A stretch of 64,000 nt of DNA from Thermoplasmata archaeon (GTDB taxonomy: Archaea > Thermoplasmatota > Thermoplasmata > Thermoplasmatales > Thermoplasmataceae), in assembly GCA_021810045.1 (NCBI GenBank), contig JAJZJR010000006.1, positions 1 through 64,000 of the forward strand, read 5' to 3'. The position numbers were made by a program, and so were the translations under genes. Below are positions 1-64,000 of the stretch, in pieces (position 1 is the first letter of the stretch; every line of letters starts with the position of its first letter). The notes beneath the pieces were generated by a model. The model was not told where the DNA came from and made no database searches. It saw nothing but the letters and a program-made list of their open reading frames with translations.

Positions 1-65
1 GAGAAATAAGAGGAAATGAGATAGGCAACAAGTATGAAGCCTATCAGGAATCTTAAGGGTCTCAT
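1..65 (-). CDS. Partial small membrane protein of the element (5' end only)
   Basis: An ATG at 65-63 opens a frame that runs off the left edge (21 codons visible). The start overlaps the stop of the upstream gene as ATGA and follows a purine-rich GGAGGGAGAA stretch, which supports real translation. The visible N-terminus is MRPLRFLIGFILVAYLISSY, which looks like a signal or membrane helix. It continues the chain of overlapping genes running leftwards. Function unknown. Confidence 0.5.
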   Translation of the reverse strand, partial: MRPLRFLIGFILVAYLISSYF

Positions 66-250
66 TTCTCCCTCCTCTTCAGTGTGCGATGCATTTCATA
101 AAGGCATGCAACAAAGGCAACAAAGATCAGCATAAGCAACACCGGATCACTGTTGAGAATCAGGCCAAAGTAATCAATGAACAGAAATCCCGATATGGCT
201 ATGACTGCAATCAGGGGAATATCTGAAAGCCTGAACTTCAATTCGCTCAT
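62..250 (-). CDS. Small two-helix membrane protein of the element
   Basis: 62 residues with two predicted membrane helices (about residues 11-27 and 33-50) and a basic C-terminal tail (HRTLKRREK). Its ATG overlaps the stop of the 34-residue gene upstream (ATGA), and its own stop overlaps the next ATG to the left. Nothing in the sequence identifies a family. In integrated elements of this sort, small membrane proteins in the distal part of the operon often serve conjugation or virion functions, but that is only a guess here. Confidence 0.6.
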   Translation of the reverse strand: MSELKFRLSDIPLIAVIAISGFLFIDYFGLILNSDPVLLMLIFVAFVACLYEMHRTLKRREK

Positions 251-351
251 GCCGGTTCATCCCCTGGGTCTTGCGGTAAATACGGTTCGTCTATTGGTTT
301 CCTGTTGTCTTCAGGCATGTAAGGATGCCTTCTTTCCGGTAAGTCGATCAT
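247..351 (-). CDS. 34-residue hypothetical protein in coupled gene chain
   Basis: A 34-codon frame that begins MIDLPERRHPYMPEDNRK and is rich in proline, aspartate and arginine. It is too short for common gene finders, but both ends overlap neighbouring genes exactly as ATGA (start with the 159-residue gene, stop with the 62-residue membrane gene). Such double coupling is unlikely by chance and is the main reason to call it. No motif or membrane segment is visible and no function can be proposed. Confidence 0.5.
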   Translation of the reverse strand: MIDLPERRHPYMPEDNRKPIDEPYLPQDPGDEPA

Positions 352-827
352 CGGTTACCACCTCTGAAGGTATCTAATGTAATTGCTTGACCCATACCTG
401 TTATTACGGAATCCTGTTCTTTTTGCTTCATTATGTGATGTAATTCTTGCATGTGTTTGCGTCTGCTTTCCCTTTCCTGATCCGACATTGGCTTTTTTCG
501 TGTCTTTTTTCTCACAAAAGGCACTATTCGGGATATCTCCTTGAATTTCGATACTGGGAATTTCAGGATTAGTTCATTCTCTGATATGTCGATATCCTCA
601 TTGAGCAAATCGCCTAGCTGCCTCCAGTAGTTCTTATGGTCTTTCAGGTAAAGGGCAAGTTCATTTTCACTGTACTTATAGACGTGCGATACCACGTTAT
701 AAGAAGGCTCTGGTTTTGACCCCTTTACCCTAATAAGTTCACAGTACGACTTGTCAAACGGGCACAGATCGTATTCCTCCGTTCTTTCGATCCTGTATGG
801 CCCTAGCTGAGACAGTGCAAAGGTCAT
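348..827 (-). CDS. Element protein of unknown function (159 aa)
   Basis: 159 residues, soluble, with a charged C-terminal half (KKTRKKPMSDQERESRRKHM) ending in a predicted helix. The N-terminal part has Cys22 and Cys28 in a CPFDKSYC stretch that might bind metal, although no second cysteine pair follows. The gene starts in an ATGA overlap with the 31-residue gene and ends in an ATGA overlap with the 34-residue gene. No recognisable family. Confidence 0.65.
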   Translation of the reverse strand: MTFALSQLGPYRIERTEEYDLCPFDKSYCELIRVKGSKPEPSYNVVSHVYKYSENELALYLKDHKNYWRQLGDLLNEDIDISENELILKFPVSKFKEISRIVPFVRKKTRKKPMSDQERESRRKHMQELHHIMKQKEQDSVITGMGQAITLDTFRGGNR

Positions 828-919
828 TGCCCTGCCCTCCTGGCTATCCTTTGCAGATACTTCCTTAAAAAATCTGGAATTTTCTGCACTATTCTGTCTT
901 TCAATTCCTCTATTTTCAC
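824..919 (-). CDS. 31-residue hypothetical protein in coupled gene chain
   Basis: A GTG-started 31-codon frame that would fold as one basic amphipathic helix (VKIEELKDRIVQKIPDFL, then KYLQRIARRAG). Its GTG overlaps the TAG stop of the 77-residue gene (TAGTG), and its TGA overlaps the ATG of the 159-residue gene (ATGA). It fills what would otherwise be the only gap in the chain. Function unknown. Confidence 0.45.
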   Translation of the reverse strand: MKIEELKDRIVQKIPDFLRKYLQRIARRAGQ

Positions 920-1152
920 TATTTCATCAGCTCCTTTCGATCTAACTTGCGTGAAATCGTCAAAATCTTAGACTTCTCAATATAGCCTTTCCCGCTTGGC
1001 CCTTCGTATTCTAAAAATTCAGTCTGAGGGTAATATGTGAAAATCCCATTGCCTGAGCCTGTACCGCTCACTTTCACATATCGGGCCTTGAATGCCTGGA
1101 CAATCTTTACTCTGCCATTGTCAGTCAAGTATTGGATTTCGATCAGGTTCAT
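919..1152 (-). CDS. 77-residue hypothetical protein, first gene of the distal operon
   Basis: 77 residues, mixed beta-type sequence beginning MNLIEIQYLTDNGRVKIVQA and ending in a basic stretch. It is the first gene after the palindrome/TATA region at 1180-1228, so it probably heads a separate transcript for the small-gene chain. It might be a small SH3-like or swapped-hairpin fold, but this is guesswork. Its stop overlaps the GTG of the next gene. Confidence 0.6.
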   Translation of the reverse strand: MNLIEIQYLTDNGRVKIVQAFKARYVKVSGTGSGNGIFTYYPQTEFLEYEGPSGKGYIEKSKILTISRKLDRKELMK

Positions 1153-1179
1153 GGGTTCACCTCTGCCATTTTTGGAATA

Positions 1180-1228
1180 CCCTTTAAATAGGGGTATTTA
1201 AAGGGGTTTATATAGGGGTATTTAAAGG
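1180..1228. promoter_or_regulatory. Palindrome and tandem repeat over a promoter
   Basis: A perfect inverted repeat, CCCTTTAAATA at 1180-1190 and TATTTAAAGGG at 1195-1205, separated by GGGG. The 16-base unit TAGGGGTATTTAAAGG occurs at 1189-1204 and again at 1213-1228, 24 bases apart. Read on the minus strand the AT core lies about 30 bases before the ATG at 1152, the expected place of a TATA box, so a bound regulator would block the distal operon. Confidence 0.6.
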
Positions 1229-1252
1229 CTCCAAATTTGTTGCAAAAAACGA

Positions 1253-1456
1253 TCATGGTGTCAACTCCTTTATTGCGTTCACTGATTGAACCGGTATTTT
1301 GTAGTGTCTGCCTGATTCCTGCTCTATGTGAATATTGGCTAAACCGATCCTCTTTATGGTTCCGTTCCTGGCCATGTTCACCTTTCCTACTACATGATAT
1401 TCAATTCTTACATTGCAGCCTTTAAAATGCTCTATTTGCGAGCGAGATACAGTCAT
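1253..1456 (-). CDS. 67-residue hypothetical protein, possibly nucleic-acid binding
   Basis: 67 residues, basic, predicted mostly beta (KGCNVRIEYHVVGKVNMA, then IKRIGLANIHIEQESG). The pattern recalls small SH3/Sm-like barrels that bind nucleic acid, but no family signature is certain. It begins in an ATGA overlap with the frame that crosses the iteron field. The promoter palindrome at 1180-1228 follows it. Confidence 0.55.
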   Translation of the reverse strand: MTVSRSQIEHFKGCNVRIEYHVVGKVNMARNGTIKRIGLANIHIEQESGRHYKIPVQSVNAIKELTP

Positions 1457-1743
1457 GAGACCACCTCAAAAAATGTAGTAGTTCCAAAAGTGTAGTAATT
1501 CGGTTTTACTACACCTTGAACTCTGTTTTTTCTAGGCTCTAAAATCGATTGTAGTAATGTAGTAGTGATTTTTCGTATATGGGGATGTTTTTTAGTGATT
1601 GGTTTTCTTCTCTCATCATGTATATACAATAATTTACTACTACAATTACTACAAATAATAAAATATATAGAAAAATACAGGGTTTTAAGTGTAGTAGTTT
1701 TTGTAGTAGTTATGTAGTAATGTAGTAGTTTTTTACCGGTCAT
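1453..1743 (-). CDS. 96-codon open frame spanning the iteron field (doubtful protein)
   Basis: An uninterrupted 96-codon frame whose start overlaps the helicase stop (ATGA) and whose stop overlaps the next gene's start (ATGA), exactly like its neighbours. Its composition is odd: runs of Thr and Tyr (YYITTTKTTTLKTLY) because the iterons read as ACTACT codons. Either the replication origin lies inside a translated spacer that couples helicase to the next gene, or the frame is a by-product of the repeats. The double coupling favours translation; the composition argues against a folded protein. Confidence 0.35.
   Translation of the reverse strand: MTGKKLLHYYITTTKTTTLKTLYFSIYFIICSNCSSKLLYIHDERRKPITKKHPHIRKITTTLLQSILEPRKNRVQGVVKPNYYTFGTTTFFEVVS
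1474..1730. repeat. Iteron field, candidate replication origin of the element
   Basis: Eleven copies of a TGTAGTA(G/A)T-type unit. Direct copies start at 1474, 1491, 1550, 1558, 1690, 1702, 1713 and 1721; inverted copies lie at 1504-1513, 1634-1644 and 1645-1653. Between the clusters is a very AT-rich segment (about 1585-1685). The field lies immediately downstream of the helicase and primase genes. Clustered short repeats plus an AT-rich segment next to replication genes is the classic layout of an iteron origin; function is inferred. Confidence 0.65.
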
Positions 1744-3386
1744 TGTTCGCCATCCTCCTTGAAATACGGAATAGAAATCTTATAGGCCTTGACAGGGTAA
1801 GGCTCCGAGTTCATGCGCCTGCTCACCATTTTACCTTCATTTTCAACCTTCACGCCGTCATCGCTGGAGTAAACATTATTCAGAAAATTCGACGCATTCG
1901 AATACGGTCTGCCTAGCTGATTTGCGATCTGTTTGAAGGCTGCCCCTGTGAAATAGATAAATTCTCTATCGATGCCGTACTCCAAGTCTATTTCACCGGC
2001 GATTCTTGACTGATACCGAGTTTTGTCATGCACCACTCCGTCACTGTCCTGGTATTCCTGGACTGAGTGTTCTATACGCTTGAACTCGGCTTTAAGGGCC
2101 AGGGCAATTTCAAGGGCATTACTGGGAGCTTCGATACTTGCAGCATCGCTCTTGAACTCTGGCAGTCCCGCAATGCCATGCAAATCGCAAAGTTCGTTTA
2201 TCTTGCTGATACCGTAATTTATCCAGTCTTCGACACCTTCGAATCTTTCAACTTCACTGAGTATGTCGGTTATGTTTTTTCCTTCAAAGATGGCGCGGAA
2301 AATCTCATACATGAATCCATCAGGCAGCGAATCAAACATGGCGTCGAATTTCTTTTTGTCTTTCCGCTGCCTGTTGTATTCTGTGAACCTAATCAGCAGC
2401 AACCTCAAACTCAGGGCCAGGTCATCATCAACCCTTATGTCATCATTGATAGTTCCAATGAATGACCTGCGACCTCTGTATTCTGTAAGTGTCTGGTCTC
2501 CCCTTCCCCTGTCTCCGAAGTGCCCAGTCTGGACGTACGATTTAATGTCCTCCTTGTGCGTTAATATCCAATTGGCGGGAAGGTCATCAAACAATGCGGG
2601 AAGGTTAGACTCTCCCAGGTGCTTCATTAAAACGAATCTTGTAGCGACTCGGTTATACGGATAAAAATAATCATCCTGTTTGAGCCCGTATCCTTTGCCA
2701 ATAAAGAGGTTCCCAAGTGTAGTTTTTCCGCCTTTTGTTTTTCCGGTTAATATTGTAATTGGCGTCTGTATGCCCTTGATTGACCCCCTTTTCAGTTCAT
2801 CGTGCAGCGGGCTAACAATAGTCCATGCGAATAGTGCCTTGTATGCGTCCTGGTGCGATGCGAAAGGATAGAAGTTTATCAATGCTTTAAGGATCGTCGC
2901 GACATCGTGACGCTGCTCGTAATTCACTTTCACGGCGCTGTCTAGGACAATAATCGGGCTGCTTGCGTACAACTCAAATTTTCCGTTATCTATCTGTTGG
3001 AAAATGTAGGATGTGAGAATTTCAGTGAGGTACTGGGTCTTTGAAGATGAAAGTGCAAACTTCGACCTGAAGAATTGAACGGCTTCTTGCAAGTCAAAAA
3101 CGTAACCCTCGTTGTTGACGCTGATCCCTATTGCCGGCGCTACGTTATCTATTTTGTAGACTTTGCCGATTTCGCCGTTGAACCTAACTATGTCTCTGGT
3201 GTCTATTGCATCTTCAAGCTTTCCTGTTTTTTTGTCTTTTTTCTTGTATTCATGGATCCATTTGATTACGCCTTCTTTTCCATTACGAATAGTGCCATAT
3301 ACTTTGTCGGCCTGGGAAATCGCGATAAATATTTCACCATTGGCCGCTGCCTTAGTTTCCAGTCTTGCTGTGGAGGGGTCAGTCAT
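1740..3386 (-). CDS. Replicative helicase/ATPase of the element (P-loop)
   Basis: 548 residues. A Walker A motif (LTGKTKGGKTTLG) lies near residue 220 and a Walker B-like stretch (LPALFDDLP) near 270, followed by an arginine-rich segment (GDRGRGD, EYRGRRSFIGT) that could hold sensor and finger residues. This order fits helicases that accompany primase-polymerases in plasmids and viruses, such as SF3 or D5-like ATPases, though the exact family is not certain. The C-terminal 100 residues may be a winged-helix DNA-binding part. It overlaps the primase gene by 8 bases, and the iterons start right after its stop, so it is probably the element's replication initiator or loader. Confidence 0.75.
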   Translation of the reverse strand: MTDPSTARLETKAAANGEIFIAISQADKVYGTIRNGKEGVIKWIHEYKKKDKKTGKLEDAIDTRDIVRFNGEIGKVYKIDNVAPAIGISVNNEGYVFDLQEAVQFFRSKFALSSSKTQYLTEILTSYIFQQIDNGKFELYASSPIIVLDSAVKVNYEQRHDVATILKALINFYPFASHQDAYKALFAWTIVSPLHDELKRGSIKGIQTPITILTGKTKGGKTTLGNLFIGKGYGLKQDDYFYPYNRVATRFVLMKHLGESNLPALFDDLPANWILTHKEDIKSYVQTGHFGDRGRGDQTLTEYRGRRSFIGTINDDIRVDDDLALSLRLLLIRFTEYNRQRKDKKKFDAMFDSLPDGFMYEIFRAIFEGKNITDILSEVERFEGVEDWINYGISKINELCDLHGIAGLPEFKSDAASIEAPSNALEIALALKAEFKRIEHSVQEYQDSDGVVHDKTRYQSRIAGEIDLEYGIDREFIYFTGAAFKQIANQLGRPYSNASNFLNNVYSSDDGVKVENEGKMVSRRMNSEPYPVKAYKISIPYFKEDGEQ

Positions 3387-4326
3387 TCCGTTGCCCCCTG
3401 TTCAAAATCTCTGCTGCCTTGTCGAATCCTAAACCATAGCGATCATGGGCTGCTGCAATTGCCTGCCAGAATGTCATGCCTCTGATTGCACCTGGCTTTG
3501 CATCCTGGCAGCTTATGATTCCCTCCGCGACTGCGACCCATTGCAGCGGGCCGCCACCGGAACCGCACCTGAAGCAGTGCCAGACATTGCGCGATACATC
3601 CACAGAGAAGTTTTGTCCGCTAAATGAACCATGCGCGGGATGCGGGCCGATATAGCGGCTGCCTGACTTCCTGAATTTGCTCAGGTTGATCATGTCCGGT
3701 AGGTACAGCCCGCTCAGGTCCGGTCTTTCAAATTCGCGCTTTGGCTCTGCCTCATTTGGCTTCTCTGTTATTTCAAGCAGCCAGCCTGGAGCAGCAACGA
3801 TGGGAGAATCAAAAACGTGATACGCGCCTTTGGCCCTCACGCTGGGAGCGCGGATCACATAGCCTCCCTGGCCGCAAATGTCTATCCCTGGCAAAGCAGG
3901 ATTTCCGGTGCTTCTCTGGACAGAATACGGGGCTTCAAATGATAAATGCAGCCCGCCGGACTGTGTGAGTTCTGTCAGCGTGCGCGGGACTGTCTTTCCC
4001 TTCGTTAACTGCCTCCATGTCAAAAAACCATTTTTGCCGTGCTGATCTATGTCAACGTCAAAGCGGCCGGAATCCGGCTTTGGTACTGTTGCAAGGTTGA
4101 CCTCTGGCGTCCCCAGTATTGGTTCTCTGCTGAACCATCTGGCTATCTGTTGCGGATCATCTGAAGCGTCCTTAAATCCGTTGGCCGTGATCGGCGTTCC
4201 CGCAAAGTTGACGGGCATCACGAGGTAGCCTTTCCTCAGCCAGTACTGGGCCGCTTGAAACATTGAGGCAAAGCGAACCTCTGAAGCGAAACTCTTTATT
4301 TTCGAATCTGTATTACTATCTTGCAT
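3379..4326 (-). CDS. Primase-polymerase (archaeo-eukaryotic primase superfamily) with zinc finger
   Basis: 315 residues. The N-terminal part (about 20-190) matches the bifunctional primase/polymerase fold: metal-binding RFDVDID near 95, SGGLHLSF near 127 and PGIDICGQGGYVIRAPS near 148 correspond to the DxD, SxH and later basic motifs. A zinc-binding module follows (about 218-255: HPAHGSF then WHCFRCGSGGG), related to CHC2-type fingers of primases but with His in place of some Cys. It should synthesise primers or DNA for the element. It lies upstream of the helicase with overlapping ends, so both are made together. Confidence 0.85.
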   Translation of the reverse strand: MQDSNTDSKIKSFASEVRFASMFQAAQYWLRKGYLVMPVNFAGTPITANGFKDASDDPQQIARWFSREPILGTPEVNLATVPKPDSGRFDVDIDQHGKNGFLTWRQLTKGKTVPRTLTELTQSGGLHLSFEAPYSVQRSTGNPALPGIDICGQGGYVIRAPSVRAKGAYHVFDSPIVAAPGWLLEITEKPNEAEPKREFERPDLSGLYLPDMINLSKFRKSGSRYIGPHPAHGSFSGQNFSVDVSRNVWHCFRCGSGGGPLQWVAVAEGIISCQDAKPGAIRGMTFWQAIAAAHDRYGLGFDKAAEILNRGQRND

Positions 4327-4360
4327 ACTACCATCCTGGGAATTACCGAGAATAATTCCC

Positions 4361-4471
4361 TCATTTTTTCATCCTCTTCTCTGGCTTCTTTCCGCGCTCC
4401 GTGTCGAACGAATACAGCTTGTCCAGTAGCAAAATCAGCCGCTGCGTTCGTTCGACTCTGGTATCAGTCAT
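4361..4471 (-). CDS. 36-residue hypothetical protein coupled to AbrB-like gene
   Basis: A 36-codon frame, very basic at its end (TERGKKPEKRMKK), whose ATG overlaps the stop of the AbrB-like gene as ATGA. It lies 34 bases before the primase gene in the same orientation. The coupling and the lack of any other use of the interval support it; no motif is visible. Confidence 0.45.
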   Translation of the reverse strand: MTDTRVERTQRLILLLDKLYSFDTERGKKPEKRMKK

Positions 4472-4689
4472 GGCTTTCCCCCTGCCTGGTAGATATTCAC
4501 CGGCTCTTTTCCCACCGGCCTTATAACCAGCGTGCCGTTCCCTTTCAGCTCTATTTCCAGTTCGTCGCCCGTCTTTAGTTCGTTGGCATACAACCAGTAA
4601 ACCGGAATGCTTACGTATCGGCTGTATTTCGATACTCCCTGGAGCTTCCTTCTAAACTTCATTCCCATTTTGTGATTCGCCTTCTTCAA
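4468..4689 (-). CDS. AbrB/SpoVT-like DNA-binding protein
   Basis: 73 residues with the swapped-hairpin AbrB pattern: KLQGVSKYSRYVSIPVYWLY, then ELKTGDELEIELKGNGTLVIRP. Small proteins of this type act as repressors or as antitoxins. It is the first gene of the replication operon and faces a winged-helix gene across a 129-base intergenic region with an inverted repeat, so it may control its own operon. The final 15 residues are variable. No toxin partner is obvious, unless the 36-residue neighbour is one. Confidence 0.7.
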   Translation of the reverse strand: MKKANHKMGMKFRRKLQGVSKYSRYVSIPVYWLYANELKTGDELEIELKGNGTLVIRPVGKEPVNIYQAGGKP

Positions 4690-4723
4690 AGACCTATGGC
4701 GTCCCGACTTTTATACAAATCTT

Positions 4724-4782
4724 TTACCTATTTGACATTATTAGTTAGCCTCTATATTGCAGAAAACCTTTATTATAGGTAA
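4724..4782. promoter_or_regulatory. Inverted repeat between divergent regulator genes
   Basis: TTACCTAT at 4724-4731 and its complement ATAGGTAA at 4775-4782 lie in the divergent region between the AbrB-like gene (start 4689) and the winged-helix gene (start 4819). The arms are 43 bases apart, so each may be a half-site near a separate promoter. Likely operators of a lysogeny-type switch, by inference. Confidence 0.4.
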
Positions 4783-4818
4783 TTTACGAGAACTTTTTAG
4801 CTTACAATTAACAGAATT

Positions 4819-5484
4819 ATGACTTATCCCGCTTACAAAAGATTAATGTATAGTTTAAGCTATACATTGCTGATGGAACAAGGGGAGCATGGCAAGAGGA
4901 ATGACATAAAAACGAGAATACTCGTTGAGGTCATAAGCGGAAACAACACTTCAACAGGGCTGAAAAACGTCTTTTGCTCAAAAGCTCCCACTGACCTGAC
5001 CATGTTTATAGCGAAATCCCCTTACGCCATGAGCCATGAAGAATTGCCGGATGCTGAGCATCTGGACGATGTGAGGAGAGAGATAAGGGACGGCATAAAC
5101 CAGTCAGTGATAAGCAAAAAGGATGTTGAGTATCATTTGAGATCACTCCAGGATATGGGATTAATTACAAAATCAGAGGGCCGTTATTATCCAAATAGAA
5201 GATCGGCCAGAGCGATGAAAACTATACTGTTGCTTTTGCAGTCAAGAAATGAATACGAAGAGGGAATAACTCCTTTCATGGAGATGTGGGCCAGATTGTC
5301 AGATGTCAGCATTACTGACGCTGTGAAGTTCCCGCTAGAAGTTTCAAAGAGCTTTTCAAGTGATTTTATCGGCTTTATGGCACAATCGTCAACCCTGAAG
5401 GATTTTGTCAATGCGTGGGGCCGTTGGGACGATAAGCTGAAAATAGAACTAGGAAAGAGATTTAGAGACTACTTTACAAACTGA
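4819..5484 (+). CDS. Winged-helix regulator of the element
   Basis: 221 residues. A winged-helix segment is seen at about residues 95-125 (SKKDVEYHLRSLQDMGLITK, then SEGRYYP), typical of archaeal ArsR/PadR-like regulators; the rest has no clear family. It is the only rightward gene of the element, transcribed away from the AbrB-like gene and towards the tRNA-Glu. Its place at the tRNA side and the shared upstream region suggest a copy-number or maintenance regulator. Confidence 0.6.
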   Translation: MTYPAYKRLMYSLSYTLLMEQGEHGKRNDIKTRILVEVISGNNTSTGLKNVFCSKAPTDLTMFIAKSPYAMSHEELPDAEHLDDVRREIRDGINQSVISKKDVEYHLRSLQDMGLITKSEGRYYPNRRSARAMKTILLLLQSRNEYEEGITPFMEMWARLSDVSITDAVKFPLEVSKSFSSDFIGFMAQSSTLKDFVNAWGRWDDKLKIELGKRFRDYFTN

Positions 5485-5574
5485 CCCTTTGAGATATATT
5501 AATCTCTGGATAAAATTATTCTTTATATACTGATAGGTGTGTCATTTTGAGTAAACTATACCTGATGGTAGTGA

Positions 5575-5649
5575 TGCTCCGGTCGGGATTTGGACCCGAG
5601 TCGAGAGATTGAGAGTCTCTTATGCTTGGCCTGGCTACACTACCGGAGC
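5575..5649 (-). tRNA. tRNA-Glu (CTC)
   Basis: Read on the minus strand from 5649: 7-bp acceptor stem GCTCCGG/CCGGAGC, anticodon stem AGAGA/TCTCT around loop CTCTCAA (anticodon CTC, Glu), T-stem TCGGG/CCCGA, discriminator A. No CCA is encoded and there is no intron. The T-loop is TCCAAAT: position 55 is C where T is nearly universal. The 3' end points at the integrated element, so the 3' half may have been supplied by the element's attachment site. Confidence 0.9.
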
Positions 5650-5817
5650 GACTCACCGAAATGCCGTTGTGGCATTTATTTCTTTCTTCGGGAAATCCCG
5701 AAATTCAAAATATTTTTCCAGGTAGTTCCGGGAAAATACATATTGTGAATCATTTGGTAACCTTAGAATATACACGTTTTTTCATAATAGGTATATAGGA
5801 TGTGCCACTGCATAATT

Positions 5818-6789
5818 ATGAAAGCCGCAATTCTCAAAAAACAGGAAAAAATAGAGAATTCCCCACTTAAGGTGGGAGAAGTTGAAATACCCCAACCGGG
5901 AAACGGTAAAGCCCTGATAAAGATCGAGGCAAGCGGGGTGTGTCACAGTGATCTCCACATTATTGAAGGGGATCTCCCCCTTCCGGAATCCATGTTCCCC
6001 CTGATTCCGGGACACGAGATTGTTGGAACTTTGGAAGAACCATACGGGGATTTTCAGAAAGGTGACAGGGTTGGCATCGGTTGGTTCGCTTCAGCATGTG
6101 GCCATTGCGACCAGTGTGTATCAGGCCATGAAAACCTCTGCAGCAATTCAAAAGTTACTGGAATGGACGTGAAAGGAGGATATGCGCAATATACCCTTGT
6201 AGATGGAGAATACATGACAAGGATTCCCGACAATATTGGAAGTGCAGAGGCTGCACCATTATTCTGTGCAGGACTCACAGCTTTCACCGCAGTAAAGAAA
6301 CTTAACTTTTCACCTGGTGAAAGAATTGCAGTCTATGGTGTTGGCGGCCTTGGCTATTATGCAATTCAATTTATTGAGAAAATGGGAGGAAAAGCAGTTG
6401 CAATAACAGGAAATCACGCACAACTTGCTGAATCAGTAGGTGCATCTGAAGTTCTCGACAGACCCGACGGAAAATACGATGGGTCTATTATCTTTGCTCC
6501 AAGCAGTTCCATTGTTCCTGTTGCAGCAGAACACACCAGAAATGGAGGTACGGTAGTAATTCCTGCAATTATGGACAAGGTGGAAATCCCCTTCGGCTCA
6601 TTTGCATGGGAAAAGAACATAACCAGTGTTGCAAGCGGTTTCAGGCCTCATACAAGAGAACTGCTGAACTTCGTTTCAATTAACGGGATTAGCAGTAAAA
6701 TCACAAAAAAGCCTCTTTCCGAAGTTAACTCGGTTCTTAAGGATTTAAAGAATGGAAAAGTAAACGGCAGGGTCGTTCTGACCCCATAA
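5818..6789 (+). CDS. Zinc-dependent alcohol dehydrogenase (MDR family)
   Basis: 323 residues from the ATG at 5818, chosen over the upstream ATG at 5800 because a TATA box (GGTATATAGG) lies about 25 bases before it and MKAAIL is the usual N-terminus. Catalytic zinc ligands are seen in GVCHSDLH and the GHE motif (LIPGHEIVG); the structural zinc site is the four cysteines in ACGHCDQCVSGHENLC. The NAD(P)-binding motif is YGVGGLG. It should oxidise primary or secondary alcohols or reduce aldehydes. The monocistronic context gives no substrate. Confidence 0.9.
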   Translation: MKAAILKKQEKIENSPLKVGEVEIPQPGNGKALIKIEASGVCHSDLHIIEGDLPLPESMFPLIPGHEIVGTLEEPYGDFQKGDRVGIGWFASACGHCDQCVSGHENLCSNSKVTGMDVKGGYAQYTLVDGEYMTRIPDNIGSAEAAPLFCAGLTAFTAVKKLNFSPGERIAVYGVGGLGYYAIQFIEKMGGKAVAITGNHAQLAESVGASEVLDRPDGKYDGSIIFAPSSSIVPVAAEHTRNGGTVVIPAIMDKVEIPFGSFAWEKNITSVASGFRPHTRELLNFVSINGISSKITKKPLSEVNSVLKDLKNGKVNGRVVLTP

Positions 6790-6901
6790 TTTCCATTTCC
6801 TTTATTTTTATTAAAGATGAACATGCAGACATAATTTTAAAATCCAATGTTCCGTGAAGTGAGAAATCTGTTAAACGGGTTTTGTTTTAGATCGCAGGAA
6901 C

Positions 6902-7072
6902 TCAAGCGACAATAGGCCAGAATACCTTTGCCAGTTCCACTACGACCGCCATTGCAATCCCTATGTATATGATTAATTTAGGATCTAGGGCGGGACCGGT
7001 AATCTCTTCCTCCTCGAAGTACCGGATAAGACCAGCACCTGACTGGAATCCTTCGTTCTTCTTTTCCGCCAT
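6902..7072 (-). CDS. Preprotein translocase subunit Sec61-beta
   Basis: 56 residues, too short for many gene finders. The N-terminus MAEKKNEGFQSGAGLIRYFE carries the Gly-Ala-Gly-Leu-x-Arg-Tyr/Phe signature of archaeal Sec61-beta, followed by EEEITGPALDPK and one C-terminal membrane helix (IIYIGIAMAVVVELAKVFW). It is a small, tail-anchored part of the SecYEbeta protein-conducting channel. It lies just downstream of the mevalonate-3-kinase gene on the same strand (33 bases) and probably shares its transcript. Confidence 0.9.
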   Translation of the reverse strand: MAEKKNEGFQSGAGLIRYFEEEEITGPALDPKLIIYIGIAMAVVVELAKVFWPIVA

Positions 7073-7105
7073 GTTAATACCGGATTTTAATGAAGGTTAT
7101 TTAAC

Positions 7106-8098
7106 TTATGGATATGAAGAGGAAATGATCTTTGCACCCTCAGCGACTGTCAGCAGAGTCTGGCTGTCGCAGTGATTCCTGTACCTGGCTGCTACTTCTT
7201 TCATGTTCTTCCTCTCTGTAATGACAAATACATTGCTCCCACCAGTTACAATATAGGTCATCCATGTCTCTTTCCTGTCTTCATCAACCATGTCCATGAG
7301 GTTCCGCATTTCAGGAGTTATTATCCTGACACCGACGCTCTCATTGAGCCTGTGATATTCTCTTGTGTCAATGTGAGACAATTCAAAAATTCCTTTGATG
7401 TCCCTGTTTTCTGCCAGCTGTACAAGTTCCCTGGCTTTATTTGCAGTACTTTCTATCCTCTTTGGATAATCAGGGCTTGTGACAGCATTTTCGTGTATCC
7501 TGTCAGAAGGTTTCCTCTGGATATCAAAACTGCAGCCTATGATCACATAATCCCTGAATGCATCCGGATCGAGAATACGTTCTGTCCGGGCTGACTTGCC
7601 GTCAGCCCAGGTTACTGTAAGGCCGCCTTTTAGGCTTCGCCCGACACTTTCGGATATGGATCTTAATTCATTTTCAAATTTTTCATTATCTTCAATGCCG
7701 CCTGCCATACCTTCAATACATGATCCCATGGCGGCTGCACCAGCATCTGAACTGCCACTTAGAATGCCCACGTTGGTAGACCTGAACGATAAGGCAGCTT
7801 CTTCTTTCACGTTCAGATGATTAAAGATCTTTTCCCTGTAGTGGTTGAGAATAACGAAGGGAGACCTCCTGGTATCAGAATACTGCACCTCCTCCCCATT
7901 GAGATCCCCGAATGGCTTGCCCCTGTTGACCATTACCTTTGTATCCACCCATATGTCCTTTTCTAATCCCCTATAGGCAAAACCGGCAGATGTATGCATA
8001 GGTATCCGTTTCGTCTTGTCAGAGATACCGCCGAGAAGTATGACCCCGATAGTGGGATATGCTCGTGAATCTGAATAATGAATGATATCTTCGCTCAA
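7106..8098 (-). CDS. Mevalonate-3-kinase (GHMP superfamily)
   Basis: 330 residues. The pattern AYPTIGVILLGGI, HTSAGFAY, NVGILSGSSDAGAAAMG, ESVGRSLKGGLTVTW, DIQRKPSDRIH and YIVTGGSNVFV matches, from memory, the Thermoplasma acidophilum mevalonate-3-kinase rather than a classical diphosphomevalonate decarboxylase. The enzyme phosphorylates mevalonate at the 3-OH, the first committed step of the Thermoplasma-type mevalonate pathway to archaeal lipids. The related bisphosphomevalonate decarboxylase is the main alternative. A TATA-rich intergenic region separates it from the divergent glycine decarboxylase genes. Confidence 0.82.
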   Translation of the reverse strand: MSEDIIHYSDSRAYPTIGVILLGGISDKTKRIPMHTSAGFAYRGLEKDIWVDTKVMVNRGKPFGDLNGEEVQYSDTRRSPFVILNHYREKIFNHLNVKEEAALSFRSTNVGILSGSSDAGAAAMGSCIEGMAGGIEDNEKFENELRSISESVGRSLKGGLTVTWADGKSARTERILDPDAFRDYVIIGCSFDIQRKPSDRIHENAVTSPDYPKRIESTANKARELVQLAENRDIKGIFELSHIDTREYHRLNESVGVRIITPEMRNLMDMVDEDRKETWMTYIVTGGSNVFVITERKNMKEVAARYRNHCDSQTLLTVAEGAKIISSSYP

Positions 8099-8243
8099 TG
8101 TTTATTGGATGAACCGGAATTATTAATTTTTTCCCACAATCCATGGCCAATATACACTATATTCTGGTATTAATTGAAAATGCTATTATATCTGCATTCT
8201 GAGACAAAATATATAGTGCGAGATTATAGTGTACGTGAGCTCT

Positions 8244-9587
8244 ATGTCTGTGAATCAAGAACATAAAGAAATGCTCGACTTTCTGCAAATCAATGAGAAA
8301 TCTGAACTGTTCTCCGATGTTCCCAACAATGTAAGGAAAAAGGACCTGAAAATTAATAGAGGTATCTCTGAATTTGAGCTGCTTGAGGAAGCACGCCGAT
8401 ATTCTATGATGAATCAGGGGCCGGGAATGATAAATTTCCTTGGTAATGGCCTGTATGATCGTGTCATTCCAACATCAGTTGATTCTCTTCTTGGAAGAAC
8501 CGAATTTCTCACATCCTACACACCTTATCAGGCAGAGATGTCCCAGGGTGTCCTGCAGTCGTTGTTTGAGTACCAGAGTCTGATGTGCCAGTTAACAGGT
8601 ATGGATGTTACTAATTCGTCCATGTATGATGGATACAGTGCACTCGGTGAAGCAGTAAGAATGGCCCATAGAATCAATGAAAAAGCAGAAGTTCTGCTTC
8701 CTGAAACCATCTACAATACAAAACTTGAGGTCATCAAGAGCTACCTGGCAGGCCTCAGTATAAAGCTCATATTTTACAAGATAAACATGGAGACGGGCCA
8801 CATTGACCTTGAAGATCTCAAGAACAGAATCAATGACAACACATGTGCCATAGTTTGTGAACAGCCCAATGGCCTTGGAATAATTGATGAAAACGTCTTT
8901 TCACTCCATGAAATAAAGAAAAATGCTATCCTTATTGCATATGTTGACCCTGTTTCACTTGGAATACTGAAGGAACCGGGTGCTTATGGGGCCGATATAG
9001 TTGTTGCAGAAGGTCAGCAACTTGGCATTCACAGGAGCTTTGGAGGACCTCTCCTGGGAATACTCTCATTCAAGAACGAATACATCAGACGCTCACCGGG
9101 CAGAATTATCGGTGAAAGTGTTGATTCCAATGGGAAGAGGGCATTTGTTATGACCCTGCAGACCAGGGAACAGCACATAAGAAGAGCAAAAGCAATGAGC
9201 AATATCTGTACAAATCAGGCCCTTATGGCAATTGCAGCTGCATCATACCTTAGCATTGTTGGTGCTGAGGGCCTGAAAAAAGTTGCAACCCTGACTTATC
9301 AGAATTCAAAGAAACTGAAAGGAGCATTGCTGAAGAGTGGGAAGCTTTCTGATAACCAACTCACTGGAAAGTCATTCTCTGATCTTCTTGTTTCCTTTTC
9401 TACGCCTGTTGAAAAGCTTCAGGACAAACTATACGACAGGGGAATACTTGGAGGCGTACCTCTTTCAAGATTCCTTTCCCATGGTAAGGGTGAGGTAATA
9501 CCCAACTCGTTTTTCTTTTCCGTTACTGAAAAGACCAATGAAAGTGACATAAATCAACTCATTGGGGCACTGGAGGTGATTTCATGA
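8244..9587 (+). CDS. gcvPA: Glycine dehydrogenase (decarboxylating) subunit 1
   Basis: 447 residues from the ATG at 8244; a GTG at 8229 is in frame, but a TATA box near 8211 fits a leaderless transcript starting at 8244. Motifs of the P-protein N-terminal half are clear: FLGNGLYDRVIPTSVDSLL, LTSYTPYQAEMSQGVLQSLF, and later TREQHIRRAKAMSNICTNQ. With subunit 2 it forms the PLP enzyme that decarboxylates glycine and loads the aminomethyl group on the H protein. Its stop overlaps the subunit 2 start (ATGA). The T, H and L proteins are not in this window. Confidence 0.95.
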   Translation: MSVNQEHKEMLDFLQINEKSELFSDVPNNVRKKDLKINRGISEFELLEEARRYSMMNQGPGMINFLGNGLYDRVIPTSVDSLLGRTEFLTSYTPYQAEMSQGVLQSLFEYQSLMCQLTGMDVTNSSMYDGYSALGEAVRMAHRINEKAEVLLPETIYNTKLEVIKSYLAGLSIKLIFYKINMETGHIDLEDLKNRINDNTCAIVCEQPNGLGIIDENVFSLHEIKKNAILIAYVDPVSLGILKEPGAYGADIVVAEGQQLGIHRSFGGPLLGILSFKNEYIRRSPGRIIGESVDSNGKRAFVMTLQTREQHIRRAKAMSNICTNQALMAIAAASYLSIVGAEGLKKVATLTYQNSKKLKGALLKSGKLSDNQLTGKSFSDLLVSFSTPVEKLQDKLYDRGILGGVPLSRFLSHGKGEVIPNSFFFSVTEKTNESDINQLIGALEVIS

Positions 9588-11026
9588 GCTACAAACAGGC
9601 TTCTTATGATGAACCATTCATAGGTGAACTGAGATCCGGCACTACATACAAGATACCAGGAAAAGTTGAGGAAAAAGTTCTTGATGACCTTCCTGCTGGT
9701 TCAGGAAGGGAAAAACTCCCTCTTCCGGAAGTGGCAGAATACGATGTTGTCAGGCATTTCACAAGACTTTCCCAGATGAACTACAGTGTTGACATTGGAA
9801 TGTATCCACTTGGGTCATGTACAATGAAATTCAACCCAAAGTTCGCTGACAGGATCTCCACCTTTGAAGGATTCAGTGAAATTCACCCTCTGCAACCGGA
9901 AAAATCAGTACAGGGCTCCCTGAAAATTATGTACGAACTTCAGGAGTATCTGAAGGATCTTTCGGATATGGATGGCATTACTCTTCAGCCCTTGGCTGGG
10001 GCACACGGAGAATATACTGGTATCCTCATTATAAGAAAATACCATGAGGATCGCGGAGAACTGGACAAGAGAACCGAGATCATCATTCCTGACTCTGCAC
10101 ACGGTACAAACCCGGCATCTGCTGCCATGGGTGGTTTTGATGTTGTAGAGATACCTTCCAGCGACAAAGGAACTGTTGACCTTGAAGCACTGAAAGCGGC
10201 ATTATCCAATAAGACTGCAGCCTTCATGATCACCAACCCCAATACACTTGGAATCTTTGAAGACCAGATAACAGAGATAGCCAGACTTGTCCATGATGCG
10301 GGTGCACTCCTTTATTATGATGGAGCCAACTTCAACGCCATTATGGGCATTACATCCCCGGGCCTAATGGGATTCGATATCGTGCACTTCAACCTTCACA
10401 AGACCTTCGCAACTCCACATGGAGGAGGTGGGCCGGGTTCTGGCCCCGTGGCAGTAAAGGAACACCTCAAGGATTTCCTGCCTGTTCCAACAGTCTCCAG
10501 GGATGGTGATATATACTTCCTTGATTACTCGCATCCGAAGTCCATAGGAAGAGTTGCTGCCTACTACGGGTCATTCAACATGATGCTCCGTGCCTGGTCC
10601 TACATTACATACCATGGTTCAGACGGTTTGAAGGAAAACACCATAAACGCTGTGCTGAATGCAAATTATCTTGCCAGGAAGTTGTCTGGAAAATTCAAGA
10701 TACCCTATAAGGCCCTTAAGAAACATGAACTTGTCCTATCCACTGAAAACACCGGCAAGCGTGCACTGGATCTTGCAAAGTACCTCATAGACCATGGGAT
10801 TCACGCACCAACAGTATACTTTCCCCTCATCGTCCATGAGGATATGATGATTGAACCAACCGAAACTGTTTCCAAGGCAGACCTGGATCAATATGCAGAT
10901 GTCCTCATCAAGGGTCTCAATATAGATGATGCTGAACTGAAGAGTATGCCCAAAAACTTATCTGTCAGCAGAATTGATGAGGTCAAGGCCGCAAAGGATC
11001 TGAAAGTAAAATGGGATTTAGAGTAA
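9584..11026 (+). CDS. gcvPB: Glycine dehydrogenase (decarboxylating) subunit 2
   Basis: 480 residues, C-terminal half of the split P protein. It carries the PLP-lysine segment HFNLHKTFATPHGGGGPG and the preceding PDSAHGTNPASAAMGG and YYDGANFNAI blocks that hold the cofactor. It pairs with the overlapping gcvPA gene as an alpha2-beta2 enzyme. The last bases overlap convergently by 9 bases with the racemase gene on the other strand, showing how tight the packing is. Confidence 0.96.
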   Translation: MSYKQASYDEPFIGELRSGTTYKIPGKVEEKVLDDLPAGSGREKLPLPEVAEYDVVRHFTRLSQMNYSVDIGMYPLGSCTMKFNPKFADRISTFEGFSEIHPLQPEKSVQGSLKIMYELQEYLKDLSDMDGITLQPLAGAHGEYTGILIIRKYHEDRGELDKRTEIIIPDSAHGTNPASAAMGGFDVVEIPSSDKGTVDLEALKAALSNKTAAFMITNPNTLGIFEDQITEIARLVHDAGALLYYDGANFNAIMGITSPGLMGFDIVHFNLHKTFATPHGGGGPGSGPVAVKEHLKDFLPVPTVSRDGDIYFLDYSHPKSIGRVAAYYGSFNMMLRAWSYITYHGSDGLKENTINAVLNANYLARKLSGKFKIPYKALKKHELVLSTENTGKRALDLAKYLIDHGIHAPTVYFPLIVHEDMMIEPTETVSKADLDQYADVLIKGLNIDDAELKSMPKNLSVSRIDEVKAAKDLKVKWDLE

Positions 11027-12103
11027 CCTGACTCTGTCAATGGTTACTTTTTCCAGCCTTTCCCTGTCTATTTCAACGCCAATCCCTGGGCCTTCGTTTG
11101 GCGTTATAAATCCATTTTCCATTTTAAAAGGATTTTTCACAATGTCCTTTTCGAAGTACTTTTCATTTGGAGAGGTGTCGCCGGGATAATCTATAAAGCT
11201 GCTTGAAGCCAGTGCTACATTGAAAGCCCTGCCCACACCTGTTTCCAGCATGCCACCAACCCATGTGTGAATCCCATGCTCTCTTGCAAGTTTTGCAATG
11301 GCAAGTGATTCTGTGAATCCTGAAACTCTTCCTGGTTTGATATTTATAACGGTGCATGCCCTAGAACTGATTGCTTTCCTCGCCCTGTCCCTTGAAATTA
11401 TGGATTCATCAAGGCATATTGGAGTATTGATGCGCCTGGCAAGCTCTGCGTGATCCATAACATCATCATGATCGAGCGGCTGCTCCATGTATACAAGATT
11501 ATACTTATCCAGTACTTTGAGGGCCTCGGTATCCTCAAGTGAAAAATCGGTGTTTGCATCTACACTGAGGGGGAAATCTCCTATTGCAGATCTGACATTT
11601 TTTACTATTTCATCCTCCCGGCCTTTCTTGATCTTGACCTTGATTCTCTTATAACCCATTTCGACGGCATTGGATGTCTGTTTTTTCATTTCGTCTGGTC
11701 CTGCCATCCCTATGGATATGCCCACCTGAGCCTTACCATTGGTTGGGCCTATATACCTGTACAAGGGAATTCCTTCTTCCTTTGCATGATAATCCCATAG
11801 AAGCATCTCCAGAGCAGCTTTTGCCATAAGGTGTCCTTTGACAAATTTTACCCGATCAATAAATTTTTCAGGTGTGGGAGCGTCCTTTATCTGTTCAGCC
11901 AGATATGCCTCGATTATGTGGAATGCAGTAGTATTGTCCTCATAGCTGTAAAATGGCTCCTTATCTGTTACAGCTTCAGAAAAGGCAGTTATTCCATTAT
12001 GCTTCATTTCAAAAATCATTGCGGTTCTGTAATCCTGGGCTCCAAAGCTAGTAACGAATGGCGTTTTCAGGGGAATGGAGATTCTGTGGCATATCAGTTC
12101 CAT
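11018..12103 (-). CDS. Enolase-superfamily enzyme, N-succinylamino acid racemase / OSBS type
   Basis: 361 residues from the ATG at 12103; an upstream in-frame start would add an unlikely 22-residue extension. Catalytic residues of the muconate-cycloisomerase subgroup are present: the lysines in RIKVKIKKG, metal ligands in SVDAN, YMEQPL and CLDES, and the second lysine in INIKPGR. GGMLETGVGRAFN and DYPGDTSPNEKYFEKDI are typical of the OSBS/NSAR branch. Other genes here suggest UbiD/UbiA-type menaquinone synthesis, so racemisation of N-succinylamino acids is more likely than OSBS activity. A GNAT transferase is divergent to it. Confidence 0.8.
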   Translation of the reverse strand: MELICHRISIPLKTPFVTSFGAQDYRTAMIFEMKHNGITAFSEAVTDKEPFYSYEDNTTAFHIIEAYLAEQIKDAPTPEKFIDRVKFVKGHLMAKAALEMLLWDYHAKEEGIPLYRYIGPTNGKAQVGISIGMAGPDEMKKQTSNAVEMGYKRIKVKIKKGREDEIVKNVRSAIGDFPLSVDANTDFSLEDTEALKVLDKYNLVYMEQPLDHDDVMDHAELARRINTPICLDESIISRDRARKAISSRACTVINIKPGRVSGFTESLAIAKLAREHGIHTWVGGMLETGVGRAFNVALASSSFIDYPGDTSPNEKYFEKDIVKNPFKMENGFITPNEGPGIGVEIDRERLEKVTIDRVRLL

Positions 12104-12255
12104 GTATAGCCATAACTTTGGTCTAAAAGTTATTTTCTCTGCAGGCCATGAAAGGAAAAATCCAACCATAGTCCAGTGAAAAATGAATAATCCTGAAATT
12201 TTATGCTTTCCTTGAGTTGAAATCTATATATCTCGATTTAACCTCACATCCTCAA

Positions 12256-13044
12256 ATGGATGTTCAGGTCATTACGGATCCCGACGAGATACGGGAGATT
12301 GTGCCGGTCATAAAGTCTGCATGGGGTATGCAGGACCTTGGACAGCTCGTAAAAGACGTGGTTGCGTCCATGAGATTTCATGGTGGTCTTGTTCTTCTTG
12401 CAAAAGAACGAGGCAAAACCCTTGGCATGCACTTCAGTTTCCCAGGATACCGTCATGGACAACCATATCTCTACTCCCACATGACTGGCGTGATCAGTGA
12501 GAGCAAATATGGAGGTGTGGGAAAAACCCTTAAACTTGCCCAGAAAGAATGGGCAAAGGAGCATGGGTATAAGCTCATAGCATGGACCTACGATCCATTG
12601 ATGACCCTTAATGCAAATTTCAACTTCAACAAACTTGGAGTTTTCAGTAGAACCTATCTCAGGAACTTCTATGGAGAGATGGAGGATTCACTGAATTTTG
12701 GTATGCCCACTGACAGGTTTGTTGCCGAGTGGTGGATCGATTACAATAAGCCCTCCATGAAAGAGCCTGAAACATTCGCAAACGAAAGCAATAATATTGG
12801 CGAAATAGAAATCAATACGCAATCCACTACAATCGGGCTTCATATCTCCCCTGATTTTGTTGCTCTGAAGAAAAATGACAGCCTGGAAGCGACAAAGATT
12901 AGAATGGCCACCAGAGAAGCAATGGAAACCCTTTTCCAAAATGGATATGCTGCTGTGGATTTCAATAGGGAGGAATCCTACTATACTTTTTCAAAGGAAA
13001 ATGAGTATGTTAAAAAATTGGGCAGGAATATTTTCCTGGATTAG
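12256..13044 (+). CDS. GNAT-family acyltransferase, probable partner of the racemase
   Basis: 262 residues from the ATG at 12256, which lies about 26 bases after a TATA box (CTATATATC). The frame extends to a TTG at 12217, but that codon precedes the TATA box. The sequence matches the COG3375 type of predicted acetyltransferase: GGLVLLAKERGKTLGMHFSF, GVGKTLKLAQKEWAKEHGYK, WTYDPLMTLNANFNFNKLG. Family members next to N-succinylamino acid racemases are known to act as amino acid N-succinyltransferases. It ends 4 bases into the RPA-associated gene. Confidence 0.75.
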   Translation: MDVQVITDPDEIREIVPVIKSAWGMQDLGQLVKDVVASMRFHGGLVLLAKERGKTLGMHFSFPGYRHGQPYLYSHMTGVISESKYGGVGKTLKLAQKEWAKEHGYKLIAWTYDPLMTLNANFNFNKLGVFSRTYLRNFYGEMEDSLNFGMPTDRFVAEWWIDYNKPSMKEPETFANESNNIGEIEINTQSTTIGLHISPDFVALKKNDSLEATKIRMATREAMETLFQNGYAAVDFNREESYYTFSKENEYVKKLGRNIFLD

Positions 13045-13862
13045 ATGGCCTTATACCTCTTGAGGGAAACCTCGAATATCTCTCCATCTGAACCCAGAGT
13101 GTTCAGGATCTCGTCAACCTCACCCTGCGATATCTGTGCGTTTGTAGCTGCTGCAAGAATATCTTCATATCTGCAGCCTCTTCCATCCTCATCATTATTC
13201 CTGACATAGTCCAGGATCAGTTCTTTGCTGCCGGAATCCGATTGCTGCTGCACGCTGGCTGCAGGTGAACCTGAAGCCACGGCCTCTATGTCTGCAGGAT
13301 TATAATCAGGATAATTCTTCAGTGCACGGATTGCACACTCCGATTCCTCCTCCGAGTATCCCATCTTCATGAGTTCCTCAGATGATGGAGAATCACTTTT
13401 TCCAGCGGCCCTTATTGCAAAAATCTTTCTTCTTGCAGCGTGGCTTGCCCTGAGATTCCAGTATTTCAGTGCAATCTCATCTATTTTTACTGCAATTTCA
13501 GGATTTATGTTGAAATAAATCCTTTCCTCGTTCTGGAATGAAGTAAGGCGACCCATCACCATCACGGAATCGTTTAGCTCAAGAGCATCAAGCATTATTT
13601 TTCCCTGGTTTCCAAAATCATTTGAGAACGCGGTGAGATAAAAGTTACCAGAGGCATCTGCAACGGTCATCCTCGTCATGTTTTCCTCTGAATTCTTCTG
13701 GGTAACCCTGCCTGTAACCAAAACTCTCCTGATCCTCGAACCCAGAGGCGTAACAATGTAGGGTTTGGATCTCTCTTCCTCATTGCTTTCCTCAAGTACA
13801 GTTGAGTCTCTTATTTCCCTGGCAAACACCCAGTAAGCAAATTCCCTTCTTCTTGGCATCAC
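13041..13862 (-). CDS. RPA-associated protein (COG3390 type)
   Basis: 273 residues. An N-terminal OB fold (RRVLVTGRVTQKNSEENMTRMTVADASG... VMVMGRLTSFQ) is followed by a linker with a UBA-like stretch (MGYSEEESECAIRALKNY) and a C-terminal winged-helix region (YVRNNDEDGRGCRYEDILAA). It overlaps the RPA gene by ATGA and should form part of the single-stranded DNA-binding complex, as its homologues in Haloferax do. Residues 190-210 are low-complexity and probably a flexible linker. Confidence 0.85.
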   Translation of the reverse strand: MMPRRREFAYWVFAREIRDSTVLEESNEEERSKPYIVTPLGSRIRRVLVTGRVTQKNSEENMTRMTVADASGNFYLTAFSNDFGNQGKIMLDALELNDSVMVMGRLTSFQNEERIYFNINPEIAVKIDEIALKYWNLRASHAARRKIFAIRAAGKSDSPSSEELMKMGYSEEESECAIRALKNYPDYNPADIEAVASGSPAASVQQQSDSGSKELILDYVRNNDEDGRGCRYEDILAAATNAQISQGEVDEILNTLGSDGEIFEVSLKRYKAI

Positions 13863-14956
13863 TGGAAATCAGCCTCCAGCATTCTTGAGAATTTTTTAAG
13901 GAATTCCTCATCCATGGGCCTGATTTCCCTTATTCTCATGGAAAGACCAACCTGGCTTTTTACCAAATCTCCACCTATGATGAAAGGTCTTCCCGGTATT
14001 CTCTCTTCCAGAAGGGTAAGTATTCCGCGTCTTGAAATTGATTTGTTTGAGGGAACAAATTCTTCAGCCTTGATTCCCAGAAGGGGCAGAAGAGGGAACT
14101 TCCCTCCTGTACATTGTAGGTGACCGGTCCCGTCATCTACAGTGAAATAGGCAAAAAGGTCGTAAACGAATGGGGCTTCAGGGTGATCAGGACATCTGAG
14201 ATCATCCAGTTTCTGGTTGCATTCACTGCATCTCATAACCAGTCCGCTTTTCTGGCCCATGTTGACTGCAAAGCCCTGGACTGTTATTCCACCAAGAGGC
14301 CCGTTGATATCAACTATATTGAGAATCCTCTCCGTTATTTCAAAGGGAAGTTTGGTGGGCAGAACGCGTGTTTTATCGTTAATTGTCAGTCTGAGTCTTC
14401 CATTGTATTCAGAGACTTTGGCACCCTCAATTCTTACTGTTTCCCCTTCCTTGAGTGGTTTTCCGAATGAACTCAGCCTTATCTTTCCGGTGTCGTCTTC
14501 AAGGTCTCCGTAGAACAGTTGAAGTTTTTCCCCGTTTCTTTCCATTTCCTTCTCTCTTACACCAGAGATCCTGCCCTCAATACTGACATACGGGTTAGAG
14601 GTGGTTAGATCCTTGATCTTGAGTTCCTTGAAGGTTCTCTTGACCTCCATTTCTTCCCCGGGCCTTAGAATAACTTCTGTTCGGGCATCGATGTAAACCC
14701 TGTTCACATTGTTGTATTCCTTTGTACTGCAGTTTTTTATTTCTACGACATCCCCTGCCTGGATGGTTGCTGGAAAGGCCCAGGCAGTAAAGGAAACCGT
14801 TCCGGTTCTGTCCCCCAGGATTCCGTAGAAATACACCGTTTCTCCTTTGTCATTCTTTATCTTTCGCTGCTGCAGGGAAACAATCTTGGCCTTTAACCCA
14901 AGGTTCTGTTTTCCTGGCTCCAAATCCGATATCTGTGGAAATTCTTCTTCACTCAT
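13859..14956 (-). CDS. rpa: Replication protein A (RPA), single-stranded DNA binding
   Basis: 365 residues with three OB-fold segments (about 10-90, 105-175 and 190-260), the first starting at KAKIVSLQQRKIKNDKGETV. A zinc finger follows near residue 240 (MRCSECNQKLDDLRCPDH), then a C-terminal OB part. It coats single-stranded DNA in replication and repair. It is the middle gene of a three-gene operon, overlapping its partner (ATGA) and sharing one base with the gene upstream. Confidence 0.92.
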   Translation of the reverse strand: MSEEEFPQISDLEPGKQNLGLKAKIVSLQQRKIKNDKGETVYFYGILGDRTGTVSFTAWAFPATIQAGDVVEIKNCSTKEYNNVNRVYIDARTEVILRPGEEMEVKRTFKELKIKDLTTSNPYVSIEGRISGVREKEMERNGEKLQLFYGDLEDDTGKIRLSSFGKPLKEGETVRIEGAKVSEYNGRLRLTINDKTRVLPTKLPFEITERILNIVDINGPLGGITVQGFAVNMGQKSGLVMRCSECNQKLDDLRCPDHPEAPFVYDLFAYFTVDDGTGHLQCTGGKFPLLPLLGIKAEEFVPSNKSISRRGILTLLEERIPGRPFIIGGDLVKSQVGLSMRIREIRPMDEEFLKKFSRMLEADFQ

Positions 14957-15567
14957 TACGCATACATTCCGCCGCTTTGGTTTTCCTTTGCTTCGCCTGT
15001 TAGTTGTGAAATTATGTTATCAGACTCACTCTTAGAGAGGCCGATCTTATCAACTAAATATTTCAAGATTTCATCCTTGCTTTTCCCTGAATTGATCATG
15101 TCCTGGACCATCATCAGCATTCTTTCTGTAATCCTTGCCTGGAACTGTTCTTCCATCTTTAGGCTTTTCACCATTATATATATGGATGAAAGTAGCATGC
15201 TCATGCCTTCATTGAGCTCATCCTTGGTTAAGGAACTCAGTTCAAGGTCCACTCTTGTGATTACTTCCTCCTGCATTCCTTCGAGCATGAATTTAACAAG
15301 ATCAAGTTGCCTGTTGAGAAGCAGAAGAACCCTGTAAACTGCAAGTCTCTGCTGATTTTCAAGCACTGCTGTTTCGACACCCGTTTTCAGAAATATTCTC
15401 ACAAACCCCTGTTCAAAGACAAGGAAAATTGAAAATGGAACTTTCTCGTTTTCAAGGACCAGATTGTTCTCATATTTCTTGATCTGCCAAGGTATATCGA
15501 CCAGATTTCCTGTTGATTCATCTTTGCCCCCCAGCCATCCGAGAACATCCTCCTTTGTGACTGCCAT
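14956..15567 (-). CDS. Uncharacterised protein, first gene of the RPA operon
   Basis: 203 residues. Predicted alpha/beta N-terminal domain (about 1-130, with WQIKKYENNLVLENEKVPFS then a long helix), a helical middle, and a C-terminal helix pair with KSKDEILKYLVDKIGLSKSE. The N-terminal part recalls YbjN/secretion-chaperone-like folds, but this is weak. Its stop shares a base with the RPA start, so it is co-translated and may assist RPA or a linked repair step. No catalytic motif is visible. Confidence 0.75.
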   Translation of the reverse strand: MAVTKEDVLGWLGGKDESTGNLVDIPWQIKKYENNLVLENEKVPFSIFLVFEQGFVRIFLKTGVETAVLENQQRLAVYRVLLLLNRQLDLVKFMLEGMQEEVITRVDLELSSLTKDELNEGMSMLLSSIYIMVKSLKMEEQFQARITERMLMMVQDMINSGKSKDEILKYLVDKIGLSKSESDNIISQLTGEAKENQSGGMYA

Positions 15568-15659
15568 GTACTAACCATAGTTTGTCGATTTAAATTCTTT
15601 TTGATTTAATTTCACACAAACATGCGGGATAAATAGTCTATTGCAATTAAGGAAAAATT

Positions 15660-16814
15660 ATGCCTAGTGAAAATAACCTTGGAATTTCCTCAGTAATGAT
15701 TTCAAGATTATTTTACGCACTGAACTGGTATAATATATCCCCTGCACTTATTCCCATCAGCCAGACTTTTAACGTACCGTTTTCATATACCGGTCTTGCA
15801 CTATCATCCTTTCTCGTAGGTGCTGGCATATTTCAACTCCCCGCGGGTATCATCTCATCCAGGTTGGGTGCGAGAAGAACCGCCCTTCTCGGCCTTTACA
15901 TCATGGCTGTTGCGGCAATAATTTCAGCATATTCTGCAGACTTCTTCGAACTAGTTGCTTTGAGATTTATTGTTGGCGTTGGTGCTGCATTCTATTTCAG
16001 CACTGCAATAGCCATTCTCAATGAGATTGCCCCTAACAGGATTGGCCATATGATTGGATATTACAATGCCTCTTTTAACCTGGGAGCAGGTGGTGGGATT
16101 ATTGCTTTCACGCCGCTGATCCCAATTTTCGGTTGGAGGATTGACTTTCTTGCATCAGGAATTCTCGTTCTTGCATCAGCGGTGTTCTTACAGCTTACAA
16201 TAAAAAGAGGAGCCAAATATGGTGGATTTGACAGTAAGAACATTCGTGCCAGAATTCTGGACAGGAGAACATGGATTCTCGGCATAGGGCTTGTAGGACT
16301 TTGGGCCCTTAACTACACCCTTCCGGAATATTTCAAATCATATGGCACACTCATCGGGATCAACTCCAATATTGCTGGCATAATGGGCGGAATCATACCC
16401 ATCGCGGGCATAGCAGGAGGAATAATTTCCGGAACGTTAAGGCGGTACAATCCCTTAAGGATCGCTGTTGCACTGGTCATTTCCATAGGTTCACTGGTAA
16501 TGGTTCTCTCTGTGGTCCCATATCTGGGATTGTGGATTATTCTCCTGGCTGTAGGTCTCGTGGCCACCATTGTGATTTCTCTTGAATATACAATAGTTGC
16601 ACTTATGGACAAAGACAGCAGGTATATGGCCCTTAATATCGGCCTAATAAATTCAATCCAGATAGGAATAGGGTCCATTGTTCCCACACTGTTTGCATTC
16701 ATTGAGGTTTATGGGTTTTCATACTCGTGGATGTTTCTCGGCGGATTCGCCATGTCTACGCTTTTGCTGCTACTGCTCCTGCCAAAGGATTTCATGAGAT
16801 TTTACGCAAAATGA
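15660..16814 (+). CDS. MFS transporter (12 membrane helices)
   Basis: 384 residues, almost entirely hydrophobic, with about 12 membrane helices. The MFS signature between helices 2 and 3 is seen as GIISSRLGARRTALLG, and RFIVGVGAAFYFSTAIAILNE belongs to the helix 4-5 region. It starts 92 bases after the divergent RPA operon. The substrate cannot be told from sequence; nitrate/sugar-phosphate-like carriers have a similar pattern. Confidence 0.85.
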   Translation: MPSENNLGISSVMISRLFYALNWYNISPALIPISQTFNVPFSYTGLALSSFLVGAGIFQLPAGIISSRLGARRTALLGLYIMAVAAIISAYSADFFELVALRFIVGVGAAFYFSTAIAILNEIAPNRIGHMIGYYNASFNLGAGGGIIAFTPLIPIFGWRIDFLASGILVLASAVFLQLTIKRGAKYGGFDSKNIRARILDRRTWILGIGLVGLWALNYTLPEYFKSYGTLIGINSNIAGIMGGIIPIAGIAGGIISGTLRRYNPLRIAVALVISIGSLVMVLSVVPYLGLWIILLAVGLVATIVISLEYTIVALMDKDSRYMALNIGLINSIQIGIGSIVPTLFAFIEVYGFSYSWMFLGGFAMSTLLLLLLLPKDFMRFYAK

Positions 16815-16958
16815 GGTGAATGGCTTATTTTATAATTTTTTTAATAAAACTTAAGTAAGATGGGTTATTTTTCCAAGGTAAACCTTTAGGCCTTTTAGAC
16901 CGGGAGAGTGTTATAAATTAGCTCGCAGGCTAAGCTGAAAAAAAACTCAATAGGACTT

Positions 16959-18350
16959 ATGCACGGGATTTTTGAATCCATGGGGCAGGTTGCTCCTGCC
17001 GCCGATGTTGCAATATTGATGGTTGGAACTTTTGAATTCTCTGGAGTCGCAAGCACATTTTCCGTAATTCTCGCATGGCTCATTTACGCACTTTGGATGG
17101 TTACTCCATACCAGTTTTCAAAACTGAAGGCAAACGCCGGATCATACTACTCATATGCAGCTTCATCAACCAGGAGAGGTTTGCTGGGACCTCCGACAAT
17201 CCTCAGTTTCATGTATTATGATATAACGGGAGCTGCCTTTGGAATTCTGGGGATTAGCAGCTTCCTCTTTCTAATCAGCCCGGAGATATCGGGCTTCCAG
17301 TATCTTTGGATTGTCTTTGCAGCCGCGTTTACTGCTTACATAACCATCATAACATATATTGGTGTGAAACCCTCAATGAAATACCTGGCCTGGACAGGAA
17401 TGGCTGAAATAGCCTTTCTTTTCATTGCAGCAGTAATCATAATAGTGAAGGTTGGTCCTCACAATTCTGTTGTTCCATTTACAATACCGCATAATGTCGG
17501 CATTTCTGCAGTTCTTTTTGGTTCTATTTTCTCCATACTCGACTTCACAGGGAGCGGGGTTGTTACAACTGTTTCAGAGGAAATGAAGGAACCTCGCAAA
17601 AACATCGGTAAATCCATTCTCTTTGCAATGCTTCTCACCGCTGTTGCACTGATTCCAACAACATATGCACTCACTGTTGGTTGGGGAGTGAACCATATAA
17701 GTGGATTTGCAGCCGTTAACGACGGTGGAATCATTGTTTTCCAGAAATATCTTGGAATAGTTGGTGCAGTTCTTCTCATCGTGTTCACCGTGAACAGTTA
17801 TCTCACAAATGGAGTTGCAAAGGCTACTGCAGTAAGCAGGCTCTGGTACTCGGCTGCACGGGATGGTGTTGCACTCCCAAAAAAGTTTGGAGTAGTTCAT
17901 TCAAAATATAAGACTCCACACATGACTCTTTTGCTGTGGAGCATTGGATCCTTCATCCTGGATCTCATAATGGGACTCATATATGGTCCAAAGGCAGCAG
18001 CATTGATTCTTACCGAAGGATCAGGTCTTGCGATCATAACTGTGCACATTATGGCCAATTCAGGGCTCACCATGTATTCCATCAGGAACAGAAAGGGGAA
18101 ACCGTGGACGCAGATTCTTGCTCCAACCGCCTCCAGTGTTATTGGAGTTGTAGTGATTGTCATATCAATATATTTCACCATTTCCTCATATCTGACCAGT
18201 CCGTCCGCATCCAATCTGGCTTATCTCATATCAACTGCGGTGACCATAGCCTGGATCCTTGGTGCTGGTTTCCTGGTAACAATATTTTATGCAAGAAAGA
18301 GACCCGATACGCTGGTTAAGGCCGGAGAGTATGATGCAAGTGCACAATGA
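16959..18350 (+). CDS. APC-family amino acid permease
   Basis: 463 residues with about 12 membrane helices. The family's first helix pattern is visible as SMGQVAPAADVAILMVG, and the FTGSGVVTTVSEEMKEPRKNIGKSI block after helix 6 is characteristic of APC amino acid/polyamine carriers. The frame stays open upstream of the ATG through KLKKNSIGL, which resembles the usual N-terminus, but no ATG, GTG or TTG is there; a rare start (CTG near 16935) may be used. The C-terminal helices are followed by a short charged tail. Confidence 0.85.
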   Translation: MHGIFESMGQVAPAADVAILMVGTFEFSGVASTFSVILAWLIYALWMVTPYQFSKLKANAGSYYSYAASSTRRGLLGPPTILSFMYYDITGAAFGILGISSFLFLISPEISGFQYLWIVFAAAFTAYITIITYIGVKPSMKYLAWTGMAEIAFLFIAAVIIIVKVGPHNSVVPFTIPHNVGISAVLFGSIFSILDFTGSGVVTTVSEEMKEPRKNIGKSILFAMLLTAVALIPTTYALTVGWGVNHISGFAAVNDGGIIVFQKYLGIVGAVLLIVFTVNSYLTNGVAKATAVSRLWYSAARDGVALPKKFGVVHSKYKTPHMTLLLWSIGSFILDLIMGLIYGPKAAALILTEGSGLAIITVHIMANSGLTMYSIRNRKGKPWTQILAPTASSVIGVVVIVISIYFTISSYLTSPSASNLAYLISTAVTIAWILGAGFLVTIFYARKRPDTLVKAGEYDASAQ

Positions 18351-18432
18351 TCATAAGGGGACCCGCAATATCCCTCATATTTTAATGCGACTCAAAGTCA
18401 CCGTAGATGAAAAAAGATGTTGAGGTAAATGG

Positions 18433-19398
18433 ATGAATGAAGAACATGAATTGATTAGGTACCTTTGCAGAGTCATAGATGATGGGCATACCAGCATTGG
18501 TCTCAGATGGGGGAAAGTGATTGAATTACTCTCCATGGCACTGGATATCAATGGCGAGGAGATCAAGGCCGCCCTATTGACTTTGAATATTGGGTACCGG
18601 GGGAATCTTGAATCTGAATTTCTGGTGCACGGAGTATACGACGCCGATGTATCTCCAGATAAGAGGGAAGGGGCTTTTTTAAAACTGCTGGAGAAGATGA
18701 AAGATTCGCCGGAAATAAGAAACCTGCTCATCATGGTTTCTACAGAATATGGAATTACACTGGATCTCGTGGATTTTCTGCTTCATGATGTGTCCAACGT
18801 TCCAGATGCCCTAAACAACAATCCCTTTGTGGCACTTGTGACCTGTGATCTTTTTCTTGTAAGCAGTACGGTCAATGATTTCATAAAATTTGAAGCACAG
18901 AGGCTTGGAAATCAAATGGACCAAGTCAGGCAGCTTACAGGTAAGAACTGGTTCCTCAATCTGCTGGAAATACTGAGGCCATGGAATCCTGGGTTGCGCA
19001 AGGACGGCTCGAATATATTCTCTGGGACTGATCCGGAAAACCCCGATCAGAAGCAGCTCTTTCTGCTCATAAAAGAAGGGATTCTTCCCTGGGTGATGCT
19101 GAACAGGAATATGGTCATGAAGGAAAAGTCGGTAATGGAGGCATTTCGCAGGAAACAGGAAATAGATTCCCATGAGAAGCATCTCAGGAAGTTTTACTAT
19201 TGGCTTGGAATTGCAAATGACTTCATACTGGGAGTTCTGTTCCTGGTAGGCAGTTTTGAGTTTCTCCCTCATGGAAATGAGCTTGCAGGAGTAATAATGT
19301 TCATTGTGGGAAGTGCACAGCTCGTAGGTAGATCGGTAATCAAAATTGCGATGAATGTTCATATAAAATCCAGGAGAAAGAAGGTATCAGAAAACTGA
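18433..19398 (+). CDS. Membrane-anchored protein with C-terminal YrhK-like helix pair
   Basis: 321 residues. The first 245 are soluble and helical without a recognised domain; the C-terminus has two close membrane helices (about 257-275 and 283-300: ANDFILGVLFLVGSFEF, then VIMFIVGSAQLVGRSVIKI) resembling the YrhK-like two-helix domain. The basic tail (KSRRKKVSEN) would be cytoplasmic. It follows the permease gene by 82 bases on the same strand and could share its transcript. Function unknown. Confidence 0.65.
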   Translation: MNEEHELIRYLCRVIDDGHTSIGLRWGKVIELLSMALDINGEEIKAALLTLNIGYRGNLESEFLVHGVYDADVSPDKREGAFLKLLEKMKDSPEIRNLLIMVSTEYGITLDLVDFLLHDVSNVPDALNNNPFVALVTCDLFLVSSTVNDFIKFEAQRLGNQMDQVRQLTGKNWFLNLLEILRPWNPGLRKDGSNIFSGTDPENPDQKQLFLLIKEGILPWVMLNRNMVMKEKSVMEAFRRKQEIDSHEKHLRKFYYWLGIANDFILGVLFLVGSFEFLPHGNELAGVIMFIVGSAQLVGRSVIKIAMNVHIKSRRKKVSEN

Positions 19399-19455
19399 CC
19401 ACGTGGTATCGCAGATCTGGTTACCTAAACTTCTTTTTTTGTAATCTGAAAGATT

Positions 19456-19716
19456 TCAGTTGGAATTATTCCTGAAAATATTGTCTCTTTCTCCTGATTC
19501 CCGTTCATTTTTTCTCTCCCTGCGGTTGATCACGTATACCAGGACTAGATGTAGGGAGATATAAACCGTTGAAACTACAAGACCAGAGATTATTGCATTC
19601 TGCCAGCTGGCCCCTTCAAGAAAATATGGAAAGATTGAGAAAACCGCAAATGTAGCAATCCATTCATACACAGTGAGTTTTGGCGAAAATGGAATGCTGT
19701 AGTATCGGCGACCCAT
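19456..19716 (-). CDS. Small two-helix membrane protein
   Basis: 86 residues with two membrane helices (about 18-35 and 42-62) and a strongly charged C-terminus (RRERKNERESGERD). Converges on the YrhK-like gene. There is no recognised family; a TATA-like stretch (TATAAACAG) lies upstream of the start on the minus strand. Confidence 0.55.
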   Translation of the reverse strand: MGRRYYSIPFSPKLTVYEWIATFAVFSIFPYFLEGASWQNAIISGLVVSTVYISLHLVLVYVINRRERKNERESGERDNIFRNNSN

Positions 19717-19883
19717 ATTGCTATACCTGTTTATAGTAATAAATGCTTTTTTACTTTTGTTTCTTTAACCAAATTGAGCAGGAAATCCCTTTCTGAAACG
19801 GAAAGTATCAAAGCAAAATCTATTTGATGATTTGCTGCAATGCACTCTGCCAACCAGCAGACAGAATGGAAGAGGGTCGGATC

Positions 19884-20042
19884 ATGTGTGACTCCATGCA
19901 TGCCTGTGTCCGTAAATTCAAATGGATGAGTGTGGAGGGAAAAGTACCTTCGGGCCGAGGGCAATTCATGCCTGTGGAGGTCCCGCTGGTAACCGTAGAA
20001 GCAGGAAGCTCCCTGCGAAAGCTGGGAGAGGAGGTTTTGTAA
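19884..20042 (+). pseudogene. TnpB (IS200/IS605, IS1341 type) C-terminal remnant
   Basis: The frame ends ...SGRGQFMPVEVP, VEAGSSLRKLGEEVL. The GRG-x-PVE-x-EAGSS pattern is the tail that follows the zinc finger in archaeal TnpB proteins and matches the remnant at 27852-28020. No RuvC motif or zinc finger is recognisable upstream, so only the final part of a transposon survives. The sequence around the stop (20005-20040) resembles a hairpin-type IS right end and recurs at 49405-49438. Confidence 0.55.
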
Positions 20043-20122
20043 TTCCTAATTTCTCCACATTGAAATCCCGGGAATGGCCAAGGTTTCAGCAAAGGTTTTT
20101 TTCAATGAGGTATTAGGAAAGC

Positions 20123-20452
20123 ATGGTCTGGCATAAGACAGTGGGTGCAAAAGCACTTGAAAAGGCAGGCGGAGTAAGTATCAAGGTAGGAGACGAGATA
20201 GTTTTTGCCACCAGAGTCAATGGAAAACTCTACGCAATGAATGGCGTTTGCTCACATGCGAAATGCATCCTTGGTCATGTGGAAAAGGATGAACTGAAGG
20301 TTAAATGTCCATGTCACGATGCTGAATTCGAACTCGAGACTGGAAAAATGGTGGCTCCCCCATTTGTTGCTCCCAATGCCCCGATGGACAAACTTGGATT
20401 GAAAACTTACCCCATTAGAGAGGAAAATGGGTTTATAGAGATTGATCTATGA
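20123..20452 (+). CDS. Rieske-type [2Fe-2S] ferredoxin
   Basis: 109 residues. The two cluster-binding motifs are CSH (in GVCSHAKC) and CPCH (in KCPCHDAEFEL), 18 residues apart, as in soluble Rieske ferredoxins of the NirD/biphenyl dioxygenase type. There is no signal or membrane helix, so it is cytosolic and not the bc1-type protein. It may supply electrons to an oxygenase or reductase; the convergent aldo/keto reductase next door is not an obvious partner. Confidence 0.88.
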   Translation: MVWHKTVGAKALEKAGGVSIKVGDEIVFATRVNGKLYAMNGVCSHAKCILGHVEKDELKVKCPCHDAEFELETGKMVAPPFVAPNAPMDKLGLKTYPIREENGFIEIDL

Positions 20453-20462
20453 GCCAATTCCA

Positions 20463-21479
20463 TTAATTTTTTCTTCCATAATTCTGCTGTTCTTCTGATT
20501 CCTCATCATATGGGTATGAAACAAACAGATTGCTTGCTTCGTCTAGTATGCCCATGTGTTCCCTTGAGAGTTTCCATCCAGCAGAACCAAGATTTTCCTC
20601 CAACTGAGAAAGGTTTCTTGCTCCAATAATAGGAGAAGTAACACCTTTCTTTGAAAGAAGCCAGTTCAGTGCGACCTGTGATGGTGTTTTCCCCGTTTCC
20701 TCTGCGACTTTTCTTACTGCGTTCACCACCGACCACACATAATCCTCATTCTGTTCCCATGGCGCAGCTCCCCCTTTCCTTACATTTTCCCAGATTCTGG
20801 TTTCATCATTCTCTGGCTTTTTCCCTTTAAGATATTTCCCTGAAAGAAGACCGCCTTTAAGAGGACTCCATGGTAGAACCGCAATGTCCTCCGCCGAACA
20901 AAGTGGGATCAGTTCGTATTCAGTTGCACGGGTAAGAAGATTATACTGAGGCTGCAGGCTGGAGAATTCCTCGAGCCCGCCCATCCTGCTATCGTTCAGT
21001 GAAAGAGCAAGCTGCCAGGCCCGGAAATTGCTTGCTCCAATGTATCTGACAAGACCACTTTCCACGAGACTGTTCAATGCTCTCATGGTTTGTGAAACTG
21101 GAGTGAGAGGATCCCAGGCATGAACCTGAAGCAAATCAATGTAGTCTGTTCCAAGTCTTTTAAGGCTCTCTTTAACAGACTGGAGAATGTGTTTTCTGGT
21201 TAGTCCTGAACTGTTTGGTCCATTTCCGGTTGGGAACCTTACCTTTGTGGCAATGAAATATTCGTCTCTTTGCTGTCCTTTAAGCCATTGGCCAAGAATT
21301 TCTTCAGAGGCCCCTGAGTTGTAAATATTTGCCGTGTCAAGGAAATTACCACCCTGTTCAGAGAATCTGTCCATTACAGCGAAGGAGTCATCCTTTGAAG
21401 TATATCTGCCGAAAGTCATTGTGCCAAGACACAACTCTGATACTTTCACCCCTGTTTTACCGAAAAGCCTGTACTTCAT
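20463..21479 (-). CDS. Aldo/keto reductase
   Basis: 338 residues. The catalytic tetrad is visible: Asp in GNFLDTANIY, Tyr in IYNSGASEE, Lys in FIATKVRF and His in LLQVHAWDP. The C-terminal NADPH-binding segment SPIIGARNLSQLEENL is intact. The sequence belongs to the YghZ/aldo-keto AKR11-13 type group that reduces aldehydes with NADPH. It ends 11 bases from the Rieske gene, convergently. Confidence 0.92.
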   Translation of the reverse strand: MKYRLFGKTGVKVSELCLGTMTFGRYTSKDDSFAVMDRFSEQGGNFLDTANIYNSGASEEILGQWLKGQQRDEYFIATKVRFPTGNGPNSSGLTRKHILQSVKESLKRLGTDYIDLLQVHAWDPLTPVSQTMRALNSLVESGLVRYIGASNFRAWQLALSLNDSRMGGLEEFSSLQPQYNLLTRATEYELIPLCSAEDIAVLPWSPLKGGLLSGKYLKGKKPENDETRIWENVRKGGAAPWEQNEDYVWSVVNAVRKVAEETGKTPSQVALNWLLSKKGVTSPIIGARNLSQLEENLGSAGWKLSREHMGILDEASNLFVSYPYDEESEEQQNYGRKN

Positions 21480-21586
21480 GTTTGTATAGCAGCTTAATCA
21501 TAAATAAACACATGGAATGATCTAATAGCCATGAGAAAAGGAAACAATCCTTAAAGCTGCAAGAAATTGAAAAAACACATATTGTT

Positions 21587-22327
21587 GTGCAGGATAACAA
21601 ACAAGTGGCATATCCAAATCTTGTGATGTTTGATGTTGACGAGACGCTGATAGACCATGAAAAATCTGCAAGACTTGCACTGGAAGCAGTTATCAACAAT
21701 ATAGAGGAATTTTCTGGTATATGCTACAGTGAACTTATGGAGATTTGGGCAAGAGATTTTCAAAAATATTGGAAAGACGTTATTTTTGGGAAAACCACTA
21801 TTGAAGAAAATAGGATAAACCGTTTTGAAAGTACCTTGAAAGAACTTGGATCTTCAGAACCGGAAGCAACTGCATTAAAGGCTGCGGAAATTTACGGCCA
21901 TGTTTATGACAGTTCCATATCGGCCATACCGGGATCACATGATTTTATCATGATGATCAGGGAACTGGAAATTCCAGTTGCCCTCATAACCAACAATCTT
22001 GTGGAAAACCAGAAAATGAAACTTGAAAAGTCAGGTTTTTCAAACATGTATGATTTCATGATAACTTCAGAAGAAACAGGCCTTTTCAAGCCTGACGGTG
22101 AAATGTTCAATAAGGCACTTGAGAGATTTGGAGTTTCGCCTGAACAGGCACTTATGATTGGAAATTCCTTTGCAGAGGATGTTGTTGGTGCATTCAATGC
22201 AGGTGTCAAGGCAGCCTGGTTCAACAGGTCCAGGTTTAAACCTCTGCAATCAGATGTTGAATATCTTGAAATCCATGACTTTCAGCCAGTAGAGATTACG
22301 TTAAACACAGTAATATCGTGGTTTTGA
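21587..22327 (+). CDS. HAD-family phosphatase
   Basis: 246 residues from a GTG at 21587, the start closest to the first motif. HAD motifs in order: MFDVDETLID (nucleophile Asp and acid/base Asp), ALITNN (Thr), KPDGEMF (Lys) and GNSFAEDVVGAFNAG (Asp pair). A helical cap lies between motifs 1 and 2, as in the YjjG/phosphoglycolate phosphatase-like group. Substrate unknown; probably a house-cleaning phosphatase. Confidence 0.85.
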   Translation: MQDNKQVAYPNLVMFDVDETLIDHEKSARLALEAVINNIEEFSGICYSELMEIWARDFQKYWKDVIFGKTTIEENRINRFESTLKELGSSEPEATALKAAEIYGHVYDSSISAIPGSHDFIMMIRELEIPVALITNNLVENQKMKLEKSGFSNMYDFMITSEETGLFKPDGEMFNKALERFGVSPEQALMIGNSFAEDVVGAFNAGVKAAWFNRSRFKPLQSDVEYLEIHDFQPVEITLNTVISWF

Positions 22328-22349
22328 GATGGAAATATTTTACAGAAAA

Positions 22350-22390
22350 ATTAGTTAGCATTTACTAATGTTTAAGTATTCCTAACTAAT
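22350..22390. promoter_or_regulatory. Inverted repeat, likely MarR operator
   Basis: ATTAGTTAG at 22350-22358 and CTAACTAAT at 22382-22390 form a perfect 9-base inverted repeat just before the GTG start of the MarR gene. The repeat straddles the expected promoter of the marR-MFS unit, so the MarR protein probably represses itself and the transporter. Confidence 0.6.
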
Positions 22391-22398
22391 TACCCAAA

Positions 22399-22887
22399 GT
22401 GAACAGTAATAACCAGAATAGAGAGAAAGTACCTGAAACACAGGGTGTGGATCTGTCTGATTCTGTCAAATGGAGTTTCAGAAATTTCTTCCACCAATGG
22501 ATCTTTCTGCAGATGAAGTTCATCAGGGAAGAGGGGCTAGCAATACCCCAGCTGTTTACCTTGAGGTTTCTTTACTACAACAAACCCAAGGATCTGTCCA
22601 CTCTGGCAGATTTTATGGGAGTAAGTAAGCCAACTATTACTGGTATCATGAATACTCTGGAAAAAGAAGGTTTTGTGAAAAGAGAACATGGAGTTGAGGA
22701 CAGAAGGAGAATAGACATGGTGCTAACTCAGAAAAGTCTTGATCTTTTCACAAAATTTGAATCCCTTACCACCTACATTCTTGATGAACTGGTGGCATCA
22801 TGCCCTGAGAATTCCCTTGAGAACCTGAACAGGACTCTTGTCGCTCTGAGCAATAAATTAAAGGATTCCATTCACAGAGAGTTTTAA
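22399..22887 (+). CDS. MarR-family transcriptional regulator
   Basis: 162 residues, GTG start. The winged helix is seen as LSTLADFMGVSKPTITGIMN (recognition helix) and then EGFVKREHGVEDRRRIDMVLT (wing with the DRR motif of the family). The flanking helices give the MarR dimer. It is followed 22 bases later by an MFS drug-type exporter and preceded by an inverted repeat, the usual layout of a ligand-induced efflux operon. Confidence 0.88.
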   Translation: MNSNNQNREKVPETQGVDLSDSVKWSFRNFFHQWIFLQMKFIREEGLAIPQLFTLRFLYYNKPKDLSTLADFMGVSKPTITGIMNTLEKEGFVKREHGVEDRRRIDMVLTQKSLDLFTKFESLTTYILDELVASCPENSLENLNRTLVALSNKLKDSIHREF

Positions 22888-22909
22888 CTTATTTGAGGTG
22901 TAAAATAAA

Positions 22910-24409
22910 TTGAGTAATGAAGAAACTAAGCCAGATTACGTATCCATGGAGGAATACGATAAAAAATATGCCTACAAGGTTATGGGAATACTTGCAGGTC
23001 TCGTTCTTACTGTAATGTATATCGAAGGGATGCTGACACCATCACTTGGCAGCATTCAGGAGACTTTCGTAAGCGAACATATAACGGCGGCACAGGTCAG
23101 CCTTGTTCTTTCCATGTACATGGTTGGAGGAGTTGCCATAACACCGATTGTTGGAAAACTTGGTGATATCTATGGCAAAAAGAAGATGCTGATAATCACC
23201 CTTATAATATATGCAGCAGCAGTTTCTGTGACCGGATTCTCCCCTACCTTCACTTTCATGGTAATATCGAGAACCATACAGGGTATAGGTCTTTCCGTGA
23301 TGCCACTTGGATTTGCGCTGGTAAGGGAGGAATTCCCAAAGGAACTTGTTCCAAAGGCACAGGCCCTGATAAGCGCCATGTTTGGTGCAGGTTTTGCTAT
23401 CAGCATACCCCTTGGTTCATTCGTTTCCAACGAATTTACATGGAGATGGACTTACCACTCAGCTATCCCCTTTGTAATAGCGCTTGTGATCATAAGCTGG
23501 CTTGTCATAAAGGAATCACGTTTCAAGCGGCCTGAGGTAAAGATCGATTATGTCGGTGCAATATCTCTTGCAATGACACTTTCACTGTTTGTCTTTGCAC
23601 TATCTGAAGGTGCAACATGGGGGTGGACAAACATAAAGACCTTAGGAATGGCACTTGCTGGTACCATAATCCTCGTACCACTTGTCTGGTATGAGCTTGG
23701 ATACACAAAGAAAGGTGGAGAAGCTATCCTTAACTTTAAGCTCCTGGCCATAAGGAATGTCCTGGTTGCAAATGTTGTTTTAACAATTGCCGGTCTTGGG
23801 ATGTTCCTTTCCATGCAGGCTCTCACATACAGATTCGAGTACGGTTTCGGTGACTCCATTCTCAAGACTGGAATATCTCTGGTACCCTTTGCTGTTGGAA
23901 CATTTATTTTAGGCCCTGTGGCAGGGATACTGGTTTCCAGGACTGGAGTGAAACCGCTTTCTGCATTGGGTGCAGTTCTTTCCGCTTCCGGTTTTCTTCT
24001 GGAGGCAACACTCCCAAGCTACCTTGGAGTACTTGTGTATGAGTTCCTGATTGGTGCCGGACTGTCTCTGCTTAATGGGACGCTGATCAATTTCATCGTA
24101 CTGACTGTGAAGCCAAAAGATATGGGACTTGCCACAGCAATGAACGGCACTTTCCGATCATTGGGAAGCAGCATCGGTGCCCCAGTAGCAGGCTCAATAC
24201 TTGCAACATATGCAATAGTACTTCCTTCGGGCTTTTACAATTACCACAGCATTGCCTACACATACATCTTCATAATCGCGGCAGTTGTTTTCCTTGTGGC
24301 AGCCTTAATGGTGCCCCTGGGGCAAGAAGTGCTGGGTAAAAGGAAAGGTAAAGCTTCAATGCAGCCAGAGATAACAACGGGAAAAGTTGTCAGCCCCAAG
24401 AGGGCCTAA
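22910..24409 (+). CDS. MFS multidrug-type exporter (EmrB/DHA2 group, 14 helices)
   Basis: 499 residues, about 14 membrane helices. The signature GKLGDIYGKKKMLI lies between helices 2 and 3, and motif C-type glycine/proline patterns follow (ALISAMFGAGFAISIPLGSF). The start is a TTG with a good Shine-Dalgarno (GAGGTG, 9 bases before), which decides it against later ATGs. The cytoplasmic N-terminus has about 20 charged residues. Being behind a MarR gene, it probably exports a toxic organic compound. Confidence 0.88.
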   Translation: MSNEETKPDYVSMEEYDKKYAYKVMGILAGLVLTVMYIEGMLTPSLGSIQETFVSEHITAAQVSLVLSMYMVGGVAITPIVGKLGDIYGKKKMLIITLIIYAAAVSVTGFSPTFTFMVISRTIQGIGLSVMPLGFALVREEFPKELVPKAQALISAMFGAGFAISIPLGSFVSNEFTWRWTYHSAIPFVIALVIISWLVIKESRFKRPEVKIDYVGAISLAMTLSLFVFALSEGATWGWTNIKTLGMALAGTIILVPLVWYELGYTKKGGEAILNFKLLAIRNVLVANVVLTIAGLGMFLSMQALTYRFEYGFGDSILKTGISLVPFAVGTFILGPVAGILVSRTGVKPLSALGAVLSASGFLLEATLPSYLGVLVYEFLIGAGLSLLNGTLINFIVLTVKPKDMGLATAMNGTFRSLGSSIGAPVAGSILATYAIVLPSGFYNYHSIAYTYIFIIAAVVFLVAALMVPLGQEVLGKRKGKASMQPEITTGKVVSPKRA

Positions 24410-24431
24410 TCTCTTATTTTTTTAAACATAA

Positions 24432-24581
24432 TCAGTGGTAGTTGACACCACTTTCTTCTATTTCATGAATTCTTTCATGTTCCTCTATTTCAAGTGGATT
24501 TGAGGTTCGGAAATCGTGTTTTTCGCAATAATGGATAATTACTTTAGATCCGGCTTCTTCATGCTTTTTCCAGAATGACAT
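24432..24581 (-). CDS. 49-residue finger protein, C2H2-like spacing (CHHH), copy 1
   Basis: A 49-codon gene too short for most gene finders. It has Cys19-x2-His22-x12-His35-x3-His39 (in YCEKHDFRTSNPLE then EEHERIHE), which is exactly the spacing of a classical C2H2 zinc finger with the second Cys replaced by His. An almost identical-length paralogue lies at 31148-31297. The N-terminus MSFWKKH is shared. It probably binds zinc and perhaps DNA or RNA; partner and role are unknown. Confidence 0.7.
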   Translation of the reverse strand: MSFWKKHEEAGSKVIIHYCEKHDFRTSNPLEIEEHERIHEIEESGVNYH

Positions 24582-24669
24582 TAATAATGCTAATGGATAG
24601 TAATAGATAAAAATTTCACTTTAATAAGTAGTTAATTTGAACCAGGAAAGGCACTTTCCTAGTAGCAGC

Positions 24670-25290
24670 TTAAGATGAAGAAGCGGTGTCCGAATCGTCT
24701 TCCGTGAATTCGTCAACATCGATATTGGCCTTTGGAACCTTCTGCTCTATGAACTTTGCAACTTCCGGCTGTTTGTTGATATTGAAAGAGAACTTCCTTT
24801 TGCCAATGTAGAATGAAGCTGTCTCCATGAACATTGGAGGATTATTCAGCCCATACATTCCAGTGGGTGAAGCAGATGAGGCGGCGAAATACCCTAAGTA
24901 TACATCTTCCATTTGATCATATGTGATCTGCCTTTTCGTTCTGATCTTTTTCCATATGGCATAATCATCATAGAGATCAAGCTGGCCAACCCTGAAAAAC
25001 AGAATGGATACCACAATGAAAAGCATGGCCGAAATTACAAGTGAAATGTCTGCAACAAGAAAGAGTGCCAGTACAACGCCAGCAATGTTGGGAGTGAAAT
25101 AAAAACCGCCTGTGAAGTAGTTCTGGGTTACAGACTGTTGAACATGTGGTTCAGGATAGATTGCAGTCAATTTTACCATGATAATGAAGGCCACCAGAGA
25201 AAGTATGAACCATGTCAGTACCCTTGCGAAATTCCTTACTCTAAAACCAAGAACAAATCTGGGAGTGTCACCATATGGCCTTAGCTGCAT
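24670..25290 (-). CDS. Membrane protein with PH-like C-terminal domain (uncertain)
   Basis: 206 residues. Two membrane helices (about 22-42 and 68-100, the latter possibly two) precede a soluble C-terminal domain of about 90 residues (LDLYDDYAIWKKIRTKRQIT, then ASFYIGKRKFSFNI) and an acidic tail (DEFTEDDSDTASSS). The layout recalls bacterial PH-like membrane proteins, but no signature is firm. It is preceded by a long AT-rich region and is probably monocistronic. Confidence 0.65.
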   Translation of the reverse strand: MQLRPYGDTPRFVLGFRVRNFARVLTWFILSLVAFIIMVKLTAIYPEPHVQQSVTQNYFTGGFYFTPNIAGVVLALFLVADISLVISAMLFIVVSILFFRVGQLDLYDDYAIWKKIRTKRQITYDQMEDVYLGYFAASSASPTGMYGLNNPPMFMETASFYIGKRKFSFNINKQPEVAKFIEQKVPKANIDVDEFTEDDSDTASSS

Positions 25291-25476
25291 CTATTCAAAA
25301 ATTATTATGGCAGTATTTAAAATTTTTGAAAGTGAAACCTCTCTGTAAATTGCGGGAATTGAAACTGGTCCGGTGAAAAATTCACGAATAGCGTTTGAAG
25401 CAAAAGGTTCTTTGGTAAAGTAGTAAGAGGAGACAATAAATGCTCAAACTGATACAGTTTCAGAAAGAAAACGGCA

Positions 25477-26247
25477 CTATTTCCTTATCCTGCGCCTGAA
25501 GAAATCAGAATATTCACTGAGGGCGCGCCTTACGGTATCTTTCCTGTCCTGATTATTGGCGGTTTTCAGATTGCTTATATCTGCAATCATTGACACCAGC
25601 TCCTCATCCAGTTCCTCGCCGCGGAGCATCATCCTTATTGCGGAACCTATGAGGAGGATATCATGATCGATTGACAGTTTTTCCTCGATGTTGGAAAGCC
25701 TTTCTTCCACGAGAGAAAGATCCATCTGTGAATCCTCTGCAAGTTTCCTCAATTTGCCAATGAGAATTTCAAGGCTGCCTGCCTTTGAACCCAGGCGCCC
25801 TATCTCATTTTCAATGGAGTTTTTTTCATGTCTCAGGGATTCTATTGCCATTTCAAGGGAAATAAGTTCCTTTTCACCTCTGTCTCTCTTTGAAATCCAC
25901 GAGATAAATTCATGAACAAGAGATTCAATATTCTGATCCCCTGATAGCTCAGCGTATTCAGACAGGGCATGTTCAACCTCACCGACTAATGAAGACACTG
26001 GATTCTTCTGCAGTTCCTGAGTCGGTTTTTCTGGAGAAGGGTCTTCAGGCACTTTTGTTTGATTTGGAAGTGCATCGGAGGGGTCATTCTCCTTTTTCTT
26101 TGCATCAGTGCCAGCCCCTGCCAGGATGCGGGAAATGCTGGACGAGGATAATTCGAATTCCCTGGCAAGATCAGCCTTTGATCTGTTTCCATTCTTGTAA
26201 GCCCGGATAATGGCATCCTTTTTTTCCTTCTGAATCTTGCCAGCCAA
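25477..26247 (-). CDS. Helix-turn-helix protein with coiled coil
   Basis: 256 residues. The first 45 form a resolvase/transposase-type helix-turn-helix (KKDAIIRAYKNGNRSKADLA, then REFELSSSSISRIL). A proline-rich linker (about 50-85) leads to a long coiled coil (about 120-215, heptads such as ISLEMAIESLRHEKNSIENE) and a basic C-terminal end (FFRRRIRK). It probably binds DNA as a dimer; it may be a chromatin or segregation factor. No exact family recognised. Confidence 0.7.
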   Translation of the reverse strand: MAGKIQKEKKDAIIRAYKNGNRSKADLAREFELSSSSISRILAGAGTDAKKKENDPSDALPNQTKVPEDPSPEKPTQELQKNPVSSLVGEVEHALSEYAELSGDQNIESLVHEFISWISKRDRGEKELISLEMAIESLRHEKNSIENEIGRLGSKAGSLEILIGKLRKLAEDSQMDLSLVEERLSNIEEKLSIDHDILLIGSAIRMMLRGEELDEELVSMIADISNLKTANNQDRKDTVRRALSEYSDFFRRRIRK

Positions 26248-26506
26248 TGTATCATCTTAGAAAAACAATAGGATAAAATAAGTTCTTCTCAAACTGTTAC
26301 GGAAAATTTCGCATAATACCTGTCAAATCTTTGTGTTGCTCATATGTACTGGAGACTAAATTTGTAAATCTTTGAGATTAATTTCAAAAAATAGGCTATA
26401 AACCAAAATATTAGGCTTTAAAGATACATGAATGAAGTGGATGAAAAACTACGACGAAAACCTTAATAGTGGTAATCCTGTATAATTATATTGAAGGTAG
26501 ATTTTA

Positions 26507-26935
26507 ATGACCATTGAGAACTATTATATCCCCATTAAAAAGAGAATCCACTATGGGAATGAAATAAAATTATGGTTAACCTTCTTGATTGTAACTGTAC
26601 CGGTAATAGTGTCTTTGCTATTGATGGGGATGCAGGAAATCTTAATGCTATTTCTGGGCTCATATTTTTTCGTCCTTATGATGGTCATTCTTATTATGAG
26701 TTATTTCATCGATGAGAATCTCTTTAAAACCATGTTCTTGCATATCAAAAAATATTATCTTAGAATTGAATCTCCTGCTGACGAGGGGTATTCTGCTAAA
26801 AGACGTCCGAAATTGGTTTCCTTCAAGTTGAAGACAGACATTATCGGAAGAAGGCTGAAACTTGGAACAATGAGTTGCCTCAAGATAATTTATGAAAAAA
26901 CGTTAAGCAGCTCTATTAAAAATAACAGAAATTGA
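26507..26935 (+). CDS. Small membrane protein, unknown
   Basis: 142 residues with two membrane helices (about 22-43 and 45-68) between a short basic N-terminus and a basic cytoplasmic tail of about 70 residues (KKYYLRIESPAD, KRRPKLVSFKLKTDIIGRR). A TATA-like stretch (TATAATTATATTG) precedes the start. There is no recognisable domain. Confidence 0.55.
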   Translation: MTIENYYIPIKKRIHYGNEIKLWLTFLIVTVPVIVSLLLMGMQEILMLFLGSYFFVLMMVILIMSYFIDENLFKTMFLHIKKYYLRIESPADEGYSAKRRPKLVSFKLKTDIIGRRLKLGTMSCLKIIYEKTLSSSIKNNRN

Positions 26936-27072
26936 AGTTTAAACAAATAATTAACAGATTGCTTTCACAGGTCAGCAAGCTTAGATTAGGGAGTGCTCTT
27001 AATTAGATATTGGGAAAATTTTCACTTCTTATTTCAAAAAAATTAAAGATAAGCCCTCCAAAAATAATAGAA

Positions 27073-27393
27073 TTATTCCAGGACAGGTTTCGATTGCCCA
27101 CCTATAAGTTTCAGGGTTGCCTTGAATCCTGTCTTGCCACCAAGGAATGAAAAGCCAGCTGAAATTTCAATAAAGCCTTCCAGTGAGACTTCATAGTTTT
27201 TCACTCCCGAAACCTCCAGTTCTGTTGTTATTCCTTTTACAACATTCGTAAGAAGGTGGGCCTCAATCTCTGCTTTTTTCTCCTGGTCTGTTTTGGGCCA
27301 GATTTCTGCGGTCTTGGAAACCTCTCCAACTGGCTTATCAAAAAAATAATAGTGAAACTCCTTCTCTTCTGTGCCTTCTGCAACGGATTTCAT
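27073..27393 (-). CDS. Uncharacterised small protein, TCO1-like (tentative)
   Basis: 106 residues. The C-terminal part (VKNYEVSLEGFIEISAGFSF, then GGKTGFKATLKL) recalls the strand pattern of the trypsin-co-occurring TCO1/CU044_2847 family, found near bacterial conflict and signalling proteins, but the match is only by eye. The N-terminal half is charged and helical. Flanked by accessory genes and by the GYD/TnpB wreck, with no obvious operon partner. Confidence 0.5.
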   Translation of the reverse strand: MKSVAEGTEEKEFHYYFFDKPVGEVSKTAEIWPKTDQEKKAEIEAHLLTNVVKGITTELEVSGVKNYEVSLEGFIEISAGFSFLGGKTGFKATLKLIGGQSKPVLE

Positions 27394-27697
27394 TAGATTT
27401 ACCGCCTACCGGATCTCCGGCACTATTTCATGGGTTTGATCCTAAATGCTGTGCTTGCTCATATTTAAGCGCTTCAACTTTTCTTTGACACGTTGGTGAT
27501 CATCAAATCTCTGTTATTTGGAGGAGTTTTTTATAAATTTTACCTGATGGCAACATATCCAGAATGAATTACAAGCGAATGATGTTCTCAACATATTACT
27601 ATACAGCTACACCATGTTTTTCTGGCAGGGAATTATAAAATTTAATGACTCATGATTCGGTAATAGTATTCTTATATCGATTTTCGCTAATTTTTGT
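27394..27697. other. Gene-free stretch before the broken GYD gene
   Basis: 304 bases without a supported gene. It holds only AT-rich promoter-like sequence (TTTTTTATAAATTTTACC near 27525) and a 24-codon frame with no motif. The TATA-like element near 27525 is too far from the GYD start to be its leaderless promoter. Confidence 0.5.
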
Positions 27698-27829
27698 ATG
27701 GCTACATACGTGTTTTTGATAACTCTAACTGAAAAAGGAAAGTCACATTTTGAAGAAGTCAGAAATGGCGGGAAGGAGCTCTCGGATACTTTAAAGACTG
27801 CATTCATTAGTATCCCGATTGTACGGTAA
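27698..27829 (+). pseudogene. Truncated GYD-domain protein gene
   Basis: The frame starts MATYVFLITLTEKGKSHFEE and continues with a segment matching the first third of GYD-domain proteins (about 95 residues when complete). After about 36 matching residues it runs into AFISIPIVR and a TAA, without the GYD motif or the C-terminal strands. The stop lies 5 bases from the TnpB remnant, so the insertion or its decay probably removed the rest. The missing 3' part is not found beyond the remnant. Confidence 0.6.
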
Positions 27830-27833
27830 ACCT

Positions 27834-28020
27834 CGTGACATCCTCCCCGCCCTAACGGACGGAGCTTCCTGCTTCGCCAATCAGAGTTGCCCTTGCATGT
27901 AGTGCCCCAATCTCCACAGGCGTAACTTCGGGAGTGCCCCTCCCTACCTTTTCCATTCCTTTATTGAGGTTATAGGACATAGTTGTAGTATATTCTTCTG
28001 AACCAAAAAGATCTAGCTTT
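27834..28020 (-). pseudogene. TnpB (IS200/IS605, IS1341 type) C-terminal remnant with IS end
   Basis: On the minus strand the frame reads GRGTPEVTPVEIGALHARAT and then GEAGSSVR before a TAG at 27854-27852; this tail is typical of archaeal TnpB. A TGA cuts the frame about 55 codons upstream, so the RuvC domain and zinc finger are gone. The sequence past the stop (ACATCCTCCCCGCCC read from the plus strand at 27838) has the hairpin-like form of IS200/IS605 right ends. Confidence 0.75.
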
Positions 28021-28208
28021 CATCCTCTCCCTTTCGGAAGGGGATTTCTCGCTCAATTTGGTTAAGGGGCGTCATGTACCTGCCCAGCAATAGAACTATT
28101 CTTTTATTGAGCGGCCCCATAACAATAGGAAATACATCTGATTTCCTTCAATTCCCATCAGTGAGGAACCCCTTTGTAAACTGTTAATCGCGGATTGAAT
28201 TACCCTTG

Positions 28209-28778
28209 TTAAGAATGTGTGACGCCCACCCTTGGTGTACTTCTGTTCATTTGAGAATTTATAAAGTTGATTAAGTCTCTACCAACTTCCGTAAGATAGT
28301 ATACAGACATTGAACCGTGAGAATACTGTATTTTTACCAGATTGGCAGATTCAAGTATTCTGACATTTCTGTCAACTTCTTTCCAGTCCGTATTTGTGAT
28401 CTTTGCAATTTCATTCCTCAGTTTCGGTGTATCCAGGGCATTCATAATTGCCAGTCTTCTGGGACCACCTCTGCCTGTGAACATTCTATATACGCTCCTG
28501 TCGAATCCCTCTTGGGAGATTTTCTTTCTCAAAGTACCATTGAAATCCCCACTTTTCAGCCTGATGACTTCATAGACTGTTGTCATCCATCCAATGATTC
28601 CCATTGAAACCGGAATTAGAAAATTTGGTTTCCTTATCACTATGGTGGAAGCCATGGATTCGGATGCTGCACTGTTTATAACGTTATAATGAAAGGATAA
28701 GATCATGAATATACCGTAAAGAGTTAGTCCTTCAGATAAGGCGATTAATGACAGTATTAGGACAATCTTCCTGTTCAC
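28209..28778 (-). CDS. Membrane-anchored winged-helix regulator
   Basis: 189 residues. Two N-terminal membrane helices (about 4-28 and 52-70) are followed by a cytoplasmic winged-helix domain at about 95-170 (RRLAIMNALDTPKLRNEIAK, DWKEVDRNVRILESANLVKI, then SMSVYYLTEVGRD). Such one-component membrane regulators are common in archaea. It is divergent from a secreted protein across a perfect 10-bp-arm palindrome, which is likely its operator; it may sense a surface condition. Confidence 0.75.
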   Translation of the reverse strand: MNRKIVLILSLIALSEGLTLYGIFMILSFHYNVINSAASESMASTIVIRKPNFLIPVSMGIIGWMTTVYEVIRLKSGDFNGTLRKKISQEGFDRSVYRMFTGRGGPRRLAIMNALDTPKLRNEIAKITNTDWKEVDRNVRILESANLVKIQYSHGSMSVYYLTEVGRDLINFINSQMNRSTPRVGVTHS

Positions 28779-28807
28779 ATTTTTTCAGTTTAAAGTTTTA
28801 TATTAAT

Positions 28808-28830
28808 ATTTCCCAGAACCTCTGGGAAAT
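28808..28830. promoter_or_regulatory. Perfect palindrome between divergent genes
   Basis: ATTTCCCAGA (28808-28817), spacer ACC, and TCTGGGAAAT (28821-28830): 10-base arms without mismatch. It lies between the membrane-bound winged-helix gene and the secreted-protein gene and includes the base before a GTG, which makes the upstream start of the latter unlikely. A likely binding site for the adjacent regulator. Confidence 0.65.
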
Positions 28831-28854
28831 GTGTTTATGCCCATTTCAAATGTT

Positions 28855-29643
28855 ATGGCCGTGAATCTGAAGGTCCTTGTCACCACTTTAATTGCACTGA
28901 TAATTGCCTCGTCAGGAATTGCAGCTTTCATCCATTTCAGTGCAGACCAATCAAGGTATACCGTACCATCTTTGTCAGAGTTAAGTGCAGGCACACACAT
29001 AACAATCACAAGAAACGCCATGAAAATGCTTGGAGGAGGAATGATAGTGAACTTTCAGACAAACGGGTATTATGCATACGAATACAATATTGATCTGAAG
29101 AACTATTCCATTATTACAGGCAGCTGGACTTCCACGGGTAAATCATTAGTCTGGCTGATGGTAGACGGCATGGCATACATGGATACCCCTATGCCGCAAG
29201 TCACCAATGGAACCCTTAACCAGACTCTTGTGGCAGGTAACTACACACTCGTTATAGGGGGATATCCCAGTGACGTTATTTCTCTGATAGACCCCATAAA
29301 GATTGGTGAGTACAAGCCTCACCAGATCGGAAACTTCAGTATTTCTGCAGGCACCAATATCAGTACTGGGACCAGTTATCACTTCTACCTCAGCCAGCCG
29401 GGTCAGATTGTGGGTACTGTCACCACACCGCCGGGAGAATATTCGTTTTCCCTGGAAAATTCCAGTGGGATTGGTTTTGGCTTCGCAAGCCTGAATTCAT
29501 CTGCCCAATCCTCTTCTGCCACGTTCAGCATTGGCCCGTACTGGCAAATACTCAGTCCTGGGCACTATAACATGACATTCAGTGGTGCGTTTCATGTTAC
29601 TCAGAAATTAGAGTTCCTGTACTATTATGACTACTCTACCTGA
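28855..29643 (+). CDS. Secreted or membrane-tethered beta-rich protein
   Basis: 262 residues from the ATG at 28855 (the GTG at 28831 and ATG at 28837 lie in or against the palindrome). An N-terminal signal/anchor (NLKVLVTTLIALIIASSGIA) precedes about 230 residues of beta-rich extracytoplasmic sequence with several N-x-S/T sequons (NGT, NQT, NYT, NMT) and few charges. There is no recognised enzyme domain. Divergent from a membrane-bound regulator, so perhaps a regulated surface protein. Confidence 0.7.
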   Translation: MAVNLKVLVTTLIALIIASSGIAAFIHFSADQSRYTVPSLSELSAGTHITITRNAMKMLGGGMIVNFQTNGYYAYEYNIDLKNYSIITGSWTSTGKSLVWLMVDGMAYMDTPMPQVTNGTLNQTLVAGNYTLVIGGYPSDVISLIDPIKIGEYKPHQIGNFSISAGTNISTGTSYHFYLSQPGQIVGTVTTPPGEYSFSLENSSGIGFGFASLNSSAQSSSATFSIGPYWQILSPGHYNMTFSGAFHVTQKLEFLYYYDYST

Positions 29644-29702
29644 CGTAATTCAGGCAGTTTTCATGACATTGGTTTGGTCTGATATTGAATAACGCTGCCT
29701 TC

Positions 29703-30818
29703 CTAATGTTTCACTTCATTCTCATATAGTTCGGAAACGTATTCAGCAATTGCCGGAGAAGCTGTCAAACCCGGTGAATCGATGCCTATAAGGTTTATTA
29801 ACCCATGATATCCGTTTTCAGCTTCGTGCCGAATCACAAAATCCCTGAATGAACCGTTGACACTCTGTAATTTTGGCCTTATTCCCGAGGAATCCTCCAA
29901 GATATCCCTTCCAGATATGGATGGAAGAAATCTTTTCACGTCCTGCCTGAATTCTTCGGCGGATGAGCCGACCGTGTAATCAATTTTCTCAACATGATAT
30001 GCATTTGGGCCCATTTTCACGGAACCTGCCATATCGGGTGTCAAGTGTATCCCGAGGCCCTCACCCTTTGGAACCGGATAAACAAGCATCTTAACAGGAG
30101 GTGTTCCTGCTATCCTGAAGTAGTCACCCTTGTAATAGCTCAGACTGTATCCCAGTTCATTGACATCCATTCCTGCCATAGCAGCAACTTTATCTGAGAA
30201 CAGGCCTGCACTGTTTATCACGGTAGAGGCATTGAATGCAAATTTCTCCCCTGAACTAATCCCGCTTACCTCGTATCCTGAATTGGTTTCACGTATTCCG
30301 GTCACTTCTGTCTGTGTTGACACAAAGGCTCCATTGTTAGATATCTGTGCATAAAAGTGATGCATTAGATCATCTGGTTCAATAATACCGGTGGAAGGTG
30401 TGTAAAGAGCCATTTCAGCCACTATGTTTGGCTCCATTTCCCTTATTTCCTCACTATTGAGCAGTTTCATGCCTTCCACGCCATTGTCATTGCCCATTCT
30501 GTAAAGGTTTTCTATTTCTTTAATCTCATTCTCCCCTGAGGCGACTGTGAGCTTTCCCAGCCTCTTATACTGTATATCGAATTTTTCGCCCAGATTGTAA
30601 AGCATGGAATTCCCCTTCACGCATAATCTTGCTTTCAGGGTTCCTTTGGGATAATGTATCCCCGAATGTATCACTCCACTGTTATGGCCGCTGATTTCCT
30701 GTCCGGTTCTGCTGTTTTTCTCCAGAACGTAAATTCCCTCATTGTTTTCCGAAAGTCGTGCGGCTATGGAGAGCCCCACAACTCCTGCCCCAATAACAAC
30801 AATGTTAGCGGTTTCCAT
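29703..30818 (-). CDS. FAD-dependent oxidoreductase, L-2-hydroxyglutarate dehydrogenase type
   Basis: 371 residues. The FAD-binding Rossmann motif is VVIGAGVVGLSIAARL, with the Glu of the second strand at YVLEKN. NSGVIHSGIHYPKGTLKARLC, the HHFY segment and PPVKMLVYPVPKGEGLGIHL match the LhgO branch of the DAO superfamily. It should oxidise 2-hydroxyglutarate or a similar hydroxy acid and pass electrons to quinone. Monocistronic. Confidence 0.85.
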   Translation of the reverse strand: METANIVVIGAGVVGLSIAARLSENNEGIYVLEKNSRTGQEISGHNSGVIHSGIHYPKGTLKARLCVKGNSMLYNLGEKFDIQYKRLGKLTVASGENEIKEIENLYRMGNDNGVEGMKLLNSEEIREMEPNIVAEMALYTPSTGIIEPDDLMHHFYAQISNNGAFVSTQTEVTGIRETNSGYEVSGISSGEKFAFNASTVINSAGLFSDKVAAMAGMDVNELGYSLSYYKGDYFRIAGTPPVKMLVYPVPKGEGLGIHLTPDMAGSVKMGPNAYHVEKIDYTVGSSAEEFRQDVKRFLPSISGRDILEDSSGIRPKLQSVNGSFRDFVIRHEAENGYHGLINLIGIDSPGLTASPAIAEYVSELYENEVKH

Positions 30819-31147
30819 ATGTATACTTCAAATGTTTGCTATACTTAAAATGAAAGGTAGTGACTTTGGATGGCAATCCTCAACTACTGCTGAAAAACCG
30901 GATTGAGTGAAATGAGGGTAAATAACCCATATTTTCCTGAACAATATTCATATCAGTGAAATGCTGGTTAAGATTTCTATGTCTGGCTGCATTGTTTAAG
31001 CAATAAAAGGTGAGGATCCTATGGTTCCCTGTGAACGCTATGGGATTTTAATTACCTATTTGTAAGCAGTTTAAATATGAACTCGGCAGAATATGGTGGC
31101 CTTTTAGAAGCTTGTTAAAAGATGTGGTGAAGCTCTGGAGTTCTCTG
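30819..31147. other. Gene-free stretch
   Basis: 329 bases with no supported coding frame, RNA gene or repeat. It contains the promoter of the oxidoreductase (TATACTT-rich sequence near 30825-30845 on the minus strand) and nothing else that stands out. Confidence 0.5.
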
Positions 31148-31297
31148 TCAGGTTCCCCAAAGGATTCCACCCTCTTCTTCATGGATCCTCTCGTGTTCCT
31201 CAACTTCAAGTGGATTTGAAGTCTGAAATTTGTGTTTGTCGCAGTAGTAAATTACTATCTTTTTCTGCGGATCATGTTCTTTCCTCCAGAACGACAT
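31148..31297 (-). CDS. 49-residue finger protein, C2H2-like spacing (CHHH), copy 2
   Basis: Same length and residue plan as the gene at 24432-24581: MSFWRK N-terminus, Cys19, His22, His35 and His39 in YCDKHKFQTSNPLE and EEHERIHE. The frame is open further upstream to 31339, but the paralogue's start matches the ATG at 31297. The DNA of the two copies has clearly diverged while the finger core is conserved, which points to selection on the protein. It lies beside the tRNA-bounded vapBC segment. Confidence 0.7.
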   Translation of the reverse strand: MSFWRKEHDPQKKIVIYYCDKHKFQTSNPLEVEEHERIHEEEGGILWGT

Positions 31298-31501
31298 AAG
31301 CATTGATACGTGGTGAGTCCATATATTTTTTTCCAGCACCAGTGCCTTTGTTAGCTCTGCAATTGAAAGAGTCAGAAATTTGGCAGTGGCTCATCATAAT
31401 GGAGTTAAAATAGAACCAATACGAACTTACAGAAAAGTTAAATGCAGTTTCAGTTGAAATACAATGGTCCAGAATAGATAATAATCCACTATTATCAAAG
31501 C

Positions 31502-31545
31502 AAGCCACTGGAGGGATTTGAACCCCCGACCTGCGGGTTATGAAT
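31502..31545 (-). pseudogene. tRNA 3'-half fragment (attachment-site copy or dead tRNA)
   Basis: The first 33 bases (31502-31534) are identical to the 3' end of the tRNA-Thr gene at 32755-32827 (acceptor 3' strand, T-arm and variable loop), plus one flanking base. The next bases resemble an anticodon arm with loop TTCATAA and CCCGC on its 3' side, but the 5' strand cannot pair, so no tRNA can form. Either an att copy left by integration or a broken tRNA-Met-like gene. Confidence 0.7.
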
Positions 31546-31593
31546 CACATCAAAGTCCTTCTTTTGACAGGAAAAATGGATTCTCAATGCAAA

Positions 31594-32085
31594 TCAGGCA
31601 ATATATGAAATTTCGATTCCCACTGTATCAAGTATTTCTTTACTGTAATAATCAAACTCCTTGTCTCTCGTAACAAACTCAAACCTAGACCTCGTTGAAT
31701 TAGAGAACGAATGTGCGTAGGAAAGGTGCAACAAATCCAGTGTCCTCATAGGCACCTTGCTTGCTAATTCAACAGCCAAAGCCATGATATTGCTATATCT
31801 TCCAATGGGAGTTTCAATTTGGGTAAGCTGGTTGGGAAGATACACCAGATCAAATTTCTCAAGGATGTAGCTAATTGCTGCGTATGAACTAGTACTCCTC
31901 TCACCCGCCAGTTCATCCATCAACTTCGCAAAATTCCTGTTTCTAAGAAGGACTGCGTTTAGTTCTATGATAACTAATTCCGAGACCACTTTATCAGGTT
32001 TCTTGAGATTTTCAGCGGAGCTCTGCCGGGAAGTATCAGCAGGATCAAGTGCGGATACTATCACGCTTGTGTCGATATATCTCAA
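31594..32085 (-). CDS. vapC: VapC-type PIN-domain toxin
   Basis: 163 residues. The acidic PIN residues are in place: Asp5 in RYIDTSVI, Glu in SELVIIELNAVL, Asp in MRTLDLLHLSYA and Asp in FVTRDKEFDYY. Enzymes of this family are Mg-dependent ribonucleases that cut tRNA or rRNA when free of antitoxin. The ATG overlaps the antitoxin stop (ATGA). It is longer than the usual 130-140 residues because of an extended middle loop. Confidence 0.88.
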   Translation of the reverse strand: MRYIDTSVIVSALDPADTSRQSSAENLKKPDKVVSELVIIELNAVLLRNRNFAKLMDELAGERSTSSYAAISYILEKFDLVYLPNQLTQIETPIGRYSNIMALAVELASKVPMRTLDLLHLSYAHSFSNSTRSRFEFVTRDKEFDYYSKEILDTVGIEISYIA

Positions 32086-32345
32086 TTGAATCTGTCTCTG
32101 TTAGATAGTAGTTCTTTGAGACTGCCAGTCAGTTCTATGGGAAATCTCCCAATAGATTTCTCAAGTGATCTAAGCTTTTTCACCTTTTCTGCAATCTCTG
32201 GAAATTCAATAGAAGCACTCATTCCTTTAGACAGGAGGTGTCTGATAGCATCACTCCTGGTTCTGAAAAGCCCTGACCTGAGCAAACGCTCAACAAACCT
32301 CGAGGTGTCCTCATCAATTCTTATCTGAATTGTTTCCTTAGCCAT
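32082..32345 (-). CDS. vapB: Ribbon-helix-helix antitoxin, partner of VapC
   Basis: 87 residues. The N-terminal ribbon-helix-helix is seen as IQIRIDEDTSRFVERLLRSG and then FRTRSDAIRHLLSKGM. The C-terminal tail (about 45-87) should wrap the toxin. A 22-base perfect palindrome overlaps its start codon, consistent with autoregulation. Confidence 0.87.
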   Translation of the reverse strand: MAKETIQIRIDEDTSRFVERLLRSGLFRTRSDAIRHLLSKGMSASIEFPEIAEKVKKLRSLEKSIGRFPIELTGSLKELLSNRDRFN

Positions 32346-32365
32346 TACAATTACGTAATTGTAAT
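32344..32365. promoter_or_regulatory. 22-base perfect palindrome at the vapB start
   Basis: Half-site ATTACAATTAC at 32344-32354 followed directly by its complement GTAATTGTAAT at 32355-32365. It overlaps the vapB ATG, and a TATA-like TTTATAAA lies a few bases upstream on the minus strand, so the antitoxin bound here would block a leaderless transcript. Confidence 0.75.
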
Positions 32366-32754
32366 TGAATTTATAAACATTTTGCTTCCGATGGATCAGG
32401 GATTATGCAGACAAACAGTATCCAATTGATTATTTCCCATGGATTCAAGCAATTTAGTTCTGAATAATATCATGTTTCTTCCATGTTGTGTAAACGCCGG
32501 TCATGATTTCACCGCCTGCTTCAAGGATCTGGTTTGTCATGTGGATATTCATTTGATTTGTTCTGAGTAATATAAGTAGGATTCTGCAGGATCAGGTATG
32601 GAGAAAATAACATTGGTATTATGATAAAATTAATTTGAAAAAGGAGAAGAAATAAATGATAGTTCATGTGTAAATATACAGGAAAGTAAAATCACGAATC
32701 ACATCAAAAATAACTGCATCTAACCTGTTAGAAAACCCACTATTTTCAATAATA
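32366..32754. other. Gene-poor spacer inside the tRNA-bounded segment
   Basis: About 390 bases with no confident gene. The one frame of interest is 32552-32454 on the minus strand, 32 codons containing ILEAGGEIMTGVYTTWKKH; its start and end have no coupling or promoter, so it may be a remnant of a lost gene. The inner direct repeat is at 32696-32708. Confidence 0.45.
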
Positions 32755-32827
32755 AGCCACTGGAGGGATTTGAACCCCCGACCTGCTGATTACGAATCAG
32801 CTGCTCTACCTGCTGAGCTACAGTGGC
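32755..32827 (-). tRNA. tRNA-Thr (CGT)
   Basis: Read from 32827: acceptor GCCACTG/CAGTGGC, D-arm GCTC..GAGC, anticodon stem GCTGA/TCAGC with loop TTCGTAA (anticodon CGT, Thr), T-arm GGGGG TTCAAAT CCCTC, discriminator T as usual for archaeal tRNA-Thr. No intron and no encoded CCA. Confidence 0.93.
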
Positions 32828-32879
32828 AAAATTATGCTGTACAGCATTTGTGATATTTGGCATACTTATAAAATCATCC

Positions 32880-33437
32880 TCATGAAGTATTCGATTCATC
32901 ACCAGGTTCCTCCACCTTCCCCATGTGTTCCTTGTTGAAGTCAAAAATCCTCTTCTGAACAGCTATCTGGAAAACTTCTCCAATTATAAGTCCTGTAATG
33001 TAAGAAAGAACCGCACTGAGGATGAGCCCTGCTGTTATGTCAACAAAGATTAGCATGTACAACCTGATCACATATGCGACTGTCCAACCCATGACGATCC
33101 ACAGGGATCTCTTGTAAAACAGCTGTCCACCCTTTTCAAAGAACTTCAGCTGTCCCCTTAGCGGGCCAGAAAGGCCAATTCCCACTGCAAAGAAGATAAA
33201 ACAGATAAGCAGCCCCACAAGTGTGAGGTCTATGAAAGTTGATGCAGTGAATGCCAGATACATAAGAGGTGAAAGGATCAGTCCTGATCTGGAATATTTC
33301 CCGCCAGCAGTTGCCCTGAAAATTCTCCTCCCCACGAAAACTGCCACAAATGCAGCAAAGAATTCAATCTTGTATTTGAACAGGAATGTATAAAACAAAG
33401 CCTCCAGGAAAGGAATTGATGTTGTGATGTCAGACAT
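32880..33437 (-). CDS. Integral membrane protein, unknown
   Basis: 185 residues with five or so membrane helices (from about residue 18 to 165) and an acidic hydrophilic C-terminus (GKVEEPGDESNTS). No signature of a transporter or enzyme family. It begins 48 bases after the tRNA-Thr 5' end on the same strand and is preceded by a short intergenic gap from the DUF1015 gene, which suggests its own promoter. Confidence 0.65.
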   Translation of the reverse strand: MSDITTSIPFLEALFYTFLFKYKIEFFAAFVAVFVGRRIFRATAGGKYSRSGLILSPLMYLAFTASTFIDLTLVGLLICFIFFAVGIGLSGPLRGQLKFFEKGGQLFYKRSLWIVMGWTVAYVIRLYMLIFVDITAGLILSAVLSYITGLIIGEVFQIAVQKRIFDFNKEHMGKVEEPGDESNTS

Positions 33438-33481
33438 TATCTTAACTTAGCATAAAAATAGGAATTAGAAAAATGTTGGCT

Positions 33482-34669
33482 TTAGAGAAAATCTCTGCAA
33501 TAAATGGCGATTCCTGAAGGAATTTTTGGATAAAAGTAAGTTGACTTCTGAGGCATTATCCGGCCTTTTTCTATCATTGACAGAAATACGCTCTTGTCCC
33601 ACTCAGGCATAAGAACTGCAAATCCCGCTTTTCCTTTATCCACTTCCTCTGCTGCAAATGGGATACTCTGCGTATAAGTAACTTTTGCGGCCACCTCATC
33701 TATAGATAACCCCATTATCTTCATGAAAATGAGGTGGTTCACGAGGCCGGGATCAGCTTTGAACCCGAATTTGCCAAATTCACCAAGTTCCTCGAACGCA
33801 CTGTCCAACGGAGTGAGGACATGATATTTGCCATCATATATAGTAATTTTTTCTGAAAAATCGTTTGGTCCACTCTCGTCTATCTGGAAATACTTCCCAA
33901 CATCTTCCCTTATTCTTGAAAACGAATACTGGTTACTCATCAGCTTGTGAATTCCGGAAATCATCAGGGATTCCTGCTGCAGGGAGGTAACGTAAGCGAA
34001 ACTGTATCTCCAGAACTCCCTGCTTTCATCCTGGGTCTCCCGGAATAGCTGGGTCGTTGCCTGTAGGCGGTGATGGCCATCAGCCACAACAGCATTCTCT
34101 TTGCTGACTGCCTTGATTATGGAATTTATTGAATGTTCGTCATGAATTGCAAAACACGTATTGGTGACTCCAACAGGCTCCTCAAATTTTCTGAAAGGTT
34201 CCAGGCCCCTTATTGCCGAACGGAGCATTCTTTCAAAGCTTACACCGTTTACCGCAAGAAATATAGGTTCAAGCTGGCAGCCTGTAGCCTCCATCAGATT
34301 ACGCCTTTCTCTTACTGCCCAGTCAAAGGTGTCTTCATGCGGTATCACAATCCCCGCAGGAGGAGATGTCTCTACAGGTGCAATAAGTCCAATTCTGGTG
34401 AAATCTTTGTTGTTTGCCCTGAAATCCTGTGTAATGACAATCAGGCATGGATCTTTTTCTTTTGCTATTGCTCCCTCACCGACCCATTCGCTAAGAAGTC
34501 TTCTAGAACCTGCAGGACCCCCATTTTCCGGCAATGTGATGTGGGTAATGTTGTAATGGCTTTCCTTAAGTGCCGTTTCCTGATCCTTACTTATGACATC
34601 GAACGGGGGAGATGTAACATTTTTTATATCCTTACGGAACACCAGTGGTTTAAATGGTTTGATAATCAA
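33482..34669 (-). CDS. DUF1015 family protein
   Basis: 395 residues. The N-terminal block KPFKPLVFRKDIKNVTSPPF and the later ADGHHRLQATTQLF are hallmarks of the DUF1015 (COG4198) family, which is distantly related to ParB/sulfiredoxin-type nucleotide hydrolases and the SerK group. Biochemical role is not established. The start follows the nfo stop by 4 bases, so both belong to one transcript with trmB. Confidence 0.85.
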   Translation of the reverse strand: MIIKPFKPLVFRKDIKNVTSPPFDVISKDQETALKESHYNITHITLPENGGPAGSRRLLSEWVGEGAIAKEKDPCLIVITQDFRANNKDFTRIGLIAPVETSPPAGIVIPHEDTFDWAVRERRNLMEATGCQLEPIFLAVNGVSFERMLRSAIRGLEPFRKFEEPVGVTNTCFAIHDEHSINSIIKAVSKENAVVADGHHRLQATTQLFRETQDESREFWRYSFAYVTSLQQESLMISGIHKLMSNQYSFSRIREDVGKYFQIDESGPNDFSEKITIYDGKYHVLTPLDSAFEELGEFGKFGFKADPGLVNHLIFMKIMGLSIDEVAAKVTYTQSIPFAAEEVDKGKAGFAVLMPEWDKSVFLSMIEKGRIMPQKSTYFYPKIPSGIAIYCRDFL

Positions 34670-34673
34670 TTCC

Positions 34674-35513
34674 TCATTCCTCTTTCAGAACTGAATTCAT
34701 AACTGCAAGATCCTTGAAGTACCCATCCTCACCCAGCGGAGTTTCAAGATTCATTGGTATTTCTGAGAACCTTCTGTCCGTGATGAAGTTGGCTATTCCG
34801 TCTATTCCGAGCATTCCGTCACCTATCTGTTCGTGTCTGTCTACCCTGCAATTTATGCCCTTCTTTGAATCGTTAAGATGGAACCCAAGGAGCTTGTCGA
34901 GTCCAATAATTGAATTGAATCTGTCCATGGTCTCACCGTATCCGGATTTACTTTTGATATCATATCCGGCGGCAAAAACATGGCATGTGTCGAAGCATAT
35001 GCCAACCTTATCCTTCAGATCTATCTGGTCAATAATTTCGGCCAGCTGTTCAAATGTGTGTCCTACAGTTTTACCCTGTCCCGCAGACGTTTCCAGTAGA
35101 ATTGTGCAGCCCTGATCCTTTGTAATAAGCTGATTAAGATTTTCTGCAATATTTCTCAACGCATCCTTTTCAGTGGTCCCGTTTGCAGAACCGGGGTGGA
35201 ATGTCAGGTAATCTATCCCGAGTATATCTGCACGCTTTATCTCCTCGAGGAAACCATCGAGCACCTTTGTCTTTAGCTGAGGATCAGAGGTGCCCATGTT
35301 GAGCAGGTATGATGCGTGTATCATGATCTTCTTCATTCCTCTTGAGGCAACTTCACTCCTGAATTTCTCTACGTCGTTTTCGGCAAGCGGTTTTGCTTTC
35401 CACTGCCTCTGATTCTTTGAAAATACCTGGAATGTTCTGAATGAGAATTTTGCAGCCCTTTCAGGGGAAAGATATATTCCGCCTGCTGTCGAAATGTGGC
35501 CACCAATAAGCAT
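34674..35513 (-). CDS. nfo: Endonuclease IV (AP endonuclease)
   Basis: 279 residues from the ATG at 35513; a longer frame to 35564 would overlap the TrmB gene and lacks family similarity. Zinc ligands of the TIM barrel are visible in IMIHASY, LTFHPGSANG, ILLETSAGQG, GICFDTCHVFAAGYD, GFHLNDSK and DRHEQIGDG. It cuts DNA at abasic sites in base excision repair. The 29-base gap from the regulator gene upstream suggests co-transcription. Confidence 0.95.
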   Translation of the reverse strand: MLIGGHISTAGGIYLSPERAAKFSFRTFQVFSKNQRQWKAKPLAENDVEKFRSEVASRGMKKIMIHASYLLNMGTSDPQLKTKVLDGFLEEIKRADILGIDYLTFHPGSANGTTEKDALRNIAENLNQLITKDQGCTILLETSAGQGKTVGHTFEQLAEIIDQIDLKDKVGICFDTCHVFAAGYDIKSKSGYGETMDRFNSIIGLDKLLGFHLNDSKKGINCRVDRHEQIGDGMLGIDGIANFITDRRFSEIPMNLETPLGEDGYFKDLAVMNSVLKEE

Positions 35514-35541
35514 TTTTTCTGTAACTCCCAAAAATATCACT

Positions 35542-36255
35542 TTATGCTGACTTTTCGCTCTCAATAATCATATTAATGAACTGATAGACATGCAACGCAA
35601 GGGCCGGATTATCGGTGTATCCACAGGCATCAATTTCGGGTCCTGCAATCATGGCCCTGATCTGGTCACTAACGACATCTGTTGCTATGAGCCCTTCTTT
35701 TCTGAACACTTGAGTGTTAGGAGGTATCCTCTTGTTTGGCGGCGTAACAAAAGTAACCTTGACGCCTCTCTTGATAGCATTGTCAATATACTTCTTTAGT
35801 TCTGTTCTTATCTCCTTTACTTTTGGCGTGCAGATTATGAGTTCCCTTTCAGTGAGGTTAATCATCTCTGCAAGCTTGCTCATTACCTGCTGGCTTCCAT
35901 ATATTGTGTAAACAAGCTGAGGTTCTCCCTTTGAAGGCAGCATATCCTGAAGGTCCTTAAGGCTCCTGAACAGCTTATCGAATTTTTCCTGGAATTCAGA
36001 TCTTATGCGGCTCATGTCGTCTGGCTTGAACATCCTGGGTCTTCCATCTGTTTCCTTGGCGAATCCTTTCTGAACAAGTGATTCCATTACCTTGTACGCA
36101 GATGTTCGTGGTATATTTGCAGTGTCTGCAACAGTATCTGCATTGGCAACCCCGTGGTAAACAAGTGCTACAAAACCTTGAGCTTCGTAGGATGAAAGTC
36201 CTAGTAGTTTGAGCATTTCTGCTATTTTGCTGAGCTGCTCAGCATTAGCTTCCAT
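35542..36255 (-). CDS. TrmB-family transcriptional regulator
   Basis: 237 residues. The N-terminal winged helix of the TrmB family is clear (LGLSSYEAQGFVALVYHG, then NIPRTSAYKVMESLVQKGFA). The C-terminal domain (from about 110, YGSQQVMSKLAEMI, ELIICTPKVKEIRTELKKYI) resembles the phospholipase D-like sensor part without its catalytic HKD motifs. It probably binds a sugar or small ligand. It may control itself and the downstream nfo gene. Confidence 0.85.
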   Translation of the reverse strand: MEANAEQLSKIAEMLKLLGLSSYEAQGFVALVYHGVANADTVADTANIPRTSAYKVMESLVQKGFAKETDGRPRMFKPDDMSRIRSEFQEKFDKLFRSLKDLQDMLPSKGEPQLVYTIYGSQQVMSKLAEMINLTERELIICTPKVKEIRTELKKYIDNAIKRGVKVTFVTPPNKRIPPNTQVFRKEGLIATDVVSDQIRAMIAGPEIDACGYTDNPALALHVYQFINMIIESEKSA

Positions 36256-36446
36256 AGCTAATAATATCCTGATTGTTTATATGATTTTCTTTTTAAGATT
36301 TATTTTAAAAGACAATGATTTTCAGTGTTAATGTAAAATATTATACAACTCAAATTTGCGAAGTTTGTTGCAATCATAACTATTTAATGAGTTGTTATTT
36401 GTATACTCCCTATAATACTTTAATCCTTTCATAATACCCATTACGC

Positions 36447-36851
36447 ATGAAAGACGCTATTCTCAACATTCTTAAGTCTGACAATTTCCTTTCAGGAATG
36501 GATTTCAGCATTCAAAATGCTGAGCCCGGATTGCTCGAACTCTCTCTACCTCTTGATCAGAAACTGCTTCGTCCGGGAGATTTCATGAATGGGGGTGCCG
36601 TAATGACTGTCCTTGATGCTGCAGGCGGCCTAAGTGTCATGACCTATGGAGATGTTGCAAACGAAGTTACAATCAACATGAGCACCAATTTCCTGCGGGC
36701 AGTGAGAAAAGGGCCCTTGACAGTTATAGCAAAAGTTACCAAGAGAGGAAGAAATATAACGTTCAGCAAGATTGAATTACTAGATGGTGACAGGAAGCTC
36801 TGTGCAGAAGCTACAGGTTCCTGGTTCATCGTAAAACCTGAGGACCTATGA
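36447..36851 (+). CDS. Hotdog-fold thioesterase (PaaI-like)
   Basis: 134 residues with the hotdog pattern: LRPGDFMNGGAVMTVLDAAG (catalytic-region motif, where the usual HGG is replaced by NGG), then MSTNFLRAVRKGPLTVIAKV. It should hydrolyse an acyl-CoA. Its stop overlaps the CoaBC start (ATGA), so it is the first gene of a three-gene unit. The His-to-Asn change in the usual H-G-G motif may shift the substrate. Confidence 0.82.
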   Translation: MKDAILNILKSDNFLSGMDFSIQNAEPGLLELSLPLDQKLLRPGDFMNGGAVMTVLDAAGGLSVMTYGDVANEVTINMSTNFLRAVRKGPLTVIAKVTKRGRNITFSKIELLDGDRKLCAEATGSWFIVKPEDL

Positions 36852-38065
36852 TAGATACAGATGAGACAAAATTTGCAGGCTCGCTTGCAGGAAAGAAAAT
36901 AGTTCTGGCAGTAACCGCCAGCATATCCATTTACAGGGTTCCCGATCTCATAAGGGACCTTAGAAGAGAAGGCGCAGATGTAACTGTAGGTATGTCCCGT
37001 GAAGCGGCAGCAATGATTAACCCCAATATCATGAAATGGGCTTCTGAAAATGAAGTAGTGACAGAAATTACAGGGTATATCGAGCACATCAGCTGTTTCA
37101 GCGGAAATCCTAAAGATACACTCCTAATGGTCTGCCCGGCTTCATACAACTTCATAGGCAAAGCATCTTCAGGCATATCAGACGATGTCCCTTCCCTGTT
37201 CTTTTCATTCGCACTGGGAAATGGAAACCCCGTTCTCATTGCTCCAGTAATGCATGAGGGCATGATGATAAACCCCATAAACATTGAAAATCTTGAGAAG
37301 CTAAGGAACACCGGTGTCAGTATCATCCCACCTAGGATACACCATGAAAAGGCTAAAATTTCGGAAACAGAGAAATTAGTGGATTATGCTGTGAGATCAT
37401 TGGAAGGTCATGTGCTCAGAAACAGGAATGTACTCATCATTGGAGGCAGAGGTGAAGAGAAGATTGATCCGGTGAGGAACATTACCAATTCAGGAACCGG
37501 AACCACAGCATGGTGGTTGATTAGAACCGCTTTTCGTCTTGGTGCAGAAAAAATTGTTTTCATTGGTAACACGGAACACGGGATACCCGATTATGTCCAA
37601 TTTCACAGGTCTTCAACAATGGACCAGTTTGAGGCCAATACAAGAACCACACTTTCCAGCTTCTCATTTGATTTAGTGGTCAATTCGGCCTCTCTCCCTG
37701 ATTACAGGCTGGAAAGGAGTTTCAAAGAAAAGCTTGATAGTTCTGAACCCATTGAATTAAAGCTTATAACAGGGAAAAAACTCAACCATATAATCAGGGA
37801 AACATACAATGGAATACTTGCGGTCTTCAAACTATCCCGTGAAAAGGACCCCAATCTGGTGAGAATCAACTTCAAGGACGTTGAACCAGACCTGATAATT
37901 TTCAATCCCTTCACAGATGAGAAACTCCCCTTCGGTTCTGTAAAAAATAACTACACCTTTATTACGAGAGATGGTGCCATTGAAGCAGGATACCTGTATA
38001 AGCCAAGAATGACCTGGAATATGATGCTTCTTCTTGCAGATAAAATCGGTGAGAAATCCCAATGA
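36848..38065 (+). CDS. coaBC: CoaBC: phosphopantothenoylcysteine synthase/decarboxylase
   Basis: 405 residues. The CoaC half (1-185) has the catalytic His in IEHISCFS, VCPASYNFIGKASSGISDD and the substrate clamp VMHEGMMINP. The CoaB half (about 190-405) begins with GGRGEEKIDPVRNITNSGTG and contains LKLITGKKLNHI. The two domains join 4'-phosphopantothenate with cysteine and decarboxylate the product in CoA synthesis. Some motifs deviate: the usual SSGKMG is GTGTTA here. It is overlapped at both ends by ATGA junctions. Confidence 0.87.
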   Translation: MIDTDETKFAGSLAGKKIVLAVTASISIYRVPDLIRDLRREGADVTVGMSREAAAMINPNIMKWASENEVVTEITGYIEHISCFSGNPKDTLLMVCPASYNFIGKASSGISDDVPSLFFSFALGNGNPVLIAPVMHEGMMINPINIENLEKLRNTGVSIIPPRIHHEKAKISETEKLVDYAVRSLEGHVLRNRNVLIIGGRGEEKIDPVRNITNSGTGTTAWWLIRTAFRLGAEKIVFIGNTEHGIPDYVQFHRSSTMDQFEANTRTTLSSFSFDLVVNSASLPDYRLERSFKEKLDSSEPIELKLITGKKLNHIIRETYNGILAVFKLSREKDPNLVRINFKDVEPDLIIFNPFTDEKLPFGSVKNNYTFITRDGAIEAGYLYKPRMTWNMMLLLADKIGEKSQ

Positions 38066-38829
38066 AGGTTCTGGCCATTCAGGCACCGCGCATGCAAGCA
38101 GATGATGCGATACCGTATCTTGAAAAAACCTTTAAAAAATTTGATGAACAGGACTTCCAACTTGCAGTTCTCCCCGAAAAATGGATTACAACTGCTATGG
38201 GAGAGAATGATCCTTTGCTTAACCATATACTGGATTTTTTCTGTGATTTTTCCAGAAAAAAGAACTGTACAGTGATACCGGGAAGTTTTTCCATTGAAAG
38301 GAGCGGCAGATTGTACAATTCTTCACCCTTCATTCATAATGGAGGATTGCATGGGTTTCAGGACAAGATCTCATTATTCAAGGCTGAAAACGGCAGATAC
38401 ACCCGGGGAAACGAAATCAGGGTATTCGATGCAGAACAGATTAAGGTCTCTATTGCAGTCTGCTATGATCTTGATTTCCCATATTATGCCAAAATGGCGA
38501 TCAAAAATGGTGCTGCCCTCATTGTTAATCCTTCACTTATCGATTCTGAATTCAAGGACATGTGGCATATATATGTTAAAGGAAGGTCACTTGAGACAAG
38601 ACTCCCGGTAATTTCAGTCAACTCTATTTCTGATCCATTCCGTGGTGGCTCCATAATAACAAGAATGCGACCGGAAAACGGCGGCATATTCCTGGAAAGT
38701 GAATTGCTCGGCAATGCGGAGACAACAGTAGCAGAAACCAACCCTGAACTTATGGGAAAATACATTGAATCCAGGGACGCAGAGGACCCGGGCTCTTATG
38801 CCCTTGATTCCAGAGATAACCGGAGATAG
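38062..38829 (+). CDS. Carbon-nitrogen hydrolase (nitrilase superfamily)
   Basis: 255 residues. The catalytic Glu-Lys-Cys triad is visible in LAVLPEKW, GFQDKISLFKAE and SIAVCYDLDFP. It hydrolyses a C-N bond, perhaps an omega-amidase or amidohydrolase on a thiol or amide metabolite. The overlap with CoaBC suggests a role in CoA or pantetheine turnover, but the substrate cannot be read from sequence. Confidence 0.85.
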   Translation: MKVLAIQAPRMQADDAIPYLEKTFKKFDEQDFQLAVLPEKWITTAMGENDPLLNHILDFFCDFSRKKNCTVIPGSFSIERSGRLYNSSPFIHNGGLHGFQDKISLFKAENGRYTRGNEIRVFDAEQIKVSIAVCYDLDFPYYAKMAIKNGAALIVNPSLIDSEFKDMWHIYVKGRSLETRLPVISVNSISDPFRGGSIITRMRPENGGIFLESELLGNAETTVAETNPELMGKYIESRDAEDPGSYALDSRDNRR

Positions 38830-38830
38830 C

Positions 38831-39535
38831 CTACTTCAGAAATGAGTTGATGATTGGCCCAAGTTCTTCTGGATTTGTTGAATGCGGAGTGTGACCTGCT
38901 GATTCGATAATTTCCAGTTTGCTTCCCTTGATGTTCATGTGGAGTTCTTCTGCATATCTGACAGGGATTAGCCTGTCTTTCTGCCCCCATACAATGAGCG
39001 TCCTTGATTTTATTGAACCAAGTTCCTCTGTGGTGACCTTTTCATTACCTGTGGCATTGACTCTTACAAAATTCCGGATATACTCAACATTGTTTCTGGG
39101 ATTCATTTTCATGACACGCTGAACAAACTTCTCTGCATTTTCTTGGGCCTCTTCGCCCACAGTGGGATTAATTCCAGCAGAATCCACGAGAATCAGGTTT
39201 TCAGGTTTCCCCCCGGAAATGCAGAATCTCATTGAAACCCACCCCCCATAGGAATTGCCCGCTAAGGAAAACTTCTGAAGTCCAAGTCCTGTTATGAACT
39301 CTCTCATTGCCTGGATCTGCTCGGCAATTGTGAAATTGACAAGAGGAACATCAGTACGGCCATGCCCGCACAGATCCGGCATGATCATCCTGATGTGGCC
39401 GGGAAAATAGTTTGCAAGTTTCAGCCAGTTGTTGCTGGAACCCCCAAGACCATGGAGAAATATAACGGGATAGTCGCCTTTCCGTTCAAGATATGAAATT
39501 TTACCATTCGAAATCGGGAGATAGAAGCGTTCCAT
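38831..39535 (-). CDS. Alpha/beta hydrolase
   Basis: 234 residues. The oxyanion-hole motif VIFLHGLGGSSNNW, nucleophile elbow AGNSYGGWVSM (Ser), acid in VWGQKDRLIP (Asp) and His in SAGHTPHSTNP are all present. The pattern fits the esterase/C-C-hydrolase/epoxide-hydrolase group (MhpC-like). It converges with the nitrilase gene with a one-base gap. Substrate unknown. Confidence 0.9.
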   Translation of the reverse strand: MERFYLPISNGKISYLERKGDYPVIFLHGLGGSSNNWLKLANYFPGHIRMIMPDLCGHGRTDVPLVNFTIAEQIQAMREFITGLGLQKFSLAGNSYGGWVSMRFCISGGKPENLILVDSAGINPTVGEEAQENAEKFVQRVMKMNPRNNVEYIRNFVRVNATGNEKVTTEELGSIKSRTLIVWGQKDRLIPVRYAEELHMNIKGSKLEIIESAGHTPHSTNPEELGPIINSFLK

Positions 39536-39740
39536 TTCTGATGGGAATTAAGTAAAGGGATTTTATTTTGATCTTGGGAAAATATTTTTATTTATAAACA
39601 AACAATAAAAATTTAGTTTTTGACAGACCGTTCTCTGATTAACAAAAATAGATTTTTGTGAATTAATGATAAAATATCTCTTAAAACTGTTCGGTTCAAA
39701 ACAAAAAAATTTGGGTTTTCAAAATAGTTGAAGGATATCT

Positions 39741-40949
39741 TCATGCAGATGCTTCTTTCTTTGTTTCCCGGAATTTAGTGGGAATGTAAAGAAAGATCAG
39801 GGCCAGCACCATAATGCCTGCAAGAACAATTGACGTCCTTATCAGCGCCGGATAGGTCAACTGAAGAGTTATCAGGACACCTCCTGCAATACCGCCAACA
39901 AACTGCCCAAAAAATTGCATGGTGTTATATACACCAATGTTTGCACCATAGCTGTTTTTCCGAGAGAGCTTGGAAATCAATGGAGTGAAGACGATCTCTG
40001 CAATGGAATACCCTATAAAGAATATAATCGCCCCTATGAAAAACCAGTTCCGGTTTCCAGTCCTTATAGGCTGTGTGAAAACCATTGGAACACTGATCAG
40101 TACAATAAGAAGGGACAGTATTGCAAACAGAGTGGTTTTCCCACGATCTGCAAAACCAGAAGATATTACTGCTATTGCTCCTCCAATGACAACAGGCCAG
40201 AGCAAAAGTAATTCGTAACCCTGTGAACCATAGGCTTTAACACCGTACAAAGGCAGGTAGTAAAAGAAAACCATCATGAATAGGGAGAGAAGGAACCCTA
40301 CCATCCCAACCAGTATAGCTTTTCGTTCAATCTTCCCCGCTTTTCTTCTCTCGGCATAGCTGAGATCAGGTTTCCTGTATCTGACTCCAAACATAGGAAT
40401 CACGGAAATTATGCCAAGAAGTGCTGAAAGGAGAAACAGGAAATCTGTGCCCATTCTTGAAGATATATAGGGACCTAATATGATCCCAACCATAAAGGAA
40501 AACCCAATTGGTATACCTAGAATTGCCATTGCAAGGTTTCTCCTTTCTGGAGGAACACTTTCCTGCACCATGGCCAATCCGGATGAAGTAACTGCTCCAG
40601 ATCCGGCAATGAGCCTTCCAATTATTAATCCATAGATAGTGAAAGGATGCCACGAAATTATGTTACCAATAATGTATGGTATCATTCCGAGAATGATCAC
40701 TTTTTTTCTGCCGAAGCGGTCTGAAATGATACCAAATGGTGCTTGGAATAATGCCATTGTCAATCCGTAACCTCCCAGTGCTATACCTATTAGCAAAGCG
40801 GAGTCTGTAAATGTCTTCCCATATAGTGTAAAAACCGGTACAACAAGAAAGATACCAAACATTCTGATGACTTCGATAAAAGCCACTGACCCGATCATCC
40901 TTTTCTGGTTACCGTCAAATCTGAACCTTCCAGTTTCAGTACTGTTCAT
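39741..40949 (-). CDS. MFS transporter (12 helices)
   Basis: 402 residues, about 12 membrane helices. The family signature is GIISDRFGRKKVIILGM, with the related GFADRGKTTLF loop in the second half. It is divergent from an HTH_10 regulator across a palindrome, so its expression is probably controlled by that regulator. It resembles the antibiotic-efflux branch (TetA/DHA1), but substrate is unknown. Confidence 0.87.
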   Translation of the reverse strand: MNSTETGRFRFDGNQKRMIGSVAFIEVIRMFGIFLVVPVFTLYGKTFTDSALLIGIALGGYGLTMALFQAPFGIISDRFGRKKVIILGMIPYIIGNIISWHPFTIYGLIIGRLIAGSGAVTSSGLAMVQESVPPERRNLAMAILGIPIGFSFMVGIILGPYISSRMGTDFLFLLSALLGIISVIPMFGVRYRKPDLSYAERRKAGKIERKAILVGMVGFLLSLFMMVFFYYLPLYGVKAYGSQGYELLLLWPVVIGGAIAVISSGFADRGKTTLFAILSLLIVLISVPMVFTQPIRTGNRNWFFIGAIIFFIGYSIAEIVFTPLISKLSRKNSYGANIGVYNTMQFFGQFVGGIAGGVLITLQLTYPALIRTSIVLAGIMVLALIFLYIPTKFRETKKEASA

Positions 40950-41012
40950 AATTGTTTATCCACCGTCCTGACTACTGGTTGGTGTTAAACATGAGTGTTA
41001 GATAATCATTGT

Positions 41013-41028
41013 ACCAATTATAATTGGT
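41013..41028. promoter_or_regulatory. 16-base perfect palindrome between MFS gene and HTH_10 regulator
   Basis: ACCAATTATAATTGGT is self-complementary and lies 64 bases before the MFS start and 42 before the regulator start. It is immediately followed by a TATA-like TTTTTAAAGA. A likely operator. Confidence 0.6.
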
Positions 41029-41069
41029 CCTTTTTAAAGATTATTAACCACAACCTATTAACCAACATC

Positions 41070-41717
41070 ATGCAGAGAGTTATCATCGAAGGCCCCATAG
41101 AAGATTTTGGAAAGCTGGATGGGGAGATCATGACCGTATCCCTCCAGAAACTGAAGTCCCTGGAAACATTGCATTTATTGAGATCCGATCAGGAAGAATT
41201 TGCCACAATATGCAGGATTAAGCTGCAGAATCCTGATGACAGGATAGAAGAGGTCTTTGACAGGAAAGTTTTCGAAATAACTCCTTTGGTTGATGAAACC
41301 CCCGGAACCTCAATATGTTTCATGAGGGAGAGAAGACCGGAAAGGGCGAGATATCTCATGAATGCGGGTGTTTATTTCCCCGGCCCGTATGAAATTAATG
41401 ATGGCCGAATAAAAATAGGAGTTATGGGTGAAACAAAACAACTGAGGATTTTTTTAGGTGAACTGGAAAAAGTGAGTTCCAGATTGAATATTCTTTCTGT
41501 AACAAATGGACAGTCCTTCCTTCAGTCACCGCTGGATAGCCTGACTGAAAAACAGCGAAAAGCGATTAGCACGGCATTCCAGTATGGTTATTATGATCTT
41601 CCCAGAAAAATATCTTCACAGGAACTTGCAGAAAAAATTGGGCTTGACAGTTCAACTTTTATAGAACACAGAAGAAAAGCGGAAAAACGTTTGCTTTCAA
41701 TGATTTTCACCGAATGA
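41070..41717 (+). CDS. HTH_10 (bacterio-opsin activator-type) regulator
   Basis: 215 residues from the ATG at 41070, which is placed about 35 bases after a TATA box; the frame's earlier in-frame start at 40995 precedes the palindrome and promoter. The C-terminal helix-turn-helix is typical: LTEKQRKAISTAFQYGYYDL, then SSQELAEKIGLDSSTFIEHR. The N-terminal 150 residues are the variable sensor. It is divergent from the MFS transporter. Confidence 0.85.
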   Translation: MQRVIIEGPIEDFGKLDGEIMTVSLQKLKSLETLHLLRSDQEEFATICRIKLQNPDDRIEEVFDRKVFEITPLVDETPGTSICFMRERRPERARYLMNAGVYFPGPYEINDGRIKIGVMGETKQLRIFLGELEKVSSRLNILSVTNGQSFLQSPLDSLTEKQRKAISTAFQYGYYDLPRKISSQELAEKIGLDSSTFIEHRRKAEKRLLSMIFTE

Positions 41718-41984
41718 GTGGATAAAAAGCCAGCAATTTGATCGGAAAATTTCCTGAAACTTGTGTTTTAGGGAACTTCACAAGAAAAAAATATTTTTAT
41801 TGAGCATAACTAGATAATTATTATTTCCTTCATAGTACGTTAATACCTTATTTATAGTTTTTTGCAAAAAATGAGGAAAAAATAAGATTTTGTCAGACAT
41901 CCTGGCAAATATCTTCAGTTTAGTTCGAAATTCGTCATGTATTGCCATTTGGACAGGTAAAAGCTTTTTAAACCCCCTTAATGA

Positions 41985-44663
41985 ATGAACGTGAACACCC
42001 CCGGAAAATTGGTGTATGATTTTAGAGAAGGAAGCCGAGAAATGGTAGATATCCTTGGAGGCAAGGGAGCAGGTCTGGCTGAAATGGTCAGGATCGGGCT
42101 GAATGTTCCTCCAGGATTCACAGTCTCAACCGAGGCCTGTTTGGAATACCTGAAGACCGCAGAAGTGAAGGAATCTCTATGGAAAGAGATTCTGGAACAC
42201 CTTGCAACACTTGAAAAGACAGCGGGAAAGAAGTTTGGAGGGAAAGAAAATCCCCTTCTTGTGTCAGTAAGATCCGGTGCAGCAATAAGTATGCCCGGAA
42301 TGATGGATACGATCCTGAATGTGGGTCTTAACGATGAAACTGTCAAGGCCCTCTCGAGTCTCACAAAGAACGAGAAGTTTGCATATGATTCATACAGAAG
42401 ACTTATCCAGATGTTCGGAGAAGTTGTTCTTAGCATTCCCCACGAAGAATTTGAGGAAAAACTCTCAGAAGTCAAGAAGCATATTGGTGTCAGGGGAGAC
42501 AATGAACTTGGACCAGATGCCCTGAAAACAGTTATAAGTGAATACCTCAAAGTGTACAAAAAATTCAAGCAGGAATTCCCACAGGATCCAATGACACAGT
42601 TAAAGGTGGCAGTGGAAGCAGTTTTTAAATCATGGAATTCAGAACGTGCCAAAACCTACAGGCAGCTCAATGATATCCCTGAAACTTTGGGAACAGCAGT
42701 AAGCGTGGTTTCCATGGTTTTCGGGAACATGGGAGAAGATTCTGCAACAGGAGTTGCATTCACCAGGGACCCAAACAATGGTGAAAAGAGGATATTTTCA
42801 GAATACCTCACAAACGCGCAGGGAGAGGATGTTGTTGCAGGAATCAGAACTCCGAGGGAGATAAAAGATCTTCAGAAGGAAATGCCAAAGGCATATGGAG
42901 ACCTCATAAAATCAGCTGAGACTCTTGAAAAACATTACAGAGACATGCAGGATATAGAATTCACCATAGAAAAGGGAATATTCTACCTGCTCCAGACACG
43001 TAACGGAAAGAGAAGCGCAAGGGCTGCAGTGAAGGTAGCTGTCGATCTTGTAAACGAAGGTTTAATCGACGATAAAGAGGCGATCAAGAGAATATCGCCT
43101 CAGGTACTTGACACGCTTCTGCACCCGCAGGTGAAATACAACGGAGGCGAGAAGATCCTGGGCCGAGGACTTGCAGCATCCCCAGGTGCAGCGTCGGGAA
43201 CAATAGTCTTTTCATCCGAAAAAGCAGTTGAGCTTGCCAAGGAAAAAAAGAAGCTTATTCTGGTAAGACCGGAAACCACGGCTGATGACGTGAGAGGTAT
43301 GTCTGTTTCACAGGGCTTCCTCACACAGAAAGGAGGGATGACTTCCCATGCAGCTGTAGTTGCAAGAGCAATGGGAAAACCCGCAGTTGTTGGTGTTGAG
43401 AGCATGACGGTAAATCTCAGGGAACAGACTCTGAGAATTGGAGACGATGTATTCAGGGAAGGTGACACAATAACTGTTGACGGAACAAACGGTCAGTTCC
43501 TTCTTGGAGAGACAACGCTGGAAACTGCCTCCATAACGCCTGAGGCTCAGGTTCTCCTGAAATGGTGTGATTCCTACAGGAAACTGGGAGTGAGGGCAAA
43601 TGCCAACACCCCGCTCGAGGCAAGGATAGCAAGAGAGAACGGTGCAGAGGGAATAGGCCTGGCCCGGACCGAAAGAATGTTCCTGGGAAACGAGAGAATC
43701 CAGATCATGAGAGCAATGATTATGAGCACCTCTCTTGCAGATCGCCTGAAATATCTTGATCAGCTCCTGCCAATGCAGGTTGCAGATTTCACCGAATTCT
43801 TAAGGACCATGGATGGGTATCCTGTGATCATAAGGCTTCTTGATCCCCCGCTTCATGAATTCCTCCCCGATAAGGAGGAAATACTTACTGAGATTTTCGA
43901 TCTGAAACTGAAACTTGGAAACACGAAGGAATCCAGGGAACTTGATGATATTATTGGCAAACTCTCGGAACTGAGAAATCTTCTCCAGATCGTGAAGAAT
44001 CTCGAGGAATTCAATCCAATGCTGGGTTTCAGGGGATGCAGACTGGGACTCAGTTATCCGGAAATCTATGAAATGCAGGTCAAGGCCATCCTAACTGCGG
44101 CCATAAAGGTAAAGGAACAGGGACACAAGATTCTACCGGAAATCATGATACCGCTTGTAGGGCACATGAATGAACTGAAACGCCTGAGGGAGAGACTTGA
44201 AGGAGTAGCAAAGAAGGTTGCAGGAGACAATGATGTGGAATACAAGTTCGGCACGATGATAGAAATACCGAGAGCTTGTGTTACAGCAGACAAAATCGCC
44301 GGCTTCGCTGATTTCTTCTCGTTCGGAACCAATGATCTTACGCAGATGACATTCGGATACAGCAGGGATGATGCGGAGGGAAAATTCCTTGCAAACTATG
44401 TTGAAGAGGGAATTCTTCCAACAGATCCTTTTGCCACCGTCGACGAAGAGGGTGTTGGTGAACTCATGAAAATGGCAGTGGAAAAAGGGAGGAAAACCAA
44501 CAGGAAGCTTGAAGTTGGAATATGCGGGGAACAGGGAGGAGATCCATCTACCATACATTTCTGCAACAAGATTGGACTTAACTATGTGTCGGCATCTCCC
44601 TACAGGATTCCAATAGCAAGGCTGTCTGCGGCAAGAGCCGTGCTTATGACAGAAAAAAGTTGA
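41985..44663 (+). CDS. ppdK: Pyruvate, phosphate dikinase
   Basis: 892 residues, the full family length. The N-terminal ATP-grasp domain starts LGGKGAGLAEMVRIGLNVPP; the phosphohistidine is in KGGMTSHAAVVARAMGKPAV near residue 457; the C-terminal TIM barrel ends with CGEQGGDPSTIHFC, which holds the catalytic Cys. It interconverts pyruvate + ATP + Pi and PEP + AMP + PPi, working with the pyrophosphatase gene at 48714. The upstream 267 bases contain an AT-rich promoter region. Confidence 0.96.
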   Translation: MNVNTPGKLVYDFREGSREMVDILGGKGAGLAEMVRIGLNVPPGFTVSTEACLEYLKTAEVKESLWKEILEHLATLEKTAGKKFGGKENPLLVSVRSGAAISMPGMMDTILNVGLNDETVKALSSLTKNEKFAYDSYRRLIQMFGEVVLSIPHEEFEEKLSEVKKHIGVRGDNELGPDALKTVISEYLKVYKKFKQEFPQDPMTQLKVAVEAVFKSWNSERAKTYRQLNDIPETLGTAVSVVSMVFGNMGEDSATGVAFTRDPNNGEKRIFSEYLTNAQGEDVVAGIRTPREIKDLQKEMPKAYGDLIKSAETLEKHYRDMQDIEFTIEKGIFYLLQTRNGKRSARAAVKVAVDLVNEGLIDDKEAIKRISPQVLDTLLHPQVKYNGGEKILGRGLAASPGAASGTIVFSSEKAVELAKEKKKLILVRPETTADDVRGMSVSQGFLTQKGGMTSHAAVVARAMGKPAVVGVESMTVNLREQTLRIGDDVFREGDTITVDGTNGQFLLGETTLETASITPEAQVLLKWCDSYRKLGVRANANTPLEARIARENGAEGIGLARTERMFLGNERIQIMRAMIMSTSLADRLKYLDQLLPMQVADFTEFLRTMDGYPVIIRLLDPPLHEFLPDKEEILTEIFDLKLKLGNTKESRELDDIIGKLSELRNLLQIVKNLEEFNPMLGFRGCRLGLSYPEIYEMQVKAILTAAIKVKEQGHKILPEIMIPLVGHMNELKRLRERLEGVAKKVAGDNDVEYKFGTMIEIPRACVTADKIAGFADFFSFGTNDLTQMTFGYSRDDAEGKFLANYVEEGILPTDPFATVDEEGVGELMKMAVEKGRKTNRKLEVGICGEQGGDPSTIHFCNKIGLNYVSASPYRIPIARLSAARAVLMTEKS

Positions 44664-44773
44664 ACTTCAAAAGCTCTGACTGGGTTTGAGACCGGTTCCC
44701 AAACCACTTTTTTTAAAATTGACAGAACAGTTCGTACAAAAGATGATATTTCAAGTTGTAATCTGGGGACATA

Positions 44774-46213
44774 ATGGTTTTCGCTGACCTTGCAGAATAC
44801 CTTGATACCCTTCGAACCAGATCCATGCTCCGGGATGTAAATGCCCAGGTTGAACCGGAACTTGAGCTCACCCATATACTAAGTGAAGAACAGAGAGTAG
44901 GGAATAAAATGACACTGCTCTTCAACAACGTCAGGGGATCAGAGATACCTGCAGTTGGAAACCTTTTCTCAGACTGGGAACGAATGAAAATGATCCTGGG
45001 AGATGAACCTGAAAACATAGGAAACAGGCTCCTTGGACTTGTACAGGTACCCAGTGATACAGATTCTCTTCTTTCCAAGGGATTCCAGATGATGAGAGAG
45101 CTGGGGGGCATCAAGCCGAAGGTATCCTCATCCATTGGGTCATCCCATACAGTCATTGAAAAACCTGATCTTTCCAGATATCCAATATGCAAAACATGGC
45201 CGGGAGATGCGGGAAAATTTGTTACTCTTCCTGTAGTGGTTTCAAAGGACCCGGTCACAGGACACCGGAATGTTGGAATGTACAGACTTCAGGTGTTTGA
45301 TGATGAGACCCTTGGAATGCACTGGCAGATCCACAAAGGTGGAGCAGAACATTATCATGATTATTCAGAAAAAAAAGAAACCATGGATGTTGCAGTCATC
45401 ATGGGTACAGACCCCCTGACAATATTTTCTGCTGTTGCCCCACTTCCTCATGGCCTAGATGAGTTTTCCTTTGCAGGATTGGTGTCAAAGAAGAAAATGG
45501 AATTGGTACAGGGACAGACTGTTGATCTCCAGTACCCTAAAAATGCGGAAATAATCCTGGAAGGCTATGTAGAACCTTCAGAAACCAGACTAGAGGGGCC
45601 ATTTGGTGATCATACAGGATATTACTCTCTTGAAGAGCAGTTTCCAGTTTTCCATGTTAAGAGGATTATTGAGAAGAAAAAACCTGTTTATCCGACAAGC
45701 ATTGTTGGAAAACTCTGGCATGAGGATGTTATTATCGGCAAAGCCATTGAGAGGATGTTTCTTCCAATCATAAAATTCCAGGTCCCTGAAATAGTTGACA
45801 TGAACACTATGGAGGAGGCAGTGTTCCATAACATGGTGATCGTGTCAATAAAGAAGAGATATCCCGGGCAGGCAAAGAAAGTAATGTTTGCACTCTGGGG
45901 ACTGGGTCAGCTAATGTTCTCAAAGATCATTGTGGTTGTTGATTCAGATATTGATGTCCACGACAGGAAGCAGGTCATATGGGCACTAAGCACAAGAATT
46001 GACCCCCAGAGGGATGTGTTTATTGTTCCGGGGACCGTAACTGACAGCCTTGATCATGCATCCCAGCAGTTCAATTATGGCTCAAAGATGGGCATTGATG
46101 CCACAAGAAAAGGAGAGGCAGAAGGCTTCACGAGAAAGTGGCCTGAAGTAATGGACGTGCCTGATGAAATTAAAGAAACAGTCAAAAAAAGATGGAGAGA
46201 GTACGGAATATGA
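44774..46213 (+). CDS. UbiD-family decarboxylase
   Basis: 479 residues. The catalytic region of prenylated-flavin decarboxylases is clear: DPVTGHRNVGMYRLQVFDDE, MHWQIHKGGAEHYHDYSEK, and the Glu-Arg-Glu-type segment VEPSETRLEGPFGDHTGYYS. It overlaps the UbiA prenyltransferase gene (ATGA). The pair most likely prenylates and decarboxylates the naphthoate intermediate of menaquinone, as MqnL and MqnP do. The substrate remains inferred. Confidence 0.9.
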   Translation: MVFADLAEYLDTLRTRSMLRDVNAQVEPELELTHILSEEQRVGNKMTLLFNNVRGSEIPAVGNLFSDWERMKMILGDEPENIGNRLLGLVQVPSDTDSLLSKGFQMMRELGGIKPKVSSSIGSSHTVIEKPDLSRYPICKTWPGDAGKFVTLPVVVSKDPVTGHRNVGMYRLQVFDDETLGMHWQIHKGGAEHYHDYSEKKETMDVAVIMGTDPLTIFSAVAPLPHGLDEFSFAGLVSKKKMELVQGQTVDLQYPKNAEIILEGYVEPSETRLEGPFGDHTGYYSLEEQFPVFHVKRIIEKKKPVYPTSIVGKLWHEDVIIGKAIERMFLPIIKFQVPEIVDMNTMEEAVFHNMVIVSIKKRYPGQAKKVMFALWGLGQLMFSKIIVVVDSDIDVHDRKQVIWALSTRIDPQRDVFIVPGTVTDSLDHASQQFNYGSKMGIDATRKGEAEGFTRKWPEVMDVPDEIKETVKKRWREYGI

Positions 46214-47067
46214 ATTTCAGAGACATTGTGGAATACATTAAACTTGAGCATACCGTTTTCGATTTGCCATTTGTATTCAGTGGGGCAGTACTTGCCTCAG
46301 CGGGTCACTACGACTACTTCAAGCTTCTGCTCATACTTGTAGCAACAACCTTTGCCAGGGCAACAGCAATGTCTGTCAACCGTATTGAGGGATTGAAGTT
46401 TGACCGTTTCAATCCAAGGAAAAAAGACTGGATGCTTGTCACAGGTAAGATGAAAGTCGGGACAGCAGTTATTCTAACACTTGTTTTCGGAGCCGTTTTT
46501 GAAATCTCGGCCTATCTCCTGAACACTTTCGTTTTCATGCTTTCTCCAATCGTGCTTTTCCTCTTCGTCAGCGATCCATTCCTGAAAAGAATTACACCAT
46601 GGAGACACCTCTACATGGGTCTTACAATCGGAGTTGGTGTTCTTGCTGGATATCTGGCCATAACTCCTGTTTTTCCGCATACATGGCCCCTTTACCTCAT
46701 ATTCCTTGCCTCATCCCTGTGGATTGCCGGCTTTGATATGATTTACACAATACCTGATATGGAGCATGACAAGAATCTGGGCCTAAGAACAGTGATGACA
46801 GATTTCGGAATAAAAAGAGGTTTGCTGCTATCAGACCTGATTCATGCACTTACATTTGGATTCTTCCTCATGCTTGGCTTCTATCTGAGGTCAATTTTCT
46901 ACTTCCTTTCTCTGGTTCCAATCTCAGCACTGATCTTCTACCAGCATTACATAGTGAATCCGGATGATCCAAGGAGCATCAAGGTGTCCTTCCAGAATTC
47001 AAACACATTTATTGGTTTCATATTCCTCATAGGTGTATTGCTCTCCGTGGGATCTCAGGCACTGTGA
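46210..47067 (+). CDS. UbiA-family prenyltransferase (menaquinone synthesis)
   Basis: 285 residues from the ATG at 46210; the overlapping ATGA with UbiD decides this start against one 18 bases upstream. The first Asp-rich-type motif is ATAMSVNRIEGLKFDRFNPR and the second YTIPDMEHDKNLGLRTVMTDFG; between and after are eight or nine membrane helices. It attaches a polyprenyl chain to an aromatic acid in the membrane. Confidence 0.9.
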   Translation: MNFRDIVEYIKLEHTVFDLPFVFSGAVLASAGHYDYFKLLLILVATTFARATAMSVNRIEGLKFDRFNPRKKDWMLVTGKMKVGTAVILTLVFGAVFEISAYLLNTFVFMLSPIVLFLFVSDPFLKRITPWRHLYMGLTIGVGVLAGYLAITPVFPHTWPLYLIFLASSLWIAGFDMIYTIPDMEHDKNLGLRTVMTDFGIKRGLLLSDLIHALTFGFFLMLGFYLRSIFYFLSLVPISALIFYQHYIVNPDDPRSIKVSFQNSNTFIGFIFLIGVLLSVGSQAL

Positions 47068-48326
47068 TCCTCAACCTGATGCTCGTTTGGTCTGACAGAA
47101 ATCATTGGCAGAACCCTTGAGAAGGCAAAGAACAGGGCTATTGATGCCAGACCGAAGAGATCTATGGTAGACCAGAGCCTGAGGCCGTTGAATGCGTACA
47201 GGGAAATAAGGAATGTACCTACCGACGGCCCAAATGCTCTGCCTGACGAATTCATCATCCCCATGAAACCAAGATATCTTGCAAGCTTATCCCTGGGAGC
47301 AATTTTTGAAACGATACTGTTCATCACAGGAGATACAAGATTCTCGCCAACGGTTATTATGACCATGTCGCCCATCAGATCCAAAAGGCTGGTGGAAAAC
47401 CCGACGAGAAGATATCCGACTGAATAAGCAGCTGCCCCAAGAATCATTGAGAGAATTTCGGGATACTTTTTCATGAAATTGGTTATTGGATACTGCCCCA
47501 CAACCACAACAACACCGTTTACTGCGTAAATGAGACCAATGTAACTGGTCACTGAGACAATTTTCTCTTTCATGAAAACAGGAAGCGTTACTGAAAACTG
47601 TGAGGAGACCAGAGTCAGGAAAAATGTTCCAACCGTGAATATAATCAGGAACCTGTCAAAAGACAGAATACTGATTTTCCCGGTCTTCTTGAGGTTTTCC
47701 TTCTTTCCTCTCTCTTTCCACCTGTCCTTGACCAGGAACAGCACCATTATTCCCTGGATCACGCTTGATACAGTTATAAGCGTGAAAATCCATATGATGC
47801 CTGAGTCGTAGATAAGAGCCCCGCTCAGAGGACCAATTGCCCATCCAAGGTTGGACATTATCCTGTAAACAACATAACCATTGGTTCTTTCTGCAGGACT
47901 GGTAACATCTGCAACAAGTGCATTTGCTGACGGGAATATAAGAGAGCCTCCTGCTGATGTGAAGATAAATGCAGCAATAATTAAAACTGCAGGTGCAGAG
48001 ACGCTCAGAAGAAGAGCGACCACGAGGAAGAGGATACCTGAAATTGAACTCCCTAGAAGCAGAACCTTTTTTCTTCCAAAGAGATCAGCAAGTGCTCCCC
48101 CTATTATACTGAATACAATGGAAACAATGGACCCAAGAGTGAAGATGACCCCAACAAAATAAACAGGAACTCCAAGTGTCTGGTTGAGAAATATAGCCAT
48201 GTAAGGCCAGGTTGCTCCAAAACCAATTGACCGTATCCCTGATGCTACACTTACGGCCCATAACTCTTTGTTTCCCAGCTGGAACCTGTCTCTTATGCTA
48301 TTACTTGGCGTGGCAGGATACCGCAC
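47055..48326 (-). CDS. MFS transporter (12 helices)
   Basis: 423 residues with about 12 membrane helices. The motif between helices 2 and 3 is GGALADLFGRKKVLLLG. Its C-terminal end overlaps the end of UbiA by 13 bases in convergent orientation. It is probably a drug-resistance type carrier, with nothing nearby to name a substrate. Confidence 0.86.
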   Translation of the reverse strand: MRYPATPSNSIRDRFQLGNKELWAVSVASGIRSIGFGATWPYMAIFLNQTLGVPVYFVGVIFTLGSIVSIVFSIIGGALADLFGRKKVLLLGSSISGILFLVVALLLSVSAPAVLIIAAFIFTSAGGSLIFPSANALVADVTSPAERTNGYVVYRIMSNLGWAIGPLSGALIYDSGIIWIFTLITVSSVIQGIMVLFLVKDRWKERGKKENLKKTGKISILSFDRFLIIFTVGTFFLTLVSSQFSVTLPVFMKEKIVSVTSYIGLIYAVNGVVVVVGQYPITNFMKKYPEILSMILGAAAYSVGYLLVGFSTSLLDLMGDMVIITVGENLVSPVMNSIVSKIAPRDKLARYLGFMGMMNSSGRAFGPSVGTFLISLYAFNGLRLWSTIDLFGLASIALFFAFSRVLPMISVRPNEHQVEDHSA

Positions 48327-48381
48327 GAATCTTTAAAAATACTTTCCCGGAGTCTACGGGTTAACAAAAGGAATTACAGGC

Positions 48382-48711
48382 TTAAGTGAGTACAAGACCT
48401 TTGACGATGAGTTTCCCAAGGGGACTCTTTTTCAAGGTTACAGATAGCCTGTCCCTGTCGATATACATCTGAACCGGTGGTTCTATGGCGAGAAAATACC
48501 CATCTCCAGCATATACCTTAAAAGATTGATCTGGAACCTGTGTGACTTCAACGATCCCAACAGGTATCCTTTCACAATCAGCATCATTGCATGGGCCGGG
48601 AACGGTTTCCATGCGGATAACAATGTAATAGCCCTTTTCTGCAAATTCCCTGAGGGAACGGTCAAGGGTTACTTTTCCCATTCCAACAGGAATAGTGGTA
48701 TTCTTATCCAT
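48382..48711 (-). CDS. Conserved hypothetical protein
   Basis: 109 residues, no membrane helix, two cysteines close together (GPCNDADCER, around residues 41-46) that may bind metal. It lies 2 bases after the pyrophosphatase gene on the same strand, so it is co-transcribed. It resembles no family that I recognise. Confidence 0.65.
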   Translation of the reverse strand: MDKNTTIPVGMGKVTLDRSLREFAEKGYYIVIRMETVPGPCNDADCERIPVGIVEVTQVPDQSFKVYAGDGYFLAIEPPVQMYIDRDRLSVTLKKSPLGKLIVKGLVLT

Positions 48712-48713
48712 AT

Positions 48714-49256
48714 TTATTGTGGGAACTCTTTTCTGTAAGCTTCCATGGATTCCTTTATTTCCTTCCTTGCGAAATCCCCATCTTCCCAGCCGAGAACCTC
48801 AGTCTTCTTGTTTTCAAGTATCTTGTAGGTCTGGAAGAAATTGGATATTTCCTTGAGAATCTGCTCAGGGAGATCCTTGTAGGTCTGTACATGCCTGAAT
48901 CTTGGTTCTCCGTCAGCAACCATCAGTATCTTGTTGTCCTTGTCTCCCTGATCGATCATCTTCATTACACCTACCGGTCTTGCCTCAATCACAATACCGG
49001 GATATGTGGGTTCACTTGTGAGGACCATTGCGTCAAGCGGGTCTCCGTCTGCATATAGTGTCTGAGGAATGGCACCGTATTCAATAGGGTACATTACAGA
49101 TGAATAAAGGACCCTGTCCAGAACAACACCCGGGAATTTCTTGGATATCTCAAACTTATTCTTGCTTCCCTTTGGTGTCTCAATAATTACATAAAGGTGT
49201 TCTGGTGGTTCAGGTCCCACAGGAATTGTGTGCCAGTAGCTGTTGTTCTTTTCCAT
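48714..49256 (-). CDS. ppa: Inorganic pyrophosphatase (family I)
   Basis: 180 residues from the ATG at 49256; the frame stays open upstream, but the added 50 residues have no family similarity. The metal-binding signature is DGDPLDAMV, with GSKNKFEISK and VMYPIEYGAIPQTLY upstream and KDNKILMVADGEP downstream. It hydrolyses PPi from biosynthesis and from PPDK. Confidence 0.95.
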   Translation of the reverse strand: MEKNNSYWHTIPVGPEPPEHLYVIIETPKGSKNKFEISKKFPGVVLDRVLYSSVMYPIEYGAIPQTLYADGDPLDAMVLTSEPTYPGIVIEARPVGVMKMIDQGDKDNKILMVADGEPRFRHVQTYKDLPEQILKEISNFFQTYKILENKKTEVLGWEDGDFARKEIKESMEAYRKEFPQ

Positions 49257-49404
49257 AGTTTGACATGCTTCATCTGTATATATCGATTTTTTTGACCTCA
49301 TTTGGTGGTAGATCCATTTCCAGTTGAGGAACGTAAAATCGGTTTGATCGTAGCTTGCTGTACTTAAAGCCTGGAGATATTCCGTAAACAATCCAGGAAA
49401 AAGC

Positions 49405-49438
49405 AAGCCCCCTGCGAAGGCCGGCAGAGAAGTTTATT
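49405..49438. repeat. Possible IS200/IS605-type end vestige
   Basis: The sequence AAGCCCCCTGCGAAGGCCGG followed by CAGAGAAGTTTATTG closely resembles 20005-20040 at the end of a TnpB remnant. No transposase sequence survives here. It sits between the pyrophosphatase and GHMP kinase promoters. Confidence 0.35.
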
Positions 49439-49477
49439 GAAAATCTTAAAGACCATATTTATGAAATAGCACACCAT

Positions 49478-50494
49478 ATGCCACATGTCATGGCCGGGAA
49501 GAAATACGTTGCGTATAGCCCTTTCAGAGTAAGCTTCGGTGGTGGAGGTACCGACATATCACCATTCTGCGACACTTATGGAGGAGCAGTTCTTAACACT
49601 GCGATTGACCGTGGTGTTACTATAATATACACCCCGGACGAGTTCGATCTTGAGATCTCATCCAGAGACTTTCTCAAAAGTGTACTAATTGGGAAAGACA
49701 GCAGCGACAATGACGTTCTCAATAAGATGTCCCATCTGCTTGAAAGCCGTGGGATTTCCAGAGGCAGGATCATAATCAGCAGCGGTGTACCACCTGGCTC
49801 AGGACTCGGATCTTCCAGTGCACTTACCACGGCTATGCTGAAACTCATTTACCTTATCCAGGGCGGAACCATTGATCCATGGGACCTTGCAAGAGAGGCT
49901 TTCAGACTTGAACATGATTATTTTGGTATTACTTTGGGCAAACAGGATCCATTTGCAGTGAGTCTTGGGAATTTCAAGTATATGGAATTTAACGCTTCCG
50001 GGGAAAATACAACCGATCTTTCCAGTTTCTCTGATTTCATGAATGAATTGGAGAGGAGAACACTGCTTGTATACACGGGCAACACAAGAGAAAGTACTTC
50101 CGTACTCCAGGAACAGGTTGAGAAATCTCAGCATGGAGACAGTGACGTTGTATCAAGTCTGCATGCCATGAGAAATCTTACTGCTGACATGCGAGACTCT
50201 GTTGTTTCAGGTAACTTTACCGGATTCACTGATGCTGTGAACGCCGGCTGGTCACTTAAGAAGAAACTGGGAAGCAAGGTATCAAATCAAAAAATTGATT
50301 CACTCATTTCATTTGCCAGGGAGAATGGTGCCGAAGCTGCAAAACTCATGGGTGGAGGTGCTGATGGATTTCTCCTGGTTATAAGCAAAAAGGGAATGGT
50401 TCAGCAGTTGCAGAAATCCCTCATGGATTCTTCCAGTTTTGTTGTGAGGGTATCCTTTGACAGGAATGGTACCCGGGCTTTCCTTTCAGACTGA
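49478..50494 (+). CDS. GHMP-family sugar kinase
   Basis: 338 residues. The N-terminal segment YSPFRVSFGGGGTDISPF, the phosphate-binding motif GVPPGSGLGSSSALTTAML and the C-terminal GAEAAKLMGGGADGFLL are those of the D-glycero-D-manno-heptose 7-phosphate kinase/fucokinase-like branch. It should phosphorylate a sugar at C1 for nucleotide-sugar making. A start at 49490 (MAGKKY) is also possible. No glycosyltransferase cluster is adjacent. Confidence 0.85.
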   Translation: MPHVMAGKKYVAYSPFRVSFGGGGTDISPFCDTYGGAVLNTAIDRGVTIIYTPDEFDLEISSRDFLKSVLIGKDSSDNDVLNKMSHLLESRGISRGRIIISSGVPPGSGLGSSSALTTAMLKLIYLIQGGTIDPWDLAREAFRLEHDYFGITLGKQDPFAVSLGNFKYMEFNASGENTTDLSSFSDFMNELERRTLLVYTGNTRESTSVLQEQVEKSQHGDSDVVSSLHAMRNLTADMRDSVVSGNFTGFTDAVNAGWSLKKKLGSKVSNQKIDSLISFARENGAEAAKLMGGGADGFLLVISKKGMVQQLQKSLMDSSSFVVRVSFDRNGTRAFLSD

Positions 50495-50570
50495 AATGTC
50501 ATCTCCAGGTGAATTTTTCTCCTTCTGCCACCTCTATTCCCTAAATTAAGAAATACTAAAGATATTAGGT

Positions 50571-52004
50571 ATGGCTTTAATAGGCCAGCAGACATTGAAT
50601 CATCAGTTGAGCCTTTTTAATGATCTTATCAGTCCTGTATCAGTTGCAGTTATAGGTGCCTCACCTGACAGAACCAAGATAGGAAACGCTGTTCTAGAGA
50701 ACCTTGTTAACCAGGGATTCAAAGGTAAAATTTATCCGGTTAACCCTTCATATGAGGAAATTCTAAAGATAAAATGTTATCCAGACATACTATCGGTGCC
50801 TGGAAAAGTAGATCTGGCAGTAATCGCCTTACCGGCCAAAATAGCTCCTACTGTGCTTGAGCAGTGTGTGAAGAAAGAGGTATCCTTTGTGATCATAGTT
50901 GCTGGAGGGTTTTCCGAACTTGGTGATGAGGGCAGGAAGCTTGAGTTATCGCTTAAAGATAAGCTGAAAGGAACAAAAACGAGATTGATTGGCCCCAACA
51001 CTGTTGGAGTTCTGTTCCCTCATTCCAATGTAAACACCGCCCTTACTCCTGGTGACCGGATCTGGTTCCCTAAGGAAGGGCACATTGGTTTTATTTCCCA
51101 GAGTGGAGCTCTTGGCCTTCTTGTAATGGATGCAATTTCTGGGAACGGTACCGGGATTTCCGGTTTTGTTAATATCGGAAACCGTGCTGACGTTGACGAG
51201 GAAGACCTCATGGAGATGTTTCTTGATCATGAAGAAACAAAATCCATAGTTGCCTACCTTGAAAGCATTGCTAATGGTGAACGTTTCTTCAAAACCTTAA
51301 GAAGAGTAAACATGGAAAAACCAGTGGTCATTTTGAAGACCGGTAGAACCAGGGAATCCTCTGCAGCAGCCTCATTCCACACAGGTGCAATGGCTTCCGA
51401 TGACAGGGTTATGAATGGCGTTCTCAGACAGATGGGCGTAGTCAGGGCCTACAATGAAGTAGAACTCATAGATTTTGGAAAAGCTTTCGCTTATGCCCTT
51501 CCATTACAGGGAAAAAGGATAGCTGTCCTCACCACAGCTGGAGGAGTTGGTGTTCTCACAACCGATCTTCTTACCGAAGAGAATGAAAGGCCTTCACTCG
51601 CAATGGCAAAGTTCAGTGATGAGGAGATTGCAGAGTTGAAGAAACATGCACTTCCCATTGCTTCCCTGAACAACCCCATAGACCTGACTGCTGACGGTAG
51701 CACAGAAGCATATGCTGCTATACTCGAAATCCTGTCGGGTTCTGATAATGTGGATGGCATAATCGCATACGCTCTACCTCAGACACCAAAAATCGACTCA
51801 TCGGTTGTACAGCACATTATAACCGCATCTAAGAAGAAGACCACCATTGTTGGTATTATTGGTAACAGACTTACGCAGGACCTTATGCTTGAATTTGAAA
51901 AGAACCTGATACCTGCATATCCGTCCATTGAAAGAACTGTGGCCTCTATGAAGGCCCTATACCTCAGAAACACCTACATGAGGAGGATAGTCCATGAGCA
52001 GTGA
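50571..52004 (+). CDS. ADP-forming acyl-CoA synthetase, alpha subunit
   Basis: 477 residues. CoA-binding domain (SVAVIGASPDRTKIGNAVLE), then two succinyl-CoA-ligase-like domains; the phosphohistidine is in AASFHTGAMASDD (usually SHTGSLAGSD). It converts acyl-CoA + ADP + Pi to acid + CoA + ATP. The beta subunit follows with an 11-base overlap but carries an in-frame stop. The indolepyruvate oxidoreductase downstream suggests aryl-acetyl-CoA as the substrate. Confidence 0.93.
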   Translation: MALIGQQTLNHQLSLFNDLISPVSVAVIGASPDRTKIGNAVLENLVNQGFKGKIYPVNPSYEEILKIKCYPDILSVPGKVDLAVIALPAKIAPTVLEQCVKKEVSFVIIVAGGFSELGDEGRKLELSLKDKLKGTKTRLIGPNTVGVLFPHSNVNTALTPGDRIWFPKEGHIGFISQSGALGLLVMDAISGNGTGISGFVNIGNRADVDEEDLMEMFLDHEETKSIVAYLESIANGERFFKTLRRVNMEKPVVILKTGRTRESSAAASFHTGAMASDDRVMNGVLRQMGVVRAYNEVELIDFGKAFAYALPLQGKRIAVLTTAGGVGVLTTDLLTEENERPSLAMAKFSDEEIAELKKHALPIASLNNPIDLTADGSTEAYAAILEILSGSDNVDGIIAYALPQTPKIDSSVVQHIITASKKKTTIVGIIGNRLTQDLMLEFEKNLIPAYPSIERTVASMKALYLRNTYMRRIVHEQ

Positions 52005-52650
52005 AGAGCAGATAAAGCCACAAATAGTCAATATAACAGAATTTGAGGCAAAAAATATCCTTAGGGAATATGGCATTGGGACACCACGAGGGATGCTGAT
52101 CTCTTCAGTTCCCAAAGAAATAGAATTGAAGTTCCCACTTGTCCTTAAAGTTTCAGACGCCTCCATTCTGCACAAAAGCGATGTCGGTGGAGTCAGGACT
52201 GGTTTAATAGGCCTGTACGATCTCCTTGATGAATTCGATGCCATGAAGAAAAGATTCCCTGAATCACTCTTCCTGATTGAAGAGATGGCTCCAAAGGGTG
52301 TTGAGTACATTGTTGGCGTTACGCAGGATCCTGTATTTGGACCGGTTATAATGCTTGGAACTGGAGGAGTTTAGACTGAATTATACCACGATGTCACTTT
52401 CAGGAAACAACCCATTTCGAAAGATGATGCAGCAGATATGATTCAGGAAATAAAATCAGGAAGATTCTGTAAAGGTTTCAGGGGTGACAGGATTGATTGT
52501 GATAGTCTTATAGACCTTCTCCTTAAAGTAAGTGCCATGATTTCGGAGCAGAAACTGGAAATCGAAACAATGGATCTGAATCCCGTCATTGTATCCAGGA
52601 ATGGGGCTGTTGCCGCAGATGCTAAAATCTCTATTCGCAAATGGTCATAG
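51994..52650 (+). pseudogene. ADP-forming acyl-CoA synthetase, beta subunit, interrupted by in-frame TAG
   Basis: The ATP-grasp subunit reads as 126 codons, one TAG at 52372-52374, then 91 more codons in the same frame (TELYHDVTFRKQPISKDDAA to ISIRKW). Across the stop the family pattern is continuous: LGTGGV-stop-TELYHDVTFR, where homologues have LGGIFVEL-like sequence, so one aromatic codon (such as TAT or TAC) has become TAG. ATP-binding LKVSDASILHKSDVGGVRTG is intact. Either a recent pseudogene, a sequencing error, or readthrough. Ordinary genes here also end in TAG, so pyrrolysine is unlikely. Confidence 0.85.
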
Positions 52651-52814
52651 AAGGAAACACCATGATAATCAATAGCACGTAAAGTGTTTTTTAAAAGACA
52701 CCGTGACACTTATTCACAGAACCTGTACAGTAAGTACTGACAGCTAATGTCACACTGAATATTTCTGGGTAATAGTTCATATACTAATTCTACGTTTTAC
52801 ATATTAGATTATAT

Positions 52815-54695
52815 ATGTCAGCTTACCAAGGCCTGCTGAATGGCAAGCCCGGAGAGAAAATGTTCCTGCTTGGAAATGAGGCAATAGCACGTGGTGTGCT
52901 GGAGGCCGGAGTTGCTGTAGCCACTACTTACCCTGGCACGCCTTCCAGCGAAGTTGGTGACGTCCTTTACGAAATTAGTGAAAAAGCAGGACTCAAGTTT
53001 GAATTTTCTGTCAATGAGAAAGTTGCAATGGAGTCTGCCTTTGCTGCGTCACTTTCAGGACTGAAATCTTTTGTATTTATGAAACACGTGGGACTCAACG
53101 TTGCATCAGATGTGCTGATGAGCATTTCATACACCGGAGTCAGGGGCCCAATGGTCATCATGACGGCAGATGACCCGTCAATGTTTTCATCCCAGAATGA
53201 GCAGGATAACCGGCATTATGGCCATTTTGCCCACGTTCCTGTCATCGAGCCATCGAATCCACAGGAGGCAAAAGATTTCCTGAAGGTGGCTTTCGAGATA
53301 TCTGAAATGGAAGGGTTGCCGGTAATATTCAGGACAACTACAAGAATAAGTCATATGAGAGGGAGTGTTACTTTATCCACTATAGAGCCCCCAAATCAGA
53401 ATGGACTCTTCCCGAAGGACGGAAGGAGCTTTGTGTCGCTTCCCTCCAATGCGTATCATTTCAAGGAAGAACTCCTATCAAAAATGGGAAGGTTGGGGAA
53501 AACTGATTTTTCCGGAACACTGAACAGAACTGAGGGAGACCGTTCTTCCAGGATAGGTTTCATCAGTTCAGGTGAAGCGTACAATGTTCTCATGGATGTT
53601 CTTAACAAGCACCAGGTGAATGTGGAAGTCCTTAAGCTTGGAATTACGAACCCAATCCCGGACGCTATTGTAAAGGACTTTCTTTCAAGGCATGGCAATG
53701 TGATCATCGTGGAGGAGGTTGATCCCATCATCGAATCGGATGTAAGAGCCATTGCTGATCTCGGATTCCCTGAAGTCTCGATTCATGGGAAAATGGATGG
53801 ACTTATCCCCATGAGTCATGAAACTTCTCCAAACACACTTGAAAGTTCTCTGTCAAAGGTTCTTGGATATGAGATAAAAGCAGGCGATCTGTACCGTTCA
53901 AAAGAGGAATTACCCCCAAGACCACCTGTTTTATGTCCCGGATGTCCACACAGGGCAACTTATTTTGCAGTCAAGAGAGCAGTGAAGATGCTCAAGATAG
54001 AGGACCCGATCTATTCATCTGACATTGGATGTTACTCACTAGGAAATTACGAGCCATTCAGTGAAGCTGACATTATGCTTGATATGGGATCTTCCATTGG
54101 AGTGGGATCCGGGTTCACAAAGGCAACAGACCAGAGAATCATATCATTTATTGGAGACTCCACCTTCTTCCACGCAGGCATTCCTGCTCTTGTTAATGCA
54201 GTTAACAACAACTCCAGAATGCTGGTGGTCATAATGGACAATGATGTTACAGCCATGACGGGGAGGCAGCCAAATCCTGGAACCCCCATTGCTCTGACAA
54301 CTGGAAGATCCAGGAATCTTTCCATCGAGAACATCGTGAAATCCCTTGGAATAGAGAACGTCAAAACAGTTGATCCATACAACCTCAAGGATACGTTGGG
54401 TGCAATAATGGACGGCCTTAGGGCAGATGGAGTCTCTGTTGTGGTTGCAAGGAGAGAATGTGCTATCCTGAGAGACAACAGGATGAGAAAGGAAGGCGAG
54501 GAAGTGAAGTATCATGTCATTCCCGAAAAATGCTCATCCTGTTTTAACTGTGTTGAGAATTTTGCCTGTCCGGCACTTTCTGTTTCCAATGGCAAAGTAA
54601 CCATTGATCCTGTTCTCTGCGATGGATGCGGTGTGTGCTCCCAACCTTATGTATGCCCGTTCAGGGCTATAGAGGTGACCACAAATGAGAACTAA
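52815..54695 (+). CDS. iorA: Indolepyruvate:ferredoxin oxidoreductase, alpha subunit
   Basis: 626 residues. Pyrimidine-binding domain at the start (TTYPGTPSSEVGDVLYEISE), TPP-binding segment IGCYSLGNYEPF and GDSTFFHAGIPALVNAVNNN, and two C-terminal [4Fe-4S] ferredoxin motifs CSSCFNCVENFACP and CDGCGVCSQPYVCP. With IorB it oxidises aromatic 2-oxoacids to aryl-acetyl-CoA, reducing ferredoxin. A TATA-like AGATTATATATG overlaps the start, so it may be leaderless. Confidence 0.95.
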   Translation: MSAYQGLLNGKPGEKMFLLGNEAIARGVLEAGVAVATTYPGTPSSEVGDVLYEISEKAGLKFEFSVNEKVAMESAFAASLSGLKSFVFMKHVGLNVASDVLMSISYTGVRGPMVIMTADDPSMFSSQNEQDNRHYGHFAHVPVIEPSNPQEAKDFLKVAFEISEMEGLPVIFRTTTRISHMRGSVTLSTIEPPNQNGLFPKDGRSFVSLPSNAYHFKEELLSKMGRLGKTDFSGTLNRTEGDRSSRIGFISSGEAYNVLMDVLNKHQVNVEVLKLGITNPIPDAIVKDFLSRHGNVIIVEEVDPIIESDVRAIADLGFPEVSIHGKMDGLIPMSHETSPNTLESSLSKVLGYEIKAGDLYRSKEELPPRPPVLCPGCPHRATYFAVKRAVKMLKIEDPIYSSDIGCYSLGNYEPFSEADIMLDMGSSIGVGSGFTKATDQRIISFIGDSTFFHAGIPALVNAVNNNSRMLVVIMDNDVTAMTGRQPNPGTPIALTTGRSRNLSIENIVKSLGIENVKTVDPYNLKDTLGAIMDGLRADGVSVVVARRECAILRDNRMRKEGEEVKYHVIPEKCSSCFNCVENFACPALSVSNGKVTIDPVLCDGCGVCSQPYVCPFRAIEVTTNEN

Positions 54696-55293
54696 TATTC
54701 TGCTGGCAGGTGTTGGAGGACAGGGCGTCATAACTTTAGGGATGATTATTTCGCAGGCCGCAATGGAACAGGGTGAGAAAGTCCTGATGTCTGAAATTCA
54801 TGGTCTTGCCCAGAGAGGAGGTTCGGTAACGGTTGATGTGAGGATTGGCGATTTTCATGCCCCCATAATACCGGATGGCGAAGTGGACATAACCATAGGA
54901 ATGGAGCCGCTTGAGACCAAACGGGCACTTGCCAGGGCCTCCATGGGGTCCAGAGTGGTAATGAGCACCGAGAAAATGGTTCCCGTATCTTTGAGCATAA
55001 GACACGAGGAGTATCCGGATCTTCAGGACATTGTTTCATCCATATCAGGTAATTTCAGGCTCAGAACCATAGATGCTGTATCCATAGCGGAAAACCTGGG
55101 AAATTACAAAGCTGCTAACATTGCACTTCTCGGTTTTGCCCTGGGAACAGGTTGGTTACCTATTTCCGTGGATTCCGTGAGGAGACAGATTGAAAAGACT
55201 TTCTCAAAAAAGGCCCTTGAAATAAACATGAAAGCACTGGAAGAGGGCCTTGAGAGAGGAAGATCCGCACAGGTTGAAACAATGGAACATTAA
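54685..55293 (+). CDS. iorB: Indolepyruvate:ferredoxin oxidoreductase, beta subunit
   Basis: 202 residues, gamma-type domain of 2-oxoacid oxidoreductases: NILLAGVGGQGVITLGMIIS and later EIHGLAQRGGSVTVDVRIGD. It overlaps iorA by 11 bases. The pair supplies aryl-CoA to the ADP-forming synthetase, forming a short ATP-yielding route. Confidence 0.94.
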   Translation: MRTNILLAGVGGQGVITLGMIISQAAMEQGEKVLMSEIHGLAQRGGSVTVDVRIGDFHAPIIPDGEVDITIGMEPLETKRALARASMGSRVVMSTEKMVPVSLSIRHEEYPDLQDIVSSISGNFRLRTIDAVSIAENLGNYKAANIALLGFALGTGWLPISVDSVRRQIEKTFSKKALEINMKALEEGLERGRSAQVETMEH

Positions 55294-55297
55294 TTTT

Positions 55298-55750
55298 TTA
55301 CCTTATTCCAAGAAAACTGGTAATTATCCTGTAAGTAAGCCCCCAGACAATCCATCCACCATATTCTAGAGCAGGAAAACCATTCTGTGGATTTTTTGTT
55401 AATGTGTAATCTGCCAGATTCACTATTTTGATTTCTGCTACCTCGGGGCCGGGCCTTGCATCGGATAAATCATGGGCTTCGATAAGGAATGGATAAACCT
55501 TCAGATTGGGTGCACGGTTTGGAAAAACAGATTCGAGAGGCTTTATGATTTGCTTTTCACCGATATTTAGATTCACCTCTTCATTTATCTCTCTGAGAAG
55601 TCCCTGCTCAATTGTTTCTCCATCCTTTATATGTCCTCCGGGAAAAGCGATGTTGCCGGACCATGGATCCCCAGGGTATTCCATTCTCCTGATCAGCAAT
55701 GTGCTGGTACCATTCTGCAAAATGCCAACTGCGGCCTTTCCCGTCATCAT
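55298..55750 (-). CDS. Nudix hydrolase (CoA pyrophosphatase-like)
   Basis: 150 residues. The Nudix box is GGHIKDGETIEQGLLREINE then EV, with all metal-binding glutamates. The SLVIRRMEYPGDPWSGNIAFPGG-type context resembles NudL/CoA diphosphatases (LLIRRMEYPGDPWSGNIAFP here). It converges with iorB. Confidence 0.88.
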   Translation of the reverse strand: MMTGKAAVGILQNGTSTLLIRRMEYPGDPWSGNIAFPGGHIKDGETIEQGLLREINEEVNLNIGEKQIIKPLESVFPNRAPNLKVYPFLIEAHDLSDARPGPEVAEIKIVNLADYTLTKNPQNGFPALEYGGWIVWGLTYRIITSFLGIR

Positions 55751-55756
55751 AAAGAT

Positions 55757-56047
55757 CTATGCCAGCAGATGTATGAAATCGGATACTTTCTGACCTTCCG
55801 AAATGCCAAGTTTTTTTGCTTCATCAGATACTCCTGCAGCTTTACTGTCCAGGAGAGTCTGAAGATCACTCACACCGGATACTCTTACTGCACAGTCCCC
55901 TAGTTTATTGGCAGCTTCAAGGTTAAGGTAACCACACATAACAAATCCCTTTTTTCCCTTCAGCAGGAGGAGAGGTGCTTTGAACATGGGCATTTTTACA
56001 TACTCATATTTTGAACCGGAAATTTCTACAGTATCTGCTTCTATCAT
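55757..56047 (-). CDS. DUF1805 (YunC-like) protein
   Basis: 96 residues. The pattern KAPLLLLKGKKGFVMCGYLN, then ANKLGDCAVRVSGVSDLQTL is that of DUF1805. No biochemical role is known. It lies 6 bases upstream of the Nudix gene on the same strand, probably co-transcribed. Confidence 0.85.
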   Translation of the reverse strand: MIEADTVEISGSKYEYVKMPMFKAPLLLLKGKKGFVMCGYLNLEAANKLGDCAVRVSGVSDLQTLLDSKAAGVSDEAKKLGISEGQKVSDFIHLLA

Positions 56048-56198
56048 ATTCTGTACATCTCAAGCTGAAATATAGGCATTTTGCACTGCCAGAGCGGTGT
56101 GGGATTATTATGCGAAAAGCTTGTAAAACAAAGCGTTTTTGAACTAATGAAGATTAGAAATGGTTATATAGAAGTTTATTTTTACTTGGTGAGGACAT

Positions 56199-57827
56199 AT
56201 GATAGGAGGCCAACCAATATTCATATTAAAAGAAGGTACAAAGAGAGAGACTGGCAGAGATGCCATGAAGAACAACATTGATGCAGCAAAGAGCATTGCA
56301 AATGCTGTTAGATCAAGCCTTGGACCAAGAGGAATGGACAAGATGCTGGTTGACTCTCTCGGTGACATTGTCATTACAAACGATGGAGTTACAATTCTGA
56401 AGGAAATGGATGTAGAGCACCCTGCCGCAAAGATGATGGTTGAGGTGTCCAAGACTCAGGATTCCTTTGTTGGAGATGGAACTACAACAGCAGTTATTGT
56501 TGCAGGTGCACTCCTCCAGGAAGCAGAGAGTCTCATCAACCAGAACGTACATCCAACAGTTATCTCTGCAGGTTACAGAATGGCCGCAGATCAGGCAAAG
56601 AAGATTCTTGACGAGGTAAAGAAACCCGTCAAGTTCTCAGACAAGGAACTGCTTACAAAAATGGCTGGGACATCCCTTAGCAGCAAGAGTGCGTCATCTA
56701 GCAAGGAACTTCTCTCGGAAATTTCATACGAATCCATAAAAGCTGTTGCAGAAAAGACAGAAAGCGGCTATTCCGTGGACTTCGATAACATTCAGATCGT
56801 GAAGAAGCAGGGCGGAGACATTGACGATACCCAGCTTATTTATGGTATTATAGTGGACAAAGAGAAAGTGCACCCGGGAATGCCGGACTATGTGAAGGGG
56901 GCAAAAATCGCACTTCTCAATGCAGCACTTGAAATAAAGAAGCCGGAATTTGACACAAACATAAGGATCGATGACCCATCAATGATTCAGAAATTCCTCA
57001 GCCAGGAAGAATCTGTCCTCAAGGACATGGTCAGGAAGGTTAAGGAAAGCGGTGCAAACGTTCTTATCACCCAGAAAGGAATCGATGACCTTGCACAGCA
57101 TTACCTTTCAAAGGAAGGTATTTACGCAGTAAGAAGAGTAAAGAAGAGCGATATCGAGAAACTCTCAAAGGCAACTGGAGCTGCAATTGCTTCATCTGTA
57201 GATGAGTTGAGCCCACAGGACCTCGGATCTGCTGATGAAGTGGAACAGGTCAAGATTGGTGACGACTACCTTACATTCGTAAGAGGATGCAAAAACCCCA
57301 AGGCAGTGAGCATACTGGTCAGGGGAGGAACCGAGCATGTTGTTGATGAAATAGACAGATCCATAACTGACTCCACACATGTTGTTGCAGCAGCCGTTGA
57401 AGATGAGGGATATGTCACAGGTGGAGGCTCCACTGCAGCCGAGATATCCCTGAAACTCAGGGAATACGCTTCAAAAGTTGGCGGAAGGCAACAGCTTGCA
57501 ATTGAAAAATTCGCCAATGCACTGGAAGAGATTCCAAGAGCACTTTCAGAAAACGCCGGTCTTGATGCCATAGATATCCTCATAAAGATAAGGAACGAAC
57601 ACGCCCAGGGAAAGACCACCGCAGGCATTAACGTGTACAGCGGAAAGGTCGAGGAGATGGACAAGGTTGGCGTAATTGAACCTGTAAGAATAGGCAAACA
57701 GGCCATTGAGGCTGCAACCGAAGCCGCTGTAATGATCCTGAGGATTGATGATGTCATAGCCACAAAGGGATCAAGAGGACCAGGCGGCGCAGGCGGCATG
57801 CCACCAGGCATGGGCGGAGAAGAGTAA
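56199..57827 (+). CDS. Thermosome subunit (group II chaperonin)
   Basis: 542 residues. The ATP site is marked by [20 protein letters not shown] and [15 protein letters not shown], with the helical protrusion in the apical domain and the typical Gly/Met-rich tail ([12 protein letters not shown]). It folds cytosolic proteins in an 8- or 9-fold double ring. A Shine-Dalgarno GGTGAGG precedes the ATG and a TATA box (TTATATAG) lies further up. Possibly one of two paralogues in the genome. Confidence 0.97.
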
Positions 57828-57832
57828 TCTTC

Positions 57833-58657
57833 TCATCCAATACTGGAACTGATTGTTCCAATTATACCATTTTTATTTTTTACAGGATCTTCTCCGAGAA
57901 CCATTCTTTTGGCACCATCCAATGTTTCAAAACCCAGTTCCCGCATATATCTGTTGATTTTAGTTCCTTTCAGTGTCCTGATCTTACCCGATCTCCCGTG
58001 CATTATTTTCGAAACAAATTCAGGGATCAGTTCCTCGTTTCTGGTCATCCCCACTATGCCATTCGTTGCTGAAGGATAAACAAATCCCAGAAGTTCGTCG
58101 CCATTCGTGAGTTCATATCCATCTTGCCCGGATAGACTTGAAAGCACCGTATCTCTGAATTCGCCTGTATATTCATGGTCCAGGGAGAAATGCTCTTTAC
58201 CCAGTCTGCTTAATTTCCGGAAGTCCTTTCTTTCCGGGATGTCAAAGTCCCCCGTTTCGACCGGGAAATTATCGTAGGATCCTGTCTCTATAAACCCCAT
58301 ACTACGGTAGAGCCTGGCACCTTCATCGCTTGCTCTTAAAAGAATGGATTTTGCACCCTGACTGCGGAGTTTCCTGATTGTGTATTGGGTCATTGCTCTT
58401 CCCAGTCCCATTCCACGATAATCCATATGGGTGCAGATTGCACCGATCCATCCAGTTTCTCCCATGGGTATGGACATGCCGGAAGCTATTATTTTTCCAT
58501 TATCCATGGAAACATACATGGTTGTTCCGGGGAGACTTCTGTACCAGTTGAACACTTTTTCATCTGCCGGAGAGAAGTCATATTCCCTCAGAAAGTCCCT
58601 GTACCTTGATTCCATATCATTTGATAATGGTTCAATAACGAATTCTCCCATCTTCAT
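57833..58657 (-). CDS. GNAT acetyltransferase
   Basis: 274 residues. The N-terminal GNAT core has the acetyl-CoA-binding motif MDYRGMGLGRAMTQYTIRKL and LYRSMGFIETGSYDNFP; a second, weaker half follows (130-274). It is probably an N-acetyltransferase on a small molecule or protein. It converges with the thermosome gene 5 bases away. Confidence 0.8.
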   Translation of the reverse strand: MKMGEFVIEPLSNDMESRYRDFLREYDFSPADEKVFNWYRSLPGTTMYVSMDNGKIIASGMSIPMGETGWIGAICTHMDYRGMGLGRAMTQYTIRKLRSQGAKSILLRASDEGARLYRSMGFIETGSYDNFPVETGDFDIPERKDFRKLSRLGKEHFSLDHEYTGEFRDTVLSSLSGQDGYELTNGDELLGFVYPSATNGIVGMTRNEELIPEFVSKIMHGRSGKIRTLKGTKINRYMRELGFETLDGAKRMVLGEDPVKNKNGIIGTISSSIG

Positions 58658-58750
58658 CCGTATTCAAATCAGCAATTAATGCTGATCCAACAATTATTTT
58701 GTAACACTATAGATAAGTAAAGATTATATAAGCTAAAATTCTGTTGCCTC

Positions 58751-59704
58751 GTGGAAACCCAATATGTAGAAATCTACAAGAAGCAACACTACGGCCTTGT
58801 TGGAAAGCATTCCGCGGTGAAGGTCTGCCATTGGACAAAAAGCGAACTTACCGGAGGTCGCGGCTGTTACAAGGGAGATTTCTATGGAATTAAGTCACAT
58901 CAATGCGTTCAGATGACACCGGCTTTGAGCTCCTGCACTGAGAATTGCTCATTCTGCTGGAGATTTCAGGGATTTGACAGCATGCACATCTCTGATGAGG
59001 ACGACCCTGAATTCATTCTTGAAGAATCAATAAAAGCCCATAAGAAGCTCATTTCCGGCTTCAAGGGAAATCCGAAGGTTACAGACGAAAAATGGAAAGA
59101 GGCAGAAGACCCTAAACACATTGCAATTTCACTGACTGGAGAACCCACTCTTTACACGAGGCTGGGAGAATTCATAGAACTGGCCAACAGGAGGGGTATA
59201 TCTACTTTCCTTGTTACAAACGGAACGCTTCCAATGGTACTTGAGAAACTAGATCCACTTCCCACACAGCTTTATGTTACTACTGCGGGACCTACCAAGG
59301 AAATTTTCTTTGATTTGCTGAACCCTTCCATTGGCAATGCATGGGAGAACTTCAACAGGACACTGGAACTCCTTCCTTCTCTCGACACGAGGAAAGTCAT
59401 AAGGCATACACTGGTGAAAGATGTGAACATGCCATATATGGAGGAATACACCAAGATGGATAGAATCGCTGATCCCCACTTCATTGAATCGAAAGGTTAT
59501 GTGCATGTTGGCCAGTCAATCAACAGATTAGGTATCGACAACATGCCATCACACGACCTCATGCTGGAATTCAGCAGAAAACTGGGTGAAAACCTTGGTT
59601 ATGAACTCACAGCGGAAAGAAGGGACAGCAGAGTTACACTACTGTCAAAGGGATCGTTGGACTCTAAGATTGATTTCAGCAGCATAGCAGGGAACAGCCT
59701 TTGA
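58751..59704 (+). CDS. taw1: tRNA 4-demethylwyosine synthase (Taw1)
   Basis: 317 residues, GTG start. The radical-SAM cluster motif is SCTENCSFCWRFQG (Cx3Cx2C), preceded by GGRGCYKGDFYGIKSHQCVQ with extra cysteines for the second cluster. It makes the imidazo ring of 4-demethylwyosine on tRNA-Phe position 37. It is divergent from the GNAT gene with a short TATA-rich gap. Confidence 0.93.
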   Translation: METQYVEIYKKQHYGLVGKHSAVKVCHWTKSELTGGRGCYKGDFYGIKSHQCVQMTPALSSCTENCSFCWRFQGFDSMHISDEDDPEFILEESIKAHKKLISGFKGNPKVTDEKWKEAEDPKHIAISLTGEPTLYTRLGEFIELANRRGISTFLVTNGTLPMVLEKLDPLPTQLYVTTAGPTKEIFFDLLNPSIGNAWENFNRTLELLPSLDTRKVIRHTLVKDVNMPYMEEYTKMDRIADPHFIESKGYVHVGQSINRLGIDNMPSHDLMLEFSRKLGENLGYELTAERRDSRVTLLSKGSLDSKIDFSSIAGNSL

Positions 59705-59872
59705 ATTTTCCTTTTATGCATTTTAATTCTTCAAAATGATTTGGGGCTTTAACAGCCAATAGAAAATACTGAATGTTCCTGTGTAATGCTGTACATTTTA
59801 CGCAACAGTCTCATCCACTCATTTCTCACAACGACGAAGAGTATTTCCACCATGTACAATAAACGGTGATGT

Positions 59873-59899
59873 GATGATTTCACATCCACGGAAATCATC
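59873..59899. other. 9-bp stem-loop just before a zinc-ribbon gene
   Basis: GATGATTTC (59873-59881) and GAAATCATC (59891-59899), 9-base arms around a 9-base loop. It ends 2 bases before the GTG at 59902, where it would hamper ribosome access. Operator or translational control are both possible; its function is unknown. Confidence 0.45.
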
Positions 59900-59901
59900 C
59901 G

Positions 59902-60156
59902 GTGAATCGGGGAGTCACCTCATCTGATTGTCCTGTATGTGGTGGTGGAATAGATCCTGCAATGGCCGCCAGCCTCATGACCATATATTCGGAATCCATA
60001 ACTTCCACCAGCAGAAGTGCGGCAAGATTAGTGGCTCTTCCCTTGCCTGCAGCATTAAACATGCTGATGATAGTAGGAGTCATACTTGTTGCAGCGGTTA
60101 TCCTGTTGAATATAGGGACGAGGAATTATTCCTTTGCAACGGCGGCTGGGAATTGA
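59902..60156 (+). CDS. Small zinc-knuckle membrane protein (uncertain)
   Basis: 84 residues from a GTG start. A single CPVCGGGID knuckle lies at residues 10-18 and a membrane helix at about 55-72 (MLMIVGVILVAAVILLN). It overlaps the 3' end of the PQQ-like gene by 59 bases in convergent orientation, which counts against one of them, and only one cysteine pair is present. Zinc-ribbon plus membrane helix proteins of this size are common in archaea. Confidence 0.4.
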   Translation: MNRGVTSSDCPVCGGGIDPAMAASLMTIYSESITSTSRSAARLVALPLPAALNMLMIVGVILVAAVILLNIGTRNYSFATAAGN

Positions 60157-61486
60157 TCCCCAAGGTATTGATATTTACCGCCATGACATTGAGGGTAGGG
60201 TTTTGGGATATGGCTACAAAGACAATGTAACCATTCCCGTAGGCAACAGGGACGTCCTGGACACCGTTTCCTCCTTCAATGGAACTGATTAGGGAATTAT
60301 CGCTGCTCCAGACAATTTTACCCGTTGAGAGGTTAATAACATGATAAACACTCTGCTGCCCTATGGAAGATATGAGTGCATAACCTGGTGATAAGCCCGA
60401 GACTTCGTAATAGCTGTTAACAGGTGAAGGGAATAGTTCCTTTGTTTCCCACAGCCTGCCGCCAGTCAATGATATGGAACTGTAGTGCCCGTTGTTCCGG
60501 TAAAGGAATTTTCCCTGTACAAATACCATGTTCGAACTGGGAATGGTCAATGGAACAAACTCATGCCCATTTGTTGAATTCAATGATACAAGGCTGTATT
60601 GGGTGTCATTCTCTCTGACAAAATAGAAATGGTTAGCTGCCGACCACAGATGGTCAAAACTCCCATTGGCAGAGAATGACCATGATAGATTTCCGGAATG
60701 GCTGTCAAATCCGAAAAACGAGACTTTGCTGATACCTGGTGCCTCTGTGTATATATTATTTGAGACGATGGCAACTGTACTGTTTGAAACAACAAGGGAA
60801 GCTGAGGAATAGTTGGGATTTCCCTGCACGTAGAATGTCTGGTTCCATGAGTTCATGCTGGAAAGGTTAATCCCGAAAAGGCTCACTTTAAAGGTTGTTG
60901 TCGGTACCCCGTTGCTGTAGTATTCCCCTCCATCTTCCTGGAATGAGTATCCAAACAGTTCATTGTCATGGATGGCCAGTTGATTTGGAGCCAAAACCAG
61001 GCTATTGTTATACCTGGAAATATTTGATATTGATCCTGTTCCCGGGTTAAATTTCATCATGAGGATATTATAATTGTTGAACTGCCTGTAATTATTGCTG
61101 TTATAGCCGAATCCATGTGCATAAGATACAATTAAAAGGTTACCATTATGCCAGTACATCTGAGGTACTCCATAATATCCCACAACGAAAGAATCTGCCC
61201 ACAATCCAGATCCATCGGTTGCATTGGCTGCTGTAAGAACAATGGTATCCGCACCGCCATACAAGCCGTCGATTGATAGGTTATAGCTATTTACTGACAA
61301 AATGAATATGTCTCCGTTTTCAATTATTGCATCCACCATTGACGGGTTTACCACATGCCCGAAATTCTGATGCCAGGAAGAGGAGAAGGGACTGCCATAG
61401 TAACTGGCATCTTCATACACGACAACTGAAATGACCAGAACTACCGATAGCCCCACCGCCACGAGACTGCGATTCAATATTATCAT
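60098..61486 (-). CDS. Secreted beta-propeller (PQQ-like) protein
   Basis: 462 residues. An N-terminal signal/anchor (RSLVAVGLSVVLVISVVV) precedes a beta-propeller-like series of blades with repeated G-x-L-x-W/Y patterns (SHSGNLSWSF, LTGGRLWETK, STGKIVWSSD) and many N-x-S/T sequons. Outer-surface proteins of this kind in acidophilic archaea are often heavily glycosylated. There are no catalytic residues to name; a binding or scaffold role is likely. Confidence 0.75.
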   Translation of the reverse strand: MIILNRSLVAVGLSVVLVISVVVYEDASYYGSPFSSSWHQNFGHVVNPSMVDAIIENGDIFILSVNSYNLSIDGLYGGADTIVLTAANATDGSGLWADSFVVGYYGVPQMYWHNGNLLIVSYAHGFGYNSNNYRQFNNYNILMMKFNPGTGSISNISRYNNSLVLAPNQLAIHDNELFGYSFQEDGGEYYSNGVPTTTFKVSLFGINLSSMNSWNQTFYVQGNPNYSSASLVVSNSTVAIVSNNIYTEAPGISKVSFFGFDSHSGNLSWSFSANGSFDHLWSAANHFYFVRENDTQYSLVSLNSTNGHEFVPLTIPSSNMVFVQGKFLYRNNGHYSSISLTGGRLWETKELFPSPVNSYYEVSGLSPGYALISSIGQQSVYHVINLSTGKIVWSSDNSLISSIEGGNGVQDVPVAYGNGYIVFVAISQNPTLNVMAVNINTLGINSQPPLQRNNSSSLYSTG

Positions 61487-61623
61487 TTACATATTGAATC
61501 AAAAATATTTGGATTTTGTCTAGTTTTGCATGTTACTTGAAAGACAAAGTCAACTTTTAGAAGTAATCTCAAGGTTGTTAAGAACAAAATTATATGTGTA
61601 ACACATACTGAGAATGTGCTCAT

Positions 61624-62820
61624 ATGATTGATTTCACATTTTCAGAGGAGCAGGAAATTTTAAGAGATTCTGTGAAAAGGTTTGCGGAAAAGGAAATAGC
61701 GCCAAGGGTTCCAGAAATGATCGAGAAAAGGCGTATCCCGAGGGAGATTATGGATGGATTGAGGAAACAGAATCTCCTTGGAATGACTGTCCCCGAGAAG
61801 TATGGTGGAATGGGGGCGGATGCTGTTACCACAGGAATTGCTGTTGAAGAGATCGCAAAAGTTGATCCCACCGCATCAATACCTGTGATGTTTCTGGTGG
61901 ACAATGCCTGGTCCTATCTGTTGAGCAAGTATGCCACCGATGGGTTCAAGGAGAAAGTCCTCCCGAAGATTGCCGCCGGGAAAATCCTCACAGGAATTGC
62001 CTCCACGGAACCGAATTTTGGATCTGACATAGGGTCCATGACAACTGTTGCTGATAAAAAAGGATCAGATTACATCATTAACGGGGAAAAGGCGTACATA
62101 AGCCTTGTAAAGGACATCAAGGAAATTGGTGGAGGTTATGTCACAGTGGCCAAGACAGACAAATCAAAGAGCACTTCTGGTGTATCACTATTTTATGTTC
62201 CCCACAGCGATGAATACATGGAACTTACACCACTTGAGGAAATGGGAAGAGAAGGTTCAACCTGGGGTTCAATCAGGTTTAACGACTGCCCTGTACCGGA
62301 GGAGAACCTTATAGGAACCCTGAACGGAGGATTCAAGATAGTCCATCTCGGGTTCGAGTTTGCCAGGGCCCTGATTGCAGTTATATCTGCTGCCTCTGCA
62401 ACCACAGCACTGGGAAACGGAATGGAATACATGAAGGAAAGGAAAGCCTTTGGTCAGCCTATAGGAAAATTCCAGGGACTCCAATTCCAGCTCGCTGACC
62501 ATGTTGCAAGAATGGAAGCGGCGAGAACCCTTGGTTACAAGGCGCTATGGATGTACGACATGGAGCAGAAAGAAGGCAGATTCTCAAGATTTGAAGTTTC
62601 AAATGAGGTAGCCATCGCAAAGCTTCTTTCCACAGTGTGGGGTTTTGACGCAATCAACGATGCCCTGCAGTGGCATGGTGCATACGGATATACCAAATAC
62701 AACCCGCAGGAGCTTGCCCTGAGAGCAATAAGATCATTCCAGCTCGCTGAGGGTTCCAGGGAAGTCATGAAAACAATTATAGCAAGGGAAGCTCTTGGAA
62801 AAGAGTTCATGAAATCTTAG
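61624..62820 (+). CDS. Acyl-CoA dehydrogenase
   Basis: 398 residues. FTFSEEQEILRDSVKRFAEK at the start, FAD-binding GIASTEPNFGSDIGSM in the middle, and C-terminal QWHGAYGYTKYNPQEL, where the segment AEGSREV holds the base position. It oxidises an acyl-CoA with electrons passed to ETF. It forms a unit with the next two genes by short gaps (11 and 1 bases), although their functions differ. Confidence 0.94.
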   Translation: MIDFTFSEEQEILRDSVKRFAEKEIAPRVPEMIEKRRIPREIMDGLRKQNLLGMTVPEKYGGMGADAVTTGIAVEEIAKVDPTASIPVMFLVDNAWSYLLSKYATDGFKEKVLPKIAAGKILTGIASTEPNFGSDIGSMTTVADKKGSDYIINGEKAYISLVKDIKEIGGGYVTVAKTDKSKSTSGVSLFYVPHSDEYMELTPLEEMGREGSTWGSIRFNDCPVPEENLIGTLNGGFKIVHLGFEFARALIAVISAASATTALGNGMEYMKERKAFGQPIGKFQGLQFQLADHVARMEAARTLGYKALWMYDMEQKEGRFSRFEVSNEVAIAKLLSTVWGFDAINDALQWHGAYGYTKYNPQELALRAIRSFQLAEGSREVMKTIIAREALGKEFMKS

Positions 62821-62831
62821 GTGCAGAAATA

Positions 62832-63167
62832 ATGTCTGAAAGTGAAGAAATAAACGTTGAAGAAGTAAGGAAACTTGATCTGAGGGCGGTGAAGGTCACC
62901 CACTGCGAGAAAGTTGAGAAATCCAGGAACCTTCTCAGGATACTCGTTGACGTTGATGGCCATGAAAAACAGATAATATCGAGCATTTCAGACTATTATG
63001 AACCCTCTGAACTGGTTGGCAAAACCATAGTGATAGTGAATAACCTCAAAAAGGCAAAATTCATGGGACTTGAAAGCCAGGGAATGCTCCTTGCGGTTGA
63101 GAAAGATGATATTCTTTCTCTCCTTACGACAGACAGAGAGGTGCCCTCCGGGCTGAAAGTATCCTGA
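62832..63167 (+). CDS. tRNA-binding OB-fold protein (MetRS C-terminal domain-like)
   Basis: 111 residues, the EMAP II/Trbp OB fold: LDLRAVKVTHCEKVEKSRNL, then GKTIVIVNNLKKAKFMGLES and GMLLAVE. This corresponds to the MetRS beta/C-terminal tRNA-binding domain as a free protein. It probably aids methionyl-tRNA synthetase or acts as a general tRNA-binding factor. A single base separates it from the RFC gene. Confidence 0.88.
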   Translation: MSESEEINVEEVRKLDLRAVKVTHCEKVEKSRNLLRILVDVDGHEKQIISSISDYYEPSELVGKTIVIVNNLKKAKFMGLESQGMLLAVEKDDILSLLTTDREVPSGLKVS

Positions 63168-63168
63168 A

Positions 63169-64000
63169 ATGACTGCAATTATTGAGAAATACCGGCCAAA
63201 GAATACGTCAGAGCTCATCGTGAGCCAGAAAGTACTCCAGGAGGTAAGGAACTGGATAAACCTCTGGAAGGAAGGTACACCTGTAAAGAAAGCACTGATC
63301 CTTTACGGACCTCCCGGCTCCGGTAAGACTACAACTGCCACAGTCCTGGCAAAAGAAGCAGGAGTCCCGCTCATAGAGATGAATGCTTCAGATGAAAGAA
63401 ACGCTGAAGCAATGAAACGTATCGCACTGATGGCTTCCCAATATGGTGACCTTATGAATATAGGCAACGAGGGCGATTCAGGGTTCCAGAAGATTATACT
63501 GATAGATGAAGCAGATAACATTTTCGAAGGAAGAAGCAAGGCAACCGGCGGAGATTCTGGAGGTATAACGGAACTCTCAAAAATAATAAACAGGACCCAT
63601 AACCCCATTATTCTCACAATGAATGACTTCTATGCCTTCAGGAGAAAATCAGCTGCCCGTGATATTATCAACAATTCAGTAGTACTTGAATATAAACAGT
63701 ACAAGCGACGCGGAGACAGCGACTACAAGATGTTCAAGCTGAGGCTTTCACAGCGTATCAGAGATATTGCTATGTCTGAAGGCCTGAAGTATTCACAGGA
63801 TCTTGTTGACAGGATCATGGAAAAGAATTCTGACGATATCAGGGGAACAATAAATGACTCAATAAGTGCATTCAATTTTATCGACGAACCCGAAACACTG
63901 GCCGAACTCACATACAGAGACGTCCAGTCAAATATTTACAACACCATACACACCACATTCAAGGATCACAGGTACGAAAAGACCCTGTCTGAGCTTATGG
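63169..64000 (+). CDS. rfcL: Replication factor C large subunit (partial, runs off the right edge)
   Basis: 277 codons visible. IIEKYRPKNTSELIVSQKVL at the start, Walker A LYGPPGSGKTTTA, Walker B IILIDEADNIF, and sensor-type NRTHNPIILTMND. It is the large subunit of the clamp loader that places PCNA on DNA. The ATG comes 1 base after the previous stop; the C-terminal domain lies beyond the window. Confidence 0.96.
   Translation, partial: MTAIIEKYRPKNTSELIVSQKVLQEVRNWINLWKEGTPVKKALILYGPPGSGKTTTATVLAKEAGVPLIEMNASDERNAEAMKRIALMASQYGDLMNIGNEGDSGFQKIILIDEADNIFEGRSKATGGDSGGITELSKIINRTHNPIILTMNDFYAFRRKSAARDIINNSVVLEYKQYKRRGDSDYKMFKLRLSQRIRDIAMSEGLKYSQDLVDRIMEKNSDDIRGTINDSISAFNFIDEPETLAELTYRDVQSNIYNTIHTTFKDHRYEKTLSELM

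Follow-up and report, generated by a model that had tools for sequence, protein, structure and literature searches.

In a small element at one end of a Thermoplasmata archaeon contig, the repeat field beside a presumed initiator helicase gene is probably that helicase's iteron origin, placed inside a translated cistron that would be selected for the passage of ribosomes and not for its product. This reading was reached by comparing sequences between elements. The stretch of DNA that was analysed, referred to as the window, comprises the first 64 kb of the 82.8-kb contig JAJZJR010000006.1 (assembly GCA_021810045.1, 2.26 Mb). Bases 1 to ~5.6 kb are taken up by the leftward gene run of the element, which extends to the contig end, further small genes being located beyond ORF67 (Table 1). 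The contig begins inside the element (window 1-62), and the assembly therefore lacks the element's far end along with any attachment repeat; a search of the assembly for a second tRNA-Glu 3' end that could serve as the attachment site found none.

Table 1. Features of the element in the window, and stand-alone field frames in relatives of the same order.
Feature	Position	Strand	Description
tRNA-Glu (CTC)	5575..5649	-	possible integration target beside the element
MazE/AbrB-type small DNA-binding protein	4468..4689	-	first gene of the leftward run
Primase-polymerase	3379..4326	-	Pfam Prim-Pol PF09250, E 4e-23, plus CHC2-type zinc ribbon
Helicase	1740..3386	-	548 aa; P-loop GKTKGGKT; presumed initiator
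ORF96	1453..1743	-	open frame spanning the repeat field
Repeat field	1474..1727		11 heptamers; minus-strand order 4 direct, 2 inverted, 2 direct, 1 inverted, 2 direct
Left set	1690..1727	+	four heptamers (1690, 1702, 1713, 1721)
AT-rich gap	1654..1689		36 bp, 17% GC; candidate unwinding stretch; almost identical in G264
Inverted heptamer pair	1638..1653	-	9 bp apart
Core	1565..1637		73 bp, 29% GC; sequence variable, length identical in G264
Heptamer pair	1550..1564	+	8 bp apart; mirror of 1638-1653
Right outer set	1474..1513		heptamers 1474(+), 1491(+), 1507(-)
ORF67	1253..1456	-	conserved gene downstream of ORF96
Frame in G396:C57			TACCACA; 88 codons; follows the helicase gene as TAAATG
Frame in G258			TACTACC; 119 codons; ATGA at both ends
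Frame in G418			GACTACA; 84 codons; ATGA at both ends; upstream of the helicase gene
Frame in G396:C69			GACTACA; 164 codons; ATGA at both ends; upstream of the helicase gene
Frame in G303			ACTACA core; 123 codons; starts just past the preceding stop; 8-nt overlap with the helicase start; upstream

The helicase carries a P-loop motif and gave no match against Pfam, PHROGs and PDB profiles; its single-sequence structure prediction reached a pLDDT of 35, and no relatives were found in viral contigs or in phage and plasmid records. The structure model of ORF67 was weak, with one helix and five strands, and a search for structural matches returned nothing significant. For ORF96, the protein family search yielded no match.

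All eleven TGTAGTA-type repeats of the original prediction were recovered at their places by exact matching, with eight direct copies on the plus strand (1474, 1491, 1550, 1558, 1690, 1702, 1713 and 1721) and three inverted copies on the minus strand (1507, 1638 and 1647). Their spacings of 8, 11, 12, 43, 9, 80, 8, 43, 16 and 17 are identical in the closest relative, G264, which belongs to the same genus. Outside these eleven, five further copies occur in the 64 kb, one of them at 1388, the shuffled expectation for the whole window being 3.5, and a genome-wide search revealed no other TGTAGTA cluster. The copy at 1388 (minus strand, inside ORF67) was excluded as a twelfth heptamer because it is absent in G264. 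The repeats had been described as flanking an AT-rich core; the field is indeed AT-rich (28% GC vs 43% for the 64-kb window), but its lowest GC content, 17%, was found between the repeats at 1654-1689 and not in the centre at 1565-1637 (29%).

As predicted, the field is spanned by an uninterrupted frame of 96 codons, which overlaps the helicase gene at 1740-1743 and ORF67 at 1453-1456, each time as ATGA, and which is distinct from the helicase frame. A GGAGG motif is present in the last helicase codons, 10 nt ahead of the ORF96 start, and the Shine-Dalgarno sequence of ORF67, GAGGTG, is located inside ORF96.

Comparison with G264, where gene order and repeat field are the same, revealed a gapless alignment of the 291-bp ORF96 frame, which stays open there with ATGA at both ends. 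All eleven heptamers are kept; the 77 repeat bases contain none of the 42 substitutions (Fisher p 1.6e-6), of which 11 to 18 are concentrated in the middle of the field. Identity between the source and G264 was 86% for the field and 76% for the helicase gene. By codon position, the substitutions were distributed as 17/14/11 in ORF96, 7/6/24 in ORF67 and 78/44/268 in the helicase gene. Among the changed codons of ORF96, 5 were synonymous and 25 nonsynonymous, with 6.8 synonymous expected under neutral, random change. It follows that the DNA is conserved and the ORF96 peptide is not; a conserved peptide was rejected, as no purifying selection was evident between the two. The G264 pair alone is insufficient to establish selected openness, since random substitution leaves the frame open in 0.2-0.3 of cases.

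In G264, the element (L030:4757-14256, ~9.4 kb) sits between two full tRNA-Arg (TCT) copies, the second of which is adjoined by a 451-aa integrase-like protein (weak match, PHROGs E 3.5e-5). The tRNA-Arg copies and the integrase match point to an integrating element; with an N-gap near the second copy, part of the duplication could stem from the assembly. The two halves of the source primase are matched in different G264 elements, the zinc-binding half in C44 and the catalytic half in C75 (L030:7219-7608 and L062:3674-4261), which suggests domain exchange between co-resident elements.

When as many as 400 genomes from the class and 117 from the order were searched with the helicase, fields with other heptamers came to light. 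Stand-alone field frames in the same order amount to seven (source, G264, G396:C57, G258, G418, G396:C69 and G303). Each begins where the preceding gene ends, and its stop overlaps the next gene; the junctions in G396:C57 and G303 are adjacent or overlapping variants. A member of a different order, G020, has 12 copies in its field, which occupies the second half of a frame overlapping the start of the helicase gene. The field lies directly downstream of the helicase gene in the source, G264:C44, G396:C57 and G258; in G264:C75, G282:C23, G282:C2 and G371 it lies within the helicase frame itself, followed by a short C-terminal part. Between the two G282 elements, third-position changes drop from ~28-42 to 9-14 per 60 codons at the repeats, as is characteristic of a coding region constrained at the DNA level.

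Exceptions were a closed field beside the helicase gene in G072 (another order), an intergenic field away from the helicase gene in G089, and G403, where the helicase is truncated and the ATGA frame is closed after 15 codons, another frame being open for 85 codons. Given the closed G072 field and the intergenic G089 field, openness is not indispensable for such origins. The G403 locus (L140:3000-3520) is a decayed copy with the helicase reduced to its C-terminal end and the field still visible. The G089 field (L067:6418-6724) consists of at least 11 GAATACA copies, has a folding z of -12.5 and is situated ~1.8 kb before a 1039-aa primase-helicase. On the G020 contig, a second, palindromic GTATACA array with 17 matches over both strands together was observed away from the helicase gene (L069:11644-11818), as was a 12-bp tandem repeat inside a frame reading GFSRGFSLGFSQ (L069:4363-4609).

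No such field was found at the primase loci of G067, G052, G103, G110, G258:C29, G375 and two other contigs of the source genome, and none comparable at primase relatives from other phyla; in G162, G178, G249 and G218, helicase matches were present and the field was not detected. A scan of viral contigs with TGTRGTAATTGTRGTAGT returned 53 stretches, and those examined were rejected as an unrelated gene, which encodes a repeat protein rich in cysteine (CSNCSS...) and resembles the TGTAGTA repeats through its codons. This gene occurs in large IMG/VR viral contigs, e.g. 3300037172_000055; one such locus is L113:6481-6963.

The fields share a common plan, as judged from exact-match spacings: three or four sites at intervals of 8-12 bp are followed by a gap of 42-46 bp, by a pair separated by 8-9 bp and by a core of 53-80 bp, after which the order is usually mirrored, completely in G418 and G020 and in partly degenerate form elsewhere. 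Among the long spacings of ten fields, 17 of 40 fell within 42-46 bp (p 1e-11, an upper limit on independence, as several spacings share ancestry). Because the spacings approximate one and four turns of the helix, the sites may lie on one of its faces. The heptamer sequence differs between elements while the layout persists. Short specific repeats, their conserved spacing, a position near the initiator gene and an AT-rich stretch within the repeats are among the properties of an iteron origin, and these are present here. The predicted iteron origin thus gains good support from comparison, with a layout conserved at helicase genes in about a dozen elements and repeats invariant between species, both of which are consistent with origin function.

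To assess whether the open frames could have arisen by chance, the repeats were held fixed and the remainder was drawn from a first-order Markov model per field, counting only the field itself; the frame tested was the one set by the neighbouring genes and was not picked as the longest. The chance of an open frame was 0.009 for the source, 0.023 for G396:C57, 0.0014 for G258, 0.024 for G418, 0.026 for G396:C69 and 0.011 for G303, giving a joint chance of 2e-12 for six independent fields as the product of the per-field values under this simple null. In these fields, the two remaining frames contain 1 to 12 stops. TAG-bearing repeats were in the stop phase in 0 of 22 independent cases ((2/3)^22 = 1e-4, a test that overlaps with the open-frame test), and stop-free heptamers occur in all three phases. 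Shine-Dalgarno matches of 5 nt or longer precede the start in 6 of the 7 fields (chance 6.5% each). Judged by this null, the open frames are not due to chance. Transcripts of the fields form more stable folds than shuffled sequences do (z -3 to -8), which follows from the repeats, as the closed G072 and G089 fields fold stably too.

Such recurrence of open frame, overlaps and Shine-Dalgarno matches in independent relatives with different repeats supports the earlier proposal that a ribosome could run through the origin. The prediction was open to refutation if related elements lacked both the repeats and the open frame; both were found.

Taken together, the field is best explained as an iteron-type origin from which a small integrative element replicates, and at which the element's own primase-associated helicase would bind two roughly mirror-image half-sites; the approximately six sites per half in the most regular relatives would suit two helicase hexamers placed face to face. 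We propose that the field is transcribed because it lies inside the replication operon, and that it is kept as a translated cistron for the same reason. The Shine-Dalgarno sequence and the ATG at the end of the preceding gene would load ribosomes, by termination-reinitiation or by new initiation, the frame would carry them, without meeting a stop, past repeats that occur in all three phases, and on termination the ribosome would be handed over to the next gene at its ATGA. Most likely, the benefit would be uninterrupted transcription and translation over a long stretch that forms hairpins, with the peptide as a by-product. We infer in this way origin function, binding of the helicase, actual translation and its benefit. 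The downstream genes have their own Shine-Dalgarno sites and might be translated without coupling. Of the two roles originally offered for the open frame, keeping the downstream genes coupled is more economical than a link between replication control and translation.

A further reading, put forward tentatively as a possible one, takes the field as a control device: the iteron-bound helicase would block RNA polymerase in its own operon, and passage of ribosome and polymerase would clear or prime the origin. Such a block would reduce the output of the coupled downstream genes or, where the field precedes the helicase gene, that of the helicase. If this were true, the occupancy of the origin would be directly reflected in gene expression, and vice versa.

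That ORF96 encodes a real small protein for replication, such as an origin or copy-control peptide, with the iterons overlapping its gene, is unlikely. The start signal, open frame and stop overlap recur, and the non-repeat N-terminal part in G396:C69, G303 and G020 could be an ordinary protein; however, the peptide is under no purifying selection between the source and G264, the frames range from 84 to 202 codons and are unrelated in sequence outside repeat-derived residues, and ORF96 has no family match.

It is rather improbable that the open frame is a relic, namely that the field arose in the helicase gene, as in G264:C75, G282 and G371, and split off, its openness having no present role. 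Four relatives do have the field in the helicase frame ahead of a short C-terminal part. Without selection, however, fields as diverged as these would average 3 to 6 stops, a simple split does not yield the upstream position of the field in some relatives, and in the decayed G403 copy the ATGA frame closes after 15 codons. That the field is instead an operator or a centromere-like array, bound by the AbrB-type or some other protein of the element, is quite improbable, for although inverted and direct heptamers between two genes could serve any DNA-binding protein and lie where a regulator could act, the field tracks helicase genes across elements of otherwise different gene order, and two half-sites at an initiator helicase gene resemble mobile-element origins such as that of SaPI (PMC7581432).

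Read as an origin in a translated cistron, the field can be compared with described systems. Origin iterons beside an initiator helicase, as in the Staphylococcus aureus pathogenicity islands, SaPI, and iterons in an initiator gene, as in lambda O, are already known. SaPI Rep binds an iteron origin downstream of its own gene (PMC7581432), and both this rep-ori and the putative SCCmec Cch2 origin resemble the present case in having short iterons directly downstream of an initiator helicase gene in an integrating element. For the putative SCCmec origin, an intergenic position is described and no open coupled frame across the iterons is reported, whereas the present frame is open and overlaps both neighbouring genes; the present helicase has no detectable sequence-family match. 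In the lambda origin, iterons and an AT-rich stretch are located within the translated sequence of gene O (PMC6022878), and G264:C75, G282:C23, G282:C2 and G371 likewise hold iterons in the translated initiator frame. The source does not: the lambda frame is that of the initiator protein itself, and the source frame is a separate cistron with a peptide that is not conserved.

When overlapping genes from archaea and bacteria were tested in Haloferax and E. coli, 13 of 14 pairs showed strict coupling (PMC6728339), and a methanogen study described programmed internal termination in operons that is distinct from bacterial polarity (PMC10450193). With ATGA termination-reinitiation coupling, the present sets share the overlapping stop and start, found at both ends as ATGA in the source, G264, G258, G418 and G396:C69 and as variants in G396:C57 and G303; the difference is that the middle cistron here appears to be a passage through the origin and not a needed protein.

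Iteron origins are usually regarded as noncoding or, as in lambda, as part of the initiator gene. In a limited search of the open-access literature, no description was found of an origin as a separate, non-conserved yet consistently open and coupled cistron. Such a system offers a simple genetic test of whether translation through the origin matters, and the variation of the heptamers under a constant layout provides a way to study the joint change of an initiator and its sites. The conservation of a DNA-level layout with helical spacing and of a separately initiated, stop-free frame, but not of the peptide, would amount to selection for translatability.
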